Below are positions 1 to 64,000 of a stretch of 64,000 nucleotides of DNA, in pieces; the stretch's first letter is position 1; each line of letters starts with the position of its first letter. Below the pieces are notes generated by a model, which did no database searches, was not told the DNA's origin, and saw only the letters and a list, made by a program, of their open reading frames with translations. Both the position numbers and the translations under genes were made by a program. Source of the DNA: Caldivirga sp. MU80 (GTDB lineage: Archaea; Thermoproteota; Thermoprotei; Thermoproteales; Thermocladiaceae); contig NZ_LCTF01000007.1 of NCBI RefSeq assembly GCF_001663375.1, positions 1 to 64,000 on the forward strand, written 5' to 3'.

Positions 1-2
1 TA

Positions 3-344
3 GACGTATTGCAACCATGCCCAACATACAATGACATAAACACTAAGGAATGGTACGAGAAGAGGATAAGAAAACTAGAGGATGAAAAATGGGACCCAGT
101 GGTAAAAGACCCAAAGGAAGCAGATGAGAAGAAGTTTAGAGCCATGGAGAAGGCCAATGAGTGGGGTGATAGGATATACGTAGGTATATTCTACCAGAAC
201 GAGCATGTGCCAACCTACGAGGAGAGGATGCTATCCAGGATAAGCAACTACCTGGAGTTGCCACCTGCAAAGCAGGCTATTGAGGCTGACGGTTACTCGC
301 TAACAGTTATAGATAGTATACTTGAAAAGAGGAGGGTTGTTTAA
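3..344 (+). CDS. 2-oxoacid:ferredoxin oxidoreductase beta subunit, C-terminal part
   Basis: The reading frame is open to the left edge of the window, so the gene begins upstream. The visible 113 residues start [11 protein letters not shown], a motif seen in the thiamine-diphosphate-binding beta subunit of archaeal pyruvate/2-oxoacid:ferredoxin oxidoreductases. That enzyme oxidatively decarboxylates 2-oxoacids to acyl-CoA and reduces ferredoxin in the cytoplasm. The remainder is the charged C-terminal tail typical of the family (EWYEKR and EERMLSR). The alpha subunit would be expected just upstream. A T-run at about 352-359 follows the stop and could terminate transcription. Substrate preference cannot be read from this fragment. 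Confidence 0.8.
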
Positions 345-404
345 AGATCACGGACTCTTTTTTAAACGAACTTAAAACCAGGTTTTTATCCTCTACTTAA
401 TGGT

Positions 405-1088
405 CTACTTAATGGGTAGGTTCAACGTGTCCCCAGGCTTCATTACGTAGACTCTGACGTGGGGTGCCAGTGACTCAACCAGGTTCCTGAACTCCTCAGG
501 GTCCTGCTTAATCTGTGGGAAGGTGTTGTAGTGCATGGGCACCACCGCCCTTGGGTTGATTAGGGATACTGCGTATGCAGCCTCCCTGGGGCTCATGGTG
601 AAGTAGCCCCCTATTGGTAGTAGGGCTATGTCTGGCCTATACAACCTGCCTATGAGCTCCATGTCGTTGAATAACCCGGTATCACCTGCGTGGTAAATCA
701 CGGCCTCAGGCGACTTAATCACGAAGCCCACTGGGGAGCCGTGGGTTGAACTGTGCATTGCCGGCGTCATGTAGATCTCTATCTCGTTGGTTAACTTAAC
801 GGGCCCACCAATGTTCATCCCTATGGTGTTTTTAACCCCCTCCCTCTCGGCTAGGTGAACCGCCAGTTCGAAAACAGCCACAACAGTGGCGTTGGTCTTG
901 TTGGCTATTTGAACCGTCTCACCCAGATGGTCTGAGTGGTCGTGGGTGACTAGGATGAAGTCCACGTTACCCAGTTCACCTAGGGTAACCGGTGAGTTTG
1001 GGTTTGAGATCCATGGGTCTATCAGTATCCTCCTACCCATCAACTCAACCTCAAAGGCAGCATGCCCAAGCCACCTCAGGTAGCCCAT
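405..1088 (-). CDS. MBL-fold metal-dependent hydrolase, UPF0173 family
   Basis: This is a 227-residue metallo-beta-lactamase-fold protein. It opens with YLRWLGHAAFEVE and ILIDPW, then carries the metal motif THDHSDH, a later HAGDTG and a C-terminal MHYNT, which is the arrangement of the UPF0173 family. It probably binds two metal ions and hydrolyses an unknown cytoplasmic substrate. The frame extends 22 codons further upstream, but I start at the ATG at 1088: a TATA-like TTTATAA lies at about 1109-1117, the right distance for a leaderless transcript, and family members begin at this point. It converges with the oxidoreductase gene. No biochemical role can be assigned from sequence. Confidence 0.82.
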   Translation of the reverse strand: MGYLRWLGHAAFEVELMGRRILIDPWISNPNSPVTLGELGNVDFILVTHDHSDHLGETVQIANKTNATVVAVFELAVHLAEREGVKNTIGMNIGGPVKLTNEIEIYMTPAMHSSTHGSPVGFVIKSPEAVIYHAGDTGLFNDMELIGRLYRPDIALLPIGGYFTMSPREAAYAVSLINPRAVVPMHYNTFPQIKQDPEEFRNLVESLAPHVRVYVMKPGDTLNLPIK

Positions 1089-1169
1089 AACCCGAGGAGT
1101 GTGCCACCCCTTATAAAGGTGAATACGCTGATTATGGGTGAGGTGGCCTTTCAATCCTTAATACCAAGC

Positions 1170-2243
1170 TTATGAGCCGGCCAGTAGGCTATGTATCTCG
1201 TTAGTTGTCTTAAGGCCTGAACCCGTCAATATAACCACGGTGCCGCCACTTGGCTTAAGCTCCCTCAACGCCTTAAACACCACCGCGCTTGTTGGCTCAA
1301 TGATGAACCCAAGCCTCAACCCCTCCCTCAAACCATCCACAACATCAAAGTCCCCCGCGACAACCACCTCACCACCGCTATCCCTAACGGCATCCACTAT
1401 CTGCTCAAGCCTAGGCGGTTGGGGGACCATGATGCCCTCCGGTAGTGTTGACTGGGGGCCTGGTGGCGTATTGTGGAGCGCCCTATGGGCCCACTCGTAG
1501 CCCGAGGCCTCAACCGCTATTAGCCTTGGCACCTCCTTAATAACCCTCATCTCCACCAACTCCCTGAAGCCCGTGTGGAGGCCCAGTAGTAGTGTGCCGT
1601 TGCCCAGTGGGGCCACTACGTTATCCACCTTACCCAGTTCGAGGGCTATTTCGTAGGCTATCAGCTTAACGCCGTGGATGAAGAACGGGTTCCATGAATG
1701 CCCAACGTAAACCCCATCCTGGTAGCTCATGGCTAATGCGGATGCATCAGCCCTACTCGGGGTTTCAACAACGTTGGCCCCAAGCAGCCTCATGAACCTC
1801 TTCTTAGCCTCTGAAGCCCCCCTTGGGACATATATCCTTGCCCTAACCCCCTTAACCATTGAGTAGGCCGCCAGTGAGAGCCCTGCATTACCACTTGAGT
1901 CCTCAACCACGGTCACATCATTGCCTAGTACTGATAGTGCCAAGGCCCACCCCCTATCCTTAAATGAACCCGTTGGGTTGAGGTACTCGAGTTTGAAATA
2001 GTAGCCACGCCTATTAACCATCGGCGTGGCCCCCTCACCAAGGCTAACCAACTCCTTAACAGGTAGAACCTTAGCCAACTCACGCCTACTAAGCTCCCTC
2101 GGCTTCCTCAACTCGTACTCCACATTCAACGGTGAGCCACACCTAGGGCACCTAAACATCCAGATATTAGCCTCAGTGGTGAAGCCGCACCTAGGGCACT
2201 TGTAAACCACGTCACCGGTTAAATTAACCAGGTTAAGCACCAT
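1170..2243 (-). CDS. thrC: Threonine synthase
   Basis: This 357-residue PLP enzyme of fold type II converts O-phosphohomoserine to threonine. The N-terminus carries a zinc-ribbon-like pair of CPRCG motifs about 18 residues apart, common in archaeal threonine synthases. The PLP lysine sits in GSFKDRG, the substrate-loop motif DSSGNAG follows, and a glycine-rich phosphate-binding PLGNGT occurs later. The start at 2243 (MVLNLVNL) is preferred over the upstream in-frame codon because a TATA-like CTATTTA on the minus strand at about 2263-2269 lies roughly 23 bp upstream, giving a leaderless mRNA. Related threonine dehydratases or cysteate synthases are possible alternatives, but the paired CPRCG ribbon favours ThrC. 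Confidence 0.85.
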   Translation of the reverse strand: MVLNLVNLTGDVVYKCPRCGFTTEANIWMFRCPRCGSPLNVEYELRKPRELSRRELAKVLPVKELVSLGEGATPMVNRRGYYFKLEYLNPTGSFKDRGWALALSVLGNDVTVVEDSSGNAGLSLAAYSMVKGVRARIYVPRGASEAKKRFMRLLGANVVETPSRADASALAMSYQDGVYVGHSWNPFFIHGVKLIAYEIALELGKVDNVVAPLGNGTLLLGLHTGFRELVEMRVIKEVPRLIAVEASGYEWAHRALHNTPPGPQSTLPEGIMVPQPPRLEQIVDAVRDSGGEVVVAGDFDVVDGLREGLRLGFIIEPTSAVVFKALRELKPSGGTVVILTGSGLKTTNEIHSLLAGS

Positions 2244-2394
2244 TACAAGGGCTACGCCAACCACTATTTAAGTGAACCCGCATCATGGGTAATGGTCTAT
2301 TCCATTGAACGTGAGGAGCCTTATTAAGACGTGAGCGTATGCTTATTTAACCTAAGGTGGCTTAATTTTAATGTATGGACTTAAGCTAGGGCCC

Positions 2395-2625
2395 TCAAAC
2401 CCTCCGCGTCCCAGTTAGGTTAATGTTGACCTCACCCAGTCTCTTGTAGCCGGATTCATCATACGTGTAGACCTTATTGGCATCCTCATCCTGAACCAGC
2501 TTATGCTTACCACTGCAGAACGGGTACTTATCACTTAACCCACACATGCATATGGCAACCACCTCTCCTGACGGTAACCTGTGTATGTATGGGCCCTTAG
2601 CCGTATGCACAATCAACCTAGCCAT
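2395..2625 (-). CDS. CDGSH-type iron-sulfur protein
   Basis: This small 76-residue protein has the CDGSH (zf-CDGSH) signature CMCGLSDKYPFCSGKH. Its three cysteines and one histidine ligate a [2Fe-2S] cluster. Single-domain archaeal members are soluble and are thought to take part in electron transfer or cluster handling; no partner is evident here. The start MARLIVH at 2625 is chosen because a strong TATA (TATTTATAAA, about 2645-2654, read on the minus strand) is about 24 bp upstream, which makes the five-residue upstream extension unlikely. Confidence 0.85.
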   Translation of the reverse strand: MARLIVHTAKGPYIHRLPSGEVVAICMCGLSDKYPFCSGKHKLVQDEDANKVYTYDESGYKRLGEVNINLTGTRRV

Positions 2626-2754
2626 GACAATCTTAATCACCGGCTATTTATAAACCAACCAGCGCTGTTCGTCACACCCTGAGGGCTTGAGATTATGCCT
2701 AATGCCACTGCCCTTGGGTGAAGGTTAATTAAGTTAAGGCCTACACCTAAGCCA

Positions 2755-2810
2755 CTAGTGATGAGGATCGTTAAGTTGGGAGTTGTGACCGGGAACCCAC
2801 GTACTGAATA
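2755..2810 (+). ncRNA. Candidate C/D box sRNA
   Basis: A perfect C box (GTGATGA, 2758-2764) and D box (CTGA, 2804-2807) are spaced as in archaeal C/D guide RNAs: 12-nt guide (2765-2776), D' position (2777-2780, TGGG, degenerate), 4-nt spacer, C' position (2785-2791, GTGACCG, degenerate) and 12-nt guide (2792-2803). A TATA-like TTAATTAA at 2725-2732 lies about 27 bp upstream. D' and C' match poorly and I cannot search for rRNA or tRNA targets of the guides, so this remains a candidate. Confidence 0.35.
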
Positions 2811-2856
2811 TTGCGTAAGGTAGGGTTTATATTTTCATAATGAATTCCAGAGAATT

Positions 2857-4278
2857 ATGAGTGGGGGTGGCGTTAAGCTCGACATATTAAGGACTGGGGA
2901 TGTCGCAGATATGCTTGGTCCTGCCAAGCGTATTGAATGGAGCGTGACCATAAGGGGCAGGGTTGGTAAGGATGTGGTTGAGGAGTTGAGTAGGATTAGG
3001 AGCGAGCCTGATTGGATGAGGAGACTGAGGTTAAGGGCTCTTGAAATGTTTGAGAGGCAGCCTTGGCCCAACTGGCTTCCCCTCGAAGGTAACATTGACC
3101 TTGAATCCCTCGTTCTTTACGCCAAGCCAAGCGTGGAGAGGGTTAGGTCATGGGATGAGTTACCAAGGGAGTTAAGGGAGTACTACGAGGCACTTCAAGT
3201 GCCTGAAATTGAATCTAAGTTACTTGCAGGGGTCATAGGACAGGTGGACTCTGGTGTTGTTTATGAGAACACTAAGAAGAGCCTTGAGGAGGCTGGCGTA
3301 ATCGCCATGAGCATGGATGAGGCCGTTAAGAGGTACCCAGACCTGGTTAAGAGGTACTTCGCCAAGGTCTTCCCACCTGAGTACAAGTTCGCCTCACTAA
3401 ACATAGCCCTCTGGAGTGGCGGCGTCTTCGTCTACGTACCGCCGAACACGCATGTTAAATTACCCGTGGAGTTGGTTGTCTTGATCAGTAGCGCCAATGT
3501 AGGGCAATTCGAACACTCGCTTATCGTTGTTGATGAGAATGCGCAGGTTGAGCTGATAGTCGCATGCGCAGCCCCGATCTTCAGCGGGCTTAGCCTACAT
3601 GACGGGATCACTGAGGTTTACGTCCATAAGGGCGCTAGGGTTAAACTTGTTGACTTAAAGAATTGGAGTAGGGGGGTGGTGTACTTCGGCAACAATAGGG
3701 CCATAGCCGAGGGCAATACAAATGTCGAGTGGCTTAGCGGCTCACTGGGCGGTAAGGTAACCATGGTCTACCCAATGACGGTGCTTAAGGGCGCTAACTC
3801 CAAGACAACCGTAACCTCGGTGGCCTTAGCAAATGGCCCAACGTGGAAGGAGGAGGGGGCTAAGGTCTTCCACGACGCGCCACACACCTCAAGCAAAGTG
3901 GTTAGTAAGGGTATTAGCCTAAATGGAGGTACAACAGTGTACAGGGGTCTCGTTTACGTTAGGAGGGGTGCTAGGTTTGCTAGGTCTCATGTTGCTTGTG
4001 ATTCCCTTGTTCTTGATGGTGATTCCAAGGCCTACACAATACCACATGAACAAGTCTTCGAGGAAACAGCGGTAGTCACCCACGAGGCTTATACGGGTAG
4101 GATAAGTGAGGATAAGATAAACTACCTAAGAACAAGAGGACTAACAGAGGAAGAAGCAAAAAGCCTAATAGTACTGGGCTACTTTAACGACGTGATGGTT
4201 AACCTACCCATGGAGTATGTGTCAATATTCAACAGGGCCATTGAACTGGAGTTAACCAGGCTATCCAAGGTGGGTTAA
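2857..4278 (+). CDS. sufB: Fe-S cluster assembly protein SufB
   Basis: This is a 473-residue SufB/SufD-family protein, the scaffold on which SufBCD builds iron-sulfur clusters. The right-handed beta-helix core is evident from EHSLIVVDENAQVEL, VYVPPNTHVKLPVE and late motifs RGLVYVRRGARFARSHVACD and SKAYTIPHEQV. The cysteine in ACDSLVLDG aligns with the conserved cluster-building cysteine of SufB. The last helix contains RGLTEEEAKSLIVLGYF, typical of the family. A TATA-like TTTATATTTT at 2826-2835 is about 26 bp upstream of the ATG, so the mRNA is probably leaderless. Unusually, no sufC ATPase or sufD lies next to it, so the partner must be encoded elsewhere. SufD identity is less likely given length and the conserved cysteine. 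Confidence 0.88.
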   Translation: MSGGGVKLDILRTGDVADMLGPAKRIEWSVTIRGRVGKDVVEELSRIRSEPDWMRRLRLRALEMFERQPWPNWLPLEGNIDLESLVLYAKPSVERVRSWDELPRELREYYEALQVPEIESKLLAGVIGQVDSGVVYENTKKSLEEAGVIAMSMDEAVKRYPDLVKRYFAKVFPPEYKFASLNIALWSGGVFVYVPPNTHVKLPVELVVLISSANVGQFEHSLIVVDENAQVELIVACAAPIFSGLSLHDGITEVYVHKGARVKLVDLKNWSRGVVYFGNNRAIAEGNTNVEWLSGSLGGKVTMVYPMTVLKGANSKTTVTSVALANGPTWKEEGAKVFHDAPHTSSKVVSKGISLNGGTTVYRGLVYVRRGARFARSHVACDSLVLDGDSKAYTIPHEQVFEETAVVTHEAYTGRISEDKINYLRTRGLTEEEAKSLIVLGYFNDVMVNLPMEYVSIFNRAIELELTRLSKVG

Positions 4279-4361
4279 GGGGACCACCTACAGTGTTTTT
4301 CTAACCTGTGAGAAAAAGATTTATTAAGTTAAGCACAGGCTTGAAAATATAAGGGGTAGGT

Positions 4362-4718
4362 ATGATTGGGAGTATTTGGGATTGGATAGTAGTGATCGCC
4401 GTGGTGTTAATACTGTTCGGTGGTACATCTAAGATACCTGAATTGTTTAGGGCTTTAGGTAGGGCCGTGGGTGAGTTCAAGAAGGGTCAGATGGAGGTGG
4501 AGAGGGAGCTTAGGCAGATGGTTACTGAGGCTCAATCACCAACTCCACCAACCCAACTCAGCCCCCAGCCAACAGGTCAGACTGCTAGTAATACCGCCGT
4601 CAATCAACCTGCTAATGGCCAACCCAACAAAAACAATGAGGTAGAAGAGTTGAGGAGGCAGGTGGAGGAGTTAAAGAGGGAGTTGGAGAGACTGAGAAAT
4701 CAGGGACAGGCCAACTGA
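4362..4718 (+). CDS. tatA: Twin-arginine translocase subunit TatA
   Basis: This 118-residue protein has TatA/B architecture. An N-terminal transmembrane helix (about 6-20, WIVVIAVVLILFGG) is followed by the hinge and amphipathic helix KIPELFRALGRAVGEFKKG, then a Pro/Gln-rich stretch and a C-terminal charged helix. TatA oligomers form the conduit that passes folded, often cofactor-containing proteins across the cytoplasmic membrane. A purine-rich GGGGTAGGT directly precedes the ATG and could act as a ribosome-binding site; the nearest TATA-like sequence (4318-4326) would give a short leader, unlike most genes here. No tatC is adjacent. Confidence 0.88.
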   Translation: MIGSIWDWIVVIAVVLILFGGTSKIPELFRALGRAVGEFKKGQMEVERELRQMVTEAQSPTPPTQLSPQPTGQTASNTAVNQPANGQPNKNNEVEELRRQVEELKRELERLRNQGQAN

Positions 4719-4721
4719 GCC

Positions 4722-5219
4722 CTAGCCATTAATGGCTGTGTAACTTAAAACACTGTTAATTAATTCGCTAATACTGTTCACGCATCCATCTAACCTACAC
4801 CCGCAAAATCCACAGTAGATTATGAGCGGCGGCTTAATCCCTTTAGTTAACTCCCCAACCTCCTCAATACTCCTAGGTAGGATTACCTTAATTACGTCGT
4901 CTCTATCTCTAACCTCTTCATTAAACCCCTCCATTATTAGGTAATCTGGCTTAGCCAGTTCGCTTATGAGGTTTATGATGCGGTTTAGCTCAATGGGTGT
5001 GTTGACCAGTATGTGTGTCTTATCTGGTGCTAAGCCAACCACAGTCTCAGCCCCCTCCCTGGAGAAGACCCACGTATCCTTACCCCTAACGTCGAATTCC
5101 TGGCCGTAGTCGTGGATCCTCTTAATAACGGCAACCCTACCCTTAACCACATGCAACAGTTCCCTAATTAGGGTTGTTTTACCTGACTTCCTGAAGCCTA
5201 TGAAGGCTATGGTTATCAT
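4722..5219 (-). CDS. mobB: Molybdopterin-guanine dinucleotide biosynthesis protein B
   Basis: This is a 165-residue P-loop GTPase of the MobB family. Walker A is GFRKSGKTT at residues 8-16, and the Walker-B-like segment PDYLIMEGF is at about 91-99. Family members carry MVIKRI.HD-type segments matched here by AVIKRIHDYG, and the C-terminus has a Cys cluster (YCGFCGCRLDGC). MobB assists attachment of GMP to the molybdenum or tungsten pyranopterin cofactor. With MoaB at 29.5 kb it implies Mo/W enzymes in this organism. A TATA-like sequence on the minus strand at about 5247-5256 supports the ATG at 5219. It is divergent from mre11. Confidence 0.82.
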   Translation of the reverse strand: MITIAFIGFRKSGKTTLIRELLHVVKGRVAVIKRIHDYGQEFDVRGKDTWVFSREGAETVVGLAPDKTHILVNTPIELNRIINLISELAKPDYLIMEGFNEEVRDRDDVIKVILPRSIEEVGELTKGIKPPLIIYCGFCGCRLDGCVNSISELINSVLSYTAING

Positions 5220-5299
5220 TGCTAGTTAACCGTGTGGGGAGTGGTTGAAAAGTATTAATTAATGCACTAGTTTTTTAACCCAACATTAGCCTCTACCCA

Positions 5300-6517
5300 G
5301 TGCTTATTGCCCACCTCTCCGACGTGCACCTGGGTAGGAGGCAGTATGGACTTGAGGCGAGAGCCAAGGACTATGAGTTAGCCTTCCTCAGGGCCATTGA
5401 TGAGATTATTGGACTACGTGAGGAGAGGGGTGTCGACCTGGTTCTGGTTAGCGGGGACCTCTTCGATAACCCAAGGCCATCACCCTCAACATACCTCACG
5501 GCCATTAAGGGCTTTAGTAGGCTTAGGGATTCAGGCATAGATGTGCTGGTTATAAGGGGTAACCACGATGCATCAGTCATAAACCCCATAGATAACCCCA
5601 TAACTGTATTGGACTCCTCAGGCTTGGTCAAGTACCTTGACCATGGTTACGTTGATTATGGTAAGGTTAGGGTGATTGGTGTTGGCTGCGCACCCACTAA
5701 TAGCCGGGTTAAAATGGTTAAGGCGCTAAGAGAACTGTTGGGGAATGGAGTTAACATTGTCATGATGCACCAGTACGTTGAGGGTGCCCCATACAGGTAC
5801 CCAATGCCTAACATAGACTACTACACTATACCAGCTGGTGAACTGCCCAAGGATGCTTACTACGCCGTCGGCCACATACACGAGCACGCCTTGAGACACC
5901 CAACCCTCGAGGCCGTGTACCCTGGGTCACTTGAGGTTTGGGACTCCCAGGAGTTCGAGACTCATGTGCTTGAGGGTGGTAGGTTGAGGATGGTTAAGGG
6001 CCAGGATCCAAAGGGCTTCCTACTGCTGGATGTTGATGAGGGTAGTGGTAGGGTTAGGGTTGAGCCCATTAGGCTTAAGGGAGGGCGAAGGATGATTAAG
6101 GTTATCGTTAACGTTAACGGTGAACCACCATCAACCTTCAAGGAGCAGTTAGGTGGGTTGGGAGCCTTAGACTATAGGGATGCGTACGTTGAGGTTGATG
6201 TGATTGGTGAATTGGGTGATGGGTTCAGCGTTAGGGATTACGGGTTCAACACGGTTAAGGGCCTAATTAACGGCGCCCTTAAGGTGAACGTTAAGCTATC
6301 CGTGGCAAGGCGTGGGTCAGCCAAGGCCCAGGCAACCCATGGCCTAATTGAGCTTATTCAAACAGTGCTCAACAAGAGTATAGGTGATGAGGCTGTGGTT
6401 AACGCAGTTTTGAGGGCCCTCGACCTGATAAGTGATGGTAAGGTTAATGAGGCTGTGGCCATACTGGAGAGGGGGCTTGGACTGGGGAGTGATGTTGAAT
6501 GGCTTCAGTGGAGTTAA
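5300..6517 (+). CDS. mre11: DNA double-strand break repair nuclease Mre11
   Basis: This 405-residue calcineurin-like nuclease is the Mre11 subunit of the Mre11-Rad50 complex that resects DNA ends. All phosphoesterase motifs are present: HLSDVHLG at the N-terminus, SGDLFD at about 51-56, RGNHDAS at about 92, then MMHQYVEG and VGHIHEH. A capping/Rad50-binding region follows to the C-terminus. The start is a GTG at 5300, about 27 bp after a T/A-rich TATA-like element at 5270-5278, so the mRNA is probably leaderless. The gene overlaps rad50 by 19 bp, indicating translational coupling. In many archaea herA and nurA flank this pair; they are absent here. Confidence 0.93.
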   Translation: MLIAHLSDVHLGRRQYGLEARAKDYELAFLRAIDEIIGLREERGVDLVLVSGDLFDNPRPSPSTYLTAIKGFSRLRDSGIDVLVIRGNHDASVINPIDNPITVLDSSGLVKYLDHGYVDYGKVRVIGVGCAPTNSRVKMVKALRELLGNGVNIVMMHQYVEGAPYRYPMPNIDYYTIPAGELPKDAYYAVGHIHEHALRHPTLEAVYPGSLEVWDSQEFETHVLEGGRLRMVKGQDPKGFLLLDVDEGSGRVRVEPIRLKGGRRMIKVIVNVNGEPPSTFKEQLGGLGALDYRDAYVEVDVIGELGDGFSVRDYGFNTVKGLINGALKVNVKLSVARRGSAKAQATHGLIELIQTVLNKSIGDEAVVNAVLRALDLISDGKVNEAVAILERGLGLGSDVEWLQWS

Positions 6518-8913
6518 TTGAGGTGGAGAACGTTAGGTCAGTTAGGAAGGCCTCAATAAGGCTTAGTAGTGGGGTTAACTTCATATATGGCCTTAACGGG
6601 GCTGGGAAAACCACAATACTTGACTCCATAGCCATAGCACTCTACGGCACTGACTGGCTGAAGAGGAGGAGGATTAGGCTATCCGACCTAGTCACCATGG
6701 GGGCCTCCGTGGGTGTGGTTAGGCTACTCATAAACATAAATGGCCGCAGGTACACTGTCCAAAGAGCCTTCACCAGGGAGAAGGTTATTGAAACCCAGAC
6801 CTACGTAATGAGCGAGGATGGGGTTAGGGTGGCGGAGAGGGATAGGGAGGTCACCAGGTGGGTCACTGAGAACCTAGGCGTGGACGTGGAGTTGTTTAAC
6901 CTACTCTACGCCAGGCAGGGTGAGTTGAGGGATGTACTTGAGGTTAATAGGAGGGAGGAGTTTAAGCTGGATAAGCTGCTTAAAATAGACTCCATGGATA
7001 AACTGCAGACAGAGGTCCTGAGGGGCATTGAGAGGAGGCTTGAGGGGGAGGCAAAGGCCCTTGAGGCCGCCATTAAGGAGAACAGTAACGAGAGGGAGAG
7101 GATTGAGAAGAGGCTGAGTGAGGCGAGGGCCAGGGTTAAGGAGCTTGAGTCCATGATAAGTGGGCTTGGCGAGGAGTTAAGCAGGAAGGAGACTGAGCTA
7201 AGTGAGCTTAGGAATGAGGAGAGGAGGCTCATAGGGGTTAGGGAGAGGTTTAACACCATTAATGACGAGTTGAACAGGCTTAGGGATGAGTTGAACAGGC
7301 TTAACGCCGAGGTTGAGGAGCTGAAGGCTAAGGTTAAGGAAAAGGAGGTGCTTAAGGCCAGGGCCAGGGAGATTGAGGATAAGTTAAAGGCATCAAGGGG
7401 ATTGAGGGATGAAGCGAGTAGGCTCGAGGAGTTGGTGAATGAACTAGGGGGGAGGGTGAGGGAGCTTGAATCCAAGGAGTCGATGATTAAGGAACTTGAG
7501 AGGCAACGCTCAGACCTAAATAGGCAAATAAGGGAGCTTGAGGATGAGTTAGAGGAGTTGAGGGAGGTTAGGGAGAGGAGGAGGGGGTTGGAGGAGAGAA
7601 TTAGGGAAGTTACATTAAGGCTGAGGGAGCTTGATGAGTTAAGGGCCAGGAGGACTTCACTAATGGAGGAGTTGAACCACATTAACGAGGAGTTGAACAT
7701 ACTTAAACAGTCCAATGAACCAGTCTGTCCAGTCTGCAAAAGGCCGCTCAACCCTGATGATAGGGAGAGGATAATTAAGGAGAATGCGGAAAGGATGAAG
7801 AGGATTAGGGAGGAGTTAAGCAGTATTAACTCAAGGCTTAGGGATTACGACAACCTTAAGGAGGATGAGGAGGACCTCAGGGGTAAGCTGGCTCAGGTTA
7901 ATGTGGCTGAGGAGAGGATACCCACCCTGGAGTCTAGGCTTAGGGAATTGAGGGGTAGGTTAACCGAGCTTAACGAGGAGCTGGAGGCCATTAAGGGTGA
8001 GGTTAAGGAGCTGGCTAAGCTAAGGGAGGAGTACAATAATGCCAATGCTAGGCTTAGGCAGTTGAGGAACCAGTTAAAGAGCCTTGAGTCGCTTCAGGAA
8101 GAGTACCTTAGGATTAGCGCCGAGTTGGCAAAGAACCCTGAGGCGGAGTTGAACAGCCTACTTAACAATAAGTCAAGGATTGAGGCCAGGGTGAGTGAAC
8201 TGGAGGATGAGGCCAAGAGACTCAGCGGTGAGTTAACTAGGCTGAGCAATATTGAGGAATTGGTCAGTAAGGTTGATGATGAGGTTAAGGGGTTGAGGGC
8301 CAGGCTTGAGCAGGGTAGGGGTAGCCTAAGCCAGTTGATAAGCAGCATCGGGGAGATGGAAAATGAGGCTAGGCGCATAGGCGAATTGATAAGTAAGAGG
8401 AGTGAGAGGCTTAGGTTCATTAGGGGTAAGCTACAGGAGGTTGCTAAACTGGCCAGCGCCATTGAGGGTGCTAAGCCAGCCTTAAGGAGGGCGCTCCTAA
8501 ACGCCATAAACGAGGAGTTGAGGGACACCTTCAAGGTGCTTAGGCATAAGGAGTCGCTTGCGGAGATTTACGTGACCGAGGATTACGAGGTCATGGTTAA
8601 GAGGAGTGATGGCAGGGAGTTACCGGTCAGCATGTTGTCCATGGGTGAGAAGAACCTGGTGGCCCTAGTCCTCAGGTTCGCGCTATCTAAGGCTCTCCTC
8701 GGCGACATACCGATAATGCTCCTCGACGAGCCCACGGAGCACCTGGACTCTGAGCATAGGAGGAGGGTGTCAAACTGGCTAAGGGACCTATCCGAGGTTG
8801 TGGATACCCTGATAGTCACCTCCCATGTGGATGCCTTCGAGAACACTGCTGATAACGTGATAAGGGTTGAGGTGGTTAACCCAAGGGGCGAGTCCGTAGC
8901 CTACAACGCCTAA
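6499..8913 (+). CDS. rad50: DNA double-strand break repair ATPase Rad50
   Basis: This is an 804-residue SMC-like ATPase. Walker A is GLNGAGKTT at residues 31-39, followed by a long heptad-rich coiled coil (about 170-640) interrupted by the zinc-hook CPVCKRPL at about 410-417, which dimerises Rad50. The ABC signature LSMGEKN is near 713 and Walker B IMLLDEPTEHLD near 738-749. Rad50 uses ATP to regulate Mre11 nuclease and tether DNA ends. It is co-transcribed with mre11 through a 19-bp overlap; the ATG at 6499 is the first codon that preserves the N-terminal beta-strand before Walker A. Length is within the range of crenarchaeal Rad50. Confidence 0.94.
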   Translation: MASVELIEVENVRSVRKASIRLSSGVNFIYGLNGAGKTTILDSIAIALYGTDWLKRRRIRLSDLVTMGASVGVVRLLININGRRYTVQRAFTREKVIETQTYVMSEDGVRVAERDREVTRWVTENLGVDVELFNLLYARQGELRDVLEVNRREEFKLDKLLKIDSMDKLQTEVLRGIERRLEGEAKALEAAIKENSNERERIEKRLSEARARVKELESMISGLGEELSRKETELSELRNEERRLIGVRERFNTINDELNRLRDELNRLNAEVEELKAKVKEKEVLKARAREIEDKLKASRGLRDEASRLEELVNELGGRVRELESKESMIKELERQRSDLNRQIRELEDELEELREVRERRRGLEERIREVTLRLRELDELRARRTSLMEELNHINEELNILKQSNEPVCPVCKRPLNPDDRERIIKENAERMKRIREELSSINSRLRDYDNLKEDEEDLRGKLAQVNVAEERIPTLESRLRELRGRLTELNEELEAIKGEVKELAKLREEYNNANARLRQLRNQLKSLESLQEEYLRISAELAKNPEAELNSLLNNKSRIEARVSELEDEAKRLSGELTRLSNIEELVSKVDDEVKGLRARLEQGRGSLSQLISSIGEMENEARRIGELISKRSERLRFIRGKLQEVAKLASAIEGAKPALRRALLNAINEELRDTFKVLRHKESLAEIYVTEDYEVMVKRSDGRELPVSMLSMGEKNLVALVLRFALSKALLGDIPIMLLDEPTEHLDSEHRRRVSNWLRDLSEVVDTLIVTSHVDAFENTADNVIRVEVVNPRGESVAYNA

Positions 8914-9042
8914 CTGCTAGTAACCACCCTTAACCCTTACTGGTAATACCACGCACCTGCGTTTAAGTATATATTTGATGTATTAAAATATAAACTATAT
9001 TTATAACAATAGATTTAAAAGATCGGGTAAACCTAAGGTGCA

Positions 9043-10887
9043 ATGGCCAACTGCACGGTAAGGTTCATGCTGGGTAATCACGCCGTCGCCCACGCCGCCC
9101 TAGAGGCAGGTATTGCCGTGGCGGCCGGTTACCCAGGCACGCCAAGTAGTGAAATCATTGAGTACATTTTTGAGCACGCTGGGGAGACTGGGACTTACGT
9201 CGAGTGGTCGAGTAATGAGAAGGTTGCCTTTGAGGTTGCCTACGGGGCAGCCTTAGCTGGGGCTAGGGCTTTGGTCAGCATGAAGCACGTTGGGTTGAAC
9301 GTTGCCATGGATCCCCTCATGTCAAGCGCCTACACGGGGGTTAGGAATAGCCTACTAGTTATAACGGCTGATGACCCAGGCATGTGGTCCAGCCAGAATG
9401 AGCAAGACAATAGGTGGGTTGGCCTACACTCCCACATACCAGTCTTCGAACCCTACAACCCCCAGAACGCCGCTGACCTGGTTAAGTTATCAATGGACTT
9501 CAGCAGTAGGCTCAACCACCCAGTCATAATGAGGCTGGTTACTAGGGTTTCCCACGTTAGGGAACCTGTTAAGGTGTGTGAATTCGGTAAGCCAATATAC
9601 GCCAGCGGCTACGTGAAGGATCCAGCCCACCAAGCCCTAGTGCCGGCTAATGCCAGGTTACTTAAGGGGGAGCTTGTTAAACGTTGGGAGGAGGTTAAGG
9701 CACTTGTTGAGGACCTACCCCACGAATACGTTGATGACGGGAAGGTACTCATCATAACCAGTGGGGTTGCGTATAGGTACGTTAAGGAGGCCCTCGAGGA
9801 CCTTGAGGTTAAAGCCAGCACCCTTAACCTAGCGGCATCAGTACCTGTGCCTAGGAAGCTAATAGCCAATGCAGCCTCCAAGGCCGATAAGGTCATTGTT
9901 GTCGAGGAGGGTGACCCGGTGGTTGAGCTTCAGGTTAAGGAGACCCTCTTCGACGAGGGGATTAGGATCCCGGTTTACGGCAAGGCGGAGGGGTTATTCA
10001 CCATGGTGGGCGAGTTAACGCTGATTAACGTTAGGGAGGGTATAGCTAAGGCTCTTGGCGTTGATATAGGCAGGGTGGTTAACCATCAGTATGTTGCTAA
10101 TGTACCCCCACGCCCACCTGTATTCTGCCCAGGCTGCCCCCATGCAGCCTCCTTCTACGAACTGAAAATAGCAGCCGCAAGGGCTAGGGTTAAGCCTGTG
10201 TTCAGCGGTGACATAGGCTGCTACTCCCTTGGCATAAATCCACCGTTTAACGAGCAGGACCTTTTAACTAACATGGGCAGCTCAATAGGGTTAGGCATGG
10301 GTGTGCTTAGGGGTACTGGGGGTAGGCAGTTTATAGTGGCTGTGATAGGGGACTCAACCTTCTTCCACGCTGGTTTACCAGCCCTGGTGGATGCCGTTTA
10401 CAATAAGGCACCCATGCTCATTGTGGTGCTTGACAACAGGTACACGGCCATGACGGGGGGCCAACCAAGTCCAACGCAGGTTATTGACATAGGTGCCGTG
10501 GCTAGGGCTATTGGGGTTAAGCATGTCTACACAGTGGACCCATTCAACGTTAAGGGGGCTGAGGAGGCCCTTAGGGACGCCATTGAGAAGGTTAAGGGTG
10601 GTGAACCGGCTGTGGTGGTTATGAGGAGGGCATGCGCCCTGGAGGCGGTTAGGGGCCGTGGGGCATTGGTGGTTAGGTACACCGTAGATGCCGACGCCTG
10701 CAGGGCATGCGGCATATGCTATAACCTACTAGCCTGCCCAGCAATAAACAAACTCGACAACGGCAAGGCAACTATTGACCAGGCCGCATGTGTAGGCTGC
10801 TCAGTCTGCGCCCAGATTTGCCCATACGGCGCAATAAGGCCCATTGGTGAACCCAGTGGATGGCTTAGTAAGTGGGGTGAGCTATAA
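9043..10887 (+). CDS. iorA: Indolepyruvate ferredoxin oxidoreductase, alpha subunit
   Basis: This 614-residue thiamine-diphosphate enzyme oxidatively decarboxylates aryl pyruvates from aromatic amino acids to aryl-acetyl-CoA, reducing ferredoxin. The N-terminal pyrimidine-binding domain contains AAGYPGTPSSE and SMKHVGLNVAMDPLM. The pyrophosphate-binding part contains CPGCPHAASFY, GDIGCYSLG and the ThDP motif region GDSTFFHAGLPALVDAVYN. The C-terminus carries two [4Fe-4S] motifs, CRACGICYNLLACP and CVGCSVCAQICPYG. A TATA-like ATTTAAAAG at 9013-9021 is about 26 bp upstream of the ATG. The stop overlaps the iorB start by one base, so the two subunits are made from one operon. Confidence 0.92.
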   Translation: MANCTVRFMLGNHAVAHAALEAGIAVAAGYPGTPSSEIIEYIFEHAGETGTYVEWSSNEKVAFEVAYGAALAGARALVSMKHVGLNVAMDPLMSSAYTGVRNSLLVITADDPGMWSSQNEQDNRWVGLHSHIPVFEPYNPQNAADLVKLSMDFSSRLNHPVIMRLVTRVSHVREPVKVCEFGKPIYASGYVKDPAHQALVPANARLLKGELVKRWEEVKALVEDLPHEYVDDGKVLIITSGVAYRYVKEALEDLEVKASTLNLAASVPVPRKLIANAASKADKVIVVEEGDPVVELQVKETLFDEGIRIPVYGKAEGLFTMVGELTLINVREGIAKALGVDIGRVVNHQYVANVPPRPPVFCPGCPHAASFYELKIAAARARVKPVFSGDIGCYSLGINPPFNEQDLLTNMGSSIGLGMGVLRGTGGRQFIVAVIGDSTFFHAGLPALVDAVYNKAPMLIVVLDNRYTAMTGGQPSPTQVIDIGAVARAIGVKHVYTVDPFNVKGAEEALRDAIEKVKGGEPAVVVMRRACALEAVRGRGALVVRYTVDADACRACGICYNLLACPAINKLDNGKATIDQAACVGCSVCAQICPYGAIRPIGEPSGWLSKWGEL

Positions 10888-11474
10888 TGAGGCTGAACAT
10901 TTACCTAACCGGCATTGGGGGACAGGGGTTAATAACCTTCGCCTCCATCATTGGCCAGGCGGCGGTGGACTCGGGGCTTAGGGTGACTGTGGCTGAGACC
11001 CATGGGTTGAGCCAAAGGGGTGGGGCCGTGGATGTACACGTCAGGATTGGTGAAGCCCACTCACCCCTAATACCGAGGGGTGAGGCTGATGTCGTAGTTG
11101 CCTTTGAGATTATCGAAGCACTAAGGGCCCTCCCATACACTAACCCGGCCACTGTGTTCATAGCCAATAGGAGGCTGATACCGCCACCAGCCTTCAGGGG
11201 TAAGTTACCTAAACCCGAGGACGTTGAGGTTGAAATCAAGAGCAGGGTGGCGTCGGCGTACTTCATAGACGCCTACAACCACGCCGTTAAGTTAGGTAAC
11301 CCAATTTTCGAGAACATGGTGATGCTTGGAGCATTATTCGCGTTAACAAGGGTTAAGGAGTTGATTAGCATGGATACGGTTGAGGGGGCTATAGTTAAGG
11401 TAATAGGCAAGGCTGTGCAGGAGAACCTGAGAGCCTTTAGACTGGGCTACAGTATTGCCTCAGCCAGGCGCTGA
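10887..11474 (+). CDS. iorB: Indolepyruvate ferredoxin oxidoreductase, beta subunit
   Basis: This is the 195-residue partner of IorA and corresponds to the gamma-type domain of other 2-oxoacid oxidoreductases. The N-terminal motif YLTGIGGQGLITFA, followed by ETHGLSQRGGAVDVHVRIG, is diagnostic of this domain family. A late segment NMVMLGALFAL is also typical. It completes the alpha-2-beta-2 enzyme. The ATG overlaps the TGA of iorA (ATGA), so translation is coupled. Transcription probably ends before the MoxR gene, which has its own TATA-like ATAAATA near 11520. Confidence 0.92.
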   Translation: MRLNIYLTGIGGQGLITFASIIGQAAVDSGLRVTVAETHGLSQRGGAVDVHVRIGEAHSPLIPRGEADVVVAFEIIEALRALPYTNPATVFIANRRLIPPPAFRGKLPKPEDVEVEIKSRVASAYFIDAYNHAVKLGNPIFENMVMLGALFALTRVKELISMDTVEGAIVKVIGKAVQENLRAFRLGYSIASARR

Positions 11475-11545
11475 AAGGCCCTGAACTTTAGTTAAGTAGT
11501 GTGTAGAGTGCAAACCATTATAAATAGGTTGGGGTCTGTTAAACT

Positions 11546-12685
11546 ATGGAACCAGTGAGAGGTAAGGGTATTGAGGACATTAGGAGCTTGTACCTGAAGT
11601 TGAACAGCATGTTCTACAAATACAGTAATGAGGTTACAGGCATCTTGATGTCAACCCTGGCCAGGGAGAACTACCTACTCATAGGGCCACCTGGAACGGC
11701 TAAGACAACCCTAGTCTACGTGCTGTCCAAGCTACTCAATGCCAAGTGGTTTTATAGGCAGTTGACGAAGTTCACCGACCTTGAGGAGATACTTGGACCC
11801 ATAGATGTGGCTAAGCTACTTGAGGGTAAGGTTGAGAGGATTTACGCGAATTCAATAGTTGAGAGCGACTTCGCACTACTCGACGAGATATTCAACGCCT
11901 CAAGCGCAATACTGAATACACTCCTCTCGCTACTGAACGAGAGGGTTGTTTACGATGGGGACAAGGTAATCCCGGTTAAGACCTGGACTGTCTTCGGTAG
12001 CAGTAATAGGATTCCAGAGGAGGAGGAACTTCAAGCCCTCTACGATAGATTCCCCCTAAGGACCTTCACAGAGTACGCCTCACCGGAGGACACGGAGGCC
12101 TTGTTGACGAAGGGGTGGTACCTGCGTAGGGAGACTGAGAGCCTAACCCCCGTGGCTACCATGGAGTTGATTAGGGACACCTACAATGAACTGGTTAGGC
12201 ACCTCTACGGGAACATTAATGACGTGGCCAAGGTGGTTTCACCGATAATAGCGGATTTCGTTGAGCATGTCCCTATAAGCAATAGGACTAGGATAAAGGT
12301 GCCCCTCTACGCATTAGCCTACCTAATGATCCAGGGGTTCCCCCTAAGCCAAGTCAACGCCACCATGCTTAGGGTTGCCGTTATGAAGGTTGCCCGCTAC
12401 CTGGTTCATGATAGGGAGCAGTTGAACGAGTACGAGGCCTTTCTAACGGCCCACTTGCCCGATGAGCTACTTAAGGTGAGTGACCTGGTCAGTGAGGCTA
12501 AGGCGCTCGTTAACAATAACATGGTTAATGAGGCTGCCCAGAAGATCAAGGAGGCTGAGGAGACCCTTAACAGGCTTAAGGCTAAGTGGGATAGGTCACT
12601 GCTGAGCCTATACTTGAGTGAAATAGAGGAGACGGATTACCTAATACAGAGGCTGAAGGGTGCCATATATGGGTCAGAGCAGTGA
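11546..12685 (+). CDS. MoxR-family AAA+ ATPase
   Basis: This is a 379-residue AAA+ protein of the MoxR/RavA group. Walker A is GPPGTAKTT at about residues 49-57, Walker B FALLDEIFNASSAILN at about 109-124, and the sensor-like FGSSNRIPEEEE is at about 151-162, followed by an arginine-containing LYDRFPLR. MoxR ATPases act as chaperones that mature or regulate enzyme complexes, usually with a VWA-domain partner, and such a gene overlaps its 3' end by 17 bp. The C-terminal third is helical and probably contacts the partner. A TATA-like ATAAATAGG at about 11520-11528 fits the ATG at 11546. The client complex is unknown. Confidence 0.85.
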   Translation: MEPVRGKGIEDIRSLYLKLNSMFYKYSNEVTGILMSTLARENYLLIGPPGTAKTTLVYVLSKLLNAKWFYRQLTKFTDLEEILGPIDVAKLLEGKVERIYANSIVESDFALLDEIFNASSAILNTLLSLLNERVVYDGDKVIPVKTWTVFGSSNRIPEEEELQALYDRFPLRTFTEYASPEDTEALLTKGWYLRRETESLTPVATMELIRDTYNELVRHLYGNINDVAKVVSPIIADFVEHVPISNRTRIKVPLYALAYLMIQGFPLSQVNATMLRVAVMKVARYLVHDREQLNEYEAFLTAHLPDELLKVSDLVSEAKALVNNNMVNEAAQKIKEAEETLNRLKAKWDRSLLSLYLSEIEETDYLIQRLKGAIYGSEQ

Positions 12686-14015
12686 GGAGGACTACGGCAT
12701 ACTCCTCAACGTAGACTACGGGGAGGAGTTAACCCGCTACAGGCTTAGGGAGGTTTTCCTAATGGCTAAGCGCCACATGGTGCCTAACCTGGAGAAGGTG
12801 AAGAGCTACATACTGGCTGACTCATTCTACATACACTACAGGCAACCCATACTGAGGAGCAGTGCTGATAATGATAACTACAGGGCCCTGTGGAGACTGA
12901 TAGTGAGCAATTACATCAACAGTGAGCAGTACGCCGAGGTGTCCAGGTTAACTAGGCTTAATGGAAGGTTGTCAAGGATCATGGCCGTTAAGCTACTTAG
13001 AATATATGTCAACATGCTTAATAGGATTGAGCGCAATGAGAGACTGTCCAATGCACTTAAGGATGCATCAAACAAGTCATCGCAGTCGTCTAGGGAGAGT
13101 AGGAATATGCTGGATAGAGAGATTAGGTCGCTGATATCCTTCTACATGGGCAACATGAAGAAGGTTAACGACACCATTAACAAGGCCCGCTCCGTGTTGG
13201 GCCCAGCCATAGGGCATGAGGTGGCTGAGTTAATACTGGACACGGACGTAGACCCATATAGGGCTAGGCTCGTTAACATGCTTAACTCACTCCTCAAGCT
13301 TGTCGTGGAGTCAAGCCGCATGTACGATGAGGGGCTGCTCAATGAGACCCTTGACAAGGGTGTTGTAACTGGGATAAAGAGGATGAGCAGGGTCAATGAG
13401 GTTAAGGACTTGACACCCACTAATAGGGCCCTGGCCAGGTTCGTTAAGCCAATATATGCCTACAAGTTGGCTACTGGGAGCTTGACGGTTAAGGAGAGGA
13501 GGATGATGAGGAAGCCCAAGATTTACCTAGTCATTGATAAGAGCGGGAGCATGTTCTACACGGTTATGAATAACATATTTGAGTACAGCAATGTAAGTAA
13601 GATAACCTGGGCAGCGGCGCTAGCCATAGTCATGGTCATGAAGGGGCATGAGGTTGTGGCCAGGTTCTTTGACCAGCAGATTTACCAATTAATGACGAAC
13701 AAGAAGGACATTGTTAAGACACTCCTATCCCTAGTGCCACTGGGCGGCACAAACATAACCTCAGCCATTAGGGCGGCTTACGAGGATGCCCGCAGGAACC
13801 CAGCCTTAAGGAACTATAAACTGGTTTTAATAACCGACGGCGAGGATGATGAACTGGACCTAGCTCTCATTAAGCAGGGCCTATCGGGCTTCAGCGACTA
13901 CAGGATTATCCTGATCGGTAATGAACACTCGGCGCTGGAGATGCTTGGGCCAAGGGTAACCAAGATACATAATCTAAACGCCAGGTCACTCATAAACGTC
14001 CTAAGGAGACTATAA
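12669..14015 (+). CDS. VWA-domain protein, MoxR partner
   Basis: This 448-residue protein has a helical N-terminal half and a C-terminal von Willebrand factor A domain. The MIDAS metal-binding motif DKSGSMF occurs at about residue 290, with the supporting threonine in LGGTNITSA and aspartate in ITDGEDDE. It resembles ViaA/CoxE-like proteins that pair with MoxR ATPases. I choose the ATG at 12669 over a GTG three codons earlier because it is the stronger codon; either way the gene overlaps the ATPase gene and is translationally coupled. The two proteins probably form a metal-dependent chaperone complex; no substrate is indicated by the neighbours. Confidence 0.8.
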   Translation: MGQSSEEDYGILLNVDYGEELTRYRLREVFLMAKRHMVPNLEKVKSYILADSFYIHYRQPILRSSADNDNYRALWRLIVSNYINSEQYAEVSRLTRLNGRLSRIMAVKLLRIYVNMLNRIERNERLSNALKDASNKSSQSSRESRNMLDREIRSLISFYMGNMKKVNDTINKARSVLGPAIGHEVAELILDTDVDPYRARLVNMLNSLLKLVVESSRMYDEGLLNETLDKGVVTGIKRMSRVNEVKDLTPTNRALARFVKPIYAYKLATGSLTVKERRMMRKPKIYLVIDKSGSMFYTVMNNIFEYSNVSKITWAAALAIVMVMKGHEVVARFFDQQIYQLMTNKKDIVKTLLSLVPLGGTNITSAIRAAYEDARRNPALRNYKLVLITDGEDDELDLALIKQGLSGFSDYRIILIGNEHSALEMLGPRVTKIHNLNARSLINVLRRL

Positions 14016-14019
14016 CCCA

Positions 14020-15219
14020 TCACAGCGCTAATAGCCTCTTCAACAAGTCCGCTATCCTCTCCACGCCCTCCCTAAGCCTATCCACGGGTTCCCTGGTGAA
14101 GTTAATCCTAACGTGGTTAACTCCACCATCGCCGAAGGCTGAACCTGGGACAACGCCGACGTGCTCCTCCCTAAGCAGCCTCAGTGAAAACTCCAGATCA
14201 TTAATCCCAGCCCTCCTTAGGTAACTTGATAGGTCTGGGAATATGAAGAGCCCTGCCTTGGGCTTCATAACCCTCGCATCCGGTAGCAAAGCCCTGAGGC
14301 TATTGTAAACTGCATCCCTCCTCTCCCTGAAGACGGGTATCACCTCCTTTATGAAATCCACCTTGTACCTGCGCAGGTAGAGGAGACCTATGTATTGGGC
14401 TGGGGTTGGTGGGTTAATGTTGATGTACTGCTTAACCCTGTTAAACACCTCCAGCACCTGCTCATCAGCCACCACGAAGCCTAGCCTCCAGCCTGGTAGT
14501 GCAGGGTCCTTTGAGAAGGTGTTCAACGCCACGACGTTATGAGTGTCGTACCTTAGGGCGTAGGTGTGCTCACCCTCGTAGTAGAGGTGCCTATAGGCCT
14601 CGTCATACACGAGCAATGCATCGTTGTCAATCGCTAGGTCGACGGCTGTTTTAACAACCTCGCTGCTTAGTGTTGAGCCTGTTGGGTTATCTGGGTTAAC
14701 CAGTATTATCATCTTGGTGCCCTTATCGACAACCCTCTTCAAATCCTCGGGGCTTGGGTTAAACTCATTCTCAATGCTCACTTTAACCTCAACTACCTTC
14801 GCATTGAAGTACTGCATTATGGGCTTGTAGAGCAGGTAGGTTGGGTTGATTAGGACGACCTTATCCCCGGGGTTTATGAAGGTCATGGCTAGGGTTATTA
14901 TTGCCTCCGAGGAACCAGTGGTCACGGATATGTTGGATGGCTGAACCTTAACACCCGAATACCTACTGTAATCCTCAGCCAAGGCCTCCCTCAACTCGGC
15001 GATACCTGGGGTTGAGGAGTAGGCGCTTAGCTCGAAGGCCCTTTCCCTAAGCAACCTTGTGAACTCATCGATTAAGCCGCTTGATGGTGGGACACCTGGC
15101 TGCCCAATGTGCATCTTAATCACATCGACGCCGTCACCCTCAAGTTGATCCACCAGTGCATTAACCTCCCTAATCATGGACCCCCTCAGGTACTCCGTCC
15201 CATTAGCCGGCCTAGGCAT
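14020..15219 (-). CDS. Class I/II pyridoxal-phosphate aminotransferase
   Basis: This 399-residue fold type I aminotransferase is similar to archaeal aspartate/aromatic aminotransferases. Visible motifs are SYSSTPGIAELREALA-like (ELSAYSSTPGIAELREA), the cofactor-contacting LVNPDNPTGS, LVYDEAYRHLY and the PLP lysine in NTFSKDPALPGWRLGF. The C-terminal arginine that binds the substrate carboxylate is probably the one in HVRINFTR. It transfers amino groups between amino acids and 2-oxoacids, but substrate range cannot be fixed. The ATG at 15219 lies about 26 bp from the shared divergent promoter at 15238-15252. The gene ends 5 bp from the VWA gene, facing it. Confidence 0.87.
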   Translation of the reverse strand: MPRPANGTEYLRGSMIREVNALVDQLEGDGVDVIKMHIGQPGVPPSSGLIDEFTRLLRERAFELSAYSSTPGIAELREALAEDYSRYSGVKVQPSNISVTTGSSEAIITLAMTFINPGDKVVLINPTYLLYKPIMQYFNAKVVEVKVSIENEFNPSPEDLKRVVDKGTKMIILVNPDNPTGSTLSSEVVKTAVDLAIDNDALLVYDEAYRHLYYEGEHTYALRYDTHNVVALNTFSKDPALPGWRLGFVVADEQVLEVFNRVKQYININPPTPAQYIGLLYLRRYKVDFIKEVIPVFRERRDAVYNSLRALLPDARVMKPKAGLFIFPDLSSYLRRAGINDLEFSLRLLREEHVGVVPGSAFGDGGVNHVRINFTREPVDRLREGVERIADLLKRLLAL

Positions 15220-15237
15220 AACAACACCCGTTAAGTA

Positions 15238-15252
15238 TAATCTATTTAAATT
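15238..15252. promoter_or_regulatory. Overlapping divergent TATA boxes
   Basis: The A/T-rich core TATTTAAATTATTTT lies in the 55-bp gap between the aminotransferase (ATG 15219, minus) and arginine deiminase (ATG 15275, plus). Its left half is about 26 bp from the minus-strand start and its right half about 26 bp from the plus-strand start. Two leaderless transcripts can therefore fire from overlapping boxes and would compete for TBP. Confidence 0.55.
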
Positions 15253-15274
15253 ATTTTAGTGCAGCAAGCCTGGA

Positions 15275-16522
15275 ATGCTGGTTAGGAGCGAGTGGGATGG
15301 TTTAAGTGAAGCTATGGTTCATAGGCCCGGCGTGGAGATGTTCTACGGCCTACTTTACCCTAAGGCCTTCCTCTACGAGGGTGCCTTCAGCATGGATGAG
15401 GCACTCTATGAGCACCAGAACATGGAGCACGTGCTGGTTAACGAGGGGGTTACTGTGCATAGGCTTAAGAACGTTATCATACAGAAGATGAGGCACAGCG
15501 GTGAGTTCAGGGAGTTGGTGGTAACCACCGTTAAGTCAATGATTAAGTACATGGGTGACCTGGGCGAGGAGGCGTACACGGACTTCCTTAGGAACATGGC
15601 TGCCTATGACCCTGAAACCCTATTCAACATACTTATACTTAGGCCACTGGTGCTCATTAGGAGGACTAAGACTGGGGTGGTGGCTAGGGTGGTCAATAGG
15701 ACTCCCCTCGCCAACCTATACTATACGAGGGACCAGCAGCTTGTCGTTAAGGCTGGGATCGTTATAGGTAGGATGAGGATGCCCCAGAGGAGGCTTGAAA
15801 CCATCGTTACTGAGCTCTTCTTCAGGGCCCTAAACGAACCAGTCATATATAGACTTGTTAAGCCAGGCTTCCTAGAGGGCGGCGACTTCATGCCAATGGG
15901 TGACTTCGCGGTGATTGGCCATGGGTGGCGAAGCAGCATTAACGGGGTTAACCAGGTCATTGGCTTATTGGATTATGATGAGGTGGCTGTGGCTAAGCTA
16001 CCCAAGCACCCGTGGGGCGACAACATGCTTGTCATGCACCTGGACACGTACTTCAACGTAGCCGGCGATGGCTTGGTGATAGGTAATGAGGAGCTCATGC
16101 AAAGTACGCACGTCGTAATCTACGCCAAGGCCCAGGACGGCTTCGAAAAGGTGGGTGAGTCGAACCTCCTCGATTACATTAGGCAAAAGGGCTTCAATGT
16201 AATTAAGCTATCCATGGCTGAACAGGCTGCCTTCGCCGCCAACTTCCTCACGCTGAGGGATAGGAGGATAATTGTACCTAACGTTGAGGCCAACATCAAG
16301 AGGATAATCAGGAGACTCCAAAACTCAGAGGACTCGGTGCGCCAGACCACGTTGAACTACATAAGGGCTGGTTACGATAAGATGAGAAGTGAGGGTCACA
16401 TATTCCCCTACAGGCCAGACGTGCTTAACGAAAGGGTGGACTTCATAACCATAGATGTCAGCGAGCTGGTTGGGGGTTATGGGGGTGTTCACTGCGCCAT
16501 AGCAGCCATAAGGAGGGTTTAG
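15275..16522 (+). CDS. arcA: Arginine deiminase
   Basis: This 415-residue member of the guanidino-group-modifying superfamily hydrolyses arginine to citrulline and ammonia. Characteristic segments are SEWDGLSEAMVHRPG at the N-terminus, LANLYYTRDQQ, the substrate-binding LEGGDFM, VMHLDTYFNV containing the catalytic histidine and aspartate, and the terminal GGVHCAIAAIRR with the nucleophilic cysteine. All catalytic positions appear intact, so it should be active. No carbamate kinase or ornithine carbamoyltransferase gene is adjacent, so whether it feeds ATP formation is unknown. The ATG at 15275 is supported by the divergent promoter about 26 bp upstream. Confidence 0.85.
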   Translation: MLVRSEWDGLSEAMVHRPGVEMFYGLLYPKAFLYEGAFSMDEALYEHQNMEHVLVNEGVTVHRLKNVIIQKMRHSGEFRELVVTTVKSMIKYMGDLGEEAYTDFLRNMAAYDPETLFNILILRPLVLIRRTKTGVVARVVNRTPLANLYYTRDQQLVVKAGIVIGRMRMPQRRLETIVTELFFRALNEPVIYRLVKPGFLEGGDFMPMGDFAVIGHGWRSSINGVNQVIGLLDYDEVAVAKLPKHPWGDNMLVMHLDTYFNVAGDGLVIGNEELMQSTHVVIYAKAQDGFEKVGESNLLDYIRQKGFNVIKLSMAEQAAFAANFLTLRDRRIIVPNVEANIKRIIRRLQNSEDSVRQTTLNYIRAGYDKMRSEGHIFPYRPDVLNERVDFITIDVSELVGGYGGVHCAIAAIRRV

Positions 16523-16590
16523 GAATTCGACGAAGATGCGTGGTTTTCCATGCAATAAAACATTTTAAGGCCAGCCACTGAGGCTTAACC

Positions 16591-16905
16591 ATGCCTAAGG
16601 TTTTCGATGTTGGCAGGGTGTGCGTTAAGCTGAACGGCAGGGAGGCTGGGAAGATGTGCGTGGTCGTGGATATAGTAGACGAGAGGTTCGTAATAGTGAC
16701 TGGGCCCAAGAGCATAACGGGAGTTAAGAGGAGGAGGGCCAATGTAAAGCACCTTGAACCAACGGAGTATAAGGTTGAGATAAACAGGGGGGCCTCAGAT
16801 GAGGAGGTGGCTAAGGCAATTGAGGCGGCTGGGCTTACTGAGGTTATGAAGAAGGGTGTTCAGCCGAAGTTATTCATGGTTCCAACCATTAACATAACCA
16901 AGTAA
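16591..16905 (+). CDS. rpl14e: Ribosomal protein eL14
   Basis: This small basic 104-residue protein begins MPKVFDVGRVCVKLNGREAG, followed by VVVDIVDERFVIVTGP and KRRRANVKHLEPTEYK. This is the SH3-like core of archaeal large-subunit protein L14e. It binds 23S rRNA on the 50S surface. A TATA-like CATTTTAAGG at about 16559-16568 sits about 27 bp before the ATG. In many archaea rpl14e lies directly upstream of cbf5, as here, so the order is conserved. Confidence 0.92.
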   Translation: MPKVFDVGRVCVKLNGREAGKMCVVVDIVDERFVIVTGPKSITGVKRRRANVKHLEPTEYKVEINRGASDEEVAKAIEAAGLTEVMKKGVQPKLFMVPTINITK

Positions 16906-16959
16906 CGGTTGATGGAGGTTAATAGTTAAAATCCTCATTTAAAACCGCCACTGGGGACA

Positions 16960-17973
16960 ATGCTGGTTGAGGTTAACTGCAGTGGTAATAGGGCAGTTAG
17001 GGTTAAGGTGGATGAGGGCACTGACCCACGCTACGGTACTGAGCCATATAGGAGGAGTATTAGGGATTACGTGAACTTCGGCTTCATAATACTCGACAAG
17101 CCCAGGGGACCCACAAGCAGTGAGGTTGTTTCGTGGGTTAAGAAACTGCTCAACATAGGTAGGGCAGGCCACTCAGGGACCCTGGATCCAGGGGTTTCGG
17201 GGGTGTTACCCGTGGCACTGGGTGACTCAACGAAGGTGCTTCAGGGTATAGCAAACGCTGAGAAGGAGTACGTAGGTGTCATGCTCCTCCACTCCCAGGT
17301 GGATCAGAATAGGGTTAAGGCTGTCTTCAAGGAATTCACTGGAAGAATCTACCAACGCCCACCCCTGAGGAGTGCCGTTAAGAGGAGGATTAGGGTTAAG
17401 ACGGTTTACGACCTTGATATACTCGAGTTTGATGGTAGGTACGTGCTGTTTAGGGCTAGGGTTGAGTCAGGCACGTACATCAGGAAGCTGTGCTACGACA
17501 TAGGGGAGGTGCTGGGGGTTGGGGCCAGCATGAGGGAGCTTAGGAGGGTTAGGGTTGGGTGCTTCAGGGAGGAGGATGCCGTGAACCTTGAGACACTGAG
17601 GGAGGCTTACGCATTGTGGAGGGATTACGGGGACGAGGCACTGTTGAGGAGGGTTATTAGGCCCGTTGAGGAGATGGTTATCCACCTACCCAGGATCTAC
17701 GTAAGGGACTCAGCAGTGGACGCAATAGCCCACGGCGCATCCCTAGCAGCCCCAGGCGTGGCTAAGGTTGAGGAGGGGATAGTGAAGAACCAGCTAGTGG
17801 CCTTAATGACTCTTAAGGGTGAGTTAGTAGCCCTAGCCGAAGCCACGGCGTCAACGGAAGAGATACTAAGCATGAATAGGGGTATTGTCGCTAAACCTAC
17901 CAGGGTCATAATGCCCCGCGGGGTTTACCCATCAACATGGAGGCGTGGACAACAGAAGCCCGAGTCCAAGTAA
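16960..17973 (+). CDS. cbf5: tRNA/rRNA pseudouridine synthase Cbf5
   Basis: This 337-residue TruB/dyskerin-family enzyme is the catalytic subunit of H/ACA RNPs. The catalytic aspartate lies in GHSGTLDPGVSGVLP (about residues 67-81), preceded by IILDKPRGPTSSEV and followed by QRPPLRSAVKRR and ESGTYIRKLCYDIG. A C-terminal PUA domain begins near 245 (PRIYVRDSAVDAIAHGA). It isomerises uridines guided by H/ACA RNA, and can act on tRNA U55. Some crenarchaeal cbf5 genes contain a spliced mRNA intron; this frame is uninterrupted, so no intron is needed. TATA-like CATTTAAAAC at about 16936-16945 supports the ATG at 16960. Confidence 0.93.
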   Translation: MLVEVNCSGNRAVRVKVDEGTDPRYGTEPYRRSIRDYVNFGFIILDKPRGPTSSEVVSWVKKLLNIGRAGHSGTLDPGVSGVLPVALGDSTKVLQGIANAEKEYVGVMLLHSQVDQNRVKAVFKEFTGRIYQRPPLRSAVKRRIRVKTVYDLDILEFDGRYVLFRARVESGTYIRKLCYDIGEVLGVGASMRELRRVRVGCFREEDAVNLETLREAYALWRDYGDEALLRRVIRPVEEMVIHLPRIYVRDSAVDAIAHGASLAAPGVAKVEEGIVKNQLVALMTLKGELVALAEATASTEEILSMNRGIVAKPTRVIMPRGVYPSTWRRGQQKPESK

Positions 17974-17988
17974 AACCACCAGAATCTA

Positions 17989-18072
17989 AAGGACTTGCCT
18001 GTTGGGGGAGGAGACTGAAATCCCAGCCAGCCCAGCTACATTAAATGGTAAGGCTGGCATCACCAAGTCCTT
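17989..18072 (+). ncRNA. Possible structured RNA downstream of cbf5
   Basis: The 141-bp gap between cbf5 and the next gene can fold as a closed domain. A perfect 9-bp outer stem joins 17989-17997 (AAGGACTTG) and 18064-18072. A 7-bp inner stem joins 18026-18032 (GCCAGCC) and 18052-18058, and a short purine-looped stem (TTGGG with CCCAG) lies on the 5' side. Together they resemble a three-way junction. The strand is not certain. It could be the folded 3' end of the cbf5 mRNA or an independent RNA; inverted repeats of this length do arise by chance. Confidence 0.25.
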
Positions 18073-18114
18073 CATCATCAGACTTTTATAAACTAGGCTA
18101 ACGCAAAACATGGT

Positions 18115-20118
18115 ATGCAGGGTAATATGAGACGCGTCTTGAGCATACTTATGCTAGTACTGCTGTTCCCGGCTACCGCTTTAGTGGTGGGTGTAATGGC
18201 CTACTCGCCTACTGGAGACCCAATCCTGCTCCTCTGGCTTGTTCCTTGGGGACCTTCAAACGGCACATACACCAACCTTCTGCCATACCTGCCGAGGGTA
18301 ATGGTAGGTGTGGTGTTTGCGTTTCACACGGATGGCTTGGGGAACGGTGCCACCCTGCAGGAGACCTTGGCCTACGATGGCAACGGCTACTGGATCTCGG
18401 AACAGCTCTCGAAGCTCCAGGCGGTATACAACTCTTCCAGCGTGGTTTTCGTGAACTTCTTCCTGACTACTAGCACGTGGAGGGGTTACCTGACCAGCGT
18501 CACTCAGCCGCAGCTACTCCTCTTGAACTACACCCTCATGCAGATTGCCAGCATCACTAACAGGGGAGAGAGACTGGTTGTCGGGGTCTCCGAGATGAAT
18601 GACCTTGACGATTACGGATACTACCAGGTTTACTCGCTCATTAGGCAGGACCTTCCGCACGCCCAGCTCTTCTACTACACTGACCTCGGCCAGAGCGTCA
18701 GCTCCATAGAGAGCGTGTTCACGTATCTCCGGTCTAACGGGATAACCCTGAATTATTTGGGCTATGATGTTTACCCATATCCATCCTACGACTACTTTAA
18801 CGGCCAGGTTCAAATACCCGGCAATTTCGTTAGTCAGATTTCCGCGCTCCAGAGCTTCGCCCAGCAGAATGGTGTTAACTTCTTCATAGGGGAAGTTGGC
18901 TTTAGGGATGGGGATGTGCTGGGTTACGAGAACCCCTCCGCGACTGCCTACATAGACTTCAATGCTCCAGTGGGCTACCAGGATACGATAAACTACTACG
19001 AGGACGTAATATCTCAACTATCCTCAATGGGAGTAACCATAATAGGGATCTGGAACTATAACGGCTGGAATGGTGACCCGTTTGGGGTTTGGTACAACCC
19101 ATACTTCGGTCAGCTCCTCGAGTTCGTTGGGATAAAGCCCATTGAGACCGCTAATATAGAGGTGGTCTCGCCTGTCCCTGTCTTCTACATCAATGGGAGT
19201 AAATACTACACCAACGGAACCTACACGGTGGCCCTCCCGGTGAACATAAGCTTCGATAGCTTATACTACATCAATGGCTCGGTGAGGATGATTCTCGAGG
19301 GTGTTGAAGTCAATGGACTGCAGTCTGGGGGCAGTTTCATGGTAAGCAAACCAGGCACCTATCAGATAATCGCCAAGTACCTTACTCAGTACTACGTGAT
19401 GGTGAATTTAAACGTCTCTGCTTACGTGAACGGGGTCAAGGAGGAGCTGACTTCAGGTTGGTACGACATGGGTACCGTAATCCAGGTCTACCCGCAGGTC
19501 ATCCATGTGGGCCCATACGAGGTGTACAACATAACCACATCCTACAGCTTCATCGTAAACAACCCAGGGTCAATCCAAGTTCCCTACACTGTAGAGTACT
19601 ACGTCAAAATAATGTTACCCAACGGAACAATAGCTGGATGGTACGCAAATGGGTCAGTCATAAACCTACCCAAGACAGTCTACGTAAACGGCAAGGAATA
19701 CGTGCTTGTCGGGCCTGACCAGATTGTGGTGAACGGCCCTATTGTGTCGGCGCGGCCAATGTATGTGCAAGTCACCACGACGAGTACATCTACTACGGCA
19801 ACGACCCCAACTACCAGTACAACTACGTCTACTTCTTCCGCCAACTACCAGGCTTCTCAGACGACCACTAGCTCAACCGCAAGTACAATAACCAGCTCAA
19901 CGATTACCATAAGTACAACCTCCACAACGATTAGTATCAGTAAGTCGACGTCAAGCACAGTCACCTCAACCACAACATCCACCACACTGTATGTTACCTC
20001 GACCACTATCACTTCAACCACGATACCTTATAGTAGCTTAAACACTTCATCAGCATTAATAGTAATAATGTTCCTTTTAATGCTAATTATATTAGCTATA
20101 CTTATATCAAAGAAGTAA
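18115..20118 (+). CDS. Anchored extracellular protein, clan GH-A-like glycoside hydrolase
   Basis: This 667-residue exported protein has a signal peptide at about 6-30 (RRVLSILMLVLLFPATALVV). A domain at about 35-345 looks like a TIM barrel: GVSEMND places a glutamate at 160 and FIGEVGF one at 260, the spacing of acid/base and nucleophile in clan GH-A enzymes, with LNYLGYDVYPYPS between. Then come beta-rich segments (about 350-550) with repeated VNG motifs, a Ser/Thr-rich stalk (about 552-640) and a C-terminal transmembrane anchor (SALIVIMFLLMLIILAIL) ending in KK. The substrate is unknown. The barrel region favours CTC, TAC and AAC codons, unlike the AGG/TTA-rich neighbours, while the 3' end looks native. 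TATA CTTTTATAAA at 18082-18091 fits a leaderless ATG. Confidence 0.6.
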   Translation: MQGNMRRVLSILMLVLLFPATALVVGVMAYSPTGDPILLLWLVPWGPSNGTYTNLLPYLPRVMVGVVFAFHTDGLGNGATLQETLAYDGNGYWISEQLSKLQAVYNSSSVVFVNFFLTTSTWRGYLTSVTQPQLLLLNYTLMQIASITNRGERLVVGVSEMNDLDDYGYYQVYSLIRQDLPHAQLFYYTDLGQSVSSIESVFTYLRSNGITLNYLGYDVYPYPSYDYFNGQVQIPGNFVSQISALQSFAQQNGVNFFIGEVGFRDGDVLGYENPSATAYIDFNAPVGYQDTINYYEDVISQLSSMGVTIIGIWNYNGWNGDPFGVWYNPYFGQLLEFVGIKPIETANIEVVSPVPVFYINGSKYYTNGTYTVALPVNISFDSLYYINGSVRMILEGVEVNGLQSGGSFMVSKPGTYQIIAKYLTQYYVMVNLNVSAYVNGVKEELTSGWYDMGTVIQVYPQVIHVGPYEVYNITTSYSFIVNNPGSIQVPYTVEYYVKIMLPNGTIAGWYANGSVINLPKTVYVNGKEYVLVGPDQIVVNGPIVSARPMYVQVTTTSTSTTATTPTTSTTTSTSSANYQASQTTTSSTASTITSSTITISTTSTTISISKSTSSTVTSTTTSTTLYVTSTTITSTTIPYSSLNTSSALIVIMFLLMLIILAILISKK

Positions 20119-20262
20119 TAAACTTTATGAAGAAGAAGTTTAAATAAAGATTGAAAAATGCAAATTTTGCATTCATTTAAAATACATTGCATAAACCAAA
20201 CCCAGCTGCATCTCCTGGTGGTTAATGTTAATAAGGCAGGCAATGGGCTAGGATAATGTATT

Positions 20263-21459
20263 TTAAGTGCTGAACCTTCTCCAAGTACCTTTAATAACCC
20301 ATACTGGTTCCTCCTCGTGGAATGGCTCCATGCCTGTGAACTTCATCTCCTCGAGGAGTCTCTCATTGACTGTTACCCCTAGGCCGGGTTTGCTGGGTAC
20401 CGTGTGGTAGCCATCCTCGAGTTTGAAGGCATCGTTGATTACGTCCCTCTTCCACTGGGGCCAGAATTCGTAGAAGCTCTCCTGGATTAGCAGGTTATAG
20501 GTGCCTGCGTCGAATTGCATCGTGGCTGCGTGTTGTATTGGGCCGAAGGCGTTGTGTGGGGCTAGTTCAATACCGTAGGCCTCGCTTATGGCCCTTATCC
20601 TGCTCATGCCTGTGAAGCCTAGGGCGTTGGTTATGTCGGGTTGAAGAACATCGACGAGCCCCCTCTCCGCCAGTTGAAGAGCCTCCTCAACGCTGATTAT
20701 CCTCTCACCCACGGCAATCCTAACACCCGTGGCAGCCTTAACCTTACCCAAACCTTCCATGTTTAGGTCTGGGTGCACGGGCTCCTCTATGAATAATGGG
20801 TCGAACTGCTCCATGGCCCTAACCATTTGAACAGCCGTATTTACGTTGAACCTACCGTGAACCTCGATTAAAATATCCACACCCTTACCCACAGCCTCCC
20901 TAACAGCCCTAACCCTCTCCACAGCCTCCTCAAGGCCAGCCCTATCCATTGAGTCGAAGTATGGGCCGAAGGGGTCGAACTTCATTGCCTTGAAACCCAT
21001 TGAGACAACCTCCTTAGCCCTCCTGGCGAAGTCCTCTGGGGTTACGCAGTCGGAGTACCAGCCGTTGGCGTAAACCTTAACCTTCTCATTAATCAACCCA
21101 CCTATGAGCTGGTACACGGGTGCCCCATAGTACTTACCCAATATGTCGTGGAGGGCGATGTCCACTGAGCTGTACGCCGTTGCCGATTCAAAGGACCTGC
21201 TTACGTAGAAGTCGTGCTTATACCACTCCCTGTAAAGGTACCCAATCCTGAACGGGTCCTTACCCACCACAAGCCTCCTAACCTCCTCAATAGCCTTAAC
21301 GACCTGGTTAACCCTAAGCGTGGGCACCGCCTCACCATAACCCACCTGCCCATCAGACGTAACCACCCTAACTATTATTGAGACTGAGGCCCATGGACTT
21401 GCCTTGGCGGTGGCCAGGTCACTGATCGGGTAAACCTCCACATCCCTAATAGTAACCAT
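20263..21459 (-). CDS. gad: D-gluconate dehydratase (enolase superfamily)
   Basis: This 398-residue enolase-superfamily protein is of the mandelate-racemase subgroup. Metal and catalytic motifs are visible: MKFDPFGP after the barrel start, ILIEVHGRFN, PLFIEEPVHPD, AVGERI, DVLQPDITNALGFT and the histidine in ELAPHNAFGPIQH. Sequence and length fit the archaeal gluconate dehydratases that convert gluconate to 2-keto-3-deoxygluconate in the Entner-Doudoroff-type pathway, although other sugar-acid dehydratases share these motifs. It is divergent from a TrmB-type sugar regulator, which suggests control by a sugar. A TATA-like TTTTAATT about 26 bp before the ATG at 21459 supports the start. Confidence 0.82.
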   Translation of the reverse strand: MVTIRDVEVYPISDLATAKASPWASVSIIVRVVTSDGQVGYGEAVPTLRVNQVVKAIEEVRRLVVGKDPFRIGYLYREWYKHDFYVSRSFESATAYSSVDIALHDILGKYYGAPVYQLIGGLINEKVKVYANGWYSDCVTPEDFARRAKEVVSMGFKAMKFDPFGPYFDSMDRAGLEEAVERVRAVREAVGKGVDILIEVHGRFNVNTAVQMVRAMEQFDPLFIEEPVHPDLNMEGLGKVKAATGVRIAVGERIISVEEALQLAERGLVDVLQPDITNALGFTGMSRIRAISEAYGIELAPHNAFGPIQHAATMQFDAGTYNLLIQESFYEFWPQWKRDVINDAFKLEDGYHTVPSKPGLGVTVNERLLEEMKFTGMEPFHEEEPVWVIKGTWRRFST

Positions 21460-21559
21460 ACCTAAGCCTCAACCTACTTGAATTAAAAGCTACCGCCGTG
21501 GGGAACGCCTATGCTTAATGGGCGGAAAAGTATTATAGGATCACTTGGTTGGTTTAACC

Positions 21560-22309
21560 GTGCTTGATGACTACGTCAATAGGTTGATGAGGATGATGGG
21601 CCTCTCTAAGTATCAGCTTAAGGCTTACCTAACCCTAGTTGAGAGGGGGCCCTTAACGGCCGTCTCCCTGGCCAAGTACGCCAACATACCGTCCTCCAAG
21701 GTTTACAGTGTTTTGAAGGGCATGGTTAAACTGGGGTTGGTTGATGTGGACTCGAGCAAGAGGCCGGAGGTCTTCATGGCTAAGCCGCCTAAGGAGGTCT
21801 TCGGTATGGTGGTCTCGAGGATTAATGAGGTTGTTGAGAGGGCTAAGCCCATGATAAACACCCTCCAGATGGTGTATGAGGCATCGAACCAGAGGGTGGT
21901 TAAGGCCAGTAGTGAAACCCTTTTCACCGTTAAGGGGCTTCAAAGCACCAAGAACCTGGTTAGGATAGTCATAATGGGTGGCGCCAGGGACATAAGCATT
22001 GCCATACCCTACGAGCAGCTCCTGGATGAGGAGGTTTTATCAATGATAACCGAGGCCTCTGGGGCTGCTGAGGTTAAGTTGCTGGTGACCAGGGGCCTCA
22101 TTGACCACGCCAAGGCCTTGCCGCCTAGGGTTAACCTCAGGGTTAGGGACTCCATGTTCGGGGCTGGTTTCATAGGCAACGGTGTACTGTTGGCCATACA
22201 GTATGGGGCAGATTACCTATCCCTATACTCAACCCAAGAGTACATCATTGAGATAGCCAGGACCTACTTTGAAACCCTGTGGAGAGAATCTGAGCCAGTC
22301 AATAGGTGA
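21560..22309 (+). CDS. TrmB-family transcriptional regulator
   Basis: This is a 250-residue regulator. The N-terminal winged helix reads GLSKYQLKAYLTLVERGPLTAVSLAKYANIPSSKVYSVL in adjoining pieces, with recognition helix around IPSSKVYSVLKGM, followed by a coiled linker and a C-terminal effector-like domain typical of short TrmB proteins. TrmB regulators sense sugars and control transport or catabolism genes. I start at the GTG at 21560 rather than the upstream TTG at 21545 because a TATTATAGG box at 21531-21539 lies about 26 bp before it. It is divergent from gluconate dehydratase and the natural first target is that gene. Confidence 0.8.
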   Translation: MLDDYVNRLMRMMGLSKYQLKAYLTLVERGPLTAVSLAKYANIPSSKVYSVLKGMVKLGLVDVDSSKRPEVFMAKPPKEVFGMVVSRINEVVERAKPMINTLQMVYEASNQRVVKASSETLFTVKGLQSTKNLVRIVIMGGARDISIAIPYEQLLDEEVLSMITEASGAAEVKLLVTRGLIDHAKALPPRVNLRVRDSMFGAGFIGNGVLLAIQYGADYLSLYSTQEYIIEIARTYFETLWRESEPVNR

Positions 22310-22317
22310 CGTGCCAC

Positions 22318-23190
22318 TTATCTCTTGATTAGGCTCTCCATAACCTCAACCAGCCTGGGCGCGGGGTTATTCATGGTTACTGAGGCTAATTCCTGCCAGT
22401 CGGGGCTACCGTTAACCTCAAACACCACGTACCCCTCAGGCCCCTCCCCAATGTCAACGCCCGCGTAGGTTAGGCCCAAGGCCTCGGTGGCCTTTATGGA
22501 TAACTCCCTGAGCTCCTCATCAACGTTACCGCAGGGTTTCCCGTAGGCACCCTGGGCTATGTTGGTTTTCCACTGCCCATCAGACACAATCCTGTACATG
22601 CACCCAAACACTTCACCATTAATGACCATAACCCTAATGTCCCTGTTGGGCTTCTCAATATACCTCTGAACGTATATTGGCTTCTTAACCACGAGGAGGG
22701 ATCTGGCCACTTGGAAGGCTACATCAGGGTCCTTCACCATAACGGAGCCGAAGCCCCTTGATCCCTGGACAGGCTTAATGACGACTTGCCCCATGCTCTT
22801 AGCCGCATTGTAAGCCACCAATAGGCTCTCCGTTGATACTGTTGAGGGCACTGGTATCTTGTTCCTGGCCAGTATGGCTAAGGTCTCTATCTTGTTCCTG
22901 GTCTTCAACAAGCCATCAACACTATTAACCACCCTACTCCCAGACTCCTCAAGAATCCTCAAAACACTGACCCTGTGGAAGAATTGCTCAACGTCTATCA
23001 GGAAGCCTAGGCTCCTCAGGAAAACCCCATCTATGTTGACCTTACCCTCACCTGATATGACGCTTACGTCGCCGTTGTCTAGCTTAATTGATAATCGGGA
23101 GATCTGTATGTACCTAGGCACATGGCCCTTAGCCCTAATGCTGTAGTAAAGGTCCCTATTGCTTCTGCTAGGAATAGGTGCATCCGCCAC
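22318..23190 (-). CDS. RimK-type ATP-grasp ligase
   Basis: This 290-residue ATP-grasp protein resembles the RimK/LysX/MptN group, which ligates amino acids such as glutamate to a carboxylate. Seen are VIKPVQGSRGFGSVMVK (nucleotide-binding strand and loop), VQRYIEKPNRDIRVMVING and a C-terminal metal-binding FEVNGSPDWQE. It is the right length for the family. It stands alone, not in a lysine or arginine biosynthesis cluster, so I do not call it LysX. The start is uncertain by one codon (GTG at 23193 or 23190); TATA-like sequence at about 23209-23217 favours 23190. It converges with the TrmB regulator. Confidence 0.75.
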   Translation of the reverse strand: MADAPIPSRSNRDLYYSIRAKGHVPRYIQISRLSIKLDNGDVSVISGEGKVNIDGVFLRSLGFLIDVEQFFHRVSVLRILEESGSRVVNSVDGLLKTRNKIETLAILARNKIPVPSTVSTESLLVAYNAAKSMGQVVIKPVQGSRGFGSVMVKDPDVAFQVARSLLVVKKPIYVQRYIEKPNRDIRVMVINGEVFGCMYRIVSDGQWKTNIAQGAYGKPCGNVDEELRELSIKATEALGLTYAGVDIGEGPEGYVVFEVNGSPDWQELASVTMNNPAPRLVEVMESLIKR

Positions 23191-23350
23191 CACAGCTATG
23201 GTGTAGGGTATATTAAACCACCATGAGGATGCTTATGAAATGGCTTTTAAACTTTCAATCAAGTGTGCTTAACATGGGGACGAACATTGCCGCATAATAA
23301 CAATGTAGATACTCATGTTTACCCATGTTGGAGACTAATCTTGCATATGC

Positions 23351-24334
23351 CTACTGTTCAATTCTCCTGGCCATGTTAGGCAGTAGGTTACGAATACTGG
23401 GTAGTAGCTCGTAGTTGGCTATGCCCAGTTTACCCAGTCTCTCATTAACAACATTTCTGATGATTTCGTAATTAAAGGCGTGTATCATGAAGTAGCAGTT
23501 GTACTCCCACTTACCCGGCACAGTCACCCTCTTAACCACGTGGGTTGCCTCATCTATGTTGGCTACTGATTCGCAGTCATCAGTGTTGAAAACTACCATG
23601 GCGTTTGCCCTGAAACCTGCCAAGTCTGGGTCAAGCATTGCGTAGAAGTCCCTTATAATGCCCTTATCCCTCAACTCGCTTATCAAGTCAGGCAGCCTAC
23701 TCATTGGGATTCCGAACTTGGTTGATAATTCGCTGAATGGCTCGCTCACTATCTTTATTGACTTTATGGACTCGTAGAAGCCCATGGGTAACCCGGACTC
23801 CTCAATCCTATGCGGCTCACTGGGTAATCTACGTATCTTAGCCCTAGAGACTCCCCCGTAGAGGTCGAACTTAACGTCAATCTTATACGTCCTCTCGGCG
23901 TACAGTATCACGTAATCCTCAAGTCTCAACCCAAACCCGTTCACTATCCTCATGACCTTACCCTCAAGCTCCTCCCTATTGCCCGCCTTAGTCACGTACC
24001 AGATGTTATACCTGTCGTGTACCCTGAGGAAGTTGTGCGTCACCTGGCTATCCTTGTTAATCTCCGAGGCCACTTGGTCTATTAACCCATCACTGACCCT
24101 CAACGCAACCAATGCAGATATCATTCCCCTAGCCCTATAATTGACTAAGGCGCCGATTCTCCTAATAAGCCCCAGTTCCCTCATCCTCCTCATTGAGTCT
24201 ATAACCCAATCCTCCGTTGCACCCACCCTGTTGGCTAACTCTAGGAATGGCCTATCGCTGATTGGGAAGTTGTACTGGGCTTCCATCAGTAAATCCCTTA
24301 ATTTACCGTCAATGAGCATACCCGGTTCATCCAT
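23351..24334 (-). CDS. Siroheme decarboxylase, AhbA-AhbB fusion
   Basis: This 327-residue protein consists of two tandem Lrp/AsnC-like halves, each with a winged helix followed by a ferredoxin-like domain. The first half has VTHNFLRVHDRYNIWYV, and the second has VTVPGKWEYNCYFMIHAF, matching the signature stretches of AhbA and AhbB. In the alternative pathway these subunits decarboxylate siroheme to didecarboxysiroheme on the way to heme. Here both are one polypeptide. The ATG at 24334 is preferred over a GTG at 24364 because the GTG sits inside the likely TATA (TTAATTA, 24364-24370). With sirC and hemA near 32 kb it supports siroheme-dependent heme synthesis. Confidence 0.78.
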   Translation of the reverse strand: MDEPGMLIDGKLRDLLMEAQYNFPISDRPFLELANRVGATEDWVIDSMRRMRELGLIRRIGALVNYRARGMISALVALRVSDGLIDQVASEINKDSQVTHNFLRVHDRYNIWYVTKAGNREELEGKVMRIVNGFGLRLEDYVILYAERTYKIDVKFDLYGGVSRAKIRRLPSEPHRIEESGLPMGFYESIKSIKIVSEPFSELSTKFGIPMSRLPDLISELRDKGIIRDFYAMLDPDLAGFRANAMVVFNTDDCESVANIDEATHVVKRVTVPGKWEYNCYFMIHAFNYEIIRNVVNERLGKLGIANYELLPSIRNLLPNMARRIEQ

Positions 24335-24371
24335 GGTTGTTAAAATAGGTTGCGCGCCTAACACTAATTAA

Positions 24372-25406
24372 CTACGTTAGGCTGTACTCATTGTTTAATT
24401 CATCCCACTCCCTAAGTATCAGGTCAACCAAGCCCCTACCCACACCCCCGAGCATTGCAGATAATTCATCAAGTGACCTTGGATCATTGTTTAACGAGAG
24501 TATGCTTAACCTATAGATGTACTCATACATTAATGGCCCCAATGTCTTGATTAAATCAACCCCATGCCTCATTAGTACGCTGTCATTGTTCATCATTGAG
24601 TTTAACGAAGTGTAGATTATTGACTCATCGTCCAGTGAATCATTACTGTAGATGTATATCCTGGTTAACTCGGCTAAAACAGCCTTGTAGTAACTGGACC
24701 TTGAGGATAGGTTATTGAGTATGCGGCTTAGCACCAGTTTCAGCAATTCCGGGTTCTTCACAATTAGCCTCTTCATTACGTTGAACATTAGGCGCAGTGG
24801 GTAGTCGACCCCGTACGCATTGATTAGGTGGGTTAGGAAGATTATGGCCATGGCGTCGCTTTTACTTGTCATTTTAAGGTAATCAACCAGCGCATCGGGC
24901 AGTATTGAGATGTACTGCATTAGTGAATCCACTATACTCTTCCTAAGCATGCCCGGCGCCTTACTGTACAGGTAATGCTTAACCATGTCCCTGGTTATCT
25001 TAACGGTATGCTTTAGGGAGTATATCATCTTACTGTACGGCAATTCCCTGCTACCGGTCACTCTACTATACCACTTAACCATCTCAGAGTCATGGGTACG
25101 CTCATAATCCTTAATAGCACTGGTTAACCTTAAGGCTAACTTAACCACGTAACCAGGGTTGATAACGGATATTAAGGATACGTACCTCAAATTATTAATC
25201 ACATCATCAACGTACCCCCTACCCCCATTATCAAGGAGCTTACTGGCTAGGATAACCTTGAAATCCCTATCATTAACCAGTGAAGCCAATGATACGGCAT
25301 ACTTAACGTAGTGGTTAGCCAGTAAACTTGAACCTATATAGAGGTCTAGGAATAATGAGGGGGCGTACATGTATAGGGTCTTTTCTGAATCACCACCTTT
25401 AACCAT
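24372..25406 (-). CDS. Hypothetical all-helical protein
   Basis: I do not recognise this 344-residue protein. It has no signal peptide or clear transmembrane segment, is rich in Leu, Ser, Tyr and Asn, and looks entirely alpha-helical with repeated amphipathic helices, as in an alpha-solenoid. No catalytic motif is visible. A TATA-like TTATAAGC at about 25426-25434 supports the ATG at 25406. It is divergent from the membrane cassette at 25519-29153, whose large protein also ends in a long helical cytoplasmic region, so a shared role is possible but not shown. Confidence 0.75.
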   Translation of the reverse strand: MVKGGDSEKTLYMYAPSLFLDLYIGSSLLANHYVKYAVSLASLVNDRDFKVILASKLLDNGGRGYVDDVINNLRYVSLISVINPGYVVKLALRLTSAIKDYERTHDSEMVKWYSRVTGSRELPYSKMIYSLKHTVKITRDMVKHYLYSKAPGMLRKSIVDSLMQYISILPDALVDYLKMTSKSDAMAIIFLTHLINAYGVDYPLRLMFNVMKRLIVKNPELLKLVLSRILNNLSSRSSYYKAVLAELTRIYIYSNDSLDDESIIYTSLNSMMNNDSVLMRHGVDLIKTLGPLMYEYIYRLSILSLNNDPRSLDELSAMLGGVGRGLVDLILREWDELNNEYSLT

Positions 25407-25518
25407 GGATACTTAACACGCGTATGCTTATAACATTTATTTAATATAGGGCGCCATGCCTAAAACCATTGCCCTACATAGTATAAAGTTAACCATAATG
25501 TAGTAGTACTTCTTATTC

Positions 25519-25902
25519 ATGATAACGGTGGTTTATGACATAGTTAGTGAAATCGAGAATGAAATCGTGGTGCCGATAATCAGTGAGGCATTTAGGGTCT
25601 TAAGTATAATTGGGGGTCTAGCCCTATGGCTAATGGTTATTAGCGTCGTTATTAAGGCCATTGAGAGTAAGCTGGGGCCAACCGGGTGGGCTAGGGCTGC
25701 TGCCCTGTGGGACCTATTCAGCAACTTCAAGTGGTTCATAGTCACGTTAATCGGCCTATACGTTACTGTGTATTCCATTGCATTAATCGCTAACTACGTG
25801 AGCGGCTCAAGCATAGTTAACCCAGCGTCCTTCGCCAGTGAGCTACTGTACAGGATATTCTTCGGCCCATTTATTGAACTTTGGAGGAATGCATTAACAT
25901 GA
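25519..25902 (+). CDS. Small two-helix membrane protein
   Basis: This 127-residue protein has two predicted transmembrane helices, about 27-47 (LSIIGGLALWLMVISVVIKA) and about 72-94 (WFIVTLIGLYVTVYSIALIA), linked by a charged loop. Both termini are amphipathic. It is not recognisable by family from sequence alone. Its stop overlaps the start of the next gene as ATGA, so the two proteins are made together. The size and two-helix layout recall VirB2-like pilins or CedA1-like subunits of archaeal DNA-exchange systems, but that is only an architectural analogy. Confidence 0.7.
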   Translation: MITVVYDIVSEIENEIVVPIISEAFRVLSIIGGLALWLMVISVVIKAIESKLGPTGWARAAALWDLFSNFKWFIVTLIGLYVTVYSIALIANYVSGSSIVNPASFASELLYRIFFGPFIELWRNALT

Positions 25903-28900
25903 TTACTGCACCATTAATTGCACTATTTACTGAAGCATTCGTTATTATTCTTTATAAAATTAGAAGACTTAACTACCATTTCTTAATAAATGATTTAATA
26001 ATGTTTGTAAGTCTTTCAGCGGTATCTCTAGTAATCTACAGCCTATTTATCAGAGTTAACCCAACCCACATACTTAACGCTGAGTCATCCTGGTATAGGC
26101 TTACCGAGTTAATATTAACTTTGGTTGTAATTAAGAGTGTAGTATTAACTGCACTTAACATAATGGGCCTATTCATTAATAACATTAATATTTACGATAT
26201 TGTAAGTTACATAGGCCTTAACGTTGTTTTCGGGAGATTCATAGACTTGGCATCACAGATACTGTACGTTACCTTATCCTATGCACAACTCATGTACATG
26301 ATATACCACATGGTTTACGTGGTGCAGTACATAGCTAGCGCATGTGCACCAGCATTAACGTTACTCATACCATTAGTCATGGTTAGGAACATTAGGCCAT
26401 TGGTAGTTCCAATAGTTGCAGTAATCTTATCCCTCATGCTGGTGATAGTCTACGTTGGACAGCCTAATAATGCTGGTATTCTAAACTTAATCAATACTGT
26501 CAATAAATCCCTCAATATAATCCCCAATTACAGCTACATTCACATATACCTAATTAACTCCCCCTACGTAATGGCTACTGGTTACGTATGTGGTATGGGC
26601 TTCATATCATATGGTGATTCAATAATCATTGGCGGCGACCTAAACTGTACCACCGTGATATTAAACTCCACCTACGTTGACTGGGTTAATGTACCTTCAA
26701 CTGTAACCATTACCACTAAACATGTTCAAGGTTGGGTGATCACATCGGTGAATATTAACCCTAAGGTGCAGATGCTGTTAAGTAACGGCTACGTGACGGC
26801 AATCTGGCGTTGGGTTAATGAACCCTCCAGTTGGTCTTACACTGCTAGCAATGACACTGAGGTGATACACTTTAAGCAGAGCCTAAATGGAGTATCGTTA
26901 ATGGTGCTTTGGGCCTATGCAGCCTCGGTAAGGGTTAACCTAAGTAACCCCAATTGCACGGTTAACGTGTTAAGGCTGGGTAATGATACTGTGATTAACA
27001 GTGGGTTAGTAGCCATGTTTAATGAGTTTGAGGGCTACGCTCTTAGGTACTTTAACGCATCTATTGTGGGTGGCATTATTCAGCTGGGTAATGGGGCATG
27101 GTTCAAGCCCATAGACCCTAACCCACCTAGAGACTTAACGCAGTACGTAGTAAACGTAACGTGCAGGGGTAATGGGGTGATTAATGGTGATGTTACTATC
27201 ACCGGTTCTAGATTAAGCACGTGGGGTAGTGAAGGTAGGTTAATAGCATACACCAGTTACCTGTACACATACTTCAGGGAGATGAATGAAAGCCTTAGAG
27301 GTAGTGACTTAGTTAGTTGGCTACTGGCAATACCCGAATCACTAACATGGCTCATGTATCCACTATCACTGGTTGGTCTAGTAACTGCACTGCTCATAGT
27401 AACCAGTGAGTCAATGCCCATTAACACACCCATATCGAGACTAATTGATAACCTAAGGAACTTAATATTCATTGTCAGCAATGAGAGGTCTGGGTTACTG
27501 GCGCATTTGATTAGGCTTAAGCGCGGTGGAGACACTGTTAACTTAAGGAGCGCGATTGATGAGCGTACCAATAGGTCAACCATCAGCCGCACAATACATA
27601 GACTAGCGTCTATCTACAGTAGGCCTGGGTACCTAAGGCACCTAAGTAACCACGGCCTACTGGGAACATTCATCAAGTCGAGGGGTAACCCATACGTGAT
27701 GAGACTACTAGGCGAGGTAACAGGCGTAAGACGTGGTATCAGCACCTCAACTAGGGTTAAGTTAAGGCACCTGCTAGCTAAGCCACTTGGGCCACTGGAG
27801 ACGGCTGAGAGGATGCTGCTTGGTGGTAGGTGGAGTTACTGGATTGAGTCAAGGGAATTCCTGGTGAAGAGGCTACTTAGGAATGAGTCCATTATTTTTG
27901 AACTATATGAGAGAGGGATGTTAAGTAACCGTGATGCCCAGAGGAGGCTTAGGTATTGGTTCTTCAGAAGCATCATGGAGTACAGGGATAGGTTAAGACT
28001 ACTTGACGTTAGGCGTAATGCACAGTTGGCATTAGCTTACCTAACTCACAGTCACTCAAGAGGCCTATTACCAAGCCTAGTCAACACCATGGATGGTGTG
28101 AACAGGGCCACAGGCCTTAATAGGAATGGTGAATCCACTACCTTAGCGGCGTTGCTCTCAGCCATGAACCTTAACACAGGGGCCTTGGTAACCCTGGTTA
28201 AGGCTGGGTTAGTGAGGGTTGATAAGGGTAGGTTGATGGATTTAATGGACATGTACAGGAGATTATCATCACCCTGGGTTATTAACTATGTTAATGGGTT
28301 AATGGAGTCCATTAGGGGCCTACGTGAAGGCTTATCACGGGACAGCCTTAACATGGTAATGAGCATCATGCGGGAGTTAGAGACTAAGCGTAATACGCTG
28401 GTCGCAAAAGCCATCAGGATGAGGGAAAACGTGGGGATGGTTCATCATTGGGATGGGTTCATACTGAAAAGAAGCCCCGTAGCTAGCATTAGGAACCCGA
28501 CATTAGCTAAATACCTACTTAGGGATTCAACTAACATTAGAAATGTTCTAAACGGCTACATAAAGAGGTTAATGGCACAGGGATATGGTGGTAGTAGTTT
28601 AACGCGGATTATGGTCGAGTATTCAATTGGAAGAGGTCCAATTGACCTAATGCTCATGTCAGCTAACCTGGGTCTCCATCCAATGACCCTCATTAAGGAA
28701 ATTCTAGTTACCCTAGACCCACATTCAGCCCATGAGGCAATTAACGGCGTTTTAAGGAGGGGCATTCTTGATGATGAGTTGAGAAGGGAGTTGACCATGG
28801 CCATTAACCTAAGGCCAGGCTCGAAACCATATACTAGGCTCTATGCCCGTTACCTGGCCAGGATGGGTAAGTTCACCATGGGTATTGAGAGCCCGGCGGA

Positions 28901-29153
28901 TAGGGCATGGTTAGGGGGATTAATCAACCAGCTTGACTACGCCATATCAGTATTCATGGCGTCATACATTAGGAGGAACCTGGGTAACATTAGGCTCAGC
29001 GCCGTGGTTAGGGTTAGTAGGATGAAGGCTATTAACGATATAGCTAGGTTAAGCATTAGTGAAAACAGCGCCTACTCAGTAATACTAAGCACAATTAGGA
29101 TTAGGAGGAGTTTAAGGTACTCTAGGGCTAAGTATTTAAATAAGGCTGGTTAG
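25899..29153 (+). CDS. Very large polytopic membrane protein with cytoplasmic helical domain
   Basis: This 1,084-residue protein is not recognised. Residues about 1-200 contain roughly six to seven hydrophobic helices. About 200-470 is a predicted outside domain rich in Asn, Thr and beta-strands with many N-x-S/T sites. A further helix lies at about 480-502 (MYPLSLVGLVTALLIV). The last 570 residues are Arg-rich, helical and probably cytoplasmic. The ATG at 25899 overlaps the upstream stop (ATGA), so I reject the upstream TTG at 25881. A polytopic core coupled to a small two-helix protein is the layout of VirB6/CedA-type components, but no VirB4/HerA ATPase is nearby. Confidence 0.7.
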   Translation: MITAPLIALFTEAFVIILYKIRRLNYHFLINDLIMFVSLSAVSLVIYSLFIRVNPTHILNAESSWYRLTELILTLVVIKSVVLTALNIMGLFINNINIYDIVSYIGLNVVFGRFIDLASQILYVTLSYAQLMYMIYHMVYVVQYIASACAPALTLLIPLVMVRNIRPLVVPIVAVILSLMLVIVYVGQPNNAGILNLINTVNKSLNIIPNYSYIHIYLINSPYVMATGYVCGMGFISYGDSIIIGGDLNCTTVILNSTYVDWVNVPSTVTITTKHVQGWVITSVNINPKVQMLLSNGYVTAIWRWVNEPSSWSYTASNDTEVIHFKQSLNGVSLMVLWAYAASVRVNLSNPNCTVNVLRLGNDTVINSGLVAMFNEFEGYALRYFNASIVGGIIQLGNGAWFKPIDPNPPRDLTQYVVNVTCRGNGVINGDVTITGSRLSTWGSEGRLIAYTSYLYTYFREMNESLRGSDLVSWLLAIPESLTWLMYPLSLVGLVTALLIVTSESMPINTPISRLIDNLRNLIFIVSNERSGLLAHLIRLKRGGDTVNLRSAIDERTNRSTISRTIHRLASIYSRPGYLRHLSNHGLLGTFIKSRGNPYVMRLLGEVTGVRRGISTSTRVKLRHLLAKPLGPLETAERMLLGGRWSYWIESREFLVKRLLRNESIIFELYERGMLSNRDAQRRLRYWFFRSIMEYRDRLRLLDVRRNAQLALAYLTHSHSRGLLPSLVNTMDGVNRATGLNRNGESTTLAALLSAMNLNTGALVTLVKAGLVRVDKGRLMDLMDMYRRLSSPWVINYVNGLMESIRGLREGLSRDSLNMVMSIMRELETKRNTLVAKAIRMRENVGMVHHWDGFILKRSPVASIRNPTLAKYLLRDSTNIRNVLNGYIKRLMAQGYGGSSLTRIMVEYSIGRGPIDLMLMSANLGLHPMTLIKEILVTLDPHSAHEAINGVLRRGILDDELRRELTMAINLRPGSKPYTRLYARYLARMGKFTMGIESPADRAWLGGLINQLDYAISVFMASYIRRNLGNIRLSAVVRVSRMKAINDIARLSISENSAYSVILSTIRIRRSLRYSRAKYLNKAG

Positions 29154-29158
29154 TGGCT

Positions 29159-29236
29159 ATGAATAGTGATGAGCAACGGATAAGGCCTAGTGGTGGGCCT
29201 TACAACGCTGAGGACCTATTTGATGACGGTCCATAG
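29159..29236 (+). CDS. Possible 25-residue acidic miniprotein
   Basis: A short frame begins 6 bp after the stop of the large membrane gene and encodes MNSDEQRIRPSGGPYNAEDL plus FDDGP. A TATA-like TATTTAAAT at 29133-29141, within the end of the previous gene, is about 22 bp upstream, as for other leaderless genes here. Charged, proline- and glycine-rich, with no membrane helix. It could equally be a chance frame or a truncated tail next to the mini-element that follows. Confidence 0.25.
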   Translation: MNSDEQRIRPSGGPYNAEDLFDDGP

Positions 29237-29250
29237 CGCTGACGTCGAGT

Positions 29251-29418
29251 CAACCCTCGCCATTTATGGCGGGGTTACCTCACTATGTGGGTCTCATGCG
29301 ATGGGTTTATTAATCTCTGCTTTACTGCTGGGGTGTTTAATAACCCCGCAATAGGCGGGGTAACCATCGAGACCCCCAAGGTGAAACCCCCGTCTCTCTG
29401 AGGTGGGGAGGGGGTCAT
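29251..29418 (+). mobile_element. PATE/IS200-IS605-like mini-element, copy 1
   Basis: This 168-bp non-coding element has terminal hairpins. The left end has CCTCGCC and GGCGGGG arms, an internal CCCCGCAATAGGCGGGG-type hairpin follows, and the right end closes with AGGGGGTCAT. It aligns block by block with the element at 54788-54951, including GGGGTAACCATCGAGACCCCC versus GGGGTAACTGTCGAGACCCCC (21-base blocks, differing inside). There is no open reading frame. It is probably mobilised in trans by an IS200/IS605-type transposase. GTCGAGT occurs immediately on both sides. Confidence 0.6.
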
Positions 29419-29445
29419 GTCGAGTCAAGCCTCACCCTCTAGGGT
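29419..29445 (+). repeat. Solo left-end fragment of the mini-element
   Basis: Directly after copy 1 the sequence restarts with GTCGAGTCAAGCCTCACCC and TCTAGGGTT, matching the left-end hairpin of the mini-element and the same GTCGAGT flank. It looks like the remains of a second insertion at the same target, or a tandem duplication of the left end. Confidence 0.4.
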
Positions 29446-29518
29446 TAAGCCTTAGATAATGGCCACTGAGGCTGGATTAATGAATTACTTTTAAAAAGGT
29501 TATGAAACCTGGTTTAAC

Positions 29519-30070
29519 GTGAGTTCAGGCAGTGTTAAGGTTAAGTCACCTCACGAGGAGCATGAGAGGTTGGGGCCAAGTAAAGTCAACTTCTTCATAG
29601 TTACGGTTAGTACGTCTAGGTATGAGCACCTTAGGGCCGGTGAACAGTATACCGATGACTCAGGTGACTTAGCGGTAAGCATCATAACCAGCAAGGGGCA
29701 TGCGGTGGTTGGGAGGATGCTGGTTAATGATGATGAAGGGATGATTAGGCATACCGTGGATTCGCTAACCCATAGGGTTGACGTTGATGTGGTGGTTCTG
29801 ATAGGGGGTACTGGTTTAGCTAAGGGTGACGTAACCATTGAGTCCGTTAAGCCCCTCTTCACCAAGGAGATTGAGGGCTTCGGTGAACTTTTCAGGTTCA
29901 TAAGCTACCAGAGGATAGGCCCAGCCGCAATGTTAAGCAGGGCAACAGCGGGTACGGTTAATGGCAAACTGGTGATTTGCCTACCTGGTTCACCTGATGC
30001 TGTTGAGACCGGGTTGAACCTGATCCTCAACCAGGTTCCGCACATACTTCACATAGCCCGTACTGGGTAG
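29519..30070 (+). CDS. moaB: Molybdenum cofactor biosynthesis protein MoaB
   Basis: This 183-residue MoaB/MogA-family protein has FIVTVSTSRYEHLRAGEQYTD-like opening in pieces (IVTVSTSRYE, DDSGDLAV), the pterin-binding VVLIGGTGLAKGDVT (about residues 92-106), and a C-terminal LPGSPDAVETGLNLIL. Archaeal MoaB adenylylates molybdopterin before metal insertion, usually tungsten or molybdenum in hyperthermophiles. The N-terminus has an unusual 20-residue polar extension. The GTG start at 29519 is about 25 bp after a CTTTTAAAAAG box (29490-29500), indicating a leaderless mRNA. It complements mobB at 4.7 kb. Confidence 0.87.
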   Translation: MSSGSVKVKSPHEEHERLGPSKVNFFIVTVSTSRYEHLRAGEQYTDDSGDLAVSIITSKGHAVVGRMLVNDDEGMIRHTVDSLTHRVDVDVVVLIGGTGLAKGDVTIESVKPLFTKEIEGFGELFRFISYQRIGPAAMLSRATAGTVNGKLVICLPGSPDAVETGLNLILNQVPHILHIARTG

Positions 30071-30126
30071 GTTATTTGGTATGGAGAGAAGTGTTTAAAC
30101 GACTAGGTGACGTTATTTAGGTTAAC

Positions 30127-30627
30127 ATGCCTAGGTTATCCACTAAGGTTAAGAGGATTATGAGGTTAATGGGTCTTGTTGCCATAGTTACGGCCGGCGT
30201 GTTACTTTACCTATCCCACCTATACCTCTCATCATCAACTAGCCATAATGCAACGACGCTATGCCTTGAGTCAATCGGCAACTTAACTAAGGCCCCACAG
30301 TTAAACTACGGTGCCATCATTAACTTGGCTAAGGAATACGTTAGGCTATATCACGTTTCAATGAGGGTTAAGGTGTATGCACTGAACGGGACGCTACTGT
30401 TCTCATATGGCTCATACGTACCACCGGTGATTAACACTGGCCAATCAACACCAAGCATAATTAGGAGCGGGCAAGTGACCATTGTGAGTTACGGTGTTTG
30501 CCAATACTACGGTGAAGACTTCATAATTGAGGTTCAGGTTGGGGTAATGCCTGAAGCCATTTATTCCTTCATAATTGGCCTAGTCCTGCTGCTACTTGGC
30601 CTAGCGTTAATAGCACTTGGAGGGTAG
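30127..30627 (+). CDS. Membrane protein with outside domain
   Basis: This unrecognised 166-residue protein has a transmembrane helix near the N-terminus (about 15-33, LVAIVTAGVLLYLSHLYL) and one at the C-terminus (about 145-165, FIIGLVLLLLGLALIALGG), with a roughly 110-residue domain between them that carries N-x-T/S sites and two cysteines. A basic N-terminus (KVKRIMR) suggests that the loop faces outside. It may form a unit with the exported protein that follows 62 bp downstream. No function is assigned. Confidence 0.7.
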   Translation: MPRLSTKVKRIMRLMGLVAIVTAGVLLYLSHLYLSSSTSHNATTLCLESIGNLTKAPQLNYGAIINLAKEYVRLYHVSMRVKVYALNGTLLFSYGSYVPPVINTGQSTPSIIRSGQVTIVSYGVCQYYGEDFIIEVQVGVMPEAIYSFIIGLVLLLLGLALIALGG

Positions 30628-30689
30628 TTAACCACACCTCAGCATTGCCAGGGAAAGGTTTAATTGCATAGGGCATACGCTCCGACTGC

Positions 30690-31895
30690 ATGCTCACGTT
30701 AGCGTTAACAGTGTTAACCCTGGGACTATTGAAGGCCCCCGTGGTCTACCTCTACAATGGGGGTGGTTACCTACTTGCAATTACCGTAAACTTCACGTCA
30801 ATTAGCCAGTACTCGCAGGTATTCATAGTTAACAGCACTGGGTGGTTTAACGTGAGCATACTGCCTAATGGTGGCCGTGGTGTCCTCATAACAAACACCT
30901 ACCAATACGGCGACTGGGTTTACCTAACTGGGTTTACCCCAAGTAGCCCACTTCTGATTGGCCTTAGGCTAGTTAATGCAGGGATGGTGGATGTAGTTAA
31001 CCTAACCCGTTACCTACCCGTTAACCTTCAACCCTACGCATTGGCTGTGGTTAACGATACGATTTACGTGTTTGGGGTTGTTAATGGATATGCCTCAGCC
31101 TTTTTGGTAAACCCAAGAAGTGGGGTATTCATTAACCTAACTGGGTTGTTTAAGGGCGAGTGGGCTTCATCAACACCAGTATCAGCCACGGTAACACCCA
31201 ACGGTACACTACTGCTGCTGGCCCTATCAAGTGACTTAACGCCACTCCTAGGTTCACTCTCACCCAGCGGCTTGAGGACGATAACAATGCCCCAGGTTAA
31301 GGGATTGCCCCTTGGCCTATACCAGTTTAATGACCAGGTACTAATACCTGTGATGATGATCAGGCAGTCTCAGTCATCATTACCATCACTGTACTTCTCA
31401 GGCATTACAAATGGTTATGTGTTAGGCAGCATACTGCTTTACTACGTTAACGGCAACGTGGTTAACTACACCAGTTGCATCAACCCCAACACTGCGATAT
31501 TCGACGTCTACTGGGTTAACTCAACAGCGGCAATACTGGGGGGAGGCATCATTAATGGTGCCGTATGGGAGCCGTACGTGACGATATTTAACGTTAAGGA
31601 CTGTGAATCACTACCAATACCAATGAGTATTAATGGCGTCGTGTTCGCTGTGGCTGGCGATTGGGTTGGCGGTGGATTAAACGTGGTTTACAACATTACC
31701 ACGTTATCCGGTTCACCGTTTATAGCTAAAATAAACTACACAATGAGCATTAATAATCTAGCCCATGGCGCAATTCCCACAATTTATTTTAGCCCTGTAA
31801 AAGAGGAGGCGACGACCACACGTGAAGCTTTAATGATACTGACGTTAATGGTGGGGTTAATTATATTAACACTACTCATGTTAAGGATTAAATAA
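30690..31895 (+). CDS. Exported, C-terminally anchored protein
   Basis: This 401-residue protein of unknown function starts with a short hydrophobic signal (MLTLALTVLTLGLLKAPVVY) and ends with a transmembrane helix (about 378-398, LMILTLMVGLIILTLLML). The extracellular part is beta-rich, with repeated VNG/VNS and YINL-type segments and many N-x-S/T sites, suggesting a beta-propeller-like surface protein. TATA-like TTTAATTGC at about 30659-30667 supports the ATG at 30690. Codon use is native. Confidence 0.7.
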   Translation: MLTLALTVLTLGLLKAPVVYLYNGGGYLLAITVNFTSISQYSQVFIVNSTGWFNVSILPNGGRGVLITNTYQYGDWVYLTGFTPSSPLLIGLRLVNAGMVDVVNLTRYLPVNLQPYALAVVNDTIYVFGVVNGYASAFLVNPRSGVFINLTGLFKGEWASSTPVSATVTPNGTLLLLALSSDLTPLLGSLSPSGLRTITMPQVKGLPLGLYQFNDQVLIPVMMIRQSQSSLPSLYFSGITNGYVLGSILLYYVNGNVVNYTSCINPNTAIFDVYWVNSTAAILGGGIINGAVWEPYVTIFNVKDCESLPIPMSINGVVFAVAGDWVGGGLNVVYNITTLSGSPFIAKINYTMSINNLAHGAIPTIYFSPVKEEATTTREALMILTLMVGLIILTLLMLRIK

Positions 31896-31941
31896 GGTTT
31901 AAATATGGTAGGTTTTTTAAATCTCATAGTTAACGTTCCCT

Positions 31942-32601
31942 GTGGCAAGGGTGCCATTGTACATTGAGTTTAGTGATAAGAGCGTGTTAATCATAGGCGG
32001 TGGGTATGTTGGCACTAAGAGGGCTCTCAAGTTCTCGGAGGCTGGTGCCCACGTTATAGTTATAGCTCTTAAACCATCAACGGAGCTTATTAGGGCTAGT
32101 TCAATGGGTAACGTTGACCTGGTGGTTGCCGACGCAAACACGTTTAACTACGATAGGGTTATGGGTAGGGTTAACCTACTGGTCTACGCTATACCAACCA
32201 ACAGTGAGCTTAAACATAAGTTAAGGTTGTTAGCCTCCGAGAGGCGCATATTGTTTAATGATACGACTAACGCTAACGAAACTGAGGTTGTGGTTCCCTT
32301 TGAGGGTGAGGTTAATGGCATAAGGTTTGCTGTAACGTCAGAGGGTAAGAGCGGGGTTGCTGCATCAATGGTTAGGGATTACATACAGGTCACATTATCT
32401 AAGAGTGACCTTCACCCAATAGTTAATGCCTGGTATGAAGCTAAGCAATTAATAAAGAAATTGGTTGATGATCCTCATGTGAGGATGAGGATATACTTCA
32501 TGCTTAAGGATGATGAGCATTTCCTTGAAATTGCGAGGAGTGGCGATATTAATAGGGTGGTTAGGTACGTTAATGAGGTGATTAAGAACCATGGATATTG
32601 A
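31942..32601 (+). CDS. sirC: Precorrin-2 dehydrogenase / siroheme synthase (Met8/SirC type)
   Basis: This 219-residue protein has an N-terminal Rossmann fold (VLIIGGGYVGTKRALKF) followed by VVPFEGEVNGIRFAVTSEGKSG and a helical tail, as in single-domain SirC/Met8p. It oxidises precorrin-2 with NAD to sirohydrochlorin; some members also chelate iron. The GTG start at 31942 lies about 26 bp after the TTTTTTAAA box at 31912-31920. The gene overlaps hemA by 11 bp, so tetrapyrrole entry and siroheme formation are co-expressed. The later AhbAB step is encoded at 23.4 kb. Confidence 0.85.
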   Translation: MARVPLYIEFSDKSVLIIGGGYVGTKRALKFSEAGAHVIVIALKPSTELIRASSMGNVDLVVADANTFNYDRVMGRVNLLVYAIPTNSELKHKLRLLASERRILFNDTTNANETEVVVPFEGEVNGIRFAVTSEGKSGVAASMVRDYIQVTLSKSDLHPIVNAWYEAKQLIKKLVDDPHVRMRIYFMLKDDEHFLEIARSGDINRVVRYVNEVIKNHGY

Positions 32602-33811
32602 TGATTATCTAGGTAAAATAAAGGCGTTAGCGCTGACGCATAGGAAGGCTACGACAATTACCCTATCCGAAACCTACCTGAATAGTGATGAGGCATACGG
32701 CAGGTTAATGAGGAATTATGAGGAGGTCTTCATACTTCAAACATGTAATAGGGTTGAGGTTTACTTCTATGGGGATGACTACAATGCCGCTGAGGAGGTT
32801 TATAGGGCTAAGGGTACGGTTAAGTACGTCGATAGGTTGAGTGGGATTGATGCAGTGCGCCACATATTCAGAGTGGCGGCTGGGCTTGAATCAGCAGCCA
32901 TCGGTGAATCTGAGGTTCTGGGGCAGGTTGAGGAGGCTTTCAACGATGCCAGGAGGAGGGGAGCATTGGGTGGTTTACTAGGGTACACCATCGAGAGGGC
33001 TATAAGGGTTGGGAAGGAGGTTAGGAGTAAATACCCTGAAATATCCATTGGCTTAGCTAGCATTAGCTCACTGGCCGCTGAATACATCCATAGGGTTAAG
33101 GGTCGTGACGCGGCGGTGGCTATAGTTGGCGCCGGCTCCATGGGCTCAGATATAGCTAGGAGACTCGCAGAGAAGGGCTTCAGGAACGTGACAATAGTGA
33201 ATAGGACTATTGATAAGGCTAAACTGGTGGCGGCTAGGTATGGCTTCAGGTACGCACCCCTAGACTCCTTAATCAACATTATTAAGAACAGCGACGTTGT
33301 TGTCTTTGCAACATCAGCAATTGAACCCCTACTTAAGAGGAGGGACCTTGAGGTAGTTAACGCTGTGCCAGTCATAATTGACCTTGGTGTGCCGAGGAAC
33401 GTTGACCCGGAGATCCCAGGGGTTGTGTCTATAGATGAGTTGAAGACCCTTGAGTCGGAAGTAATTGAGAGAAAGGTGAGGGCGCTTCGCGAGGCTAATG
33501 AGATCGTTGAAATTAGGCTAACTGAGTTTAAGAAGCTACTGGCCAAGAGGATAATAGAGAACATGATTAGTGAATTAATGAGCTGGAGCTTCAGCGTTGG
33601 GGAGTCTGAGGTTAGGAGGGCTATCAACGCCAGGTTAATAAAGGATGACAGCGATGGCGCGTTACTGGCCGTTAAGTCCACTGTTAAAAGGGTGACCTTA
33701 CCGCTGGTAATGTACCTTAAGGAGCTTGCTGAGGAGGGCAGGTTCAACGAGGCATTAACCATAATAAGCGAGCTTAAGGCTAGGCTTAATGGCAGCAGTA
33801 AGCGAACTTGA
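32591..33811 (+). CDS. hemA: Glutamyl-tRNA reductase
   Basis: This 406-residue enzyme makes glutamate-1-semialdehyde from glutamyl-tRNA, the first committed step of C5-pathway tetrapyrrole synthesis. The catalytic cysteine lies in ILQTCNRVEVYFY (about residues 48-60), followed by RVAAGLESAAIGESEVLGQV and the NADPH-binding VAIVGAGSMGSDIARRL. A C-terminal dimerisation helix completes it. It overlaps sirC upstream by 11 bp and rnhB downstream by 23 bp, forming one tight operon. Confidence 0.93.
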   Translation: MDIDDYLGKIKALALTHRKATTITLSETYLNSDEAYGRLMRNYEEVFILQTCNRVEVYFYGDDYNAAEEVYRAKGTVKYVDRLSGIDAVRHIFRVAAGLESAAIGESEVLGQVEEAFNDARRRGALGGLLGYTIERAIRVGKEVRSKYPEISIGLASISSLAAEYIHRVKGRDAAVAIVGAGSMGSDIARRLAEKGFRNVTIVNRTIDKAKLVAARYGFRYAPLDSLINIIKNSDVVVFATSAIEPLLKRRDLEVVNAVPVIIDLGVPRNVDPEIPGVVSIDELKTLESEVIERKVRALREANEIVEIRLTEFKKLLAKRIIENMISELMSWSFSVGESEVRRAINARLIKDDSDGALLAVKSTVKRVTLPLVMYLKELAEEGRFNEALTIISELKARLNGSSKRT

Positions 33812-34418
33812 GGGCGGTATTGACGAGGCTGGGCGTGGGCCAGTAATAGGACCCATGGTTATAGCCATTGTGGCTTGGAGCAATAAGGAGACTAAGGAAC
33901 TGGGCGTGAGGGACTCTAAGCAATTAACCCCAAGTGGGAGGAGCAGGCTCTATGAGCTAATAGTTAATAGAGCTCCCTGCGTTAAATACGTAATTGTTGA
34001 GCCTGGTGAGATAGACAACTACGTTAATAGGGGGTTACTTAACCAACTTGAGGCAATTAAGATGAGGGAGTTAATCATTAACTGTAGGGGTGTTAAGAGA
34101 GTCTACATCGACTCACCTGACCCAGACCCAGCCAGGTTTAGGGGAATGATTAACGTTAACGATGTTGACGTTGTGGTTCTTAACCACGCAGATGAATCAA
34201 TACCAGTGGTGTCGGCAGCAAGCATAGTGGCTAAGGTAATTAGGGATTCAATAATCAGTAGGCTTAAGGAAACCTACGGTGAGTTCGGTAGTGGTTACCC
34301 AAGCGACCCAAGGACCATTGAGGCGTTGAGGAAGTGGGTTATTAGTGGCAGCATTCCACCAATAGTTAGGAGGAGTTGGAGGACTGTGAGGAGGATGCTG
34401 AATTCAAGGCTATTCTAA
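33789..34418 (+). CDS. rnhB: Ribonuclease HII
   Basis: This 209-residue protein begins with the RNase HII signature GGIDEAGRGPVIGPMVIA; the Asp-Glu pair forms part of the active site. A further aspartate in RVYIDSPDPDPARF and the C-terminal GSGYPSDPRT motif are typical. It removes ribonucleotides and RNA primers from DNA. The ATG at 33789 overlaps the 3' end of hemA by 23 bp, and the next gene is convergent, 3 bp beyond the stop. Confidence 0.92.
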   Translation: MAAVSELEGGIDEAGRGPVIGPMVIAIVAWSNKETKELGVRDSKQLTPSGRSRLYELIVNRAPCVKYVIVEPGEIDNYVNRGLLNQLEAIKMRELIINCRGVKRVYIDSPDPDPARFRGMINVNDVDVVVLNHADESIPVVSAASIVAKVIRDSIISRLKETYGEFGSGYPSDPRTIEALRKWVISGSIPPIVRRSWRTVRRMLNSRLF

Positions 34419-34421
34419 TGC

Positions 34422-35261
34422 TCACTGGGTGAGCTTAATGTCCGTAACCATATTCCTGGACTTAACATCAATGATCCTTAATGTGCCATCTGAGAAAACT
34501 ACAACCTTAGGCTTAGCCCCATAGTAGGGGCCTGAGGATGACGTGAATAGCGATAGCACTCTACCATTATGGAACCTCCAGTAGCCATCAGTGATGTAAC
34601 TATGGCCCCTAATTATCAAGGCAATGTCGTTACCCTCGATGAACCTCATGGTTACGTCTGGGCCGAATAGGTATGCACCAGGGCCCCTTGGGCTATCCAC
34701 GAAGCCGGTTACCTCATCACTTGGGTCATTCCAAAGTATCTGAAACGCCACTGGGTCGCTTGGCTCATCATCATGCCTACTTAACTTGCGTATATCATCA
34801 ACCCTCTCAAGGCCCTTAGCTAACCCACCATGTAACAGCAGCACCTTATCATTAAGCAAGGCGGCGTAGGGCAGTGACGGAAATAGATCATGAATTACGG
34901 TGCTCAGTAGGCTTTGGCCAAGCAGCGGCAGTGCCTCATCCATGAATCCGTAAACCTCATTCATTACGTATGACTCGTGGTTACCCCTCAGTGGTATCAT
35001 AACCCCCTGAAGAAATAGCTTCAGGACTTTTTCAAGGGTTTCAACCTGGTACTCACCCCTATCCACGTAGTCACCTAGACCTATGTAGCGCCAGTTACCT
35101 GGCGGGTAGTCGTTAATTATCTTTTCCAGTGACTCAACGTCACCATGTAGGTCACCTATTATCACAACCCTGTTTGAGTTAACACTCACTAGGTTATCCA
35201 ACTCACCTAACTTTTCAATCGCCCTATCAACAAGCCCTTTAAAATAATCCCTGTTGATCAT
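34422..35261 (-). CDS. PPP-family serine/threonine protein phosphatase
   Basis: This 279-residue metallophosphatase is of the PPP (PP1/PP2A-like) type found in some crenarchaea. All signature motifs are intact: GDLHGD (about residues 33-38), GDYVDRGE (about 62-69) and RGNHES (about 95-100), with downstream histidines in LLHGG and IRGHSYI. These bind a dinuclear metal centre for dephosphorylation of Ser/Thr residues. The ATG at 35261 starts a helical N-terminal leader of about 25 residues before the catalytic core. Substrates are unknown. Confidence 0.86.
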   Translation of the reverse strand: MINRDYFKGLVDRAIEKLGELDNLVSVNSNRVVIIGDLHGDVESLEKIINDYPPGNWRYIGLGDYVDRGEYQVETLEKVLKLFLQGVMIPLRGNHESYVMNEVYGFMDEALPLLGQSLLSTVIHDLFPSLPYAALLNDKVLLLHGGLAKGLERVDDIRKLSRHDDEPSDPVAFQILWNDPSDEVTGFVDSPRGPGAYLFGPDVTMRFIEGNDIALIIRGHSYITDGYWRFHNGRVLSLFTSSSGPYYGAKPKVVVFSDGTLRIIDVKSRNMVTDIKLTQ

Positions 35262-35293
35262 CGCTCATTTGCCTTGTTATGTATTTTTAATGA

Positions 35294-36040
35294 TTACGCG
35301 CCTGGTTTCTGGGGGAGCCCCTCACTCTTAGCCTCCTCGATGTACTTCCTTAACTCATCGACGCTCAGTTTCCTGAACATCCTAGTTTTAACATCAATCA
35401 CACCTATCTCGAATCTATCAGTATCTAGGCTCTCTGCCACAAGGCTGAGGGACTTAATGGCCAGCTTAATGCATAAGTTAAGGTCCATCTCGTACTTGTA
35501 GTTCTTCTCAAGGTACTCGAGTATGATGGATGACCCACTCCCTAATGCCGTAGCGTAGTAGCCGAAGTATATTCCACTTGGGTCCGTTTGATAAAGCCTT
35601 GGCCCACTCTTATCAACACCCCCTATTATCAACGCTATTCCAAAGGGCCTAACACCACCATGCTGTGTGTAGGCTTGCTCAAGATCACTAATCCTCTTCG
35701 TAATGTACTCAACATTAGCCTGCTCATCGTAGAGTAGCCTGTATATCTGGGCCTGCTCCCTGGCGTAGTCAATAAGTATCCTAGCATCTGATAGCAAGCC
35801 AGCTGAGGCGGCACCAATGTGAGTGTCTATCATGTAAACCTTCTCTATTGAGTTCAAATCTATCAGTGGGCCAAGCTTCCTCTTCTCGGCGGCCAACACG
35901 ACGCCCTCGGAGCATTTCAACCCAACGGTAGCCCAACCCCTCTTAACAGCCTCACCAGCGTACCTAACCTGGTATAGTTCACCCTCAGGGCTAAATATCG
36001 TTATGGCCCGGTCATATCCAGCCATTTGTGGACTAAACAT
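35294..36040 (-). CDS. psmA: Proteasome subunit alpha
   Basis: This 248-residue alpha subunit forms the outer rings of the 20S proteasome. The N-terminus MFSPQMAGYDRAITIFSPEG, followed by LYQVRYAGEAVKRG, is the conserved gate and H0-helix region; LAAEKRKLGPLIDLNSIEKV and the GxGS-like ATALGSGSS follow. No N-terminal threonine is expected in alpha subunits. I start at the ATG at 36040 rather than the TTG at 36061, which abuts the TATA-like box (AAAAACT, about 36062-36070); that box lies about 27 bp from 36040. Confidence 0.92.
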   Translation of the reverse strand: MFSPQMAGYDRAITIFSPEGELYQVRYAGEAVKRGWATVGLKCSEGVVLAAEKRKLGPLIDLNSIEKVYMIDTHIGAASAGLLSDARILIDYAREQAQIYRLLYDEQANVEYITKRISDLEQAYTQHGGVRPFGIALIIGGVDKSGPRLYQTDPSGIYFGYYATALGSGSSIILEYLEKNYKYEMDLNLCIKLAIKSLSLVAESLDTDRFEIGVIDVKTRMFRKLSVDELRKYIEEAKSEGLPQKPGA

Positions 36041-36255
36041 ACTGAGACCGTAGACACCCAAGAGTTTTTAACCTTTAACTAATAGTTCCCAGAAACCACC
36101 TAATGCAGGTATGTTGAGTCTCCACATCGCATTCATGACTCGGTTTTAAACCATTAAAGGCTATGTAACCCCCGATTCAAAGTCTAAACTACAAAATTTC
36201 AATCGGCTTAGAGCCTTACACAGCGAAGATCCACACCACTGAGGACCGTTTAACG

Positions 36256-36996
36256 CTAGGTTTTGCCTCTTACCGCTAAATACCTAATAAGTACTAGTAA
36301 TACAACTGTCGATAAAATTAGTGTTATTACTGATAAAATTACAGATATGTTAAGTAAACTCTCTGGTATATAATGGAGGTTACTTACATTGGTTGTAACC
36401 GTGATTACTGATGTTAACATTATGTATGTTGTTAAGTAGACTGTACTATTCACAATCCTGGTTACTGTTGCCGTTGAGGTTAAGGTGACGAACCTAGTTA
36501 ACGTTGTCGTGTTGACAATACTGGTTACCAGTGGTGACGAGGAGTTAACCGTGTATGTGTACGACCTTACGGTTAACTTAGGTTCAACAGTTATATTCAC
36601 CATCCTCCTATCGACAAGAATCCAAGTGCCATTAAGCCAGTAATACAGGTCAACGTTAAGTAGGTTATAACCAACATGTACAAGCGTTACCGTGAACACG
36701 AATTTAAGTATCCCGGGGGCTGTATTTATGGGTAGGCTGGCTAGCGTAAGTGTGCCATTATTCAACGCAACCATTATAGTCGACATGCATGAGCTTGGGG
36801 TTGTTATTAGGCATGGTGGTGCATATTCAACAAGGACCGTTATGTTGGCTGGTTGATTAACCTCAACTGGGTTTGTGTAACTAACGTTAATTATCTTGAC
36901 GTAATTCTCATAGTTACCCTGGGCCATTGCTAACATGGCAACTAGCAACACCGCAGCCACAGTAATTATGGCGACCTTAACCGCTGGCTTAGCCAT
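36256..36996 (-). CDS. Exported, membrane-anchored Thr/Val-rich protein
   Basis: This unrecognised 246-residue protein has an N-terminal signal (VKVAIITVAAVLLVAMLAMA), an outside domain of about 130 residues resembling a single Ig-like or CARDB-like beta-sandwich (NITVLVEYAPP through MVNITVEPKLTV), a threonine/valine-rich linker with repeated TVT and TST units, and a C-terminal helix (VILSVITLILSTVVLLVLI). The order signal, beta domain, Thr-rich stalk, anchor matches surface proteins of Thermoproteales. TATA-like AATAATA near 37022 fits the ATG. Confidence 0.7.
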   Translation of the reverse strand: MAKPAVKVAIITVAAVLLVAMLAMAQGNYENYVKIINVSYTNPVEVNQPANITVLVEYAPPCLITTPSSCMSTIMVALNNGTLTLASLPINTAPGILKFVFTVTLVHVGYNLLNVDLYYWLNGTWILVDRRMVNITVEPKLTVRSYTYTVNSSSPLVTSIVNTTTLTRFVTLTSTATVTRIVNSTVYLTTYIMLTSVITVTTNVSNLHYIPESLLNISVILSVITLILSTVVLLVLIRYLAVRGKT

Positions 36997-37073
36997 AATT
37001 CCCAGCCTTAACTGCAGTGTTATTATTCCTTTCTATGGGGGAAGAATTAAAAAGCTGTAAATGAGGATTACGC

Positions 37074-38132
37074 ATGGAGTACGTTAGGTTCGGTAACAGT
37101 GGACTTAAGGTGTCTAAACTATGTCTAGGTCTTTGGCACCTACCACCGTTAAAGGAGAGGGACATTTACGGTGTGTACAAGGTTGATGAGGAGGAGTCCA
37201 TTAGGATAATTAAGAAGGCCATTGACCTTGGGGTGAATTTCATAGACACCGCAAACATCTACCATGGTACGATGCAGGGCCCTGACTATATTCATGCCGG
37301 TAAGGCTGAGGAGGTGCTTGGTAAGGCTATTAGGGGTTATGACAGGGAGTCCTTGGTAATATCAACCAAGGTCAGGGGTAGGATGGCGCCTTGGCCAAAT
37401 GGCGAGGGGTTATCCAGGAAGCACATTAGGTGGCAGATTAGGGAATCATTGAGAAGGCTAGGGACCGATTACGTCGACATATACTTAATGCATAGGCCAG
37501 ACCCATCAACACCAATTGAGGAAACCCTAGATGCGTTAAAGGACCTGGTTACCCAGGGCCTGGTTCACTACGTGGGTGAGAGCTACTTCCACCCAGACGA
37601 CATACAGTACATTTACGAGTACTCAAGAAGCATCCATCTACCATTCATAGCCATGCAGGAACCCTACAACCTGATTGAACGCGACATTGAGAAGGATAAA
37701 ATTCCCCTAGCTAAGAAATACGGCTTAGGTATAATGGCCTACATACCGCTGGCCCAAGGTGTGTTAACGGGTAAGTACCTTAACGGCATCCCGGAAATGT
37801 CGAGGGCAAGTTACGTGGATGAGATACGCTGGAGGTATTTAACACCGGAAACCCTGAAGGCCATGAGGGAGTTTCACGAGTTAGCTAAGGAGCTTGGGGT
37901 AACTGATGCGCAACTAGCTCTTGCATGGATACTTAGGAAGTCCGAGGAACTTGGGGTAACGATAATACCGATAATTGGTGTTACTAGTGTTGCCCAGCTT
38001 GAGGATAACTTGGGCAGTTTAGACGTTAAGTTGAGTGGTGACGTGATGAGTAGGCTTGAGGAGATATCAAGGATGGCTAAGGTTAACTGGGAGGTTAGGT
38101 ACGATAGGGTAATTAAACTAAACTCACCCTAA
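37074..38132 (+). CDS. Aldo/keto reductase
   Basis: This 352-residue NADPH-dependent oxidoreductase of the aldo/keto reductase superfamily is a TIM barrel. The opening VRFGNSGLKVSKLCLGLW, the catalytic-region FIDTANIY (Asp and Tyr), VISTKVRG with the lysine, DYVDIYLMHRPD and the C-terminal cofactor-binding IIPIIGVTSVAQLEDNL are all present. It probably reduces a sugar or carbonyl compound; the substrate is not deducible. A TATA-like ATTAAAAAG at 37046-37054 supports the ATG. Confidence 0.87.
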   Translation: MEYVRFGNSGLKVSKLCLGLWHLPPLKERDIYGVYKVDEEESIRIIKKAIDLGVNFIDTANIYHGTMQGPDYIHAGKAEEVLGKAIRGYDRESLVISTKVRGRMAPWPNGEGLSRKHIRWQIRESLRRLGTDYVDIYLMHRPDPSTPIEETLDALKDLVTQGLVHYVGESYFHPDDIQYIYEYSRSIHLPFIAMQEPYNLIERDIEKDKIPLAKKYGLGIMAYIPLAQGVLTGKYLNGIPEMSRASYVDEIRWRYLTPETLKAMREFHELAKELGVTDAQLALAWILRKSEELGVTIIPIIGVTSVAQLEDNLGSLDVKLSGDVMSRLEEISRMAKVNWEVRYDRVIKLNSP

Positions 38133-38224
38133 ATTCCAGCAATTTAAAAATTCATGACCAATGGTACAAGGTCATGCCGGGTTCAACTCATCACAAATTC
38201 AGAAGCACCCCTTCTCACTAATCA

Positions 38225-38258
38225 CCCTAGGTAATTCAAGGTTAGGGGAGTTTTTATT
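38225..38258 (+). terminator. Possible hairpin plus T-run terminator
   Basis: An inverted repeat (CCCTA at 38225-38229 and TAGGG at 38243-38247) is followed by GAGTTTTTATT. It lies about 90 bp after the aldo/keto reductase stop. Archaeal termination depends mainly on T-runs, so the T5 stretch may matter more than the weak hairpin. Confidence 0.3.
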
Positions 38259-38349
38259 AATTATCCCTATAGGTATAATGAATTTAATATCTTAAAAATC
38301 GATGACGTTCGAAATTTAAAACTGTTGGGGATTTTTATTTGAGAGATCA

Positions 38350-39684
38350 TTATCTCTTTATCTCAACCTTAGCGGGCCTAACCTCAATTATCTGCCCAGC
38401 TGCTATAGTCCTACCCATATCCCTAAGCGAGAACCTACCTAAGGCTGGTAGGTCCGAGAACTTCTCGACTACAACAGGCTTAAGTGGCTTAAGCCTCACC
38501 ATGGCTACGTCACCCCTCTTTATGAACTGCGGCTTCTGCTCCACGGTTTGTCCAGTGGCTGGGTCAAGCCTTGAGATTAACTCGATTATCTGAGCTGGTA
38601 CAGTGGCCGTGTGGACGTGCATCACTGGCGTATATCCAACGCCTATGGTGGTTGGGTGCTCCAGTACTGCTATCCTGGCCACTATCTCCTCAGCCACCGT
38701 GGGTGGGCTGTTCAAGTTGCCAAGTACATCACCCCTCTTCACGTCCTGCTTCTCCACACCCCTAATGTTAACACCAACGTTATCACCTGCCTTAGCCTGC
38801 TCAAGCTTCATGTGATGGGTCTCTATACTCCTTACATCACCAACCTTAGCTGGTGGTAGTATGACTATGGGGTCACCAACCTTAAGGACCCCTGACTCCA
38901 CCCTACCGGTAACCACGGTACCAGCGCCCGTTATTGAGAACACGTCCTGTATAGGTAGCCTTAGTGGCTTATCCACCAACCTGGGCGGTGGCTCAATTGC
39001 GTCAAGGGCCTCGAGTAGCGTTGGCCCATTGTACCAAGGTGTATTACTACTCTTGGTCTTGATATTATCGCCTCTAATAGCGCTAACGGGTATGAAAGGT
39101 ATCTTGCTTACATCGTACCTAAGTATCTTAAGTATCTTGGTTAACTCACCCTTAATCTGCTCATACCTCTTCTGGTCATAGTTTACAACATCCATCTTGT
39201 TAACCGCAACTATCAAGTTCCTGATACCGAGGGTCCATGCCAGGAACAGGTGCTCCCTGGTCTGGCCCTGTGGACCTACCCCAGCCTCAAACTCACCTGG
39301 CCTGGCTGAAACCACCAGTAATGCTGCATCAGCCTGACTGGCACCGACAATCATGTTCTTGACGAAGTCCCTGTGCCCAGGTAGGTCTATTATTGTGTAG
39401 AAGTACTTAGGTGTTTCGAAACCCACATGCATGGCCTCAATAGTGACACCCCTCTCCCTCTCCTCCTTCAACCTATCCATGATCCAGGCGTACTTGAAGT
39501 CCTCCTTACCCAGCTTCTTAGCCTCAGCCTCAATCTCGGCAAACGCCTTCTCATCAACATACCCAGCCTCTAAAAGTAGCCTACCGGTTAACGTGGATTT
39601 ACCGTGGTCAACATGCCCTATTATAGCTAGGTTCAGGTGGATCTTCTTCAATGCACTCTCACCAGGGTTCTTTATTATGCTCAT
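38350..39684 (-). CDS. tuf: Translation elongation factor EF-1 alpha
   Basis: This 444-residue GTPase delivers aminoacyl-tRNA to the ribosome. G1 is GHVDHGKST (residues 23-31), G2 is in REKERGVTIEA-like ERGVTIEAMH, G3 is DLPGHRDFVKNMI and G4 NKMD. Domains 2 and 3 follow with AGTVVTGRVESG and the C-terminal GQIIEV. I choose the ATG at 39684 over the TTG immediately before it; a TTTTTAAA box at about 39708-39715 lies roughly 26 bp upstream. Codon choice is regular, as expected for a highly expressed gene. Confidence 0.95.
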   Translation of the reverse strand: MSIIKNPGESALKKIHLNLAIIGHVDHGKSTLTGRLLLEAGYVDEKAFAEIEAEAKKLGKEDFKYAWIMDRLKEERERGVTIEAMHVGFETPKYFYTIIDLPGHRDFVKNMIVGASQADAALLVVSARPGEFEAGVGPQGQTREHLFLAWTLGIRNLIVAVNKMDVVNYDQKRYEQIKGELTKILKILRYDVSKIPFIPVSAIRGDNIKTKSSNTPWYNGPTLLEALDAIEPPPRLVDKPLRLPIQDVFSITGAGTVVTGRVESGVLKVGDPIVILPPAKVGDVRSIETHHMKLEQAKAGDNVGVNIRGVEKQDVKRGDVLGNLNSPPTVAEEIVARIAVLEHPTTIGVGYTPVMHVHTATVPAQIIELISRLDPATGQTVEQKPQFIKRGDVAMVRLKPLKPVVVEKFSDLPALGRFSLRDMGRTIAAGQIIEVRPAKVEIKR

Positions 39685-39839
39685 CAATAATAGCCATTGA
39701 CTTGCTCTTTAAAAATTTAACTGAATAAGCCAATGCCGCAGCACCTTAACCGCATCCTCACCCCTTCCCACGAACTACCTCAAACGTAATGATAAGCGGT
39801 CTCGCCAATAAACCCTTTAATCATTAATTCCCCATGGAC

Positions 39840-39923
39840 ATGAAGAGGCAGGGTTACTTAACAACCCAAAAGTACCTGAACTTCAACTTCCCAATGCATG
39901 TTAACTTGCCCTCAGCATTGTGA
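39840..39923 (+). CDS. Possible 27-residue basic miniprotein
   Basis: A short frame in the gap between EF-1 alpha and the glycosyltransferase encodes MKRQGYLTTQKYLNFNFPMH and a seven-residue tail VNLPSAL. A TATA-like CCCTTTAATC at 39811-39820 lies about 25 bp before the ATG at 39840, the usual leaderless spacing; an in-frame ATG at 39834 is less well placed. It has no homologue I recognise and may be a chance frame. Confidence 0.25.
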   Translation: MKRQGYLTTQKYLNFNFPMHVNLPSAL

Positions 39924-39927
39924 ATAA

Positions 39928-40983
39928 TCACGTGGGCTTAAGACCTAGGGCTACGTTAACATACCTAATGAGCCTCATCTTAAATGCATTGTAAGTGAAC
40001 TGCAGCGAATGCCTCCTGGCCCTAATGCTGTATCTGCGGTATAAGTCATCGTTGGTCAGTAGCTTAACCATGGCGTCGACAGCCTCGGCATGGTTGAGGT
40101 AACCGAAGCCGTACCTGCCGTACTCAACTATGTCACTCCATGCCCCACCAGACCTATGAACCACGGGTACTGCCCCAGCCGCCTGAGCCTCAGCCACCAC
40201 AAGCCCGAAGTGTTCGTTGACAGCTGCATGCAGTAGTACCTTAGCCCTACATAGGTAATCCCACTTAACACCCTCGCTTGCATCAAGCACCAACTCAACG
40301 TGCCTGGCCCTCTCCCTAACCTGCCTAAGGTACGCCTCATTGTAGGGAAGGCCAATTACGTAGTAGGCTGCCTTAGGGTACCTGCTATACGCAGCCTCCA
40401 TCATATCGACGATGTCGGTGGTCCTCTTGTCAGGCGCTATCCTACCCACGGAAACCACAACATCCTCCTTGACCCTTGAACCACAGTCACGGGGCATCAC
40501 AGGAGGGTATAGGACGCCGCTCAACCTAGGCCTATAGGGTAGTTGACTCAGGGTCCACCTGGAGTTAGCCAGCAGTATGCGTGGCCCCAGTATTGGCAGC
40601 ATAATTCTATTAAGCTCTATGAAGAGCCTCCTCCTAAGCCTATAGGGCGGCATGTAGGTGCCTGGGTTGTTTAAGTAACCTATGTCGAAAGGCCACAGTA
40701 GGACGTGGTAAACAGTGTTTATGGTTAAATCGTAGCCTAGGCTTGCCAGACCTGTTACCACGTTCCTAGTTAATCCACGAATTGGTAAATTAGGGTCATA
40801 CTCAAACACACTCACTATCCTCCGAGCCGGGATATCAGCCAACCTGCTGTCCAACTTCCCATCGAAAAGCAGCACCAAGTCCACTGTGAAGCCATTCTCA
40901 TTAAGCGCCTTGGCCATGGCATAGGTGACCAATTCCTGGCCACCCCACCTACTCAACGTATCGTAGGCAATGGCAACCTTCAT
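39928..40983 (-). CDS. Glycosyltransferase family 4 protein
   Basis: This 351-residue GT-B-fold retaining glycosyltransferase has the N-terminal acceptor domain MKVAIAYDTLSRWGGQELV with its glycine-rich loop. The C-terminal domain has DVVVSVGRIAPDKRT and the sugar-nucleotide motif EHFGLVVAEAQAAGAVPV. It probably acts at the membrane in protein N-glycosylation or lipid glycosylation, as such enzymes commonly do in crenarchaea. The ATG at 40983 is chosen over the adjacent TTG; a TATATAGG-type box at about 41002-41011 lies about 25 bp upstream. Confidence 0.82.
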   Translation of the reverse strand: MKVAIAYDTLSRWGGQELVTYAMAKALNENGFTVDLVLLFDGKLDSRLADIPARRIVSVFEYDPNLPIRGLTRNVVTGLASLGYDLTINTVYHVLLWPFDIGYLNNPGTYMPPYRLRRRLFIELNRIMLPILGPRILLANSRWTLSQLPYRPRLSGVLYPPVMPRDCGSRVKEDVVVSVGRIAPDKRTTDIVDMMEAAYSRYPKAAYYVIGLPYNEAYLRQVRERARHVELVLDASEGVKWDYLCRAKVLLHAAVNEHFGLVVAEAQAAGAVPVVHRSGGAWSDIVEYGRYGFGYLNHAEAVDAMVKLLTNDDLYRRYSIRARRHSLQFTYNAFKMRLIRYVNVALGLKPT

Positions 40984-41105
40984 CAAAGTAAACCAAGCCC
41001 TACCCCTATATATGCCCGAGGGTACAAAGGCAACTCCACCCTAACATTACTCCTCAGCGGCCAGGGATGAACCTGGCTGCATGCCTTTACCCTAAAAGGA
41101 TCCAC

Positions 41106-41320
41106 TGAACCGTCTCTCCGGAAGTGGCAGAGGCTTGTTGACTCCACCGTCTGCTTCTTGAGCCCACTCACCGTAGCGGCTAAGGTTCCCAGCTATTACG
41201 GGTCTTGAGAGCCTAGGGTAACCAATGAGGGCGTTAGGGTTAGACTTTAAGATTTAATTAGGATTTAGGCACTAAATGAAAATAAACACACAAGTAACCA
41301 AGAAAACCGAAATAGCCCTC
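41106..41320 (-). ncRNA. Candidate non-coding RNA locus, copy B
   Basis: This stretch is collinear with 60662-60911 on the plus strand. Read on the minus strand, both contain in order TTTCGGTTTT, TTATTTTCATTT, TGCCTAA, a TATA-like element, CTAACCCTA, GCCGCTACGGTGAG (one mismatch), AGACGGTGG and CCGGAGAGACGGTTCA. The TATA-like TCTTAAAGT is at about 41244-41252, predicting a transcript start near 41222. There is no conserved reading frame. A GTGG/CCAC stem brackets a shorter loop than in copy A. No known RNA family is recognised. Confidence 0.5.
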
Positions 41321-41579
41321 CTCCACACGCTCATTGAGTATTGGCTGCCATTCCCCATTAAGCCAACTACTAAATGTGTGGACTGTTGTCTACGGGGATT
41401 CGTTAACTAGGGCTAAAATCACTAGTTGATTAATGAGATCTGATCCCCCTCCCTGCCCTAAAGGGTGAGGTTTATTGATCTTATTGCATTAATATTCAGG
41501 ATGCGCCACGTGATGATGAGTATTCAGCGGAAGAATTTATAAATAATCACTAGCCTAGAGCCCTGTAGTTAAGTTGAAT
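41321..41579. other. Gap between RNA copy B and endA
   Basis: No gene is evident here. The segment holds an inverted repeat TTAACTAG/CTAGTTgaTTAA at about 41403-41433, a solo mini-element hairpin at 41443-41477 and the TATA box of the endonuclease gene (ATTTATAAATAA, 41535-41546). Confidence 0.5.
41443..41477 (-). repeat. Solo hairpin related to the mini-element ends
   Basis: Read on the minus strand, AACCTCACCCTTTAGGGCAG continues as GGAGGGGGATCA. It joins a left-end-like hairpin (CCCT/AGGG) directly to a right-end-like GGAGGGGGATCA tail, as if the middle of a mini-element had been lost by recombination between its two similar ends. Confidence 0.4.
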
Positions 41580-42134
41580 ATGAGGAGTATGAAGATACTT
41601 AGAGTTAAGGATGCTGGGGGTTTTTACGCCGTTGAGGATGAGGCATCAAGGCTACTGTTAAGCGATAAGAGGTTTATTAATCCCGACGAAATAGACCCCA
41701 TTGAGCTAGCCTACTTAATATATATGGGTGACTTCAAGGTCTACATTAACGGTAAACCAGTCTCAATAATAGATGTCTTGCGTTCAGGTGACCTCGAGAA
41801 ATTCATGGTTTATCTGGACTTAAGGAATAGGGGTCTTTACGTTAAGCCTGTTAGGGATGGTAAAGTAGACATGCTTGTCTGGGATAAGAAAAAGAATGCA
41901 CTATCATCCAACCCGCAGTACGTGGTTAAAATACTTGATGAAGGTAGGGGCATTAGGACCACTGAGCTTCTTGAGTTGACCGACTACGCCGAGAAGAATA
42001 GGATGAAGCTTGTCTTAGCTCTGTTAAGCTCTGAGGGGACCTTAACGTACTATAGGGCGTTCACGATAGAGCCGGGTCAAAGAGATGCCGGGTGGCTTAA
42101 GGTGAGGGGTGATGGTGAGTCTAAGGGATCTTGA
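41580..42134 (+). CDS. tRNA-splicing endonuclease, probable structural subunit
   Basis: This 184-residue protein has the two-domain layout of archaeal EndA. The N-terminal domain contains IDPIELAYLIYMG. The C-terminal nuclease domain has FMVYLDLRNRGLYVKPV, where active subunits have the Y.DLR.RGY signature, and ends in a strand containing TLTYYRAF. The catalytic histidine expected around residue 115-125 is not seen (SSNPQYVVKIL occupies that position), so this is likely the non-catalytic subunit of a heteromeric enzyme. It would help cut bulge-helix-bulge introns. A TATA box at 41535-41546 leaves a leader of about 14 nt to the ATG at 41580; a second ATG at 41589 is possible. Confidence 0.72.
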   Translation: MRSMKILRVKDAGGFYAVEDEASRLLLSDKRFINPDEIDPIELAYLIYMGDFKVYINGKPVSIIDVLRSGDLEKFMVYLDLRNRGLYVKPVRDGKVDMLVWDKKKNALSSNPQYVVKILDEGRGIRTTELLELTDYAEKNRMKLVLALLSSEGTLTYYRAFTIEPGQRDAGWLKVRGDGESKGS

Positions 42135-42405
42135 GCATCTGGTTGAGACTTCTAGAAGCAGGAGGATTAAGATCATTGTGAGGTTTAGGGACACTAAGTA
42201 CCTAATCACCATAGATGGCGAAATCAAGGCAACCGACATTAACGGCACTAAAGTTCCGTGGAGTAGGGCATTCCAGCAACCACCCCACGTAGTATTAAGC
42301 ACATATAAGATCGATAAGATCGATGTAATGTGCGGTGACGACCTGGTTGCAACATACAGCAGCTTCAATGACCTGGTTAAATCCGTGGGTAAGCATGGTT
42401 GCTGA
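42112..42405 (+). CDS. Hypothetical 97-residue protein
   Basis: I do not recognise this short protein. It starts MVSLRDLEHLVETSRSRRIK, has a central beta-rich region (IIVRFRDTKYLITIDGEI) and ends in HGC. It overlaps the endonuclease subunit by 23 bp and precedes the uS8 gene by 42 bp, so it is probably co-expressed with RNA-processing and translation genes. It has no membrane segment. A GTG at 42109 or 42115 could also serve as start. Confidence 0.65.
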   Translation: MVSLRDLEHLVETSRSRRIKIIVRFRDTKYLITIDGEIKATDINGTKVPWSRAFQQPPHVVLSTYKIDKIDVMCGDDLVATYSSFNDLVKSVGKHGC

Positions 42406-42447
42406 TTAAACGGAAACACTTATATAGAGGTTGGGCGTCGCCGGCTT

Positions 42448-42840
42448 ATGGTCATGCTTGATGTATTGTCAAACGCGTTAATCAGCATAAAGAACGTGGA
42501 GGCTAAGGGTGGTAAGCAGGTTGTGATTTGGCCATCATCTAAGCTGGTGGGTAACGTGCTTAGGGTTATGCAGAGGTACGGCTACATCGGTGAGTTCGAG
42601 TACGTGTACGATGGAAGGGGTGGTAAGTATATTGTTCAGCTGCTGGGTAGGATAAATGATATAGGTCCGATAAAGCCAAGGTTTCACGTTAAGGTTAGTG
42701 AACTGCAGAAGTGGGAGGAGAAGTACCTACCGGCCAGGCAGATAGGTATACTGATACTGTCCACGTCTAGGGGTGTTATGTCACACTTGGAGGCTAGGGA
42801 AAGTAGAACTGGTGGGGTTTTATTGGCCTACGTATACTAA
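42448..42840 (+). CDS. rps8: Ribosomal protein uS8
   Basis: This 130-residue protein is archaeal S8, a primary 16S rRNA-binding protein of the 30S platform. [34 protein letters not shown] and the C-terminal [16 protein letters not shown], which carries the STSRGxM-type rRNA-binding motif, identify it. A CTTATATAG box at 42419-42427 lies about 25 bp before the ATG. It is isolated from the main S10-spc ribosomal cluster. Confidence 0.93.
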
Positions 42841-43127
42841 GCATTAGCCTGCTCCTTACCAATGCCTATTATAACTAGGCTTGACCCATCATTTGGGCAC
42901 TTCTCATCATCAACCTTACCCACGTAGTCCCCCACCTTAAACTCCCTAACCTTAACATAACCACAGGTGGGGCACCTTAAAGTGACGTACTCGCTTATCC
43001 TCCTAACACCACTCACCGCCAAGACGTTCCTTAAATCCCTTGAAACTGCGTAAAACAGCACAGCCACTGTTAATACAGTTACTATAACTGGTATTAACGT
43101 TGTGTATAGGTCTACACTAATGAGCAT
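42837..43127 (-). CDS. Membrane-anchored zinc-ribbon protein
   Basis: This 96-residue protein has an N-terminal transmembrane helix (about 9-30, [20 protein letters not shown]) and a cytoplasmic zinc-ribbon-like part with CPTCGYVKV and a later CPND, giving three cysteines for metal binding. It lies 6 bp after the DUF1512-type gene on the same strand and probably shares its operon. The function is unknown; its end overlaps the uS8 stop by 4 bp. Confidence 0.7.
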
Positions 43128-43133
43128 TGGTTA

Positions 43134-44309
43134 TCACTGGGCAACGCCTATGGTGTTACCGACGCCAACTATAACCACTTCATCACCCGGCTCCGTATAG
43201 GTCTCCACCACCTTACCCAGTCTCTCAACAACCTTATTAACGGCCTCATCTATCGTCTTAGACATTGCGTTAAGTGCCTCAGGCATACTCATCTTCACTA
43301 AGATGGCGTATATTGGGGTGCCGTACTTGGTCGCCACAGACTCTATGTTGAACTTCTCGACCCCGATACCACCCATTGCAACCCCAAGCCCCTCGGCTAT
43401 TGAGCCGCTCTCCTCACCCTCTAGCTTCAGTGCGGCATCTATGGTTATCATTAACCTTGGCCTCGCATTAATACCCTCATAAATGTACTTTATCGCGTCG
43501 TCCAAGTGACCCACGGTCCCACCTGGACCCTCCGCCTTAACTAGGTATATCTTCCTGTCCTTAAACATGCATGAGGCTAGGTAGGTATCCTTAACTGAGT
43601 TGCTTATGACATTTAAGTCGCTGCACAGGTTCTTAAACCTAAACACTGTTAATGGGCCCGCTGAGTCACCTATGGGTTGACCCTTGAGGAACACTGGGAC
43701 TGAACCATTTAATGCATCGATCTCCTCCTTAAGCAGTGGTAGTATTGCCGCTAGCTGAATTAGTAGGTAGTAGCTCTTGTACTTCATGGCTAACCTGTAG
43801 TAGTGGTCAATGACTTTATATATGAAGTTTAACTCCCTCAACACATCTATGACGTTTGTGAAGTTCTGCACCATGGGCCTATTGTTGCCTAGGGATGGCA
43901 TAAGCCTAATAACATCCCTCTCAAGCCTATCATTATACGAACTAACAAGCATCTTATACTTCCTAACCAACCCTTCAGGCTCAATACTCGTGGGCTCTAT
44001 TATAACCATCTCCATTAAATCCCTTATTCTACCCTCAATCAAATGCTTGTCTTCACTAACCTTATTCGCTATGAAGTCCATTACCTGGGATATGTTGTTA
44101 TTCATGAAAAACCTTAGCCTATTCAGGAAGCTACTCACCTGGGACTGGTACCTCCATAGTTGGAACATCTCGTAGAACCATGGGAATACCCCGAACCAAA
44201 GTATTAGAAGTATGATGTTGTACAGTAGGTATTGCTGAGCATTCTGACTACCTAGTGGGGTTGCCTGAAACACCTGAGCCATACCCAGTATCACTGAGCC
44301 ATTTACCAC
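43134..44309 (-). CDS. DUF1512-type membrane-anchored protein
   Basis: This 391-residue protein has one transmembrane helix near the N-terminus (about 28-45, YLLYNIILLILWFGVFPW), then a long, mostly helical cytoplasmic domain. A conserved-looking region contains VKAEGPGGTVGHLDDAI, ITIDAALKLEGEESGSIAEG, MGGIGVEKFNIE and VVIVGVGNTIGV. This fits the crenarchaeal DUF1512 family as I remember it; its function is unknown. The GTG start at 44309 is supported by a TTTAATTA box at about 44332-44339. It shares a palindrome-rich upstream region with a DtxR-type regulator. Confidence 0.65.
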   Translation of the reverse strand: MVNGSVILGMAQVFQATPLGSQNAQQYLLYNIILLILWFGVFPWFYEMFQLWRYQSQVSSFLNRLRFFMNNNISQVMDFIANKVSEDKHLIEGRIRDLMEMVIIEPTSIEPEGLVRKYKMLVSSYNDRLERDVIRLMPSLGNNRPMVQNFTNVIDVLRELNFIYKVIDHYYRLAMKYKSYYLLIQLAAILPLLKEEIDALNGSVPVFLKGQPIGDSAGPLTVFRFKNLCSDLNVISNSVKDTYLASCMFKDRKIYLVKAEGPGGTVGHLDDAIKYIYEGINARPRLMITIDAALKLEGEESGSIAEGLGVAMGGIGVEKFNIESVATKYGTPIYAILVKMSMPEALNAMSKTIDEAVNKVVERLGKVVETYTEPGDEVVIVGVGNTIGVAQ

Positions 44310-44687
44310 AACTCAGTAGGTGCATGGTGGGGGTAATTAAACGTTTCACTAAATACGAGTATTTACAAACTACTACAGTGTTTTAAAGTATGCCACCGAT
44401 ACTTTAAATCATCAGTATTGAGATAAAGTGTACGAATCCAAGCGAAGACCTACGTTACCATGATATACCGGTAACAAGGTTTAAATACTTTAAGGCTGAG
44501 AAACAAGGACCTTAACCATAATCCTACTTACCAGGACCAAGTGACTTGGTTAAAGGTGTACATGCACACTTAATACTAACTGAACCTAGGCCTTGAATTA
44601 AGTTTCCCATACCTAAAAACTTAGTTGTTATTAGGGAACCGTCACCAGACATTATTTTTATATAGGGATAAAAGATTAGGGAATTTG
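44310..44687. promoter_or_regulatory. Palindrome-rich intergenic region before the DtxR-type gene
   Basis: This 378-bp gap contains a run of inverted repeats: AAATAC-GA-GTATTT at 44351-44364; TTTAAAGTAT at 44382-44391 matched perfectly by 44399-44408 across 7 bp; GTTACC at 44454-44459 with GGTAAC at 44470-44475; ACCAAGT-G-ACTTGGT at 44536-44550; and GTGTACATGCACAC at 44557-44570. TATA-like boxes sit at about 44332-44339 (minus), 44480-44488 (plus) and 44655-44664 (plus). Operators for the DtxR-type regulator, or a small RNA starting near 44510, are plausible. Confidence 0.5.
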
Positions 44688-45332
44688 ATGGAGACTGTTA
44701 AGGAGAGCAGGAGTACTAAAGTTGCCAAGGAGGATTACTTAATGGTAATTAAGATACTTAACGATTTCTACGGTGAGGCGTCACTAACATTAATAGCCAA
44801 TGAACTTGGCGTCACCCCTGCAACTGCGCATAAGGTAATTGAGCATTTAAGTAATGAGGGGTATGTGGTTAAGTTAAGTAGGGGTATCTACACCCTAACG
44901 GATAGTGGTAACGGGTTAGCTGAGAGAATGCTGGGTAAGCATAGGATACTTGAAGTATTCTTAGGCATACTTGGGTTTAATCAACTTGAAACCCACGTGT
45001 ACGCCCATGAACTAGAGCACGTTAACGATCTAGTGATAGATAAAATATACAACATGCTTGGTAGGCCAAGGGTATGCCCACACGGTAACCCAATTTACGG
45101 CAAACCTGAGGGGGTGAGGTTATCGAAGACATACCCAGGTAGAGTTATTATAACTGCAGTAGCCGAGTTGAAGAGTGTATTAAGCTTCCTAGCTAGTAAT
45201 AAAATCAGCGTCAATGATACCCTAACTGTTATACGCAGAAGAAGGGGTGATGTTACAGTTGATTTTAATGGACGGCAAATAGTCATTGATGAGTCCATAG
45301 CATCAGGGATAGTTGTAATTGGGACAAGGTAG
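44688..45332 (+). CDS. DtxR/MntR-family metal-dependent regulator
   Basis: This 214-residue regulator has an N-terminal winged helix (KVAKEDYLMVIKILNDFYGE; LIANELGVTPATAHKVIEHL), the dimerisation/metal-binding domain with HRILEVFLGILG, ETHVYAHELEHVND and CPHGNPI, and a C-terminal FeoA-like SH3 domain. The His, Glu and Cys ligands of the family are present, suggesting Fe or Mn sensing. The ATG at 44688 is preferred over a start 21 codons earlier because TTTTATATAGG at about 44654-44664 sits at leaderless distance. It is preceded by several palindromes. Confidence 0.83.
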   Translation: METVKESRSTKVAKEDYLMVIKILNDFYGEASLTLIANELGVTPATAHKVIEHLSNEGYVVKLSRGIYTLTDSGNGLAERMLGKHRILEVFLGILGFNQLETHVYAHELEHVNDLVIDKIYNMLGRPRVCPHGNPIYGKPEGVRLSKTYPGRVIITAVAELKSVLSFLASNKISVNDTLTVIRRRRGDVTVDFNGRQIVIDESIASGIVVIGTR

Positions 45333-45367
45333 TTGCACACTTTTAAGCATAGGGGGTAAAAAACTTG

Positions 45368-45814
45368 ATGCAGTGCGTTAGTGAAGTGGGGAATGCGATG
45401 GAAGAGGTCCTGAGGGTTATGTGCAGGGGAGGTAGCGTGAATGATGCTGTGGCCATGGCTGCACTTAAGGTTAAGAATGATGCATGCGCCAAGGAGGTTG
45501 ATGATGCATTAAGGGGTATTACACTAGGTGAGACGGTTAAGTCAAATAACCCAGTGGTAAACAATTACCTACTTTACGTGAAATCAAGGGTTAGTGAGGC
45601 GCTTAAAAGGAGCCTTGCATCAATATTACCGGTTATTAATGGCGGCGATGTCGACCAAGCCCTAAACGAACTGGTGACCGGAATATGTACATCATCAATT
45701 GACGACTTGCCTTACATAGTGGACTTAGCTAGGTTAATAACACTGGCCAAGTATGATAAATCCGTCATTGACGATGTTGCTTGTAGAGTTAGGCTGCTAA
45801 TTAATAGGACATAG
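45368..45814 (+). CDS. Hypothetical 148-residue helical protein
   Basis: This unrecognised soluble protein is predicted to be all alpha-helical, with five cysteines spread along it. It starts MQCVSEVGNAMEEVLRVMCR. A CTTTTAAGC box at 45339-45347 supports the ATG at 45368 and indicates its own promoter 36 bp after the DtxR-type gene. There is no catalytic signature. Confidence 0.65.
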   Translation: MQCVSEVGNAMEEVLRVMCRGGSVNDAVAMAALKVKNDACAKEVDDALRGITLGETVKSNNPVVNNYLLYVKSRVSEALKRSLASILPVINGGDVDQALNELVTGICTSSIDDLPYIVDLARLITLAKYDKSVIDDVACRVRLLINRT

Positions 45815-45898
45815 GTACACGGCGCAATTGAAATGTAAAGGCGCATACACGCGCAGACGAGCCTTTACGGGCTTAAGGATTGTGTAGTATTTAGGTAA

Positions 45899-46819
45899 TT
45901 AACTTGTTTTGCCTCCGCCTAATTCAGGTGCCTTACTGTACAGTACTGATGCTAATGCATCCGCCTGCGCCTGCGCCTTAGCCAGTATGAGACCTATTGC
46001 CTCGGCCACTGGTATGTTGGCGTTTACGGCTAGGTTGCGTGCCTCAAGCACAGCCCTAGTGATCAATATACTTATGGTTTCTGGGATCAGTAGAGTTGAA
46101 TTGATGGCTAGGTTCAATGCCCATGATGCGGCTTGTTTAAACATACCCTCATATGCCTTGATGTCTATGGCTAACTCCTCACCCTTAACTAGGTACCTGC
46201 CGTTAATTAACGCCACCTTAATTCTGAGTGCCTCGTATATTGGCTTAACGTTGATTAGCCTTAGTAGGTCGGCTAATTCAGGGGTAACAGTATCGCCAGC
46301 CTTAGCCACCTGCGTATCCTTAGCCACCCATATCTTGCCCTCCCTAATCTGCGTCGGAATTTTAAGCTTGCTAAACCTACTTAATATTGGGCCTGGGTTA
46401 ATGCCTGTATTACCAGCTGGGACTATTATCTCGGTTTGGAGGGCATCACCAGGCTTTGCGTACCTCCTAACCGAATTATCAATAATGACCTTGTAGAGGT
46501 CGAAGGGGTTCTCATTAGTGAAGATATAACCGTTTTCACCCGTTAAGTAACCCTTCTCAATATCAGGGTTGAGTGACTCGCCGTAGACCCTCCTCAACGC
46601 TATTAGGAACAGTTTGTTTCTAAAGATCTTAACAACCCCATGGCCCCTCAGCGCCCTCCTGTATTGCTGGAGTATTGATGCTGATAATCCCCTTAGATCG
46701 AATATCACTATTACCCTGTACTCCCTAATTAACCCCTCAAGCTCCTCCAGGGTCTTAACCTTCCAGTCAGGGTATGGCTTAGCCCTGGTGTACCGCTGCC
46801 CTGCAGTTGCGGTAGCCAT
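45899..46819 (-). CDS. rplP0: Ribosomal protein uL10 (P0)
   Basis: This 306-residue archaeal P0 is the base of the ribosomal stalk that recruits translation GTPases. VIVIFDLRGLSASILQQYRR and KIFRNKLFLIALRR form the rRNA-binding domain. TEIIVPAGNTGINPGPIL and VAKAGDTVTPELADLLRL follow, and C-terminal helices bind L12 dimers. The last residues (ELGGGKTS) lack the usual charged C-terminal peptide, a mild oddity. Two adjacent ATGs (46822, 46819) are possible. TATA-like TATTAAAAC at about 46841-46850. Confidence 0.92.
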   Translation of the reverse strand: MATATAGQRYTRAKPYPDWKVKTLEELEGLIREYRVIVIFDLRGLSASILQQYRRALRGHGVVKIFRNKLFLIALRRVYGESLNPDIEKGYLTGENGYIFTNENPFDLYKVIIDNSVRRYAKPGDALQTEIIVPAGNTGINPGPILSRFSKLKIPTQIREGKIWVAKDTQVAKAGDTVTPELADLLRLINVKPIYEALRIKVALINGRYLVKGEELAIDIKAYEGMFKQAASWALNLAINSTLLIPETISILITRAVLEARNLAVNANIPVAEAIGLILAKAQAQADALASVLYSKAPELGGGKTS

Positions 46820-46881
46820 CATTCGGCACTTGGGGGATTATTATTAAAACTTTACTGCCTGCTGCGTAATATGGATTCTCA

Positions 46882-47574
46882 CTAGGCACCCCCAGTTTGG
46901 CCGCTGGTTAACTGCTGTGGAACCTCCTGCGTAACCTTAGTGGCCTCGGCCTGTGGCTTGGTCTCCATCCCTTTAGGCTGCTCAAGCACCTTTATCTTGA
47001 TTATCTCAACCTTCCTAAGTGGGTATATTTTCTTAGCTATGTTGAAGAACTCAACTTGAAGCTTACCCATTATTGAGTCCCTAACTAGGGTGTTGAAGTC
47101 CATCTCTTGGCTAACCTTATCCAGCGTATCCATTATTGACCTCCTTATTAGGTGTTTGTGGGTTCTGGTGCACCTATACGTGGTTATTGCAAGTATCTCC
47201 ATCCTTAACCTACCACCATCCCTAGTGGTCACATCCTTAATTATCATCACTTTACTTGAGCCTCTCCTAATGAGGTTCCTGATGTAATCCCTGGTCAGTT
47301 CCATCCCATTGAACTGTGTCAATGCCCTATCACCATCAATACTACTTACCTTGAACCTAAGCTTAATGTTAATGTGAGTTAAGTCCTTGGTCAAGTCATA
47401 TAACGTTATCTCAACATTCCTATTAACAGCCTTGGATGGCTCATCAACAGGGATCTCGACAATGGCCTGACCCCCCAGGAAGGCTGGGGCGTGGACAATG
47501 AGCCATTTCTTAAATGCCCACCTACCTAGAGGTATCCTCTGTTGCGTAACTGCCTGCTGCGCTTGAGCCATCAT
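46882..47574 (-). CDS. rps3ae: Ribosomal protein eS1 (S3Ae)
   Basis: This 230-residue small-subunit protein near the mRNA exit has WAFKKWLIVHAPAFLGG, EITLYDLTKDLTHINIKLRF, RRGSSKVMIIKDVTTRDGG and MDFNTLVRDSIMGKLQVEF, typical of archaeal S3Ae. The C-terminus is a Gln/Thr-rich tail. The start is an ATG at 47574 (a second ATG follows at once); a TTTAAAAAC box at about 47594-47602 lies about 25 bp upstream. It is 59 bp upstream of P0 on the same strand. Confidence 0.92.
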   Translation of the reverse strand: MMAQAQQAVTQQRIPLGRWAFKKWLIVHAPAFLGGQAIVEIPVDEPSKAVNRNVEITLYDLTKDLTHINIKLRFKVSSIDGDRALTQFNGMELTRDYIRNLIRRGSSKVMIIKDVTTRDGGRLRMEILAITTYRCTRTHKHLIRRSIMDTLDKVSQEMDFNTLVRDSIMGKLQVEFFNIAKKIYPLRKVEIIKIKVLEQPKGMETKPQAEATKVTQEVPQQLTSGQTGGA

Positions 47575-47763
47575 CAAACCTACATTGCCTTAGTTTAAAA
47601 ACTTTATTGCTCCTTCACAGGAAATGTAACCATAACCCACCCAGCATTGCCAAGAGACAAGGCAGATGCATGGCCCAAAACCTAAGAACTTCAGTAAGCC
47701 TCGGCGTATTCCATTAATTTTAACTGTTCCCTTAATTTAGGGGATGCTTAATGCTATTCCCGA

Positions 47764-50700
47764 ATGGTAAACCGTTATGAAGCATTAGGCTTCGTGGATA
47801 GGCCATTCAACCCAAGTGGACTCCCCCCAATGACTAGGCGTTACGCTACAATGGGTCTTGATAAGGAGATCAGTGAGGTGATGAAGGCAATCGACGTCTT
47901 CCTGAGGGGAAGTGATAACATGCTCCTAGTCATAATTGGACCCTATGGCTTTGGTAAATCAGACCTACTTGATGATGTTGAGGAGAGACTTAAGGGGCTT
48001 AACATCGACACTATTAGAACGGCGCTAAGCCTCAGCATGAGCATTAAGGATTTCTTGATCAGTAGGCTTCGTGATAGGGACCCTAGTAAGCCAATGGTTA
48101 TAATGTTCGATGAGGCAGATGAATTAACTAGGGCTGTGTTAATGTCCGGCGGCGTGAATAGTGATGTTAAAAACGCCATTATGCAGGTCACCGGGTTAAT
48201 AAGGGCTATACTTGAACCTAAGAATTACGCATCTCTGCTTAACCTGAAGCCAAGTAGCCTAGGCAGGATAATGATAATAGCCGCCTTCACCCCCCAGCTC
48301 TACTACAGCATACTAAGGAACAGCGTACCTGATGTGTTCGACATAGCCAGAGGCAGGGTGTTTAAGGAGGTGGTGATTGATGATAGGGTGCCTTACTGGC
48401 TTTATGAGGCCATAGTCGAGAATAGGCTCCTATCGTACTCAACGCCGGAAAGGCTTAAGGCGATTAAGGATGGTAAAATCAGCCCACTATGGCCATTTAA
48501 CAGGGAACTGCTATCATTAATCTACCTGATAGCCAGGAGGATGGAGAATGGGCAAGCCTCACCGAGGAACCTCATCAAGTTGACCTCCAAGTTATTTGAA
48601 ATGGCCATTGAGAATAATGGACAATTAAGCGTTAACCTAGTGCTTAGTTTCGTAACATCTGAACTGGGTAAGTACGTTAACCTCGATTTACTCAATGAAC
48701 TGAAGACATATGGTGATGAGGTGCTGGGCGTGGCATTATCAGGCATACCAGTTAAGGCCAATTCAAACATTGAATTAACTGGGCTTGTTGAGAAGGTTAA
48801 GGTTATTGAGGTTAACCCAGATAACCCAAGCGAGTTACGCAAGGTGAATAATGTAAGGATGATTTACGGTAAGCCGCCCATAATAGTCGACGACTTAAGG
48901 AACCTATCCATAGAATATGGCTCATACTACACGGTGCCAACCGATAGAGGCATTAGGTTATTCGTAATACTCCCACCTGATGCAAACCTGGAGGGTTTCG
49001 TAGGTTATGATGCGTATATACTGAAGAAGGGCATCCACGATAAGTTACTAGGCTTAGTTAGCACTGAAGGTGCCAGCGTTGATGAGTTAGGCAACTTCAT
49101 TAAGCAGTTAGCCGCCATGAAGCCTGTTGATGTGGCTGGTAGGATAATCGGTATGCTAGCTAAGAGCGATGCAATTAAGGTTCAGGATGGCTTAAGGGTA
49201 GCCATTGTTGATAATGTGCTGGATGCTAGACTGGCCTACGCAACACTCGATAACCCAGATAAGGTGGCTAGTATTGCGTTGAACTGCGGTGTTAAGGTAA
49301 ATGGGCAGGTTAAGTACGTGGACGGCTTAATAGCCCTAGTGGTTAATGACCAGGTGTTAACTAATCAATTAAACACAAACCTAAACATTAAGTGGTGCAA
49401 CACATACGATGCATCCCAGAGAATCCTCCTTCTGAGTTACGGCTCAGATAGCATTGAGGAGTTAAGGAACACGTTGATAGGCCTATACGTGCTTTCAAGG
49501 TTCAGCAAAGTGCCCAGTGAGTACAGTAGCCAAGTTCAAGTTGCAATGAGGTTCATCGAGAGAGTGAGCGCCTTTAGGGACTCGTTAAGGAACCACATAC
49601 TTCAATACACCCTAGGCCTACCCAGGAGGAGAGAGGGTAAGAGGGACGCCATTAGGGGTATTGTTGAGAGTTGGATTGAGGGTAAGGTCGACCAGCAGTT
49701 GCCACCAGCCTTTAGGTGCGGTGATAAGCCATGCATCTCCAGGGTTGAGTCAACCCTAGTCAACTATCTAAGTAACGTGGGTAAGCCCATTGACGAGAGG
49801 GAACTTGAGCAGATAATAAGGGGGCTCTTCCCGGTGCAATTGTGGAGGGAGTTCAGGGAGCATGACCTCGTGGAGCTTATGAGACTCAGGGGGCTACTAC
49901 ACGACCATAATGGTAAGTACATCCTGACCGTTGGTGATGGATTTAGAAGAGCTGTTGAGGATACGTGCAGTAGAATAAGGGAGCTGAGTAAATCACTGGA
50001 CAGCGGCATAACCATTAATATTAATGGTGTCAACCTAACTCTGCAGGCCGGTTTAAGCAACCTGCAGGGTAGTGTTAAGGCTCTTGAGGATGAGTGTAGG
50101 CTACTCATGACTGTGATAAGGAATCCAAGTGAGGATGACTTAAAGAGGCTGGCTAAAATAAACTTAAGACTATTGGACATTCAAAGCGAGGCGGATGAGG
50201 TTAAGGGTAAGGAGGGGAACCTAGTTAACGAAATTAAGGCGATTATAGGCAACTTGAACACAATTATCGATTCCATAGGTGGTGAGCAGGGCATAAGGGC
50301 TGAGCTTAAGGATGCCGTGAGGGCTAAGGTAAATGAACTTAAGGAACTCATCAATAGGGTTGTGGGTAACCTGAACGGGTTAAGCGTAGATAAGGCATAT
50401 GAGGCTTTAAAGGCCCTTAATGATAATGTAACAAAGGAGATTAATAGACTCAGGAGGGAACTTGAAGTGGCCACTTCAATACTCCTCTACGCACACGAAT
50501 ACTCAATGATAACCATGACCCTGTCTAAGATTAGCCAACTGATTAATGAGGGGGATTCAGTGCTGAAGGGCAACACCAGCATCGACGTTGTTGACTCTAT
50601 CGTTGAACTACTCAGCAGGGACTCACTGGAGGACTTGGAAATAGCCCTAAGCGAATATGAGAGCAGGGTTAAGGAAGCCAGGGCTAGGTTAATGGACTAC

Positions 50701-51063
50701 ATCAACAAGGCGAGGTTTAAGGTTACTAAGATCAGCAACTCGATTAACTGGCTTAGGCATAGGGGTTTACTTAACCAGGACGTAGCCATACCAAGCCTCA
50801 ACTTCACTAACCTAAATGAACTGAGGATGAGTATTGAGAACTTGGTGGCCATAAACAAATTGATCGCTAGTAAGCTTAGTGAAATATCAAATAAACTCAA
50901 CGTACCCTTAAGCGTACTAACCTACATAGCATCCAATGGGCCTAACGTTGGTATAGACGAGGTTGTTATGGCGAGGGAACTTGGGATGGAATCGAAGGAT
51001 GTTGTTAATTACCTTGAAACCCTATGGAGAGCTAAACTGGTGGAGAAGCGTTATGTCTCCTAG
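47764..51063 (+). CDS. Giant P-loop ATPase with coiled coil and C-terminal winged helix
   Basis: This 1,099-residue ATPase belongs to no family I can name. Walker A is GPYGFGKS at residues 59-66 and Walker B MVIMFDEADE at 111-120, preceded by GFVDRPFNPSG, an arrangement like ORC/STAND-type AAA ATPases. The middle is mixed alpha/beta. About 720-1030 is helical with long heptad-like stretches, and the end (about 1055-1095) reads as a winged helix (VMARELGMESKDVVNYLETL). It is not HerA: the HerA/FtsK-specific layout is missing. It overlaps the next gene by 11 bp, and a NurA-like protein follows. TATA-like CTTAATTTAG at 47731-47740 gives a leaderless ATG. A DNA-processing motor is the working inference. 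Confidence 0.75.
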   Translation: MVNRYEALGFVDRPFNPSGLPPMTRRYATMGLDKEISEVMKAIDVFLRGSDNMLLVIIGPYGFGKSDLLDDVEERLKGLNIDTIRTALSLSMSIKDFLISRLRDRDPSKPMVIMFDEADELTRAVLMSGGVNSDVKNAIMQVTGLIRAILEPKNYASLLNLKPSSLGRIMIIAAFTPQLYYSILRNSVPDVFDIARGRVFKEVVIDDRVPYWLYEAIVENRLLSYSTPERLKAIKDGKISPLWPFNRELLSLIYLIARRMENGQASPRNLIKLTSKLFEMAIENNGQLSVNLVLSFVTSELGKYVNLDLLNELKTYGDEVLGVALSGIPVKANSNIELTGLVEKVKVIEVNPDNPSELRKVNNVRMIYGKPPIIVDDLRNLSIEYGSYYTVPTDRGIRLFVILPPDANLEGFVGYDAYILKKGIHDKLLGLVSTEGASVDELGNFIKQLAAMKPVDVAGRIIGMLAKSDAIKVQDGLRVAIVDNVLDARLAYATLDNPDKVASIALNCGVKVNGQVKYVDGLIALVVNDQVLTNQLNTNLNIKWCNTYDASQRILLLSYGSDSIEELRNTLIGLYVLSRFSKVPSEYSSQVQVAMRFIERVSAFRDSLRNHILQYTLGLPRRREGKRDAIRGIVESWIEGKVDQQLPPAFRCGDKPCISRVESTLVNYLSNVGKPIDERELEQIIRGLFPVQLWREFREHDLVELMRLRGLLHDHNGKYILTVGDGFRRAVEDTCSRIRELSKSLDSGITININGVNLTLQAGLSNLQGSVKALEDECRLLMTVIRNPSEDDLKRLAKINLRLLDIQSEADEVKGKEGNLVNEIKAIIGNLNTIIDSIGGEQGIRAELKDAVRAKVNELKELINRVVGNLNGLSVDKAYEALKALNDNVTKEINRLRRELEVATSILLYAHEYSMITMTLSKISQLINEGDSVLKGNTSIDVVDSIVELLSRDSLEDLEIALSEYESRVKEARARLMDYINKARFKVTKISNSINWLRHRGLLNQDVAIPSLNFTNLNELRMSIENLVAINKLIASKLSEISNKLNVPLSVLTYIASNGPNVGIDEVVMARELGMESKDVVNYLETLWRAKLVEKRYVS

Positions 51064-51715
51064 CCCACCGTTGATAATAGCCGTGGTTGATGACCTAGAC
51101 AGTGAGTTATGCAGATTTGTACAATGCATACGTAACTACGACTTTAATAGTAGGGCTGACGTATTGATGTGCCTTAAACAATGTCCAGGGGCAAGGGCGC
51201 ACATAGTGATTAATGTAAACAACTGCAACTGGAGTGGCCCTGTAATTTACGGTAACGTCACCCTTAGGTCAATCAAGTGCTGTGGCGGTGAACAAGCCAC
51301 GTCAACCATAGTGAGGTCAAGGACTGATCAATCCCCCATCTCTAGCCAAGTGGAGGATGGATGCGTGAGGTTAACTAATGAGGGCTTAATCATAACCGGC
51401 TACATTCCTAAGATATACTTAAACTTGATGGTTAATATACTGTTGAATGATATTAATGCCCTATGGGGTAACGTGGTGAATAATGGGGTGGTTAACAGGT
51501 TGGTTAACATTGTGCTGGCGGAGAGGTATTCACTTGGGTTATCCAAGACGCTGATGGGGCTTGTTAAGGCCCTTAAGACAGGGGATGCGTCGAACCTGGA
51601 CAGGGAGACTGTGAGTATACTTGAGGGGCTGGGTATATTGGATTCAGGGGTGTTGGTGGATAAGGATAAGTTAAGGGCACTGATAGACGAGGTGACTAAG
51701 ATTGTATACCCTTGA
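51053..51715 (+). CDS. Cys-rich protein of unknown function in ATPase-NurA operon
   Basis: This 220-residue protein is unrecognised. The N-terminal 100 residues have a beta-strand start (PLIIAVVDDLDSELC) and eight or so cysteines, including CRFVQC, CLKQC and CC, suggesting a metal or Fe-S site or disulfides. The C-terminal 110 residues are helical, ending in a winged-helix-like unit (LDRETVSILEGLGILDSG). The ATG at 51053 overlaps the ATPase stop, and the stop overlaps the NurA-like start by 14 bp, so all three are produced together. The upstream alternative start at 50963 would overlap the ATPase by 100 bp and is rejected. Confidence 0.65.
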   Translation: MSPSPPLIIAVVDDLDSELCRFVQCIRNYDFNSRADVLMCLKQCPGARAHIVINVNNCNWSGPVIYGNVTLRSIKCCGGEQATSTIVRSRTDQSPISSQVEDGCVRLTNEGLIITGYIPKIYLNLMVNILLNDINALWGNVVNNGVVNRLVNIVLAERYSLGLSKTLMGLVKALKTGDASNLDRETVSILEGLGILDSGVLVDKDKLRALIDEVTKIVYP

Positions 51716-52598
51716 GCCACTGATAGGTAGCGTATACAGGTTAAGTGAAATTGACTTAACGCAAATTGGTGCTGAACTCGAGCAGCTTGAGGATGATGAA
51801 CTCGTAGTTGAGGTTAACGCTGAACCCATTGATTACACCGTTGCGGCTGTGGATTCCGGGTTCACGCTTGTTAAGTACCTTGGATTGATGGTTGGTCTAA
51901 TAAACGTTGCTATGGTACTACCCCCAGAATCAAGTAGAAGTAGGTTCATTGCGAGGATAATCAATGATGAGAGGTCCCTTGGGGCAGTTGCCAAGCTTGA
52001 GGAACTTAACGCAACACATGAACTGCTTGATGATAGGGACGTGGTGTTGGTAGATGGGCCACTGTTAACTGAGGGTGAGGGTGACGGTAGGTTAAGGGCA
52101 CTGGTGAATAAGGCACTTGGCACTGGGCGTTACATATTATCCTTCACCAAGGAGGTGCGCCTTAACCGGGTCATTAATAGGCTGCTTAAGGCTGATAAGC
52201 CAATTAATGAGGCATCACTATTCTTCGCACTGTTGGAACGCTTCAGGTTAAGGCATGGGTCAAGGGGTGTGTTGATAACCACCCCAGTGAACCTGCAGGG
52301 TGAGGTTGTGGGTTTTTACATGCAGGCACATGGTGGCAGTCCACCTGTTTACGTTGAAGCCACCAGTAACGTGATTAAGAACCTAGGTGTGCTGGGCACT
52401 GTGGCGCTAATGATGAGTAGGGAGAATTACCCTATACCACTTTACATAGCTGATAAAATCTCTAAGGTCAGTGATGAGTTAAGGAGGTGGTTCATAATGG
52501 CCCTCCTAAGGGTAGGCAGCATGAGTGATGTTGACCCCCTACTGTATAGGTATATTAGGGATGTGCTTGGTTACGCTAGGGGGAGGAACCTTTATTAG
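51702..52598 (+). CDS. NurA-domain-like protein
   Basis: This 298-residue protein resembles NurA nucleases, RNase H-like 5'-3' exonucleases that work with HerA in DNA-end resection. Seen are VAAVDSGFTLVKYLG (the NurA strand with its first Asp), VVLVDGPLLTEG with a second Asp, and the late YPIPLYIADKISKV, matching the family's terminal YP-PL-A motif. The usual VDGS has become VDSG. It starts with TTG at 51702, overlapping the upstream gene by 14 bp; no better start exists. Pairing with an AAA-like ATPase instead of HerA is unusual. Catalytic competence cannot be judged from sequence alone. Confidence 0.65.
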   Translation: MYTLEPLIGSVYRLSEIDLTQIGAELEQLEDDELVVEVNAEPIDYTVAAVDSGFTLVKYLGLMVGLINVAMVLPPESSRSRFIARIINDERSLGAVAKLEELNATHELLDDRDVVLVDGPLLTEGEGDGRLRALVNKALGTGRYILSFTKEVRLNRVINRLLKADKPINEASLFFALLERFRLRHGSRGVLITTPVNLQGEVVGFYMQAHGGSPPVYVEATSNVIKNLGVLGTVALMMSRENYPIPLYIADKISKVSDELRRWFIMALLRVGSMSDVDPLLYRYIRDVLGYARGRNLY

Positions 52599-53004
52599 TT
52601 GATTCCTCATCAACGGCCTTAAGCATGTTCGCCACGTCCTGTGCCCTCTGTATGTAAATGTACTTATACTTACCCCTCTTCTCAACGTTAATCAAGCCAA
52701 GTTCATTAAGCCTCCTCACTATCCTGAAGAGCGTTGACTTAGGTATATTAAGGTCCCTACCTATCATGGACTGAACCACTGGCTTATTACCCTTACTTAG
52801 CAGGTACCTAAGCACCCTTACCTCATCTGTGTTTAACCTCACCTTATTCACATCGTCCTTAACCCCAATTGCCTCATCACCAGTGTTAGGATTGCCTTTA
52901 GTCAGCCTAACCTTAATATCATATATCATGTAACCCAGCACCATTATTAGGAAAACCTCCATCATAGTCATTATAACCATTACATTGCCTAAAGGCGGTT
53001 GCAC
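52576..53004 (-). CDS. Membrane-anchored winged-helix protein
   Basis: This 142-residue protein has a transmembrane helix at the N-terminus (about 9-27, VMVIMTMMEVFLIMVLGYM) followed by a polar linker and a winged helix at about 55-115 (DEVRVLRYLLSKGNKPVVQS; IPKSTLFRIVRRLNELGLI). It is probably a membrane-tethered transcription regulator of the type common in crenarchaea. The GTG at 53004 overlaps the stop of the upstream gene (52989), so they are coupled. Its 3' end overlaps the NurA-like gene by 23 bp, facing it. Confidence 0.72.
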   Translation of the reverse strand: MQPPLGNVMVIMTMMEVFLIMVLGYMIYDIKVRLTKGNPNTGDEAIGVKDDVNKVRLNTDEVRVLRYLLSKGNKPVVQSMIGRDLNIPKSTLFRIVRRLNELGLINVEKRGKYKYIYIQRAQDVANMLKAVDEESTNKGSSP

Positions 53005-53693
53005 TCATTAATCACCCTCGTAACAGTGTTCTCAATCTTCTCAGTAAGCACCGTTAATAGGCCTAGGGTCCTTATAGTCCCATTGGCTAGCACCATGTAT
53101 CCGTAATTCTCCATGCCGCTTAACCCCAACTCTGCTAGACCCTTAGCTACGCATTCACTATTCTTAAGTCTCCCAATAATGCCTATGGTTACGTTGGCTG
53201 AGCCAATGGCTAAGCCACCACCTAGGTTTATTAATATGACCGCCGCCGCATCATTGACCTTTAAAACTTTATATACTTCATCATTACCCTTACTCACCAA
53301 CCACCCCTTATCATTAAGCATCTGAGCCACCTCAATGTTAGATATGGGCGTGTTGGTCATATAAGACATCTCCTCTATTAACTCACCTAGGGCGTTAAGC
53401 AGTATCCTTAGCTCATCAACACTTTTAATACCCTTAAGCGTTATTGATGGTATCAGGACAGCCATCCTGGAATCCTTAACGTAGTCAGCGTAGAAGCCTA
53501 GGGAGCCAACGGCTGGTGCTATTATTGAGAATTCCTCCTCGTTAACAGGAGTTATTGTAGCTATTCTAAACTCTATTAAACCCGTGTTAATCATCCTATT
53601 AAACGATAGCTCAATTAACTTACCATTAACCATCGAGTAAATCTTCGACCTCTCCACACCTCCACTAACCTCCTCAACAATAACACTATCCAT
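52989..53693 (-). CDS. Hypothetical alpha/beta protein
   Basis: This 234-residue protein is not recognised. It is soluble with alternating strands and helices; the C-terminal half contains AAVILINLGGGLAIGSANVTIG, seen in pieces LINLGGGLAIG and SANVTIGIIG. TTTTAAATATA at about 53718-53728 lies about 26 bp upstream of the ATG at 53693, giving a leaderless mRNA. It overlaps the membrane winged-helix gene by 16 bp and, with it, faces the ATPase-NurA operon. Confidence 0.65.
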   Translation of the reverse strand: MDSVIVEEVSGGVERSKIYSMVNGKLIELSFNRMINTGLIEFRIATITPVNEEEFSIIAPAVGSLGFYADYVKDSRMAVLIPSITLKGIKSVDELRILLNALGELIEEMSYMTNTPISNIEVAQMLNDKGWLVSKGNDEVYKVLKVNDAAAVILINLGGGLAIGSANVTIGIIGRLKNSECVAKGLAELGLSGMENYGYMVLANGTIRTLGLLTVLTEKIENTVTRVINECNRL

Positions 53694-53880
53694 TATGGGA
53701 TAATTTCAAGTAGGCAACTTTTAAATATATCGTCCTGCAATAATCATGAGACTGAATCCCCGAATTGAGTATTGTTATGACTAGGTTACATTTAAGGCGT
53801 AGCCGTAATAAATGGATCCATTTGCGCCATATATGACCTCGTTAAAATGGCCTGGACACTGTAGCAGTCAACATGGTTAA
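53694..53880. other. Non-coding gap left of mini-element copy 3
   Basis: Apart from the TATA box of the 53693 gene (about 53718-53728) I see no gene, tRNA or strong repeat in this stretch. Confidence 0.5.
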
Positions 53881-54048
53881 ATGACCCCCTTCCCGTTCCA
53901 GTGGGGTGGGTTTTTCGTTGTGGGGGGTCTTGGGTGTTGCCTCGTCTGTTGTGGGGTTGGTGGTCTTGTTCTTGGGGTGGTGGTAAGGGTGGGGTATCGC
54001 CCCACCGGCTCATCCAAAAAGCCCAAACCCCCTTTCAGAGGCACCAGG
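53881..54048 (-). mobile_element. PATE/IS200-IS605-like mini-element, copy 3 (diverged)
   Basis: Read on the plus strand it begins ATGACCCCCTTCCCG, the exact inverse of the right end of copy 2, then has GGGGGTCTTG and GTTGCCTCGTCTGTTGTGGGG aligning with the GGGGGTCTCG and GTTACCCCGCCTATTACGGGG blocks of copy 2. A hairpin GTGGGG/CCCCAC at about 53994-54010 corresponds to the internal hairpin. The far end is degraded and its boundary is approximate. The Gly/Val-rich frame across it is not a real gene. Confidence 0.5.
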
Positions 54049-54129
54049 AAAACACAAGGCAAAGGGGGAATTAAAATGTAACCAGAAGCAGAAATACTGG
54101 ACAATAGGTTAAAACTTTAAACCAACTAA

Positions 54130-54300
54130 GAAACAACACCACCCCTAGAAGAGGCGAAGCTTGTCTACTCGTTGCTAAGTACAGTCGACGGTGGGTTAAG
54201 GTACGGTGTAAGGTTCATTATACACCACCACGTATCAAAAGACTTCAACGCAGACCCGGCCACGGAGGTCAAGGATGTATTAAAGCGCTTCATGAAATAA
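54130..54300 (+). pseudogene. Coding remnant of unknown family
   Basis: A frame from 54130 to the TAA at 54298-54300 encodes about 56 residues with protein-like composition: LEEAKLVYSLLSTVDGGLRY followed by GVRFIIHHHVSKDF and a charged helical end VKDVLKRFMK. There is no plausible start codon, and a stop lies in frame at 54127-54129, so it looks like the 3' end of a gene whose beginning was lost, possibly with the insertion of the neighbouring mini-element. Confidence 0.4.
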
Positions 54301-54385
54301 GGACTAGTGGGAATGTGATTAAGGGAATCAGATTATCTTCATTTCGATTAAATACCTTAACCATTATCTTCGTTACCCTAATGCC

Positions 54386-55056
54386 TTAACCGCACCCACC
54401 GCTTTTACTAACGTTGATAGCCGCAACTAGGTTTAGTATTTCCTTGTAGGGTGGTTCATTCCTTGGGTCATCGCTGACCCACTTATACCTAACTATACCT
54501 TGATCATCAAGAATGAAGGCTGCCCTCTTAGCCAGCTTCTTAAGTCCCAACAGATCCTCAAGCACGAGGCCGTACTTCTCAATGAACTGCCTATTGAAGT
54601 CACTTAGTAGCGTGAAGTTGAGCCTATTAGCCTCCTTAAAGGCCTTTAATGCCCATGGCTGGTCAACGCTTATGGCTATTACCTCTGCGTTAGCCTTATT
54701 CATTATACTCATGTTATCCCTAATAGTGCACAACTCCTTAGTGCACACTGGGCTAAACGCCGCAGGGAACGTCAGTATGACAAAGAGCAAGCCTCGCCCT
54801 TTAGGGCGGGGTTGTCCCACTACGTGGGGTTTCAGCGATGGGTTTATAAGATCCAGCTCTGCAGAGGTTATTAGTAACCCCGTAATAGGCGGGGTAACTG
54901 TCGAGACCCCCAGAGTGAAACCCCGCCCCTCAAGGGCGGGAAGGGGGTCATCACAGGCTTACCCTTACCTAGAAAGTCGCTTAGTCTCCTTACCTTTAGG
55001 TCTGTGTCTAGGAGTTCGAAGTCAGGTGCCCTCTCCCCTACCTCGACCATGGTCAT
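54386..55056 (-). pseudogene. Peroxiredoxin split by a mini-element
   Basis: The 5' part (55056-54952) encodes 35 residues of a thioredoxin-fold peroxidase (VEVGERAPDFELLDTD through GKGKPV). The 3' part (54787-54386) encodes 133 residues with the peroxidatic cysteine in FPAAFSPVCTKEL. Between them lies a 164-bp non-coding element, which shifts the frame. Joining the flanks gives GKGKPV-LFVILTFPAAFSPVC, a perfect 168-residue peroxiredoxin (Bcp/AhpC-like), so the insertion is recent and otherwise nothing has decayed. Such enzymes reduce hydrogen and organic peroxides. TATA-like TTATAAAC at about 55074-55083 remains. Confidence 0.82.
54788..54951 (+). mobile_element. PATE/IS200-IS605-like mini-element, copy 2, inside peroxiredoxin gene
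   Basis: The boundaries are set by the interrupted protein: the element runs from CAAGCCTCGCCCTTTAGGGC to GGCGGGAAGGGGGTCAT, 164 bp. Its left end has the hairpin GCCCTTTAGGGC, the right end CCCGCCCCTCAAGGGCGGG. There is no target-site duplication, as expected for IS200/IS605-type movement, and no coding capacity. The ambiguity of the boundary is at most one or two bases. Confidence 0.7.
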
Positions 55057-55179
55057 CCAGCCGTGTTAAACTGTTTATAAGGGTTTGTGGGCTATTCTAA
55101 GTTGCTGAACAGCCACAAGGCTGGGTGCGGTTAAACCAAGGTGTAGCTTATTCAGTACGCCTTAACCTGATGGGAGGGG

Positions 55180-57945
55180 TTATCTCAGTGACGCCTGTGT
55201 GGTCTCTTTAATGCGTGTTGGTAGCCTGGATGGCCACCAGTTATACTTACCCGCCAGGACCATTATTGCTGGCATTACGGCTGGCCTTATTATGAAGGCG
55301 TCTATCAGTACGCTTAACCCAACTGTAAACCCTATTTCCCTCAGTATGTATAATTGGGATGCCATTAGGCTCATGAAGGCCATGGCTAGGACCATGGCGG
55401 CCCCAGTCACTATAGGGCCCGTATTCTCAACAGCCACTAGTATGGCGTCTGGGTCATCCCTACCTTTAATCACCTCTTCCCTAATCCTTGACACTATGAA
55501 TATGTCGTAGTCTGTGCCGACACTAGTCAATAGTGCATAGAGTATTATCGGCATTAACCAGTATGTCTCAATCCCTAAAACCCTGTAAAAGACAACTTGG
55601 CTAATGGCCAACGCCCAGGCCATACTCATCATCACTGTTGCAAGCAACCTAAGCGGGATAACAATGCTCCTCAGCGCAATGGACAGTATAATTATGTTCA
55701 AGGCGATTATCAGTAGGGCTATTTCACCGTAAAATTGCCTCTCAAAAACGCTAACAAAATAGTACTTGTTAGCCGCATCCCCACCAACAAACACCTTAAC
55801 ACCGTATAACTCAGCCACCTGCCTAGCCACCTTGGCTAGGTCTAGGTAAACTGGGATTAACCTATCCGAGAGCGCCGTGTAACTGGTGGTGACTTTAAGT
55901 ATAATCATTGACGATGAGTTATAGGCCACATTAATGCTCTTAGTGAAGTTAAAGGCCCCCACGTCACTTATAATTGCACTCAATGCACCTGGGTTAGGTG
56001 GCTCAATTACGATGTACTGGGTTGACTCTATGTAGTTTGGGAAATGGCTGAGGAGTATCTTATACGCCTGAATAGGCTTAATATTAGGCATTAGTATTAT
56101 CGGGTTTGACGTAAGGGGGGTTTGGAGCAGTAGTGCCACGGATAGTGCAGTGAAAACCAGGGCAATTGATAGGACTAGCCAGGGCCTTTTAATGGAAAAC
56201 CTGGTCAACCTAACTATCAACCTGGTACTAAGCTCACGGGTGGATGACCTCAAGCCCATGGGCCACAATATGCCATCACCCATGATGCTTACCAGCGATG
56301 GTAAAACCACCGCAGTCGTTAAGATAACCAACGCTACGGTGACTATGAAGGATAGGCCAATTACCTGAATGTACTGGTAATTGGATGCCACAAATGAACC
56401 TAAACCAGCGGCAACCACGCCACCCGAGGTTAACACGGTTGGTACCGTCATACGTGTTATAATGTTTAAAGCCTGAGGGACCGTTGAACCCCTCCTCCTC
56501 TCCTCTAGGTACCTACCCACTATGAGAAGGCTGTAATCGACACCAATGCCGAAGACGATGGGTGACACCATGTAGACTGTCAAGTAGTACACTGTTAAGC
56601 CTGAAACACCAATGAGGTAGATCACACCGAGCACTGCACCGTATGTTAGCACTAGGATCAGTAGGATCACCAATGGAGCAACCAACGTGCCCAATACGAA
56701 GAGGAGCATGGTTAGTACTAATATGCTGCTGACCTCATCTATAACAGGCACATCACTCTCTATCATCCTCGAGAGCTGGTTCAACACAATACCAGTTGAG
56801 AATGGGTAGACGTAGTCATAATTGCTGAAGGCATCATAAATCCTAACATCATTTGTTGAATTAACCACCACTAGGGAGTAGCCATCTGAATAGAGGGAAC
56901 CATTAGTCACGTTATTAGCGTATGAATAAGGTGGCCTGCTGAATGCCGATAAGACAATGAACCTTAAAGATGAGTTAAGTTCAGCCATAACTTGATTGAC
57001 CTGGGACCTATTGGAACAGGCCAATTGTGTTAGGTAAGGCTTAATCAATAGTGGTGTTGAATTTATGAATTGATACGCCACCAGCTTGGCTACAAGCGAC
57101 CTCGGTGGATTACGCCCAAGTGCAATTACCTGCACCGCAAGCGGATTACTCATCGTTATGTTCCTCAGCATCGCCATATACGTACTGTTAATCCTAGCCA
57201 GAGTTAAACCGTAGGATGAACTTAAAGCACCATTGATGGTCGTTACATTTAACCCATATGTAGACAGACTACCTATTGAGGCATTTAAAACCGTGATGAA
57301 GTAGCCTATCTGGGTCATAAGCCAACTGGGGTAATCATTATTCGCTAGAACTGTTGACGCTGTCTCGTTAATCACCCTTGATGTTGGGTAATCATAGCCT
57401 GATGATGCCGATAGCTTAAGGAAAAACACCCTTAGGAATGATGAGTAGAAGCTACTGAATTCACTGATGGTTGATGTATAATTGCTATATGTATTATAAT
57501 ATTCACTACTTATGTTGTATAATTCGCTACATAGCAGCGACTCATTAATGTATATGTTGTTAACAATAGCTGTGTAATTCCCCACGTAATCCCTTACGGT
57601 TTCATTAGTGACATCGTTATAGCGGTTAATAATAACGTCATAAACCTTGTTCAGATCATAGTACGACAAGTTAAGTGACCTTAACACTTGATCAACGCCT
57701 TCAAGCACGTATTGGGAATTGTTAACATCACCAACGTAAACCGGTATCACAACTAGGCTTGTCTGGTTACCCAGGTAACTACTGACTATACTACTTACAA
57801 CACTTGCACTTGTCCACCTTGGAAGAACCTTATTATCACTGTACACTAGTATCTTGAAGACCAAGTTGGCATGAGAAGCCAGTAGTAGGATAACAACAAT
57901 CCACACAGCTATTATAAACACATTGAGCATCCTCCCATTAACCAT
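55180..57945 (-). CDS. MMPL/RND-family membrane transporter
   Basis: This 921-residue protein has RND topology. One N-terminal helix (about 8-28) precedes a large outside domain (about 30-385), then comes a block of helices (about 390-590), a second outside loop (about 615-735) and a final helix block. The motifs VFGIGVDYSLLIVGRYLEERRRG and SVGTDYDIFIVSRIREEV each carry the membrane Asp of MMPL/HAE3-type proteins. They use the proton gradient to export lipids or hydrophobic compounds; the archaeal substrate is unknown. The ATG at 57945 follows a TATTTATAAATAA box at about 57972-57984, about 33 bp away; the internal ATG at 57930 is an alternative. Confidence 0.85.
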   Translation of the reverse strand: MVNGRMLNVFIIAVWIVVILLLASHANLVFKILVYSDNKVLPRWTSASVVSSIVSSYLGNQTSLVVIPVYVGDVNNSQYVLEGVDQVLRSLNLSYYDLNKVYDVIINRYNDVTNETVRDYVGNYTAIVNNIYINESLLCSELYNISSEYYNTYSNYTSTISEFSSFYSSFLRVFFLKLSASSGYDYPTSRVINETASTVLANNDYPSWLMTQIGYFITVLNASIGSLSTYGLNVTTINGALSSSYGLTLARINSTYMAMLRNITMSNPLAVQVIALGRNPPRSLVAKLVAYQFINSTPLLIKPYLTQLACSNRSQVNQVMAELNSSLRFIVLSAFSRPPYSYANNVTNGSLYSDGYSLVVVNSTNDVRIYDAFSNYDYVYPFSTGIVLNQLSRMIESDVPVIDEVSSILVLTMLLFVLGTLVAPLVILLILVLTYGAVLGVIYLIGVSGLTVYYLTVYMVSPIVFGIGVDYSLLIVGRYLEERRRGSTVPQALNIITRMTVPTVLTSGGVVAAGLGSFVASNYQYIQVIGLSFIVTVALVILTTAVVLPSLVSIMGDGILWPMGLRSSTRELSTRLIVRLTRFSIKRPWLVLSIALVFTALSVALLLQTPLTSNPIILMPNIKPIQAYKILLSHFPNYIESTQYIVIEPPNPGALSAIISDVGAFNFTKSINVAYNSSSMIILKVTTSYTALSDRLIPVYLDLAKVARQVAELYGVKVFVGGDAANKYYFVSVFERQFYGEIALLIIALNIIILSIALRSIVIPLRLLATVMMSMAWALAISQVVFYRVLGIETYWLMPIILYALLTSVGTDYDIFIVSRIREEVIKGRDDPDAILVAVENTGPIVTGAAMVLAMAFMSLMASQLYILREIGFTVGLSVLIDAFIIRPAVMPAIMVLAGKYNWWPSRLPTRIKETTQASLR

Positions 57946-58007
57946 ACACCAGCGCTCGGCATCACGCTAAGTAGTATTTATAAATAATTTTCTAAGGCTC
58001 TGCGGAT

Positions 58008-58868
58008 TCAGCGTAGGCCGGTGTAGTGTATTGGCATGCGCCAATCAAGCCCAATGGTCCTAAGCCCTATCCTAGGTATTATGGGTGTCCTACGCTTATG
58101 CTCAGTCGCAACCACCCTTCTCCAAACTTGCTCCACTAAGCTGATCGGCTTCCCAGTGGCCTCCTGTGCCTCCTGCGGGTTCAGCCTAAGGTCAACCAAT
58201 GCGTGAAGTATTACGTCAATGTCCTCGTACCTAAGGCCCAATTCACCTTCTGCCGTCTGACCCTCCCATAGGCGTGGGCTGGAGGGCTTGTAAGCTATCG
58301 AATCCGGTAAGCCCAAGTGCTTGCCTAGTCTCCTCACCTGGCTCTTATACAAGTCGCCTATAGGCAGTATATCCACACCACCATCACCATACTTAGTGAA
58401 GTAGCCTATCAACAATTCACTCTTATCCCCAGTACCGGCAACTATCATTCTGTTTAGGTTCGCGTAGTAGTAAAGTATAGTCATTCTTATCCTGGCCAGC
58501 ACATTGCCGTTCGCCACAACCTCGCTCTCCCTGAAGGCTGGTATTGTACTGGAGTAGGCGTTCCTGATGGGATTGATGTCAATAACCTCGTACTTGATCC
58601 CAAGTGCCTTAGCTAGTTCAACGGCATCCCTTACATCCTCAGGTGGGGTTGTTTTGTAAGGCATTATCAATCCAATTACCCCATCCTTCCCCAATGCCTT
58701 AACGAGGAGAGCGGCGGTTACGCTTGAATCAACGCCACCACTAAGCCCCACCACCGCACCCTTGGCGCCAATGCTACTTATGTATGACCTGAGGAAGTCA
58801 ATTATCCTCCTTTCAACGTAATCATAATCAATGTTGATTAACCTGTCTATGGTTACCCAAGGTGGCAT
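58008..58868 (-). CDS. nadE: NAD synthetase, ammonia-dependent
   Basis: This 286-residue N-type ATP pyrophosphatase amidates deamido-NAD to NAD, the last step of NAD synthesis. The PP-loop is VVGLSGGVDSSVTAAL (about residues 38-53). The deamido-NAD-binding VAGTGDKSELLIGYFTKYGDGG and PSPRLWEGQTAEGELG (as PSSPRLWEGQTAEGELG) follow. No glutaminase domain is present, so ammonia is the expected donor. The ATG at 58868 begins PPWVTIDRL, about 30 residues before the PP-loop, normal for the family. Confidence 0.92.
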   Translation of the reverse strand: MPPWVTIDRLINIDYDYVERRIIDFLRSYISSIGAKGAVVGLSGGVDSSVTAALLVKALGKDGVIGLIMPYKTTPPEDVRDAVELAKALGIKYEVIDINPIRNAYSSTIPAFRESEVVANGNVLARIRMTILYYYANLNRMIVAGTGDKSELLIGYFTKYGDGGVDILPIGDLYKSQVRRLGKHLGLPDSIAYKPSSPRLWEGQTAEGELGLRYEDIDVILHALVDLRLNPQEAQEATGKPISLVEQVWRRVVATEHKRRTPIIPRIGLRTIGLDWRMPIHYTGLR

Positions 58869-59068
58869 AATTCAGGCACTGCATCCCCGGCTTAATAATG
58901 TTTCCCATTAATACATACGGACCTCAAGTTTAACACTTAAGGTTTAGGAGGGTTAAATCTAGGTGTTACTAAGTGTGCTTAAGTTTTTCGATTATTGATT
59001 GATTATTAGCAGTTAATATGAGTGTTTTTGGGTAAAGATTTTTTAACCAGTGAATAGTTAGTGAACCC

Positions 59069-60049
59069 ATGTCGATGTACCGTAGGGTTATTAGAATTGG
59101 GGAGAAGAGCATAGGGATAACGCTACCTAAGCAGTGGCTTGACTCCCTAAACATTGGGCTTGGTGACTTAATAGAGGTTAAGGCTGTTGAGGATATGCTT
59201 ATAGTTAAACCAGTTGTGTCTGAACATGGCTCAAGCAATGCCGTGGTTTTATCATCCGGTGAGAGCTCTGATGAGGCCATGAGGATAATAATAGCCGGCT
59301 ACATTGAGGGCTTTGATGATATAGCAGTGAGGGGCCCTAAGGAGAGCATTAGGCGTGCCTACCAGGTGATTGAATCTAAGCTACCTGGCTCATTAATCCT
59401 CGAAAGTGAAGATGGGGTAATGGTTAAGGTAGCTACATCCGAGACTAACATAAACCTTAAAATGGTTGTCAGTAGCACGTCAACAATACTGAACGCAATG
59501 TTCGACAAGATCTCGTCATACCTAGAAACCAACGATACATCACTACTGGATGAAACACTAGCCATGGATGACCAGGTTGATAAACTCTACTTCCTAGCCT
59601 TAAGAACAATTAAGAAACTGTCCTTTAGGGACCCTAAGGAAGCTATTGATGATACCATTATAGTGAAGAACATGGAACACGTTGCAGATGCACTTGATAG
59701 GATGGCCAGGACGTTTAAGGGTATCCAGAAGATAGACCCAGGGTGTGTTAAGGAGCTCAGCAGTAGGCTAAGGGATGTCTGGTCCTACACCTTAAGGGCC
59801 ATAAATTCCTACCAATCTGGCTCCAAGGAGCAGGCTCTTAAGGTGATAGTTAGTAGGGAGGAGTTGCTAAACAGGATGTTTAGCCTAATTAAGAAGCCGT
59901 GCAGTGAGGAGATGGCTGGCGTCATGCATGAGCTACAGTTGATAATAGCCCTATCAGTCGACATAGCCGAGGCAACGTTCTCAAACTACGTTAGGTCAGT
60001 GACCAAGAGACCGGTGAGTAAGGAGAGTAGCGAGGACGTGGTGGGTTAA
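59069..60049 (+). CDS. PhoU-like regulator with AbrB-type DNA-binding domain
   Basis: This 326-residue protein combines an N-terminal swapped-hairpin AbrB/SpoVT domain (RRVIRIGEKSIGITLPKQWL and GLGDLIEVKAV) with helical PhoU repeats (about 115-310: TLAMDDQVDKLYFLALRTI; VKNMEHVADALDRMARTF). Archaeal proteins of this design are thought to link phosphate status to transcription. No pst transporter genes are adjacent. The ATG at 59069 is about 26 bp after a GATTTTTTAAC box (59037-59047). Confidence 0.82.
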   Translation: MSMYRRVIRIGEKSIGITLPKQWLDSLNIGLGDLIEVKAVEDMLIVKPVVSEHGSSNAVVLSSGESSDEAMRIIIAGYIEGFDDIAVRGPKESIRRAYQVIESKLPGSLILESEDGVMVKVATSETNINLKMVVSSTSTILNAMFDKISSYLETNDTSLLDETLAMDDQVDKLYFLALRTIKKLSFRDPKEAIDDTIIVKNMEHVADALDRMARTFKGIQKIDPGCVKELSSRLRDVWSYTLRAINSYQSGSKEQALKVIVSREELLNRMFSLIKKPCSEEMAGVMHELQLIIALSVDIAEATFSNYVRSVTKRPVSKESSEDVVG

Positions 60050-60577
60050 CTATCCTAGTGCACCCTCACAGCCTGAGGATAAAACCCTAGAGGCCTCCCA
60101 CAGCACCTTGGGCATGGGGGACTTATCACCAAGGTAGTACCTTTCATGGGCTGCGTCTGAGAGGGCCACTGAGGCCAGTATACGCAGGGGTGTATTGACG
60201 TAGGCGCGGACGACTTCATTAATCCTGGCCCTTAAATCACCCATGTTCATTATTAACGCCGGCCCAACCATGACCATTGCATTGTTGAACTTGTTCATTA
60301 ACTCATTAACCCTTGATAACCCACCACCCGTGGCGGAAACCACCATGAAGCCACGTGAATCACTATACCTATTGATTAAACCCATCCTTATCAATGACCT
60401 CAATGCCCCCCATACGTCACTGGAGTACCAGGGTGGATACTCGTACCTGACTCCAAGGTGATTCCTCAATAGGTACACTATAATCATTAACCTGAGCATC
60501 TCCATCCTAGACTCAGCTAGTATGAGCAGTACCACGTCCTCAAGGTTAATTCTACCGAAGCCAAGTCTCCCCTGCAT
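60050..60577 (-). CDS. Hypothetical protein with a winged-helix-like region
   Basis: This 175-residue protein is not recognised. The N-terminal 80 residues look like a winged helix (MEMLRLMIIVYLLRNHLGVR; VWGALRSLIRMGLINRYSD), and the remainder is helical. It stops directly beside the PhoU-like gene end (convergent, no gap). The ATG at 60577 is favoured over 60589 because a CTTAATAGG box (minus strand, about 60598-60607) is about 26 bp upstream. It may be a regulator, without evidence for targets. Confidence 0.65.
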   Translation of the reverse strand: MQGRLGFGRINLEDVVLLILAESRMEMLRLMIIVYLLRNHLGVRYEYPPWYSSDVWGALRSLIRMGLINRYSDSRGFMVVSATGGGLSRVNELMNKFNNAMVMVGPALIMNMGDLRARINEVVRAYVNTPLRILASVALSDAAHERYYLGDKSPMPKVLWEASRVLSSGCEGALG

Positions 60578-60661
60578 GTTGAACCACACCCACCAGCCCT
60601 ATTAAGGTTAATGCAGAACCAGGCAATTGAGGTAAGGTTTATTATCCTGGAGTGGTGCTGG

Positions 60662-60911
60662 GGCCTGTTTCGGTTTTATGATTATTTGCGGCGCTTATTT
60701 TCATTTGATGCCTAAGACGTTAGTTTTAACCTAACCCTAGCACCCTTAATCGTGCCCTGGGGTCCCGAGATCCGTAAGGCAAGGAACCGCGGGCGACCGT
60801 TGGGGAGCCGCTGCGGTGAGGGGGCCAGGGAGATCGTTGAGAAGGAGACGGTGGGTCACGAAACCACTGGAAGTAAAAGAATATAACCCACCGCCTCCGG
60901 AGAGACGGTTC
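60662..60911 (+). ncRNA. Candidate non-coding RNA locus, copy A
   Basis: This is the partner of the segment at 41106-41320 (minus). Shared blocks in order: TTTCGGTTTT (60668-60677), TTATTTTCATTT, TGCCTAA, CTAACCCTA, GCCGCTGCGGTGAG, AGACGGTGG and CCGGAGAGACGGTTCA. The TATA-like GTTTTAAC at 60723-60730 predicts a transcript from about 60753. Foldable parts are CCCTGG/CCAGGG (60755-60760 with 60825-60830) and GGTGGGT/ACCCACC at about 60850-60892. The conserved upstream part may be a promoter or part of a longer RNA. There is no T-loop, no SRP AGCAG loop and no RNase P core that I can identify. Confidence 0.5.
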
Positions 60912-61100
60912 ATGGAGTACCTGGTGGTTAGGTGCCCTAGGTGCAGTATGCCATCCGCCGTTAGGCTTGGTTCACTAAGCCACACCTGCCCCTACTGCGG
61001 CACTAGGTTCAAGGTGAATGAGGTTAACATAGTGGCCAGGGCTAGGAATGGTAGGGAGGCAAGTGAACTGGTTAGGAGGATGTTGGCCCAGGGTCGCTGA
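60912..61100 (+). CDS. Zinc-ribbon protein
   Basis: This 62-residue protein has a rubredoxin-like metal knuckle pair: CPRCSMPSAVRLGS then CPYCGTRFKV. A basic C-terminal helix (ARNGREASELVRRMLAQGR) could bind nucleic acid or a protein partner. I start at the ATG at 60912 because AGAATATAAC at 60879-60888 lies about 27 bp upstream; the longer frame from 60816 runs through the conserved RNA segment and encodes Arg/Pro-rich sequence that is unlikely to be real. Its end overlaps the facing phosphodiesterase gene by 29 bp. Confidence 0.72.
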   Translation: MEYLVVRCPRCSMPSAVRLGSLSHTCPYCGTRFKVNEVNIVARARNGREASELVRRMLAQGR

Positions 61101-61635
61101 GGATGCTGGCCAGTTCATCAGCCCTCACTATCAGGTTACCGTACTTATACTCGTTAAACCACCCACACCCCTGAATCCTAATGTTAATGTGCCCACCGGC
61201 AAGCTCCAGGATGGCCATGGTTTCACTGGACCCATTGAAACCCGTAAAGGAACCTGGGTTAACCACCAATACCCCACCCAGATCCTGGACCATAGGCCTA
61301 TGCGTATGCCCCATTAGCACTAGCCTAGCATTGAAGTAATTCACCATCCTCCTTAAGTGCAGCCTAGCCTCCTTCTGATGCCCATGAATAACCAGTAGCC
61401 TCACCCCCTCAACGTCTATGATCTCCTTATCCGGCAGCGGCATTGGGTCAGTCTCACCGGCAACCACCACCAACCTGCCGATGCCCTCCAACTCCTTAAG
61501 GACCTGCTCGTTGGAAAGATCCCCAACGTGTACTAGAAGGTCAAAGCCACCCACCTTAACCATGTTCAGTAAGCAACCATTGGGTAATCCACCGCTGGCT
61601 ATGTGCGAATCCCCCAACACAGCTATCTTAACCAC
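61072..61635 (-). CDS. YfcE/MJ0936-type metallophosphodiesterase
   Basis: This 187-residue calcineurin-like phosphoesterase has IAVLGDSHIASG, LVHVGDLSNEQ, AGETDP in place of the usual GNH/GNC(D) motif, LLVIHGHQ and LMGHTHRP. Small members hydrolyse phosphodiesters in vitro; the physiological substrate is unknown. The GTG at 61635 is about 26 bp from a TTAATAAAAC box (minus strand, about 61656-61665), so the mRNA is probably leaderless. Confidence 0.82.
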   Translation of the reverse strand: MVKIAVLGDSHIASGGLPNGCLLNMVKVGGFDLLVHVGDLSNEQVLKELEGIGRLVVVAGETDPMPLPDKEIIDVEGVRLLVIHGHQKEARLHLRRMVNYFNARLVLMGHTHRPMVQDLGGVLVVNPGSFTGFNGSSETMAILELAGGHINIRIQGCGWFNEYKYGNLIVRADELASILSDPGPTSS

Positions 61636-61770
61636 AATTGGGTACCTATTGCAGGTTAATAAAACCTTACCTGCGCTACCATTGGTGTGGATGATCTAAC
61701 CATCATTTAGGGTAGGTGTGGGTTAGGCAAACGTTTTGAGGCCTTTTGGACGTTGAAGAGCTTGATGATG

Positions 61771-61805
61771 GACAGGTCTCACCCATCAGGGTGAGGGAGG
61801 GGTTG
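61771..61805 (+). repeat. Solo hairpin related to mini-element ends
   Basis: A perfect hairpin CTCACCC-ATCA-GGGTGAG (61778-61795) is followed by GGAGGGG. The same order of CTCACCC hairpin and GGAGGGG tail occurs in the solo copy at 41443-41477, and each part resembles the ends of the mini-elements. It lies in an otherwise empty 280-bp gap. Confidence 0.35.
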
Positions 61806-61916
61806 CGCATGTGCAGTGGCTTACTGGCTAATTAACCTGTGGTTGATGGCTAAGGTTAGGTTGCCATGGTTTTTCCCTGGGGAATTTTTATATTGGTGAA
61901 CCCGTGGGTTAACCTT

Positions 61917-62339
61917 ATGAGCAGTCAATATGACGAGTTAAGGGAGATTCTGGAGACTTTAAAGAGAATTGAGGATAAGCTCGATAAGGCTGGGTTATCT
62001 GTTTTAGCCGACGTTAACCTGTCAACCACATTAACATCGTTAATAAGGCTCCTAACCGAGCCGAAGGTCATTGACCTGATAAACAAGGCCGCGAATATAC
62101 TTAACGTGCTGAGCATGATTGATCCTGTACTGCTATTATCGTTAATGTACTCCGTGAGCTGCATGAATAAGGCCATGAGCAGTGATGCTTTAAACCCACC
62201 CAACGTGACCATTAATGAACTGCTCAGTGAACTATCTAAGCCCGAGTACGGCAAGGCACTTGGAATGATCCTGGTTACGCTCAGGAACGCCTCTAAGTGC
62301 CTTGAGGGGGGTGGTGATGTTAAGGGGGGTGGTACTTGA
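61917..62339 (+). CDS. DUF1641-like helical protein
   Basis: This 140-residue helical protein starts MSSQYDELREILETLKRIED with a short coiled coil, then has hydrophobic helices (LLTEPKVIDLINKAANILNV in a repeated pattern) and a final LSKPEYGKALGMILVTLRNA typical of DUF1641 proteins as I recall them. Function unknown. The ATG at 61917 is chosen over a GTG/ATG 17 codons upstream because TTTTTATATTGG at about 61884-61895 sits about 28 bp before it. It overlaps the HAD gene by 23 bp. Confidence 0.6.
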   Translation: MSSQYDELREILETLKRIEDKLDKAGLSVLADVNLSTTLTSLIRLLTEPKVIDLINKAANILNVLSMIDPVLLLSLMYSVSCMNKAMSSDALNPPNVTINELLSELSKPEYGKALGMILVTLRNASKCLEGGGDVKGGGT

Positions 62340-62967
62340 CTTGGATGGTACATTAGCCGACACAGCCATTATACATGGTGAAGCCTGGAGGAGGGCGCTA
62401 AGCGACCTAGGTGTGCAGGCCAGCGTCGATGTTGAGCAATTACTGGGTAGGAGGGCACCGGAGATAGCCTTTGAGCTAGCTGGAGGTGATAGAGAGCTGG
62501 CGGGGAGGCTACTGGAGAGGAAGAACATGCACTTCAAAGGCCTTGTGAACCTGGCTAAACCCAAGCCATGCGCACTGGAGCTCCTTAAGACGCTTAGGGA
62601 GCTTGGGGTGAGGTCGAGTGTCGTGACTTCATCAAACAGGGTCTCAGCATACTCAGTGCTTGAGGCTACATCAATGCTTAACCTAATCGACCACGTGGTG
62701 ACGGGGGATGACGTGAATAGGGGCAAACCCGACCCTGAGCCGGTCCTAAAGGCCCTTAAGCTAATGAACACAGAGCCGAGGGGCACCATGGGTATTGGGG
62801 ACACGGTGTATGACTATGAAGCCTACTTAAACGCCGGCTTAGGAATAATAGTAATAGTCGAGAACCCCCTCATGGCTAATAGACTGGCTCAGCTTAAGGA
62901 GGCTATTATAGTCAATGACCTGTGTGCAATCACCAAAGCCCTCAATGTGATTTTCAGCGGTGGCTAG
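62317..62967 (+). CDS. HAD-superfamily hydrolase
   Basis: This 216-residue HAD phosphatase is of the beta-phosphoglucomutase/phosphoglycolate phosphatase subgroup. Motif I is VVLDLDGTLADT, motif II VVTSSNR, the lysine is in GKPDPEPVLKALK and motif IV GIGDTVYDYEA. An alpha-helical cap lies between motifs I and II. It probably dephosphorylates a small metabolite. The ATG at 62317 is preferred to a TTG at 62302, and the gene is translationally coupled to the one before it. Its stop overlaps the facing transporter gene by 4 bp. Confidence 0.85.
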   Translation: MLRGVVLDLDGTLADTAIIHGEAWRRALSDLGVQASVDVEQLLGRRAPEIAFELAGGDRELAGRLLERKNMHFKGLVNLAKPKPCALELLKTLRELGVRSSVVTSSNRVSAYSVLEATSMLNLIDHVVTGDDVNRGKPDPEPVLKALKLMNTEPRGTMGIGDTVYDYEAYLNAGLGIIVIVENPLMANRLAQLKEAIIVNDLCAITKALNVIFSGG

Positions 62968-64000
62968 GAGAACAAAGGTACCTTACTTCTCTTAGGTGGC
63001 TTAGGTACTAAGACCCAAAGCAACCCCGATACGAAGGCTAGGATTACCACCACCAGCATTGCATGTTCAAGCCCTAGGGATTCGCCGTAGGTGGCGGAGT
63101 AGTATTGAGCCAGCAACCCGGTGATCAGCGAACCAACCACATTACCACCAGTAACCGCCACGTTCCACACTATGCTAGTCGCCCAACCAACCAACTCCCT
63201 AGGGACAACGTCACCAACCACAGCCATTATTAATGGGAAATTGCTTAAGAGAAACATGAATGAGAAGAAGGCGTACACAAGGCTTCCGGTAAATATAAAT
63301 GCGATGAAGAATGCGGCGAAGGCAAATGTTGATAGAGACGCCATCAACCTCCTACCAATCCTGTCACTCAACCAGCCAAGCAGTGGCTGGCCAATTATTG
63401 CTGACGAGAGTATCAACGCTAACATGGCGCCGTAATTGACGCTTAAACTTATGTGTAGGTTCTTGTTAAGGTAGATTCCTATGAAGGTCTGGATGCCCTG
63501 CCCAACGGCATTCCTTAGGAGCGTGATCACAGTTAGTAGAGCTATGAGACCTATTGAGACCCCTAGACTTTTGGCGTAGGCTGCCGATGCCCTCCGTTCC
63601 CTCACTGGATCGACGTCAAAGTACCTGAGACTGTAGATGAGGACACCGATGCCTATCAAACAAGCCACCAGCGCAAAGACCCATAGGTTAAACCCGTAAA
63701 TAACCCCCACACCGAACACGGCTATTGATGCCAGCAGTGGGTATAGTGACCTGCCTAGGCTCCCAAAAGCCCCATTAATACCCAGCGCTAAGCCCGCATT
63801 ACCGCCATACTTGCTTGAAAGCACTGTACTACCTATGGGGTGGTAGAAGGCTGCCGCCACGCCTGCTAGTAAGACACCTGCGTACACTAGGTAGAGTAGG
63901 TGCATCTGGAAGCCGAGGGCAATTACACCTATGGATAACCCCCACATCAGCATCCCAGCCCCCATAGCCCTCATGTGGCCCCCAGTCAACCTCACCGTTA
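62964..64000 (-). CDS. Major facilitator superfamily transporter, N-terminus beyond window
   Basis: This polytopic transporter is open to the right edge of the window. The first visible helices (MGAGMLMWGLSIGVIALGFQ and LLYLVYAGVLLAGVAAAFYHPIGS) correspond to helices 3-4 of a 12-helix MFS protein, so about two helices are missing and the frame continues past 63995. Nine or ten further helices are visible, with a GRRLMAS-type loop (LSDRIGRRLM) after helix 8. The helix 3-4 region AAFYHPIGSTVLSSKYGG resembles fosmidomycin/nitrate-type MFS members. Substrate unknown. Confidence 0.8.
   Translation of the reverse strand, partial: TVRLTGGHMRAMGAGMLMWGLSIGVIALGFQMHLLYLVYAGVLLAGVAAAFYHPIGSTVLSSKYGGNAGLALGINGAFGSLGRSLYPLLASIAVFGVGVIYGFNLWVFALVACLIGIGVLIYSLRYFDVDPVRERRASAAYAKSLGVSIGLIALLTVITLLRNAVGQGIQTFIGIYLNKNLHISLSVNYGAMLALILSSAIIGQPLLGWLSDRIGRRLMASLSTFAFAAFFIAFIFTGSLVYAFFSFMFLLSNFPLIMAVVGDVVPRELVGWATSIVWNVAVTGGNVVGSLITGLLAQYYSATYGESLGLEHAMLVVVILAFVSGLLWVLVPKPPKRSKVPLFS

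Follow-up and report, generated by a model that had tools for sequence, protein, structure and literature searches.

In archaeal double-strand-break repair, NurA is known as the nuclease that works with the HerA motor. The DNA analysed here (the window) is a stretch of 64,000 nt from Caldivirga sp. MU80, contig NZ_LCTF01000007.1, in which a NurA-family gene is the last of three + strand genes, each overlapping the next. The first of the three encodes a large ATPase, and the second a 220-aa protein. What does a NurA do beside such an ATPase, and is the trio a DNA-processing machine or a defence system? The features of the locus are as follows.

47764..51063, + strand: ATPase gene, 1,099 aa, P-loop type, probably AAA+, from the ORF, Pfam and the conservation profile
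ATPase residues ~30–300: N-terminal ATPase domain
47938..47961, + strand: Walker A, GPYGFGKS, residues 59–66; Y61, G62, G64 and K65 invariant in 24 homologues
48094..48123, + strand: Walker B, MVIMFDEADE, residues 111–120; D116, E117, D119 and E120 invariant in 24 homologues
48289..48294, + strand: candidate sensor 1, T176-P177, invariant in 24 homologues; role suggested by AAA+ architecture
48355..48357, + strand: candidate arginine finger, R198 (GR motif), invariant in 24 homologues
48565..48567, + strand: candidate sensor 2, R268 (SPR motif), invariant in 24 homologues
ATPase residues ~330–730: middle domain, divergent
ATPase residues ~750–1030: long coiled coil
50866..51060, + strand: conserved C-terminal winged helix(-turn-helix), residues ~1035–1099; HTH-type matches in homologues
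51053..51715, + strand: middle gene, 220 aa from ATG, outside known families; overlaps the ATPase gene by 11 bp
51702..52598, + strand: NurA-family nuclease gene, 298 aa, TTG start; overlaps the middle gene by 14 bp

The coordinates and the two overlaps are as given in an earlier sequence-only reading of this DNA. The longest ORF of the middle gene begins at TTG 50963; the conserved start is the ATG at 51053, which is the one that produces the 11-bp overlap. This start (TATGTC) lies within the final codons of the ATPase gene (...YV[S/A]*) in Caldivirga, in Pyrobaculum-type loci and others of the Thermoproteaceae, and at other loci. Judged from these sequences, the overlap between the ATPase and middle genes is old. 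The C-terminal tyrosine of the ATPase (Y1097) is invariant, which may be partly because the start of the middle gene is nested in the same codons. The GC content of the operon, 0.46 against 0.48 for the window, is unremarkable. Upstream of the operon, a gene at positions 44625–45332 (+ strand) encodes a metal-dependent repressor of the DtxR/MntR type that includes a FeoA domain.

The 220-aa middle protein matches no known family. It is found in 38 Thermoproteales genomes, with just two marginal matches elsewhere in the phylum. It had been described as Cys-rich, which is true locally in that the Caldivirga homologues examined have 8 cysteines, but this is not a trait of the family, as most Thermoproteaceae homologues have none.

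The ATPase and its resemblances

The ATPase family ranges from about 950 to 1,245 aa. The Walker A and Walker B motifs are both present at the positions claimed for them, and both the coiled coil and the winged helix at the C-terminus that had been proposed are supported. A MarR_2 match to the winged helix (1.6e-6) exceeds its cut-off in one homologue, and several homologues have TrmB/HTH matches. Pfam analysis of the window ATPase gives weak AAA/STAND-type P-loop matches, with every AAA model under its cut-off. Matches of the 24 homologues are likewise weak and include BrxC_BrxD and nSTAND_NTPase5, although one homologue scores 22.9 bits with PF00004 (AAA) against a cut-off of 21.2. The motifs suggest that the ATPase probably belongs to the AAA+ class. 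Of the earlier label "AAA/STAND-like", AAA+ is the better reading, whereas STAND is one among several equally weak Pfam matches. An AlphaFold2 model of the ATPase domain, made from two input sequences, was too poor for a Foldseek search.

Several other assignments were considered. No HerA domain is found inside the ATPase by Pfam, and hhalign against HerA gives 21–23%, in the P-loop only; thus the ATPase partner of this NurA is not HerA, as had been stated. Kinship with Orc1/Cdc6 was rejected on similar values (15–16%, weak and limited to the P-loop). An SMC/ABC-type ATPase was also rejected, since Walker B is located 50 residues after Walker A and an SMC/ABC head would have it near the C-terminus.

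Another family of the phylum (f29) has a gene for a ~905-aa ATPase followed directly by one for a ~372-aa coiled-coil protein (L183:7018–10847, L184:3976–7827 and L185:4238–8089). The N-terminal domain of this ATPase resembles that of the Thermoproteales protein from the P-loop to Walker B (95% by hhalign), and the sensor/finger-like layout is similar when judged by eye. It was not accepted as a NurA-linked relative: its partner is a coiled coil with no NurA match, and no similarity beyond this was found. No Pfam family was found for the pair, which is possibly an analogous undescribed complex.

The ATPase profile also matches CdvB/ESCRT-III-like proteins of ~260 aa in six genomes (L171, L172 and L174–L177). 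A comparison by hhalign gives 97% for the winged helix, but the coiled coil gives 0.3%, the same as reversed decoys. Kinship of the ATPase C-terminus with CdvB/ESCRT-III was rejected on this basis, with the winged helix alone matching. These values bear on the possibility that the trio is a chromosome segregation or compaction machine, or a cell-division machine, where a coiled-coil ATPase would act on the chromosome and the nuclease would clear entangled DNA, by a logic like that of MukBEF or Wadjet. The winged helix match agrees with this, as does a core complex restricted to the order that combines a winged helix with a long coiled coil. The Thermoproteales, moreover, are not known to have Cdv division proteins. 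However, winged helices are generic, the coiled coil is at decoy level, the ATPase is not of SMC type, and a nuclease is an unusual component for such a machine. A segregation or division role is unlikely.

Distribution among the Thermoproteales

The ATPase is present in 41 of 45 Thermoproteales genomes, and the four without it are incomplete assemblies. All 25 genomes that are at least 90% complete have it, with one full-length copy each. A Caldivirga sp. genome encodes an ATPase that is 85% identical, the sole close relative found in a pattern search of genome contigs with the single protein. A search for the ATPase in the 36 remaining genomes of the class found none, and when its profile was run against 398 genomes of the phylum, full-length matches were confined to the Thermoproteales. 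Outside the order, matches to the profile are fragments that cover the coiled coil, the P-loop or the winged helix. Neither the ATPase nor the middle protein has a full-length match in the ~350 phylum genomes outside the order, and a search of viral contigs found no relative.

The order ATPase–middle–NurA on one strand is maintained in 33 of the 36 loci examined. In a 34th (L062 in genome G069; 5589–6909 and 10562–13561) the middle and NurA genes form a pair 3.7 kb from the ATPase gene and on the opposite strand. This joint relocation suggests that those two proteins are a tighter unit. One of the two remaining loci is on a contig that is too short, and the other, L047 (genome G044), has no middle or NurA gene beside the ATPase on a 7.6-kb contig, which represents either an assembly break or a real loss. 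Five ATPase genes (L073 and L075–L078) have several frameshifts. Their genomes are lower in estimated completeness and of normal size, and the broken genes are probably uncorrected sequencing errors and not pseudogenes. The genes beyond the trio are not conserved between families of the order. Pairwise distances of the three proteins correlate (r 0.61–0.81), much of which can be explained by vertical co-inheritance alone.

The presence of a single copy throughout, the kept overlap and the vertical co-inheritance speak for a core machine of the cell and against a defence island. An antiviral or anti-plasmid system, in which the ATPase senses foreign DNA in the way of STAND, BREX or Lamassu ATPases and unleashes NurA, is therefore a rather improbable reading. 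An ATPase with a nuclease is a common defence layout, and some homologues have nSTAND_NTPase5 and BrxC_BrxD Pfam matches, but these are weak and under their cut-offs where seen. The similarity to BREX BrxC/BrxD (PF10923) is in the P-loop region of some homologues, the best of the 24 at 2e-5; the homologue viewed in detail scores 21.5 against a cut-off of 22.2, and the window ATPase is unmatched. No BREX partner genes are present among the neighbours identified. PADLOC LmuB matches occur in several members of the ATPase family, but that of the window ATPase is located in the coiled coil (783–1043), and there is no SMC/ABC layout. Defence systems and BREX are patchy, whereas this trio is found in 25 of 25 near-complete genomes in a fixed order with no signs of mobility, and the neighbours of the operon, where recognised, are housekeeping genes. 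The sequence-only reading had left the choice between "a distinct DNA-processing or defence machine". The first part is favoured; the second is disfavoured by the core, single-copy and vertical distribution, by the neighbours and by the lack of any specific PADLOC family.

The nuclease and the other NurA proteins

The third protein, noted earlier for NurA-like motifs, is confirmed as a member of the NurA family. It scores 34.9 bits with Pfam NurA (PF09376, cut-off 21), and its orthologues exceed this cut-off in most Thermoproteales genomes. A profile of 21 orthologues matches NurA of Sulfolobus solfataricus (2YGK) with E=5.7e-8. The residues critical in Sulfolobus NurA are D58, E116, D133 and K202 in S. 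islandicus numbering (PMC4351679). They align with D51, E101, D118 and K150 of the window protein, which are invariant in 21 of 21 ATPase-linked NurAs. In 34 further NurAs that these genomes encode, both aspartates and the lysine are invariant and the glutamate is nearly so. The protein is predicted to be active because all four critical residues are intact, and it is very probably a metal-dependent nuclease. Its homology to the solved 2YGK structure indirectly implies an RNase H-like fold; an AlphaFold2 model made from only two sequences has a pLDDT of 38.

That this NurA is a catalytic relic, which the ATPase retains as a subunit with a structural or regulatory role, is very unlikely. The ATPase-linked NurAs are shorter (about 243–364 aa) than the canonical ones (mostly 330–495 aa), and the nuclease evolves fastest of the trio, with a mean distance of 2.1 vs 1.5 for the ATPase. 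Both properties would fit a relic, but the invariance of the four critical residues across diverse members does not.

The ATPase-linked protein is not the only NurA in these genomes. A check for a separate canonical herA-nurA, which had been proposed, found such pairs elsewhere in the genome of the window: it has three further NurAs, and every one adjoins a HerA. Across 12 Thermoproteales genomes, 29 of 34 other NurAs are within 1.5 kb of a HerA. In a tree of NurA sequences the ATPase-linked members fall on one side of a branch, with weak support (55/60). The hydrophobic positions at which NurA contacts HerA (I295/F300 in the Sulfolobus protein) are uninformative here, because they are variable in HerA-linked paralogues too. 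Mre11-Rad50 is present as well. The usual archaeal arrangement is a four-gene operon of mre11-rad50 with herA and nurA; in the window, an mre11 (405 aa) and rad50 (804 aa, with a zinc-hook match) pair is found at 5300–8913 (+ strand) with no herA or nurA adjoining.

In HerA-NurA, the motor feeds DNA to a NurA dimer (PMC12977600; PMC5715905). The trio resembles this system (with Mre11-Rad50) in the four critical NurA residues, in a nuclease encoded beside an ATPase and, likely, in ATP-coupled DNA processing. It differs in that its ATPase has no DUF87 match but has a coiled coil and a winged helix, and in the additional middle protein and the shorter NurA. The trio is not a HerA-NurA complex because a HerA (DUF87/HAS barrel) partner is absent from the operon. 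A second comparison is with the nurA-csm6-herA cluster of Pyrobaculum in the same order, which is CRISPR-linked and has a lineage-specific NurA paralogue; unlike the trio, it has a HerA partner and adjoins CRISPR arrays (PMC3396285). In a survey of Pyrobaculum nurA-herA paralogues, Table A2 gives each species three nurA groups and shows no sign of a fourth, ATPase-linked group (PMC3396285). No publication that describes the trio operon was found in the open literature searched.

A proposed role in chromosome maintenance

A role as an ancillary factor for DNA uptake or exchange by the Ted system, with the complex making or degrading single strands at import, is the least probable of the readings, as its sole link is co-occurrence across the order and no Ted genes were recognised beside the operon among the neighbours examined.

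The best explanation, to which we give about even credence, is that the trio is a core machine for DNA processing, specific to the Thermoproteales and inherited vertically, with a different ATPase in the place of HerA. Its parts differ in strength. Housekeeping chromosome maintenance, as opposed to defence, is strongly favoured, and there are good grounds for a single complex of the three proteins. Control of the nuclease by the ATPase is moderately likely. Whether the ATPase is a HerA-like processive translocase is more doubtful, with a loader or a switch as the other choices.

A mechanism can be outlined for this core DNA-processing machine. The ATPase would assemble on DNA, where its coiled coil and C-terminal winged helix may bind DNA or partners, and the middle protein could be a bridge or regulator. 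Together with the middle protein, the AAA+ ATPase would load or feed DNA to NurA. By analogy with HerA, ATP hydrolysis may open the DNA for, or deliver it to, both active sites of a dimeric NurA. The most likely job would be the processing of chromosomal DNA ends, replication forks or recombination intermediates, and not antiviral defence.

The ATPase and adaptor families are named by none of the libraries used. A more far-reaching proposal, offered tentatively, is that the trio represents an undescribed, probably essential and order-defining maintenance complex, in which a new family of AAA+ motors and an adaptor took over NurA and drive it independently of HerA. A NurA subfamily that is linked, throughout an order, with a new adaptor and an ATPase unrelated to HerA would mean that this nuclease is able to change its motor. 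The Thermoproteales are often noted for their unusual DNA and division machinery, and the trio may mark a universal, uncharacterised component of genome maintenance in this order.
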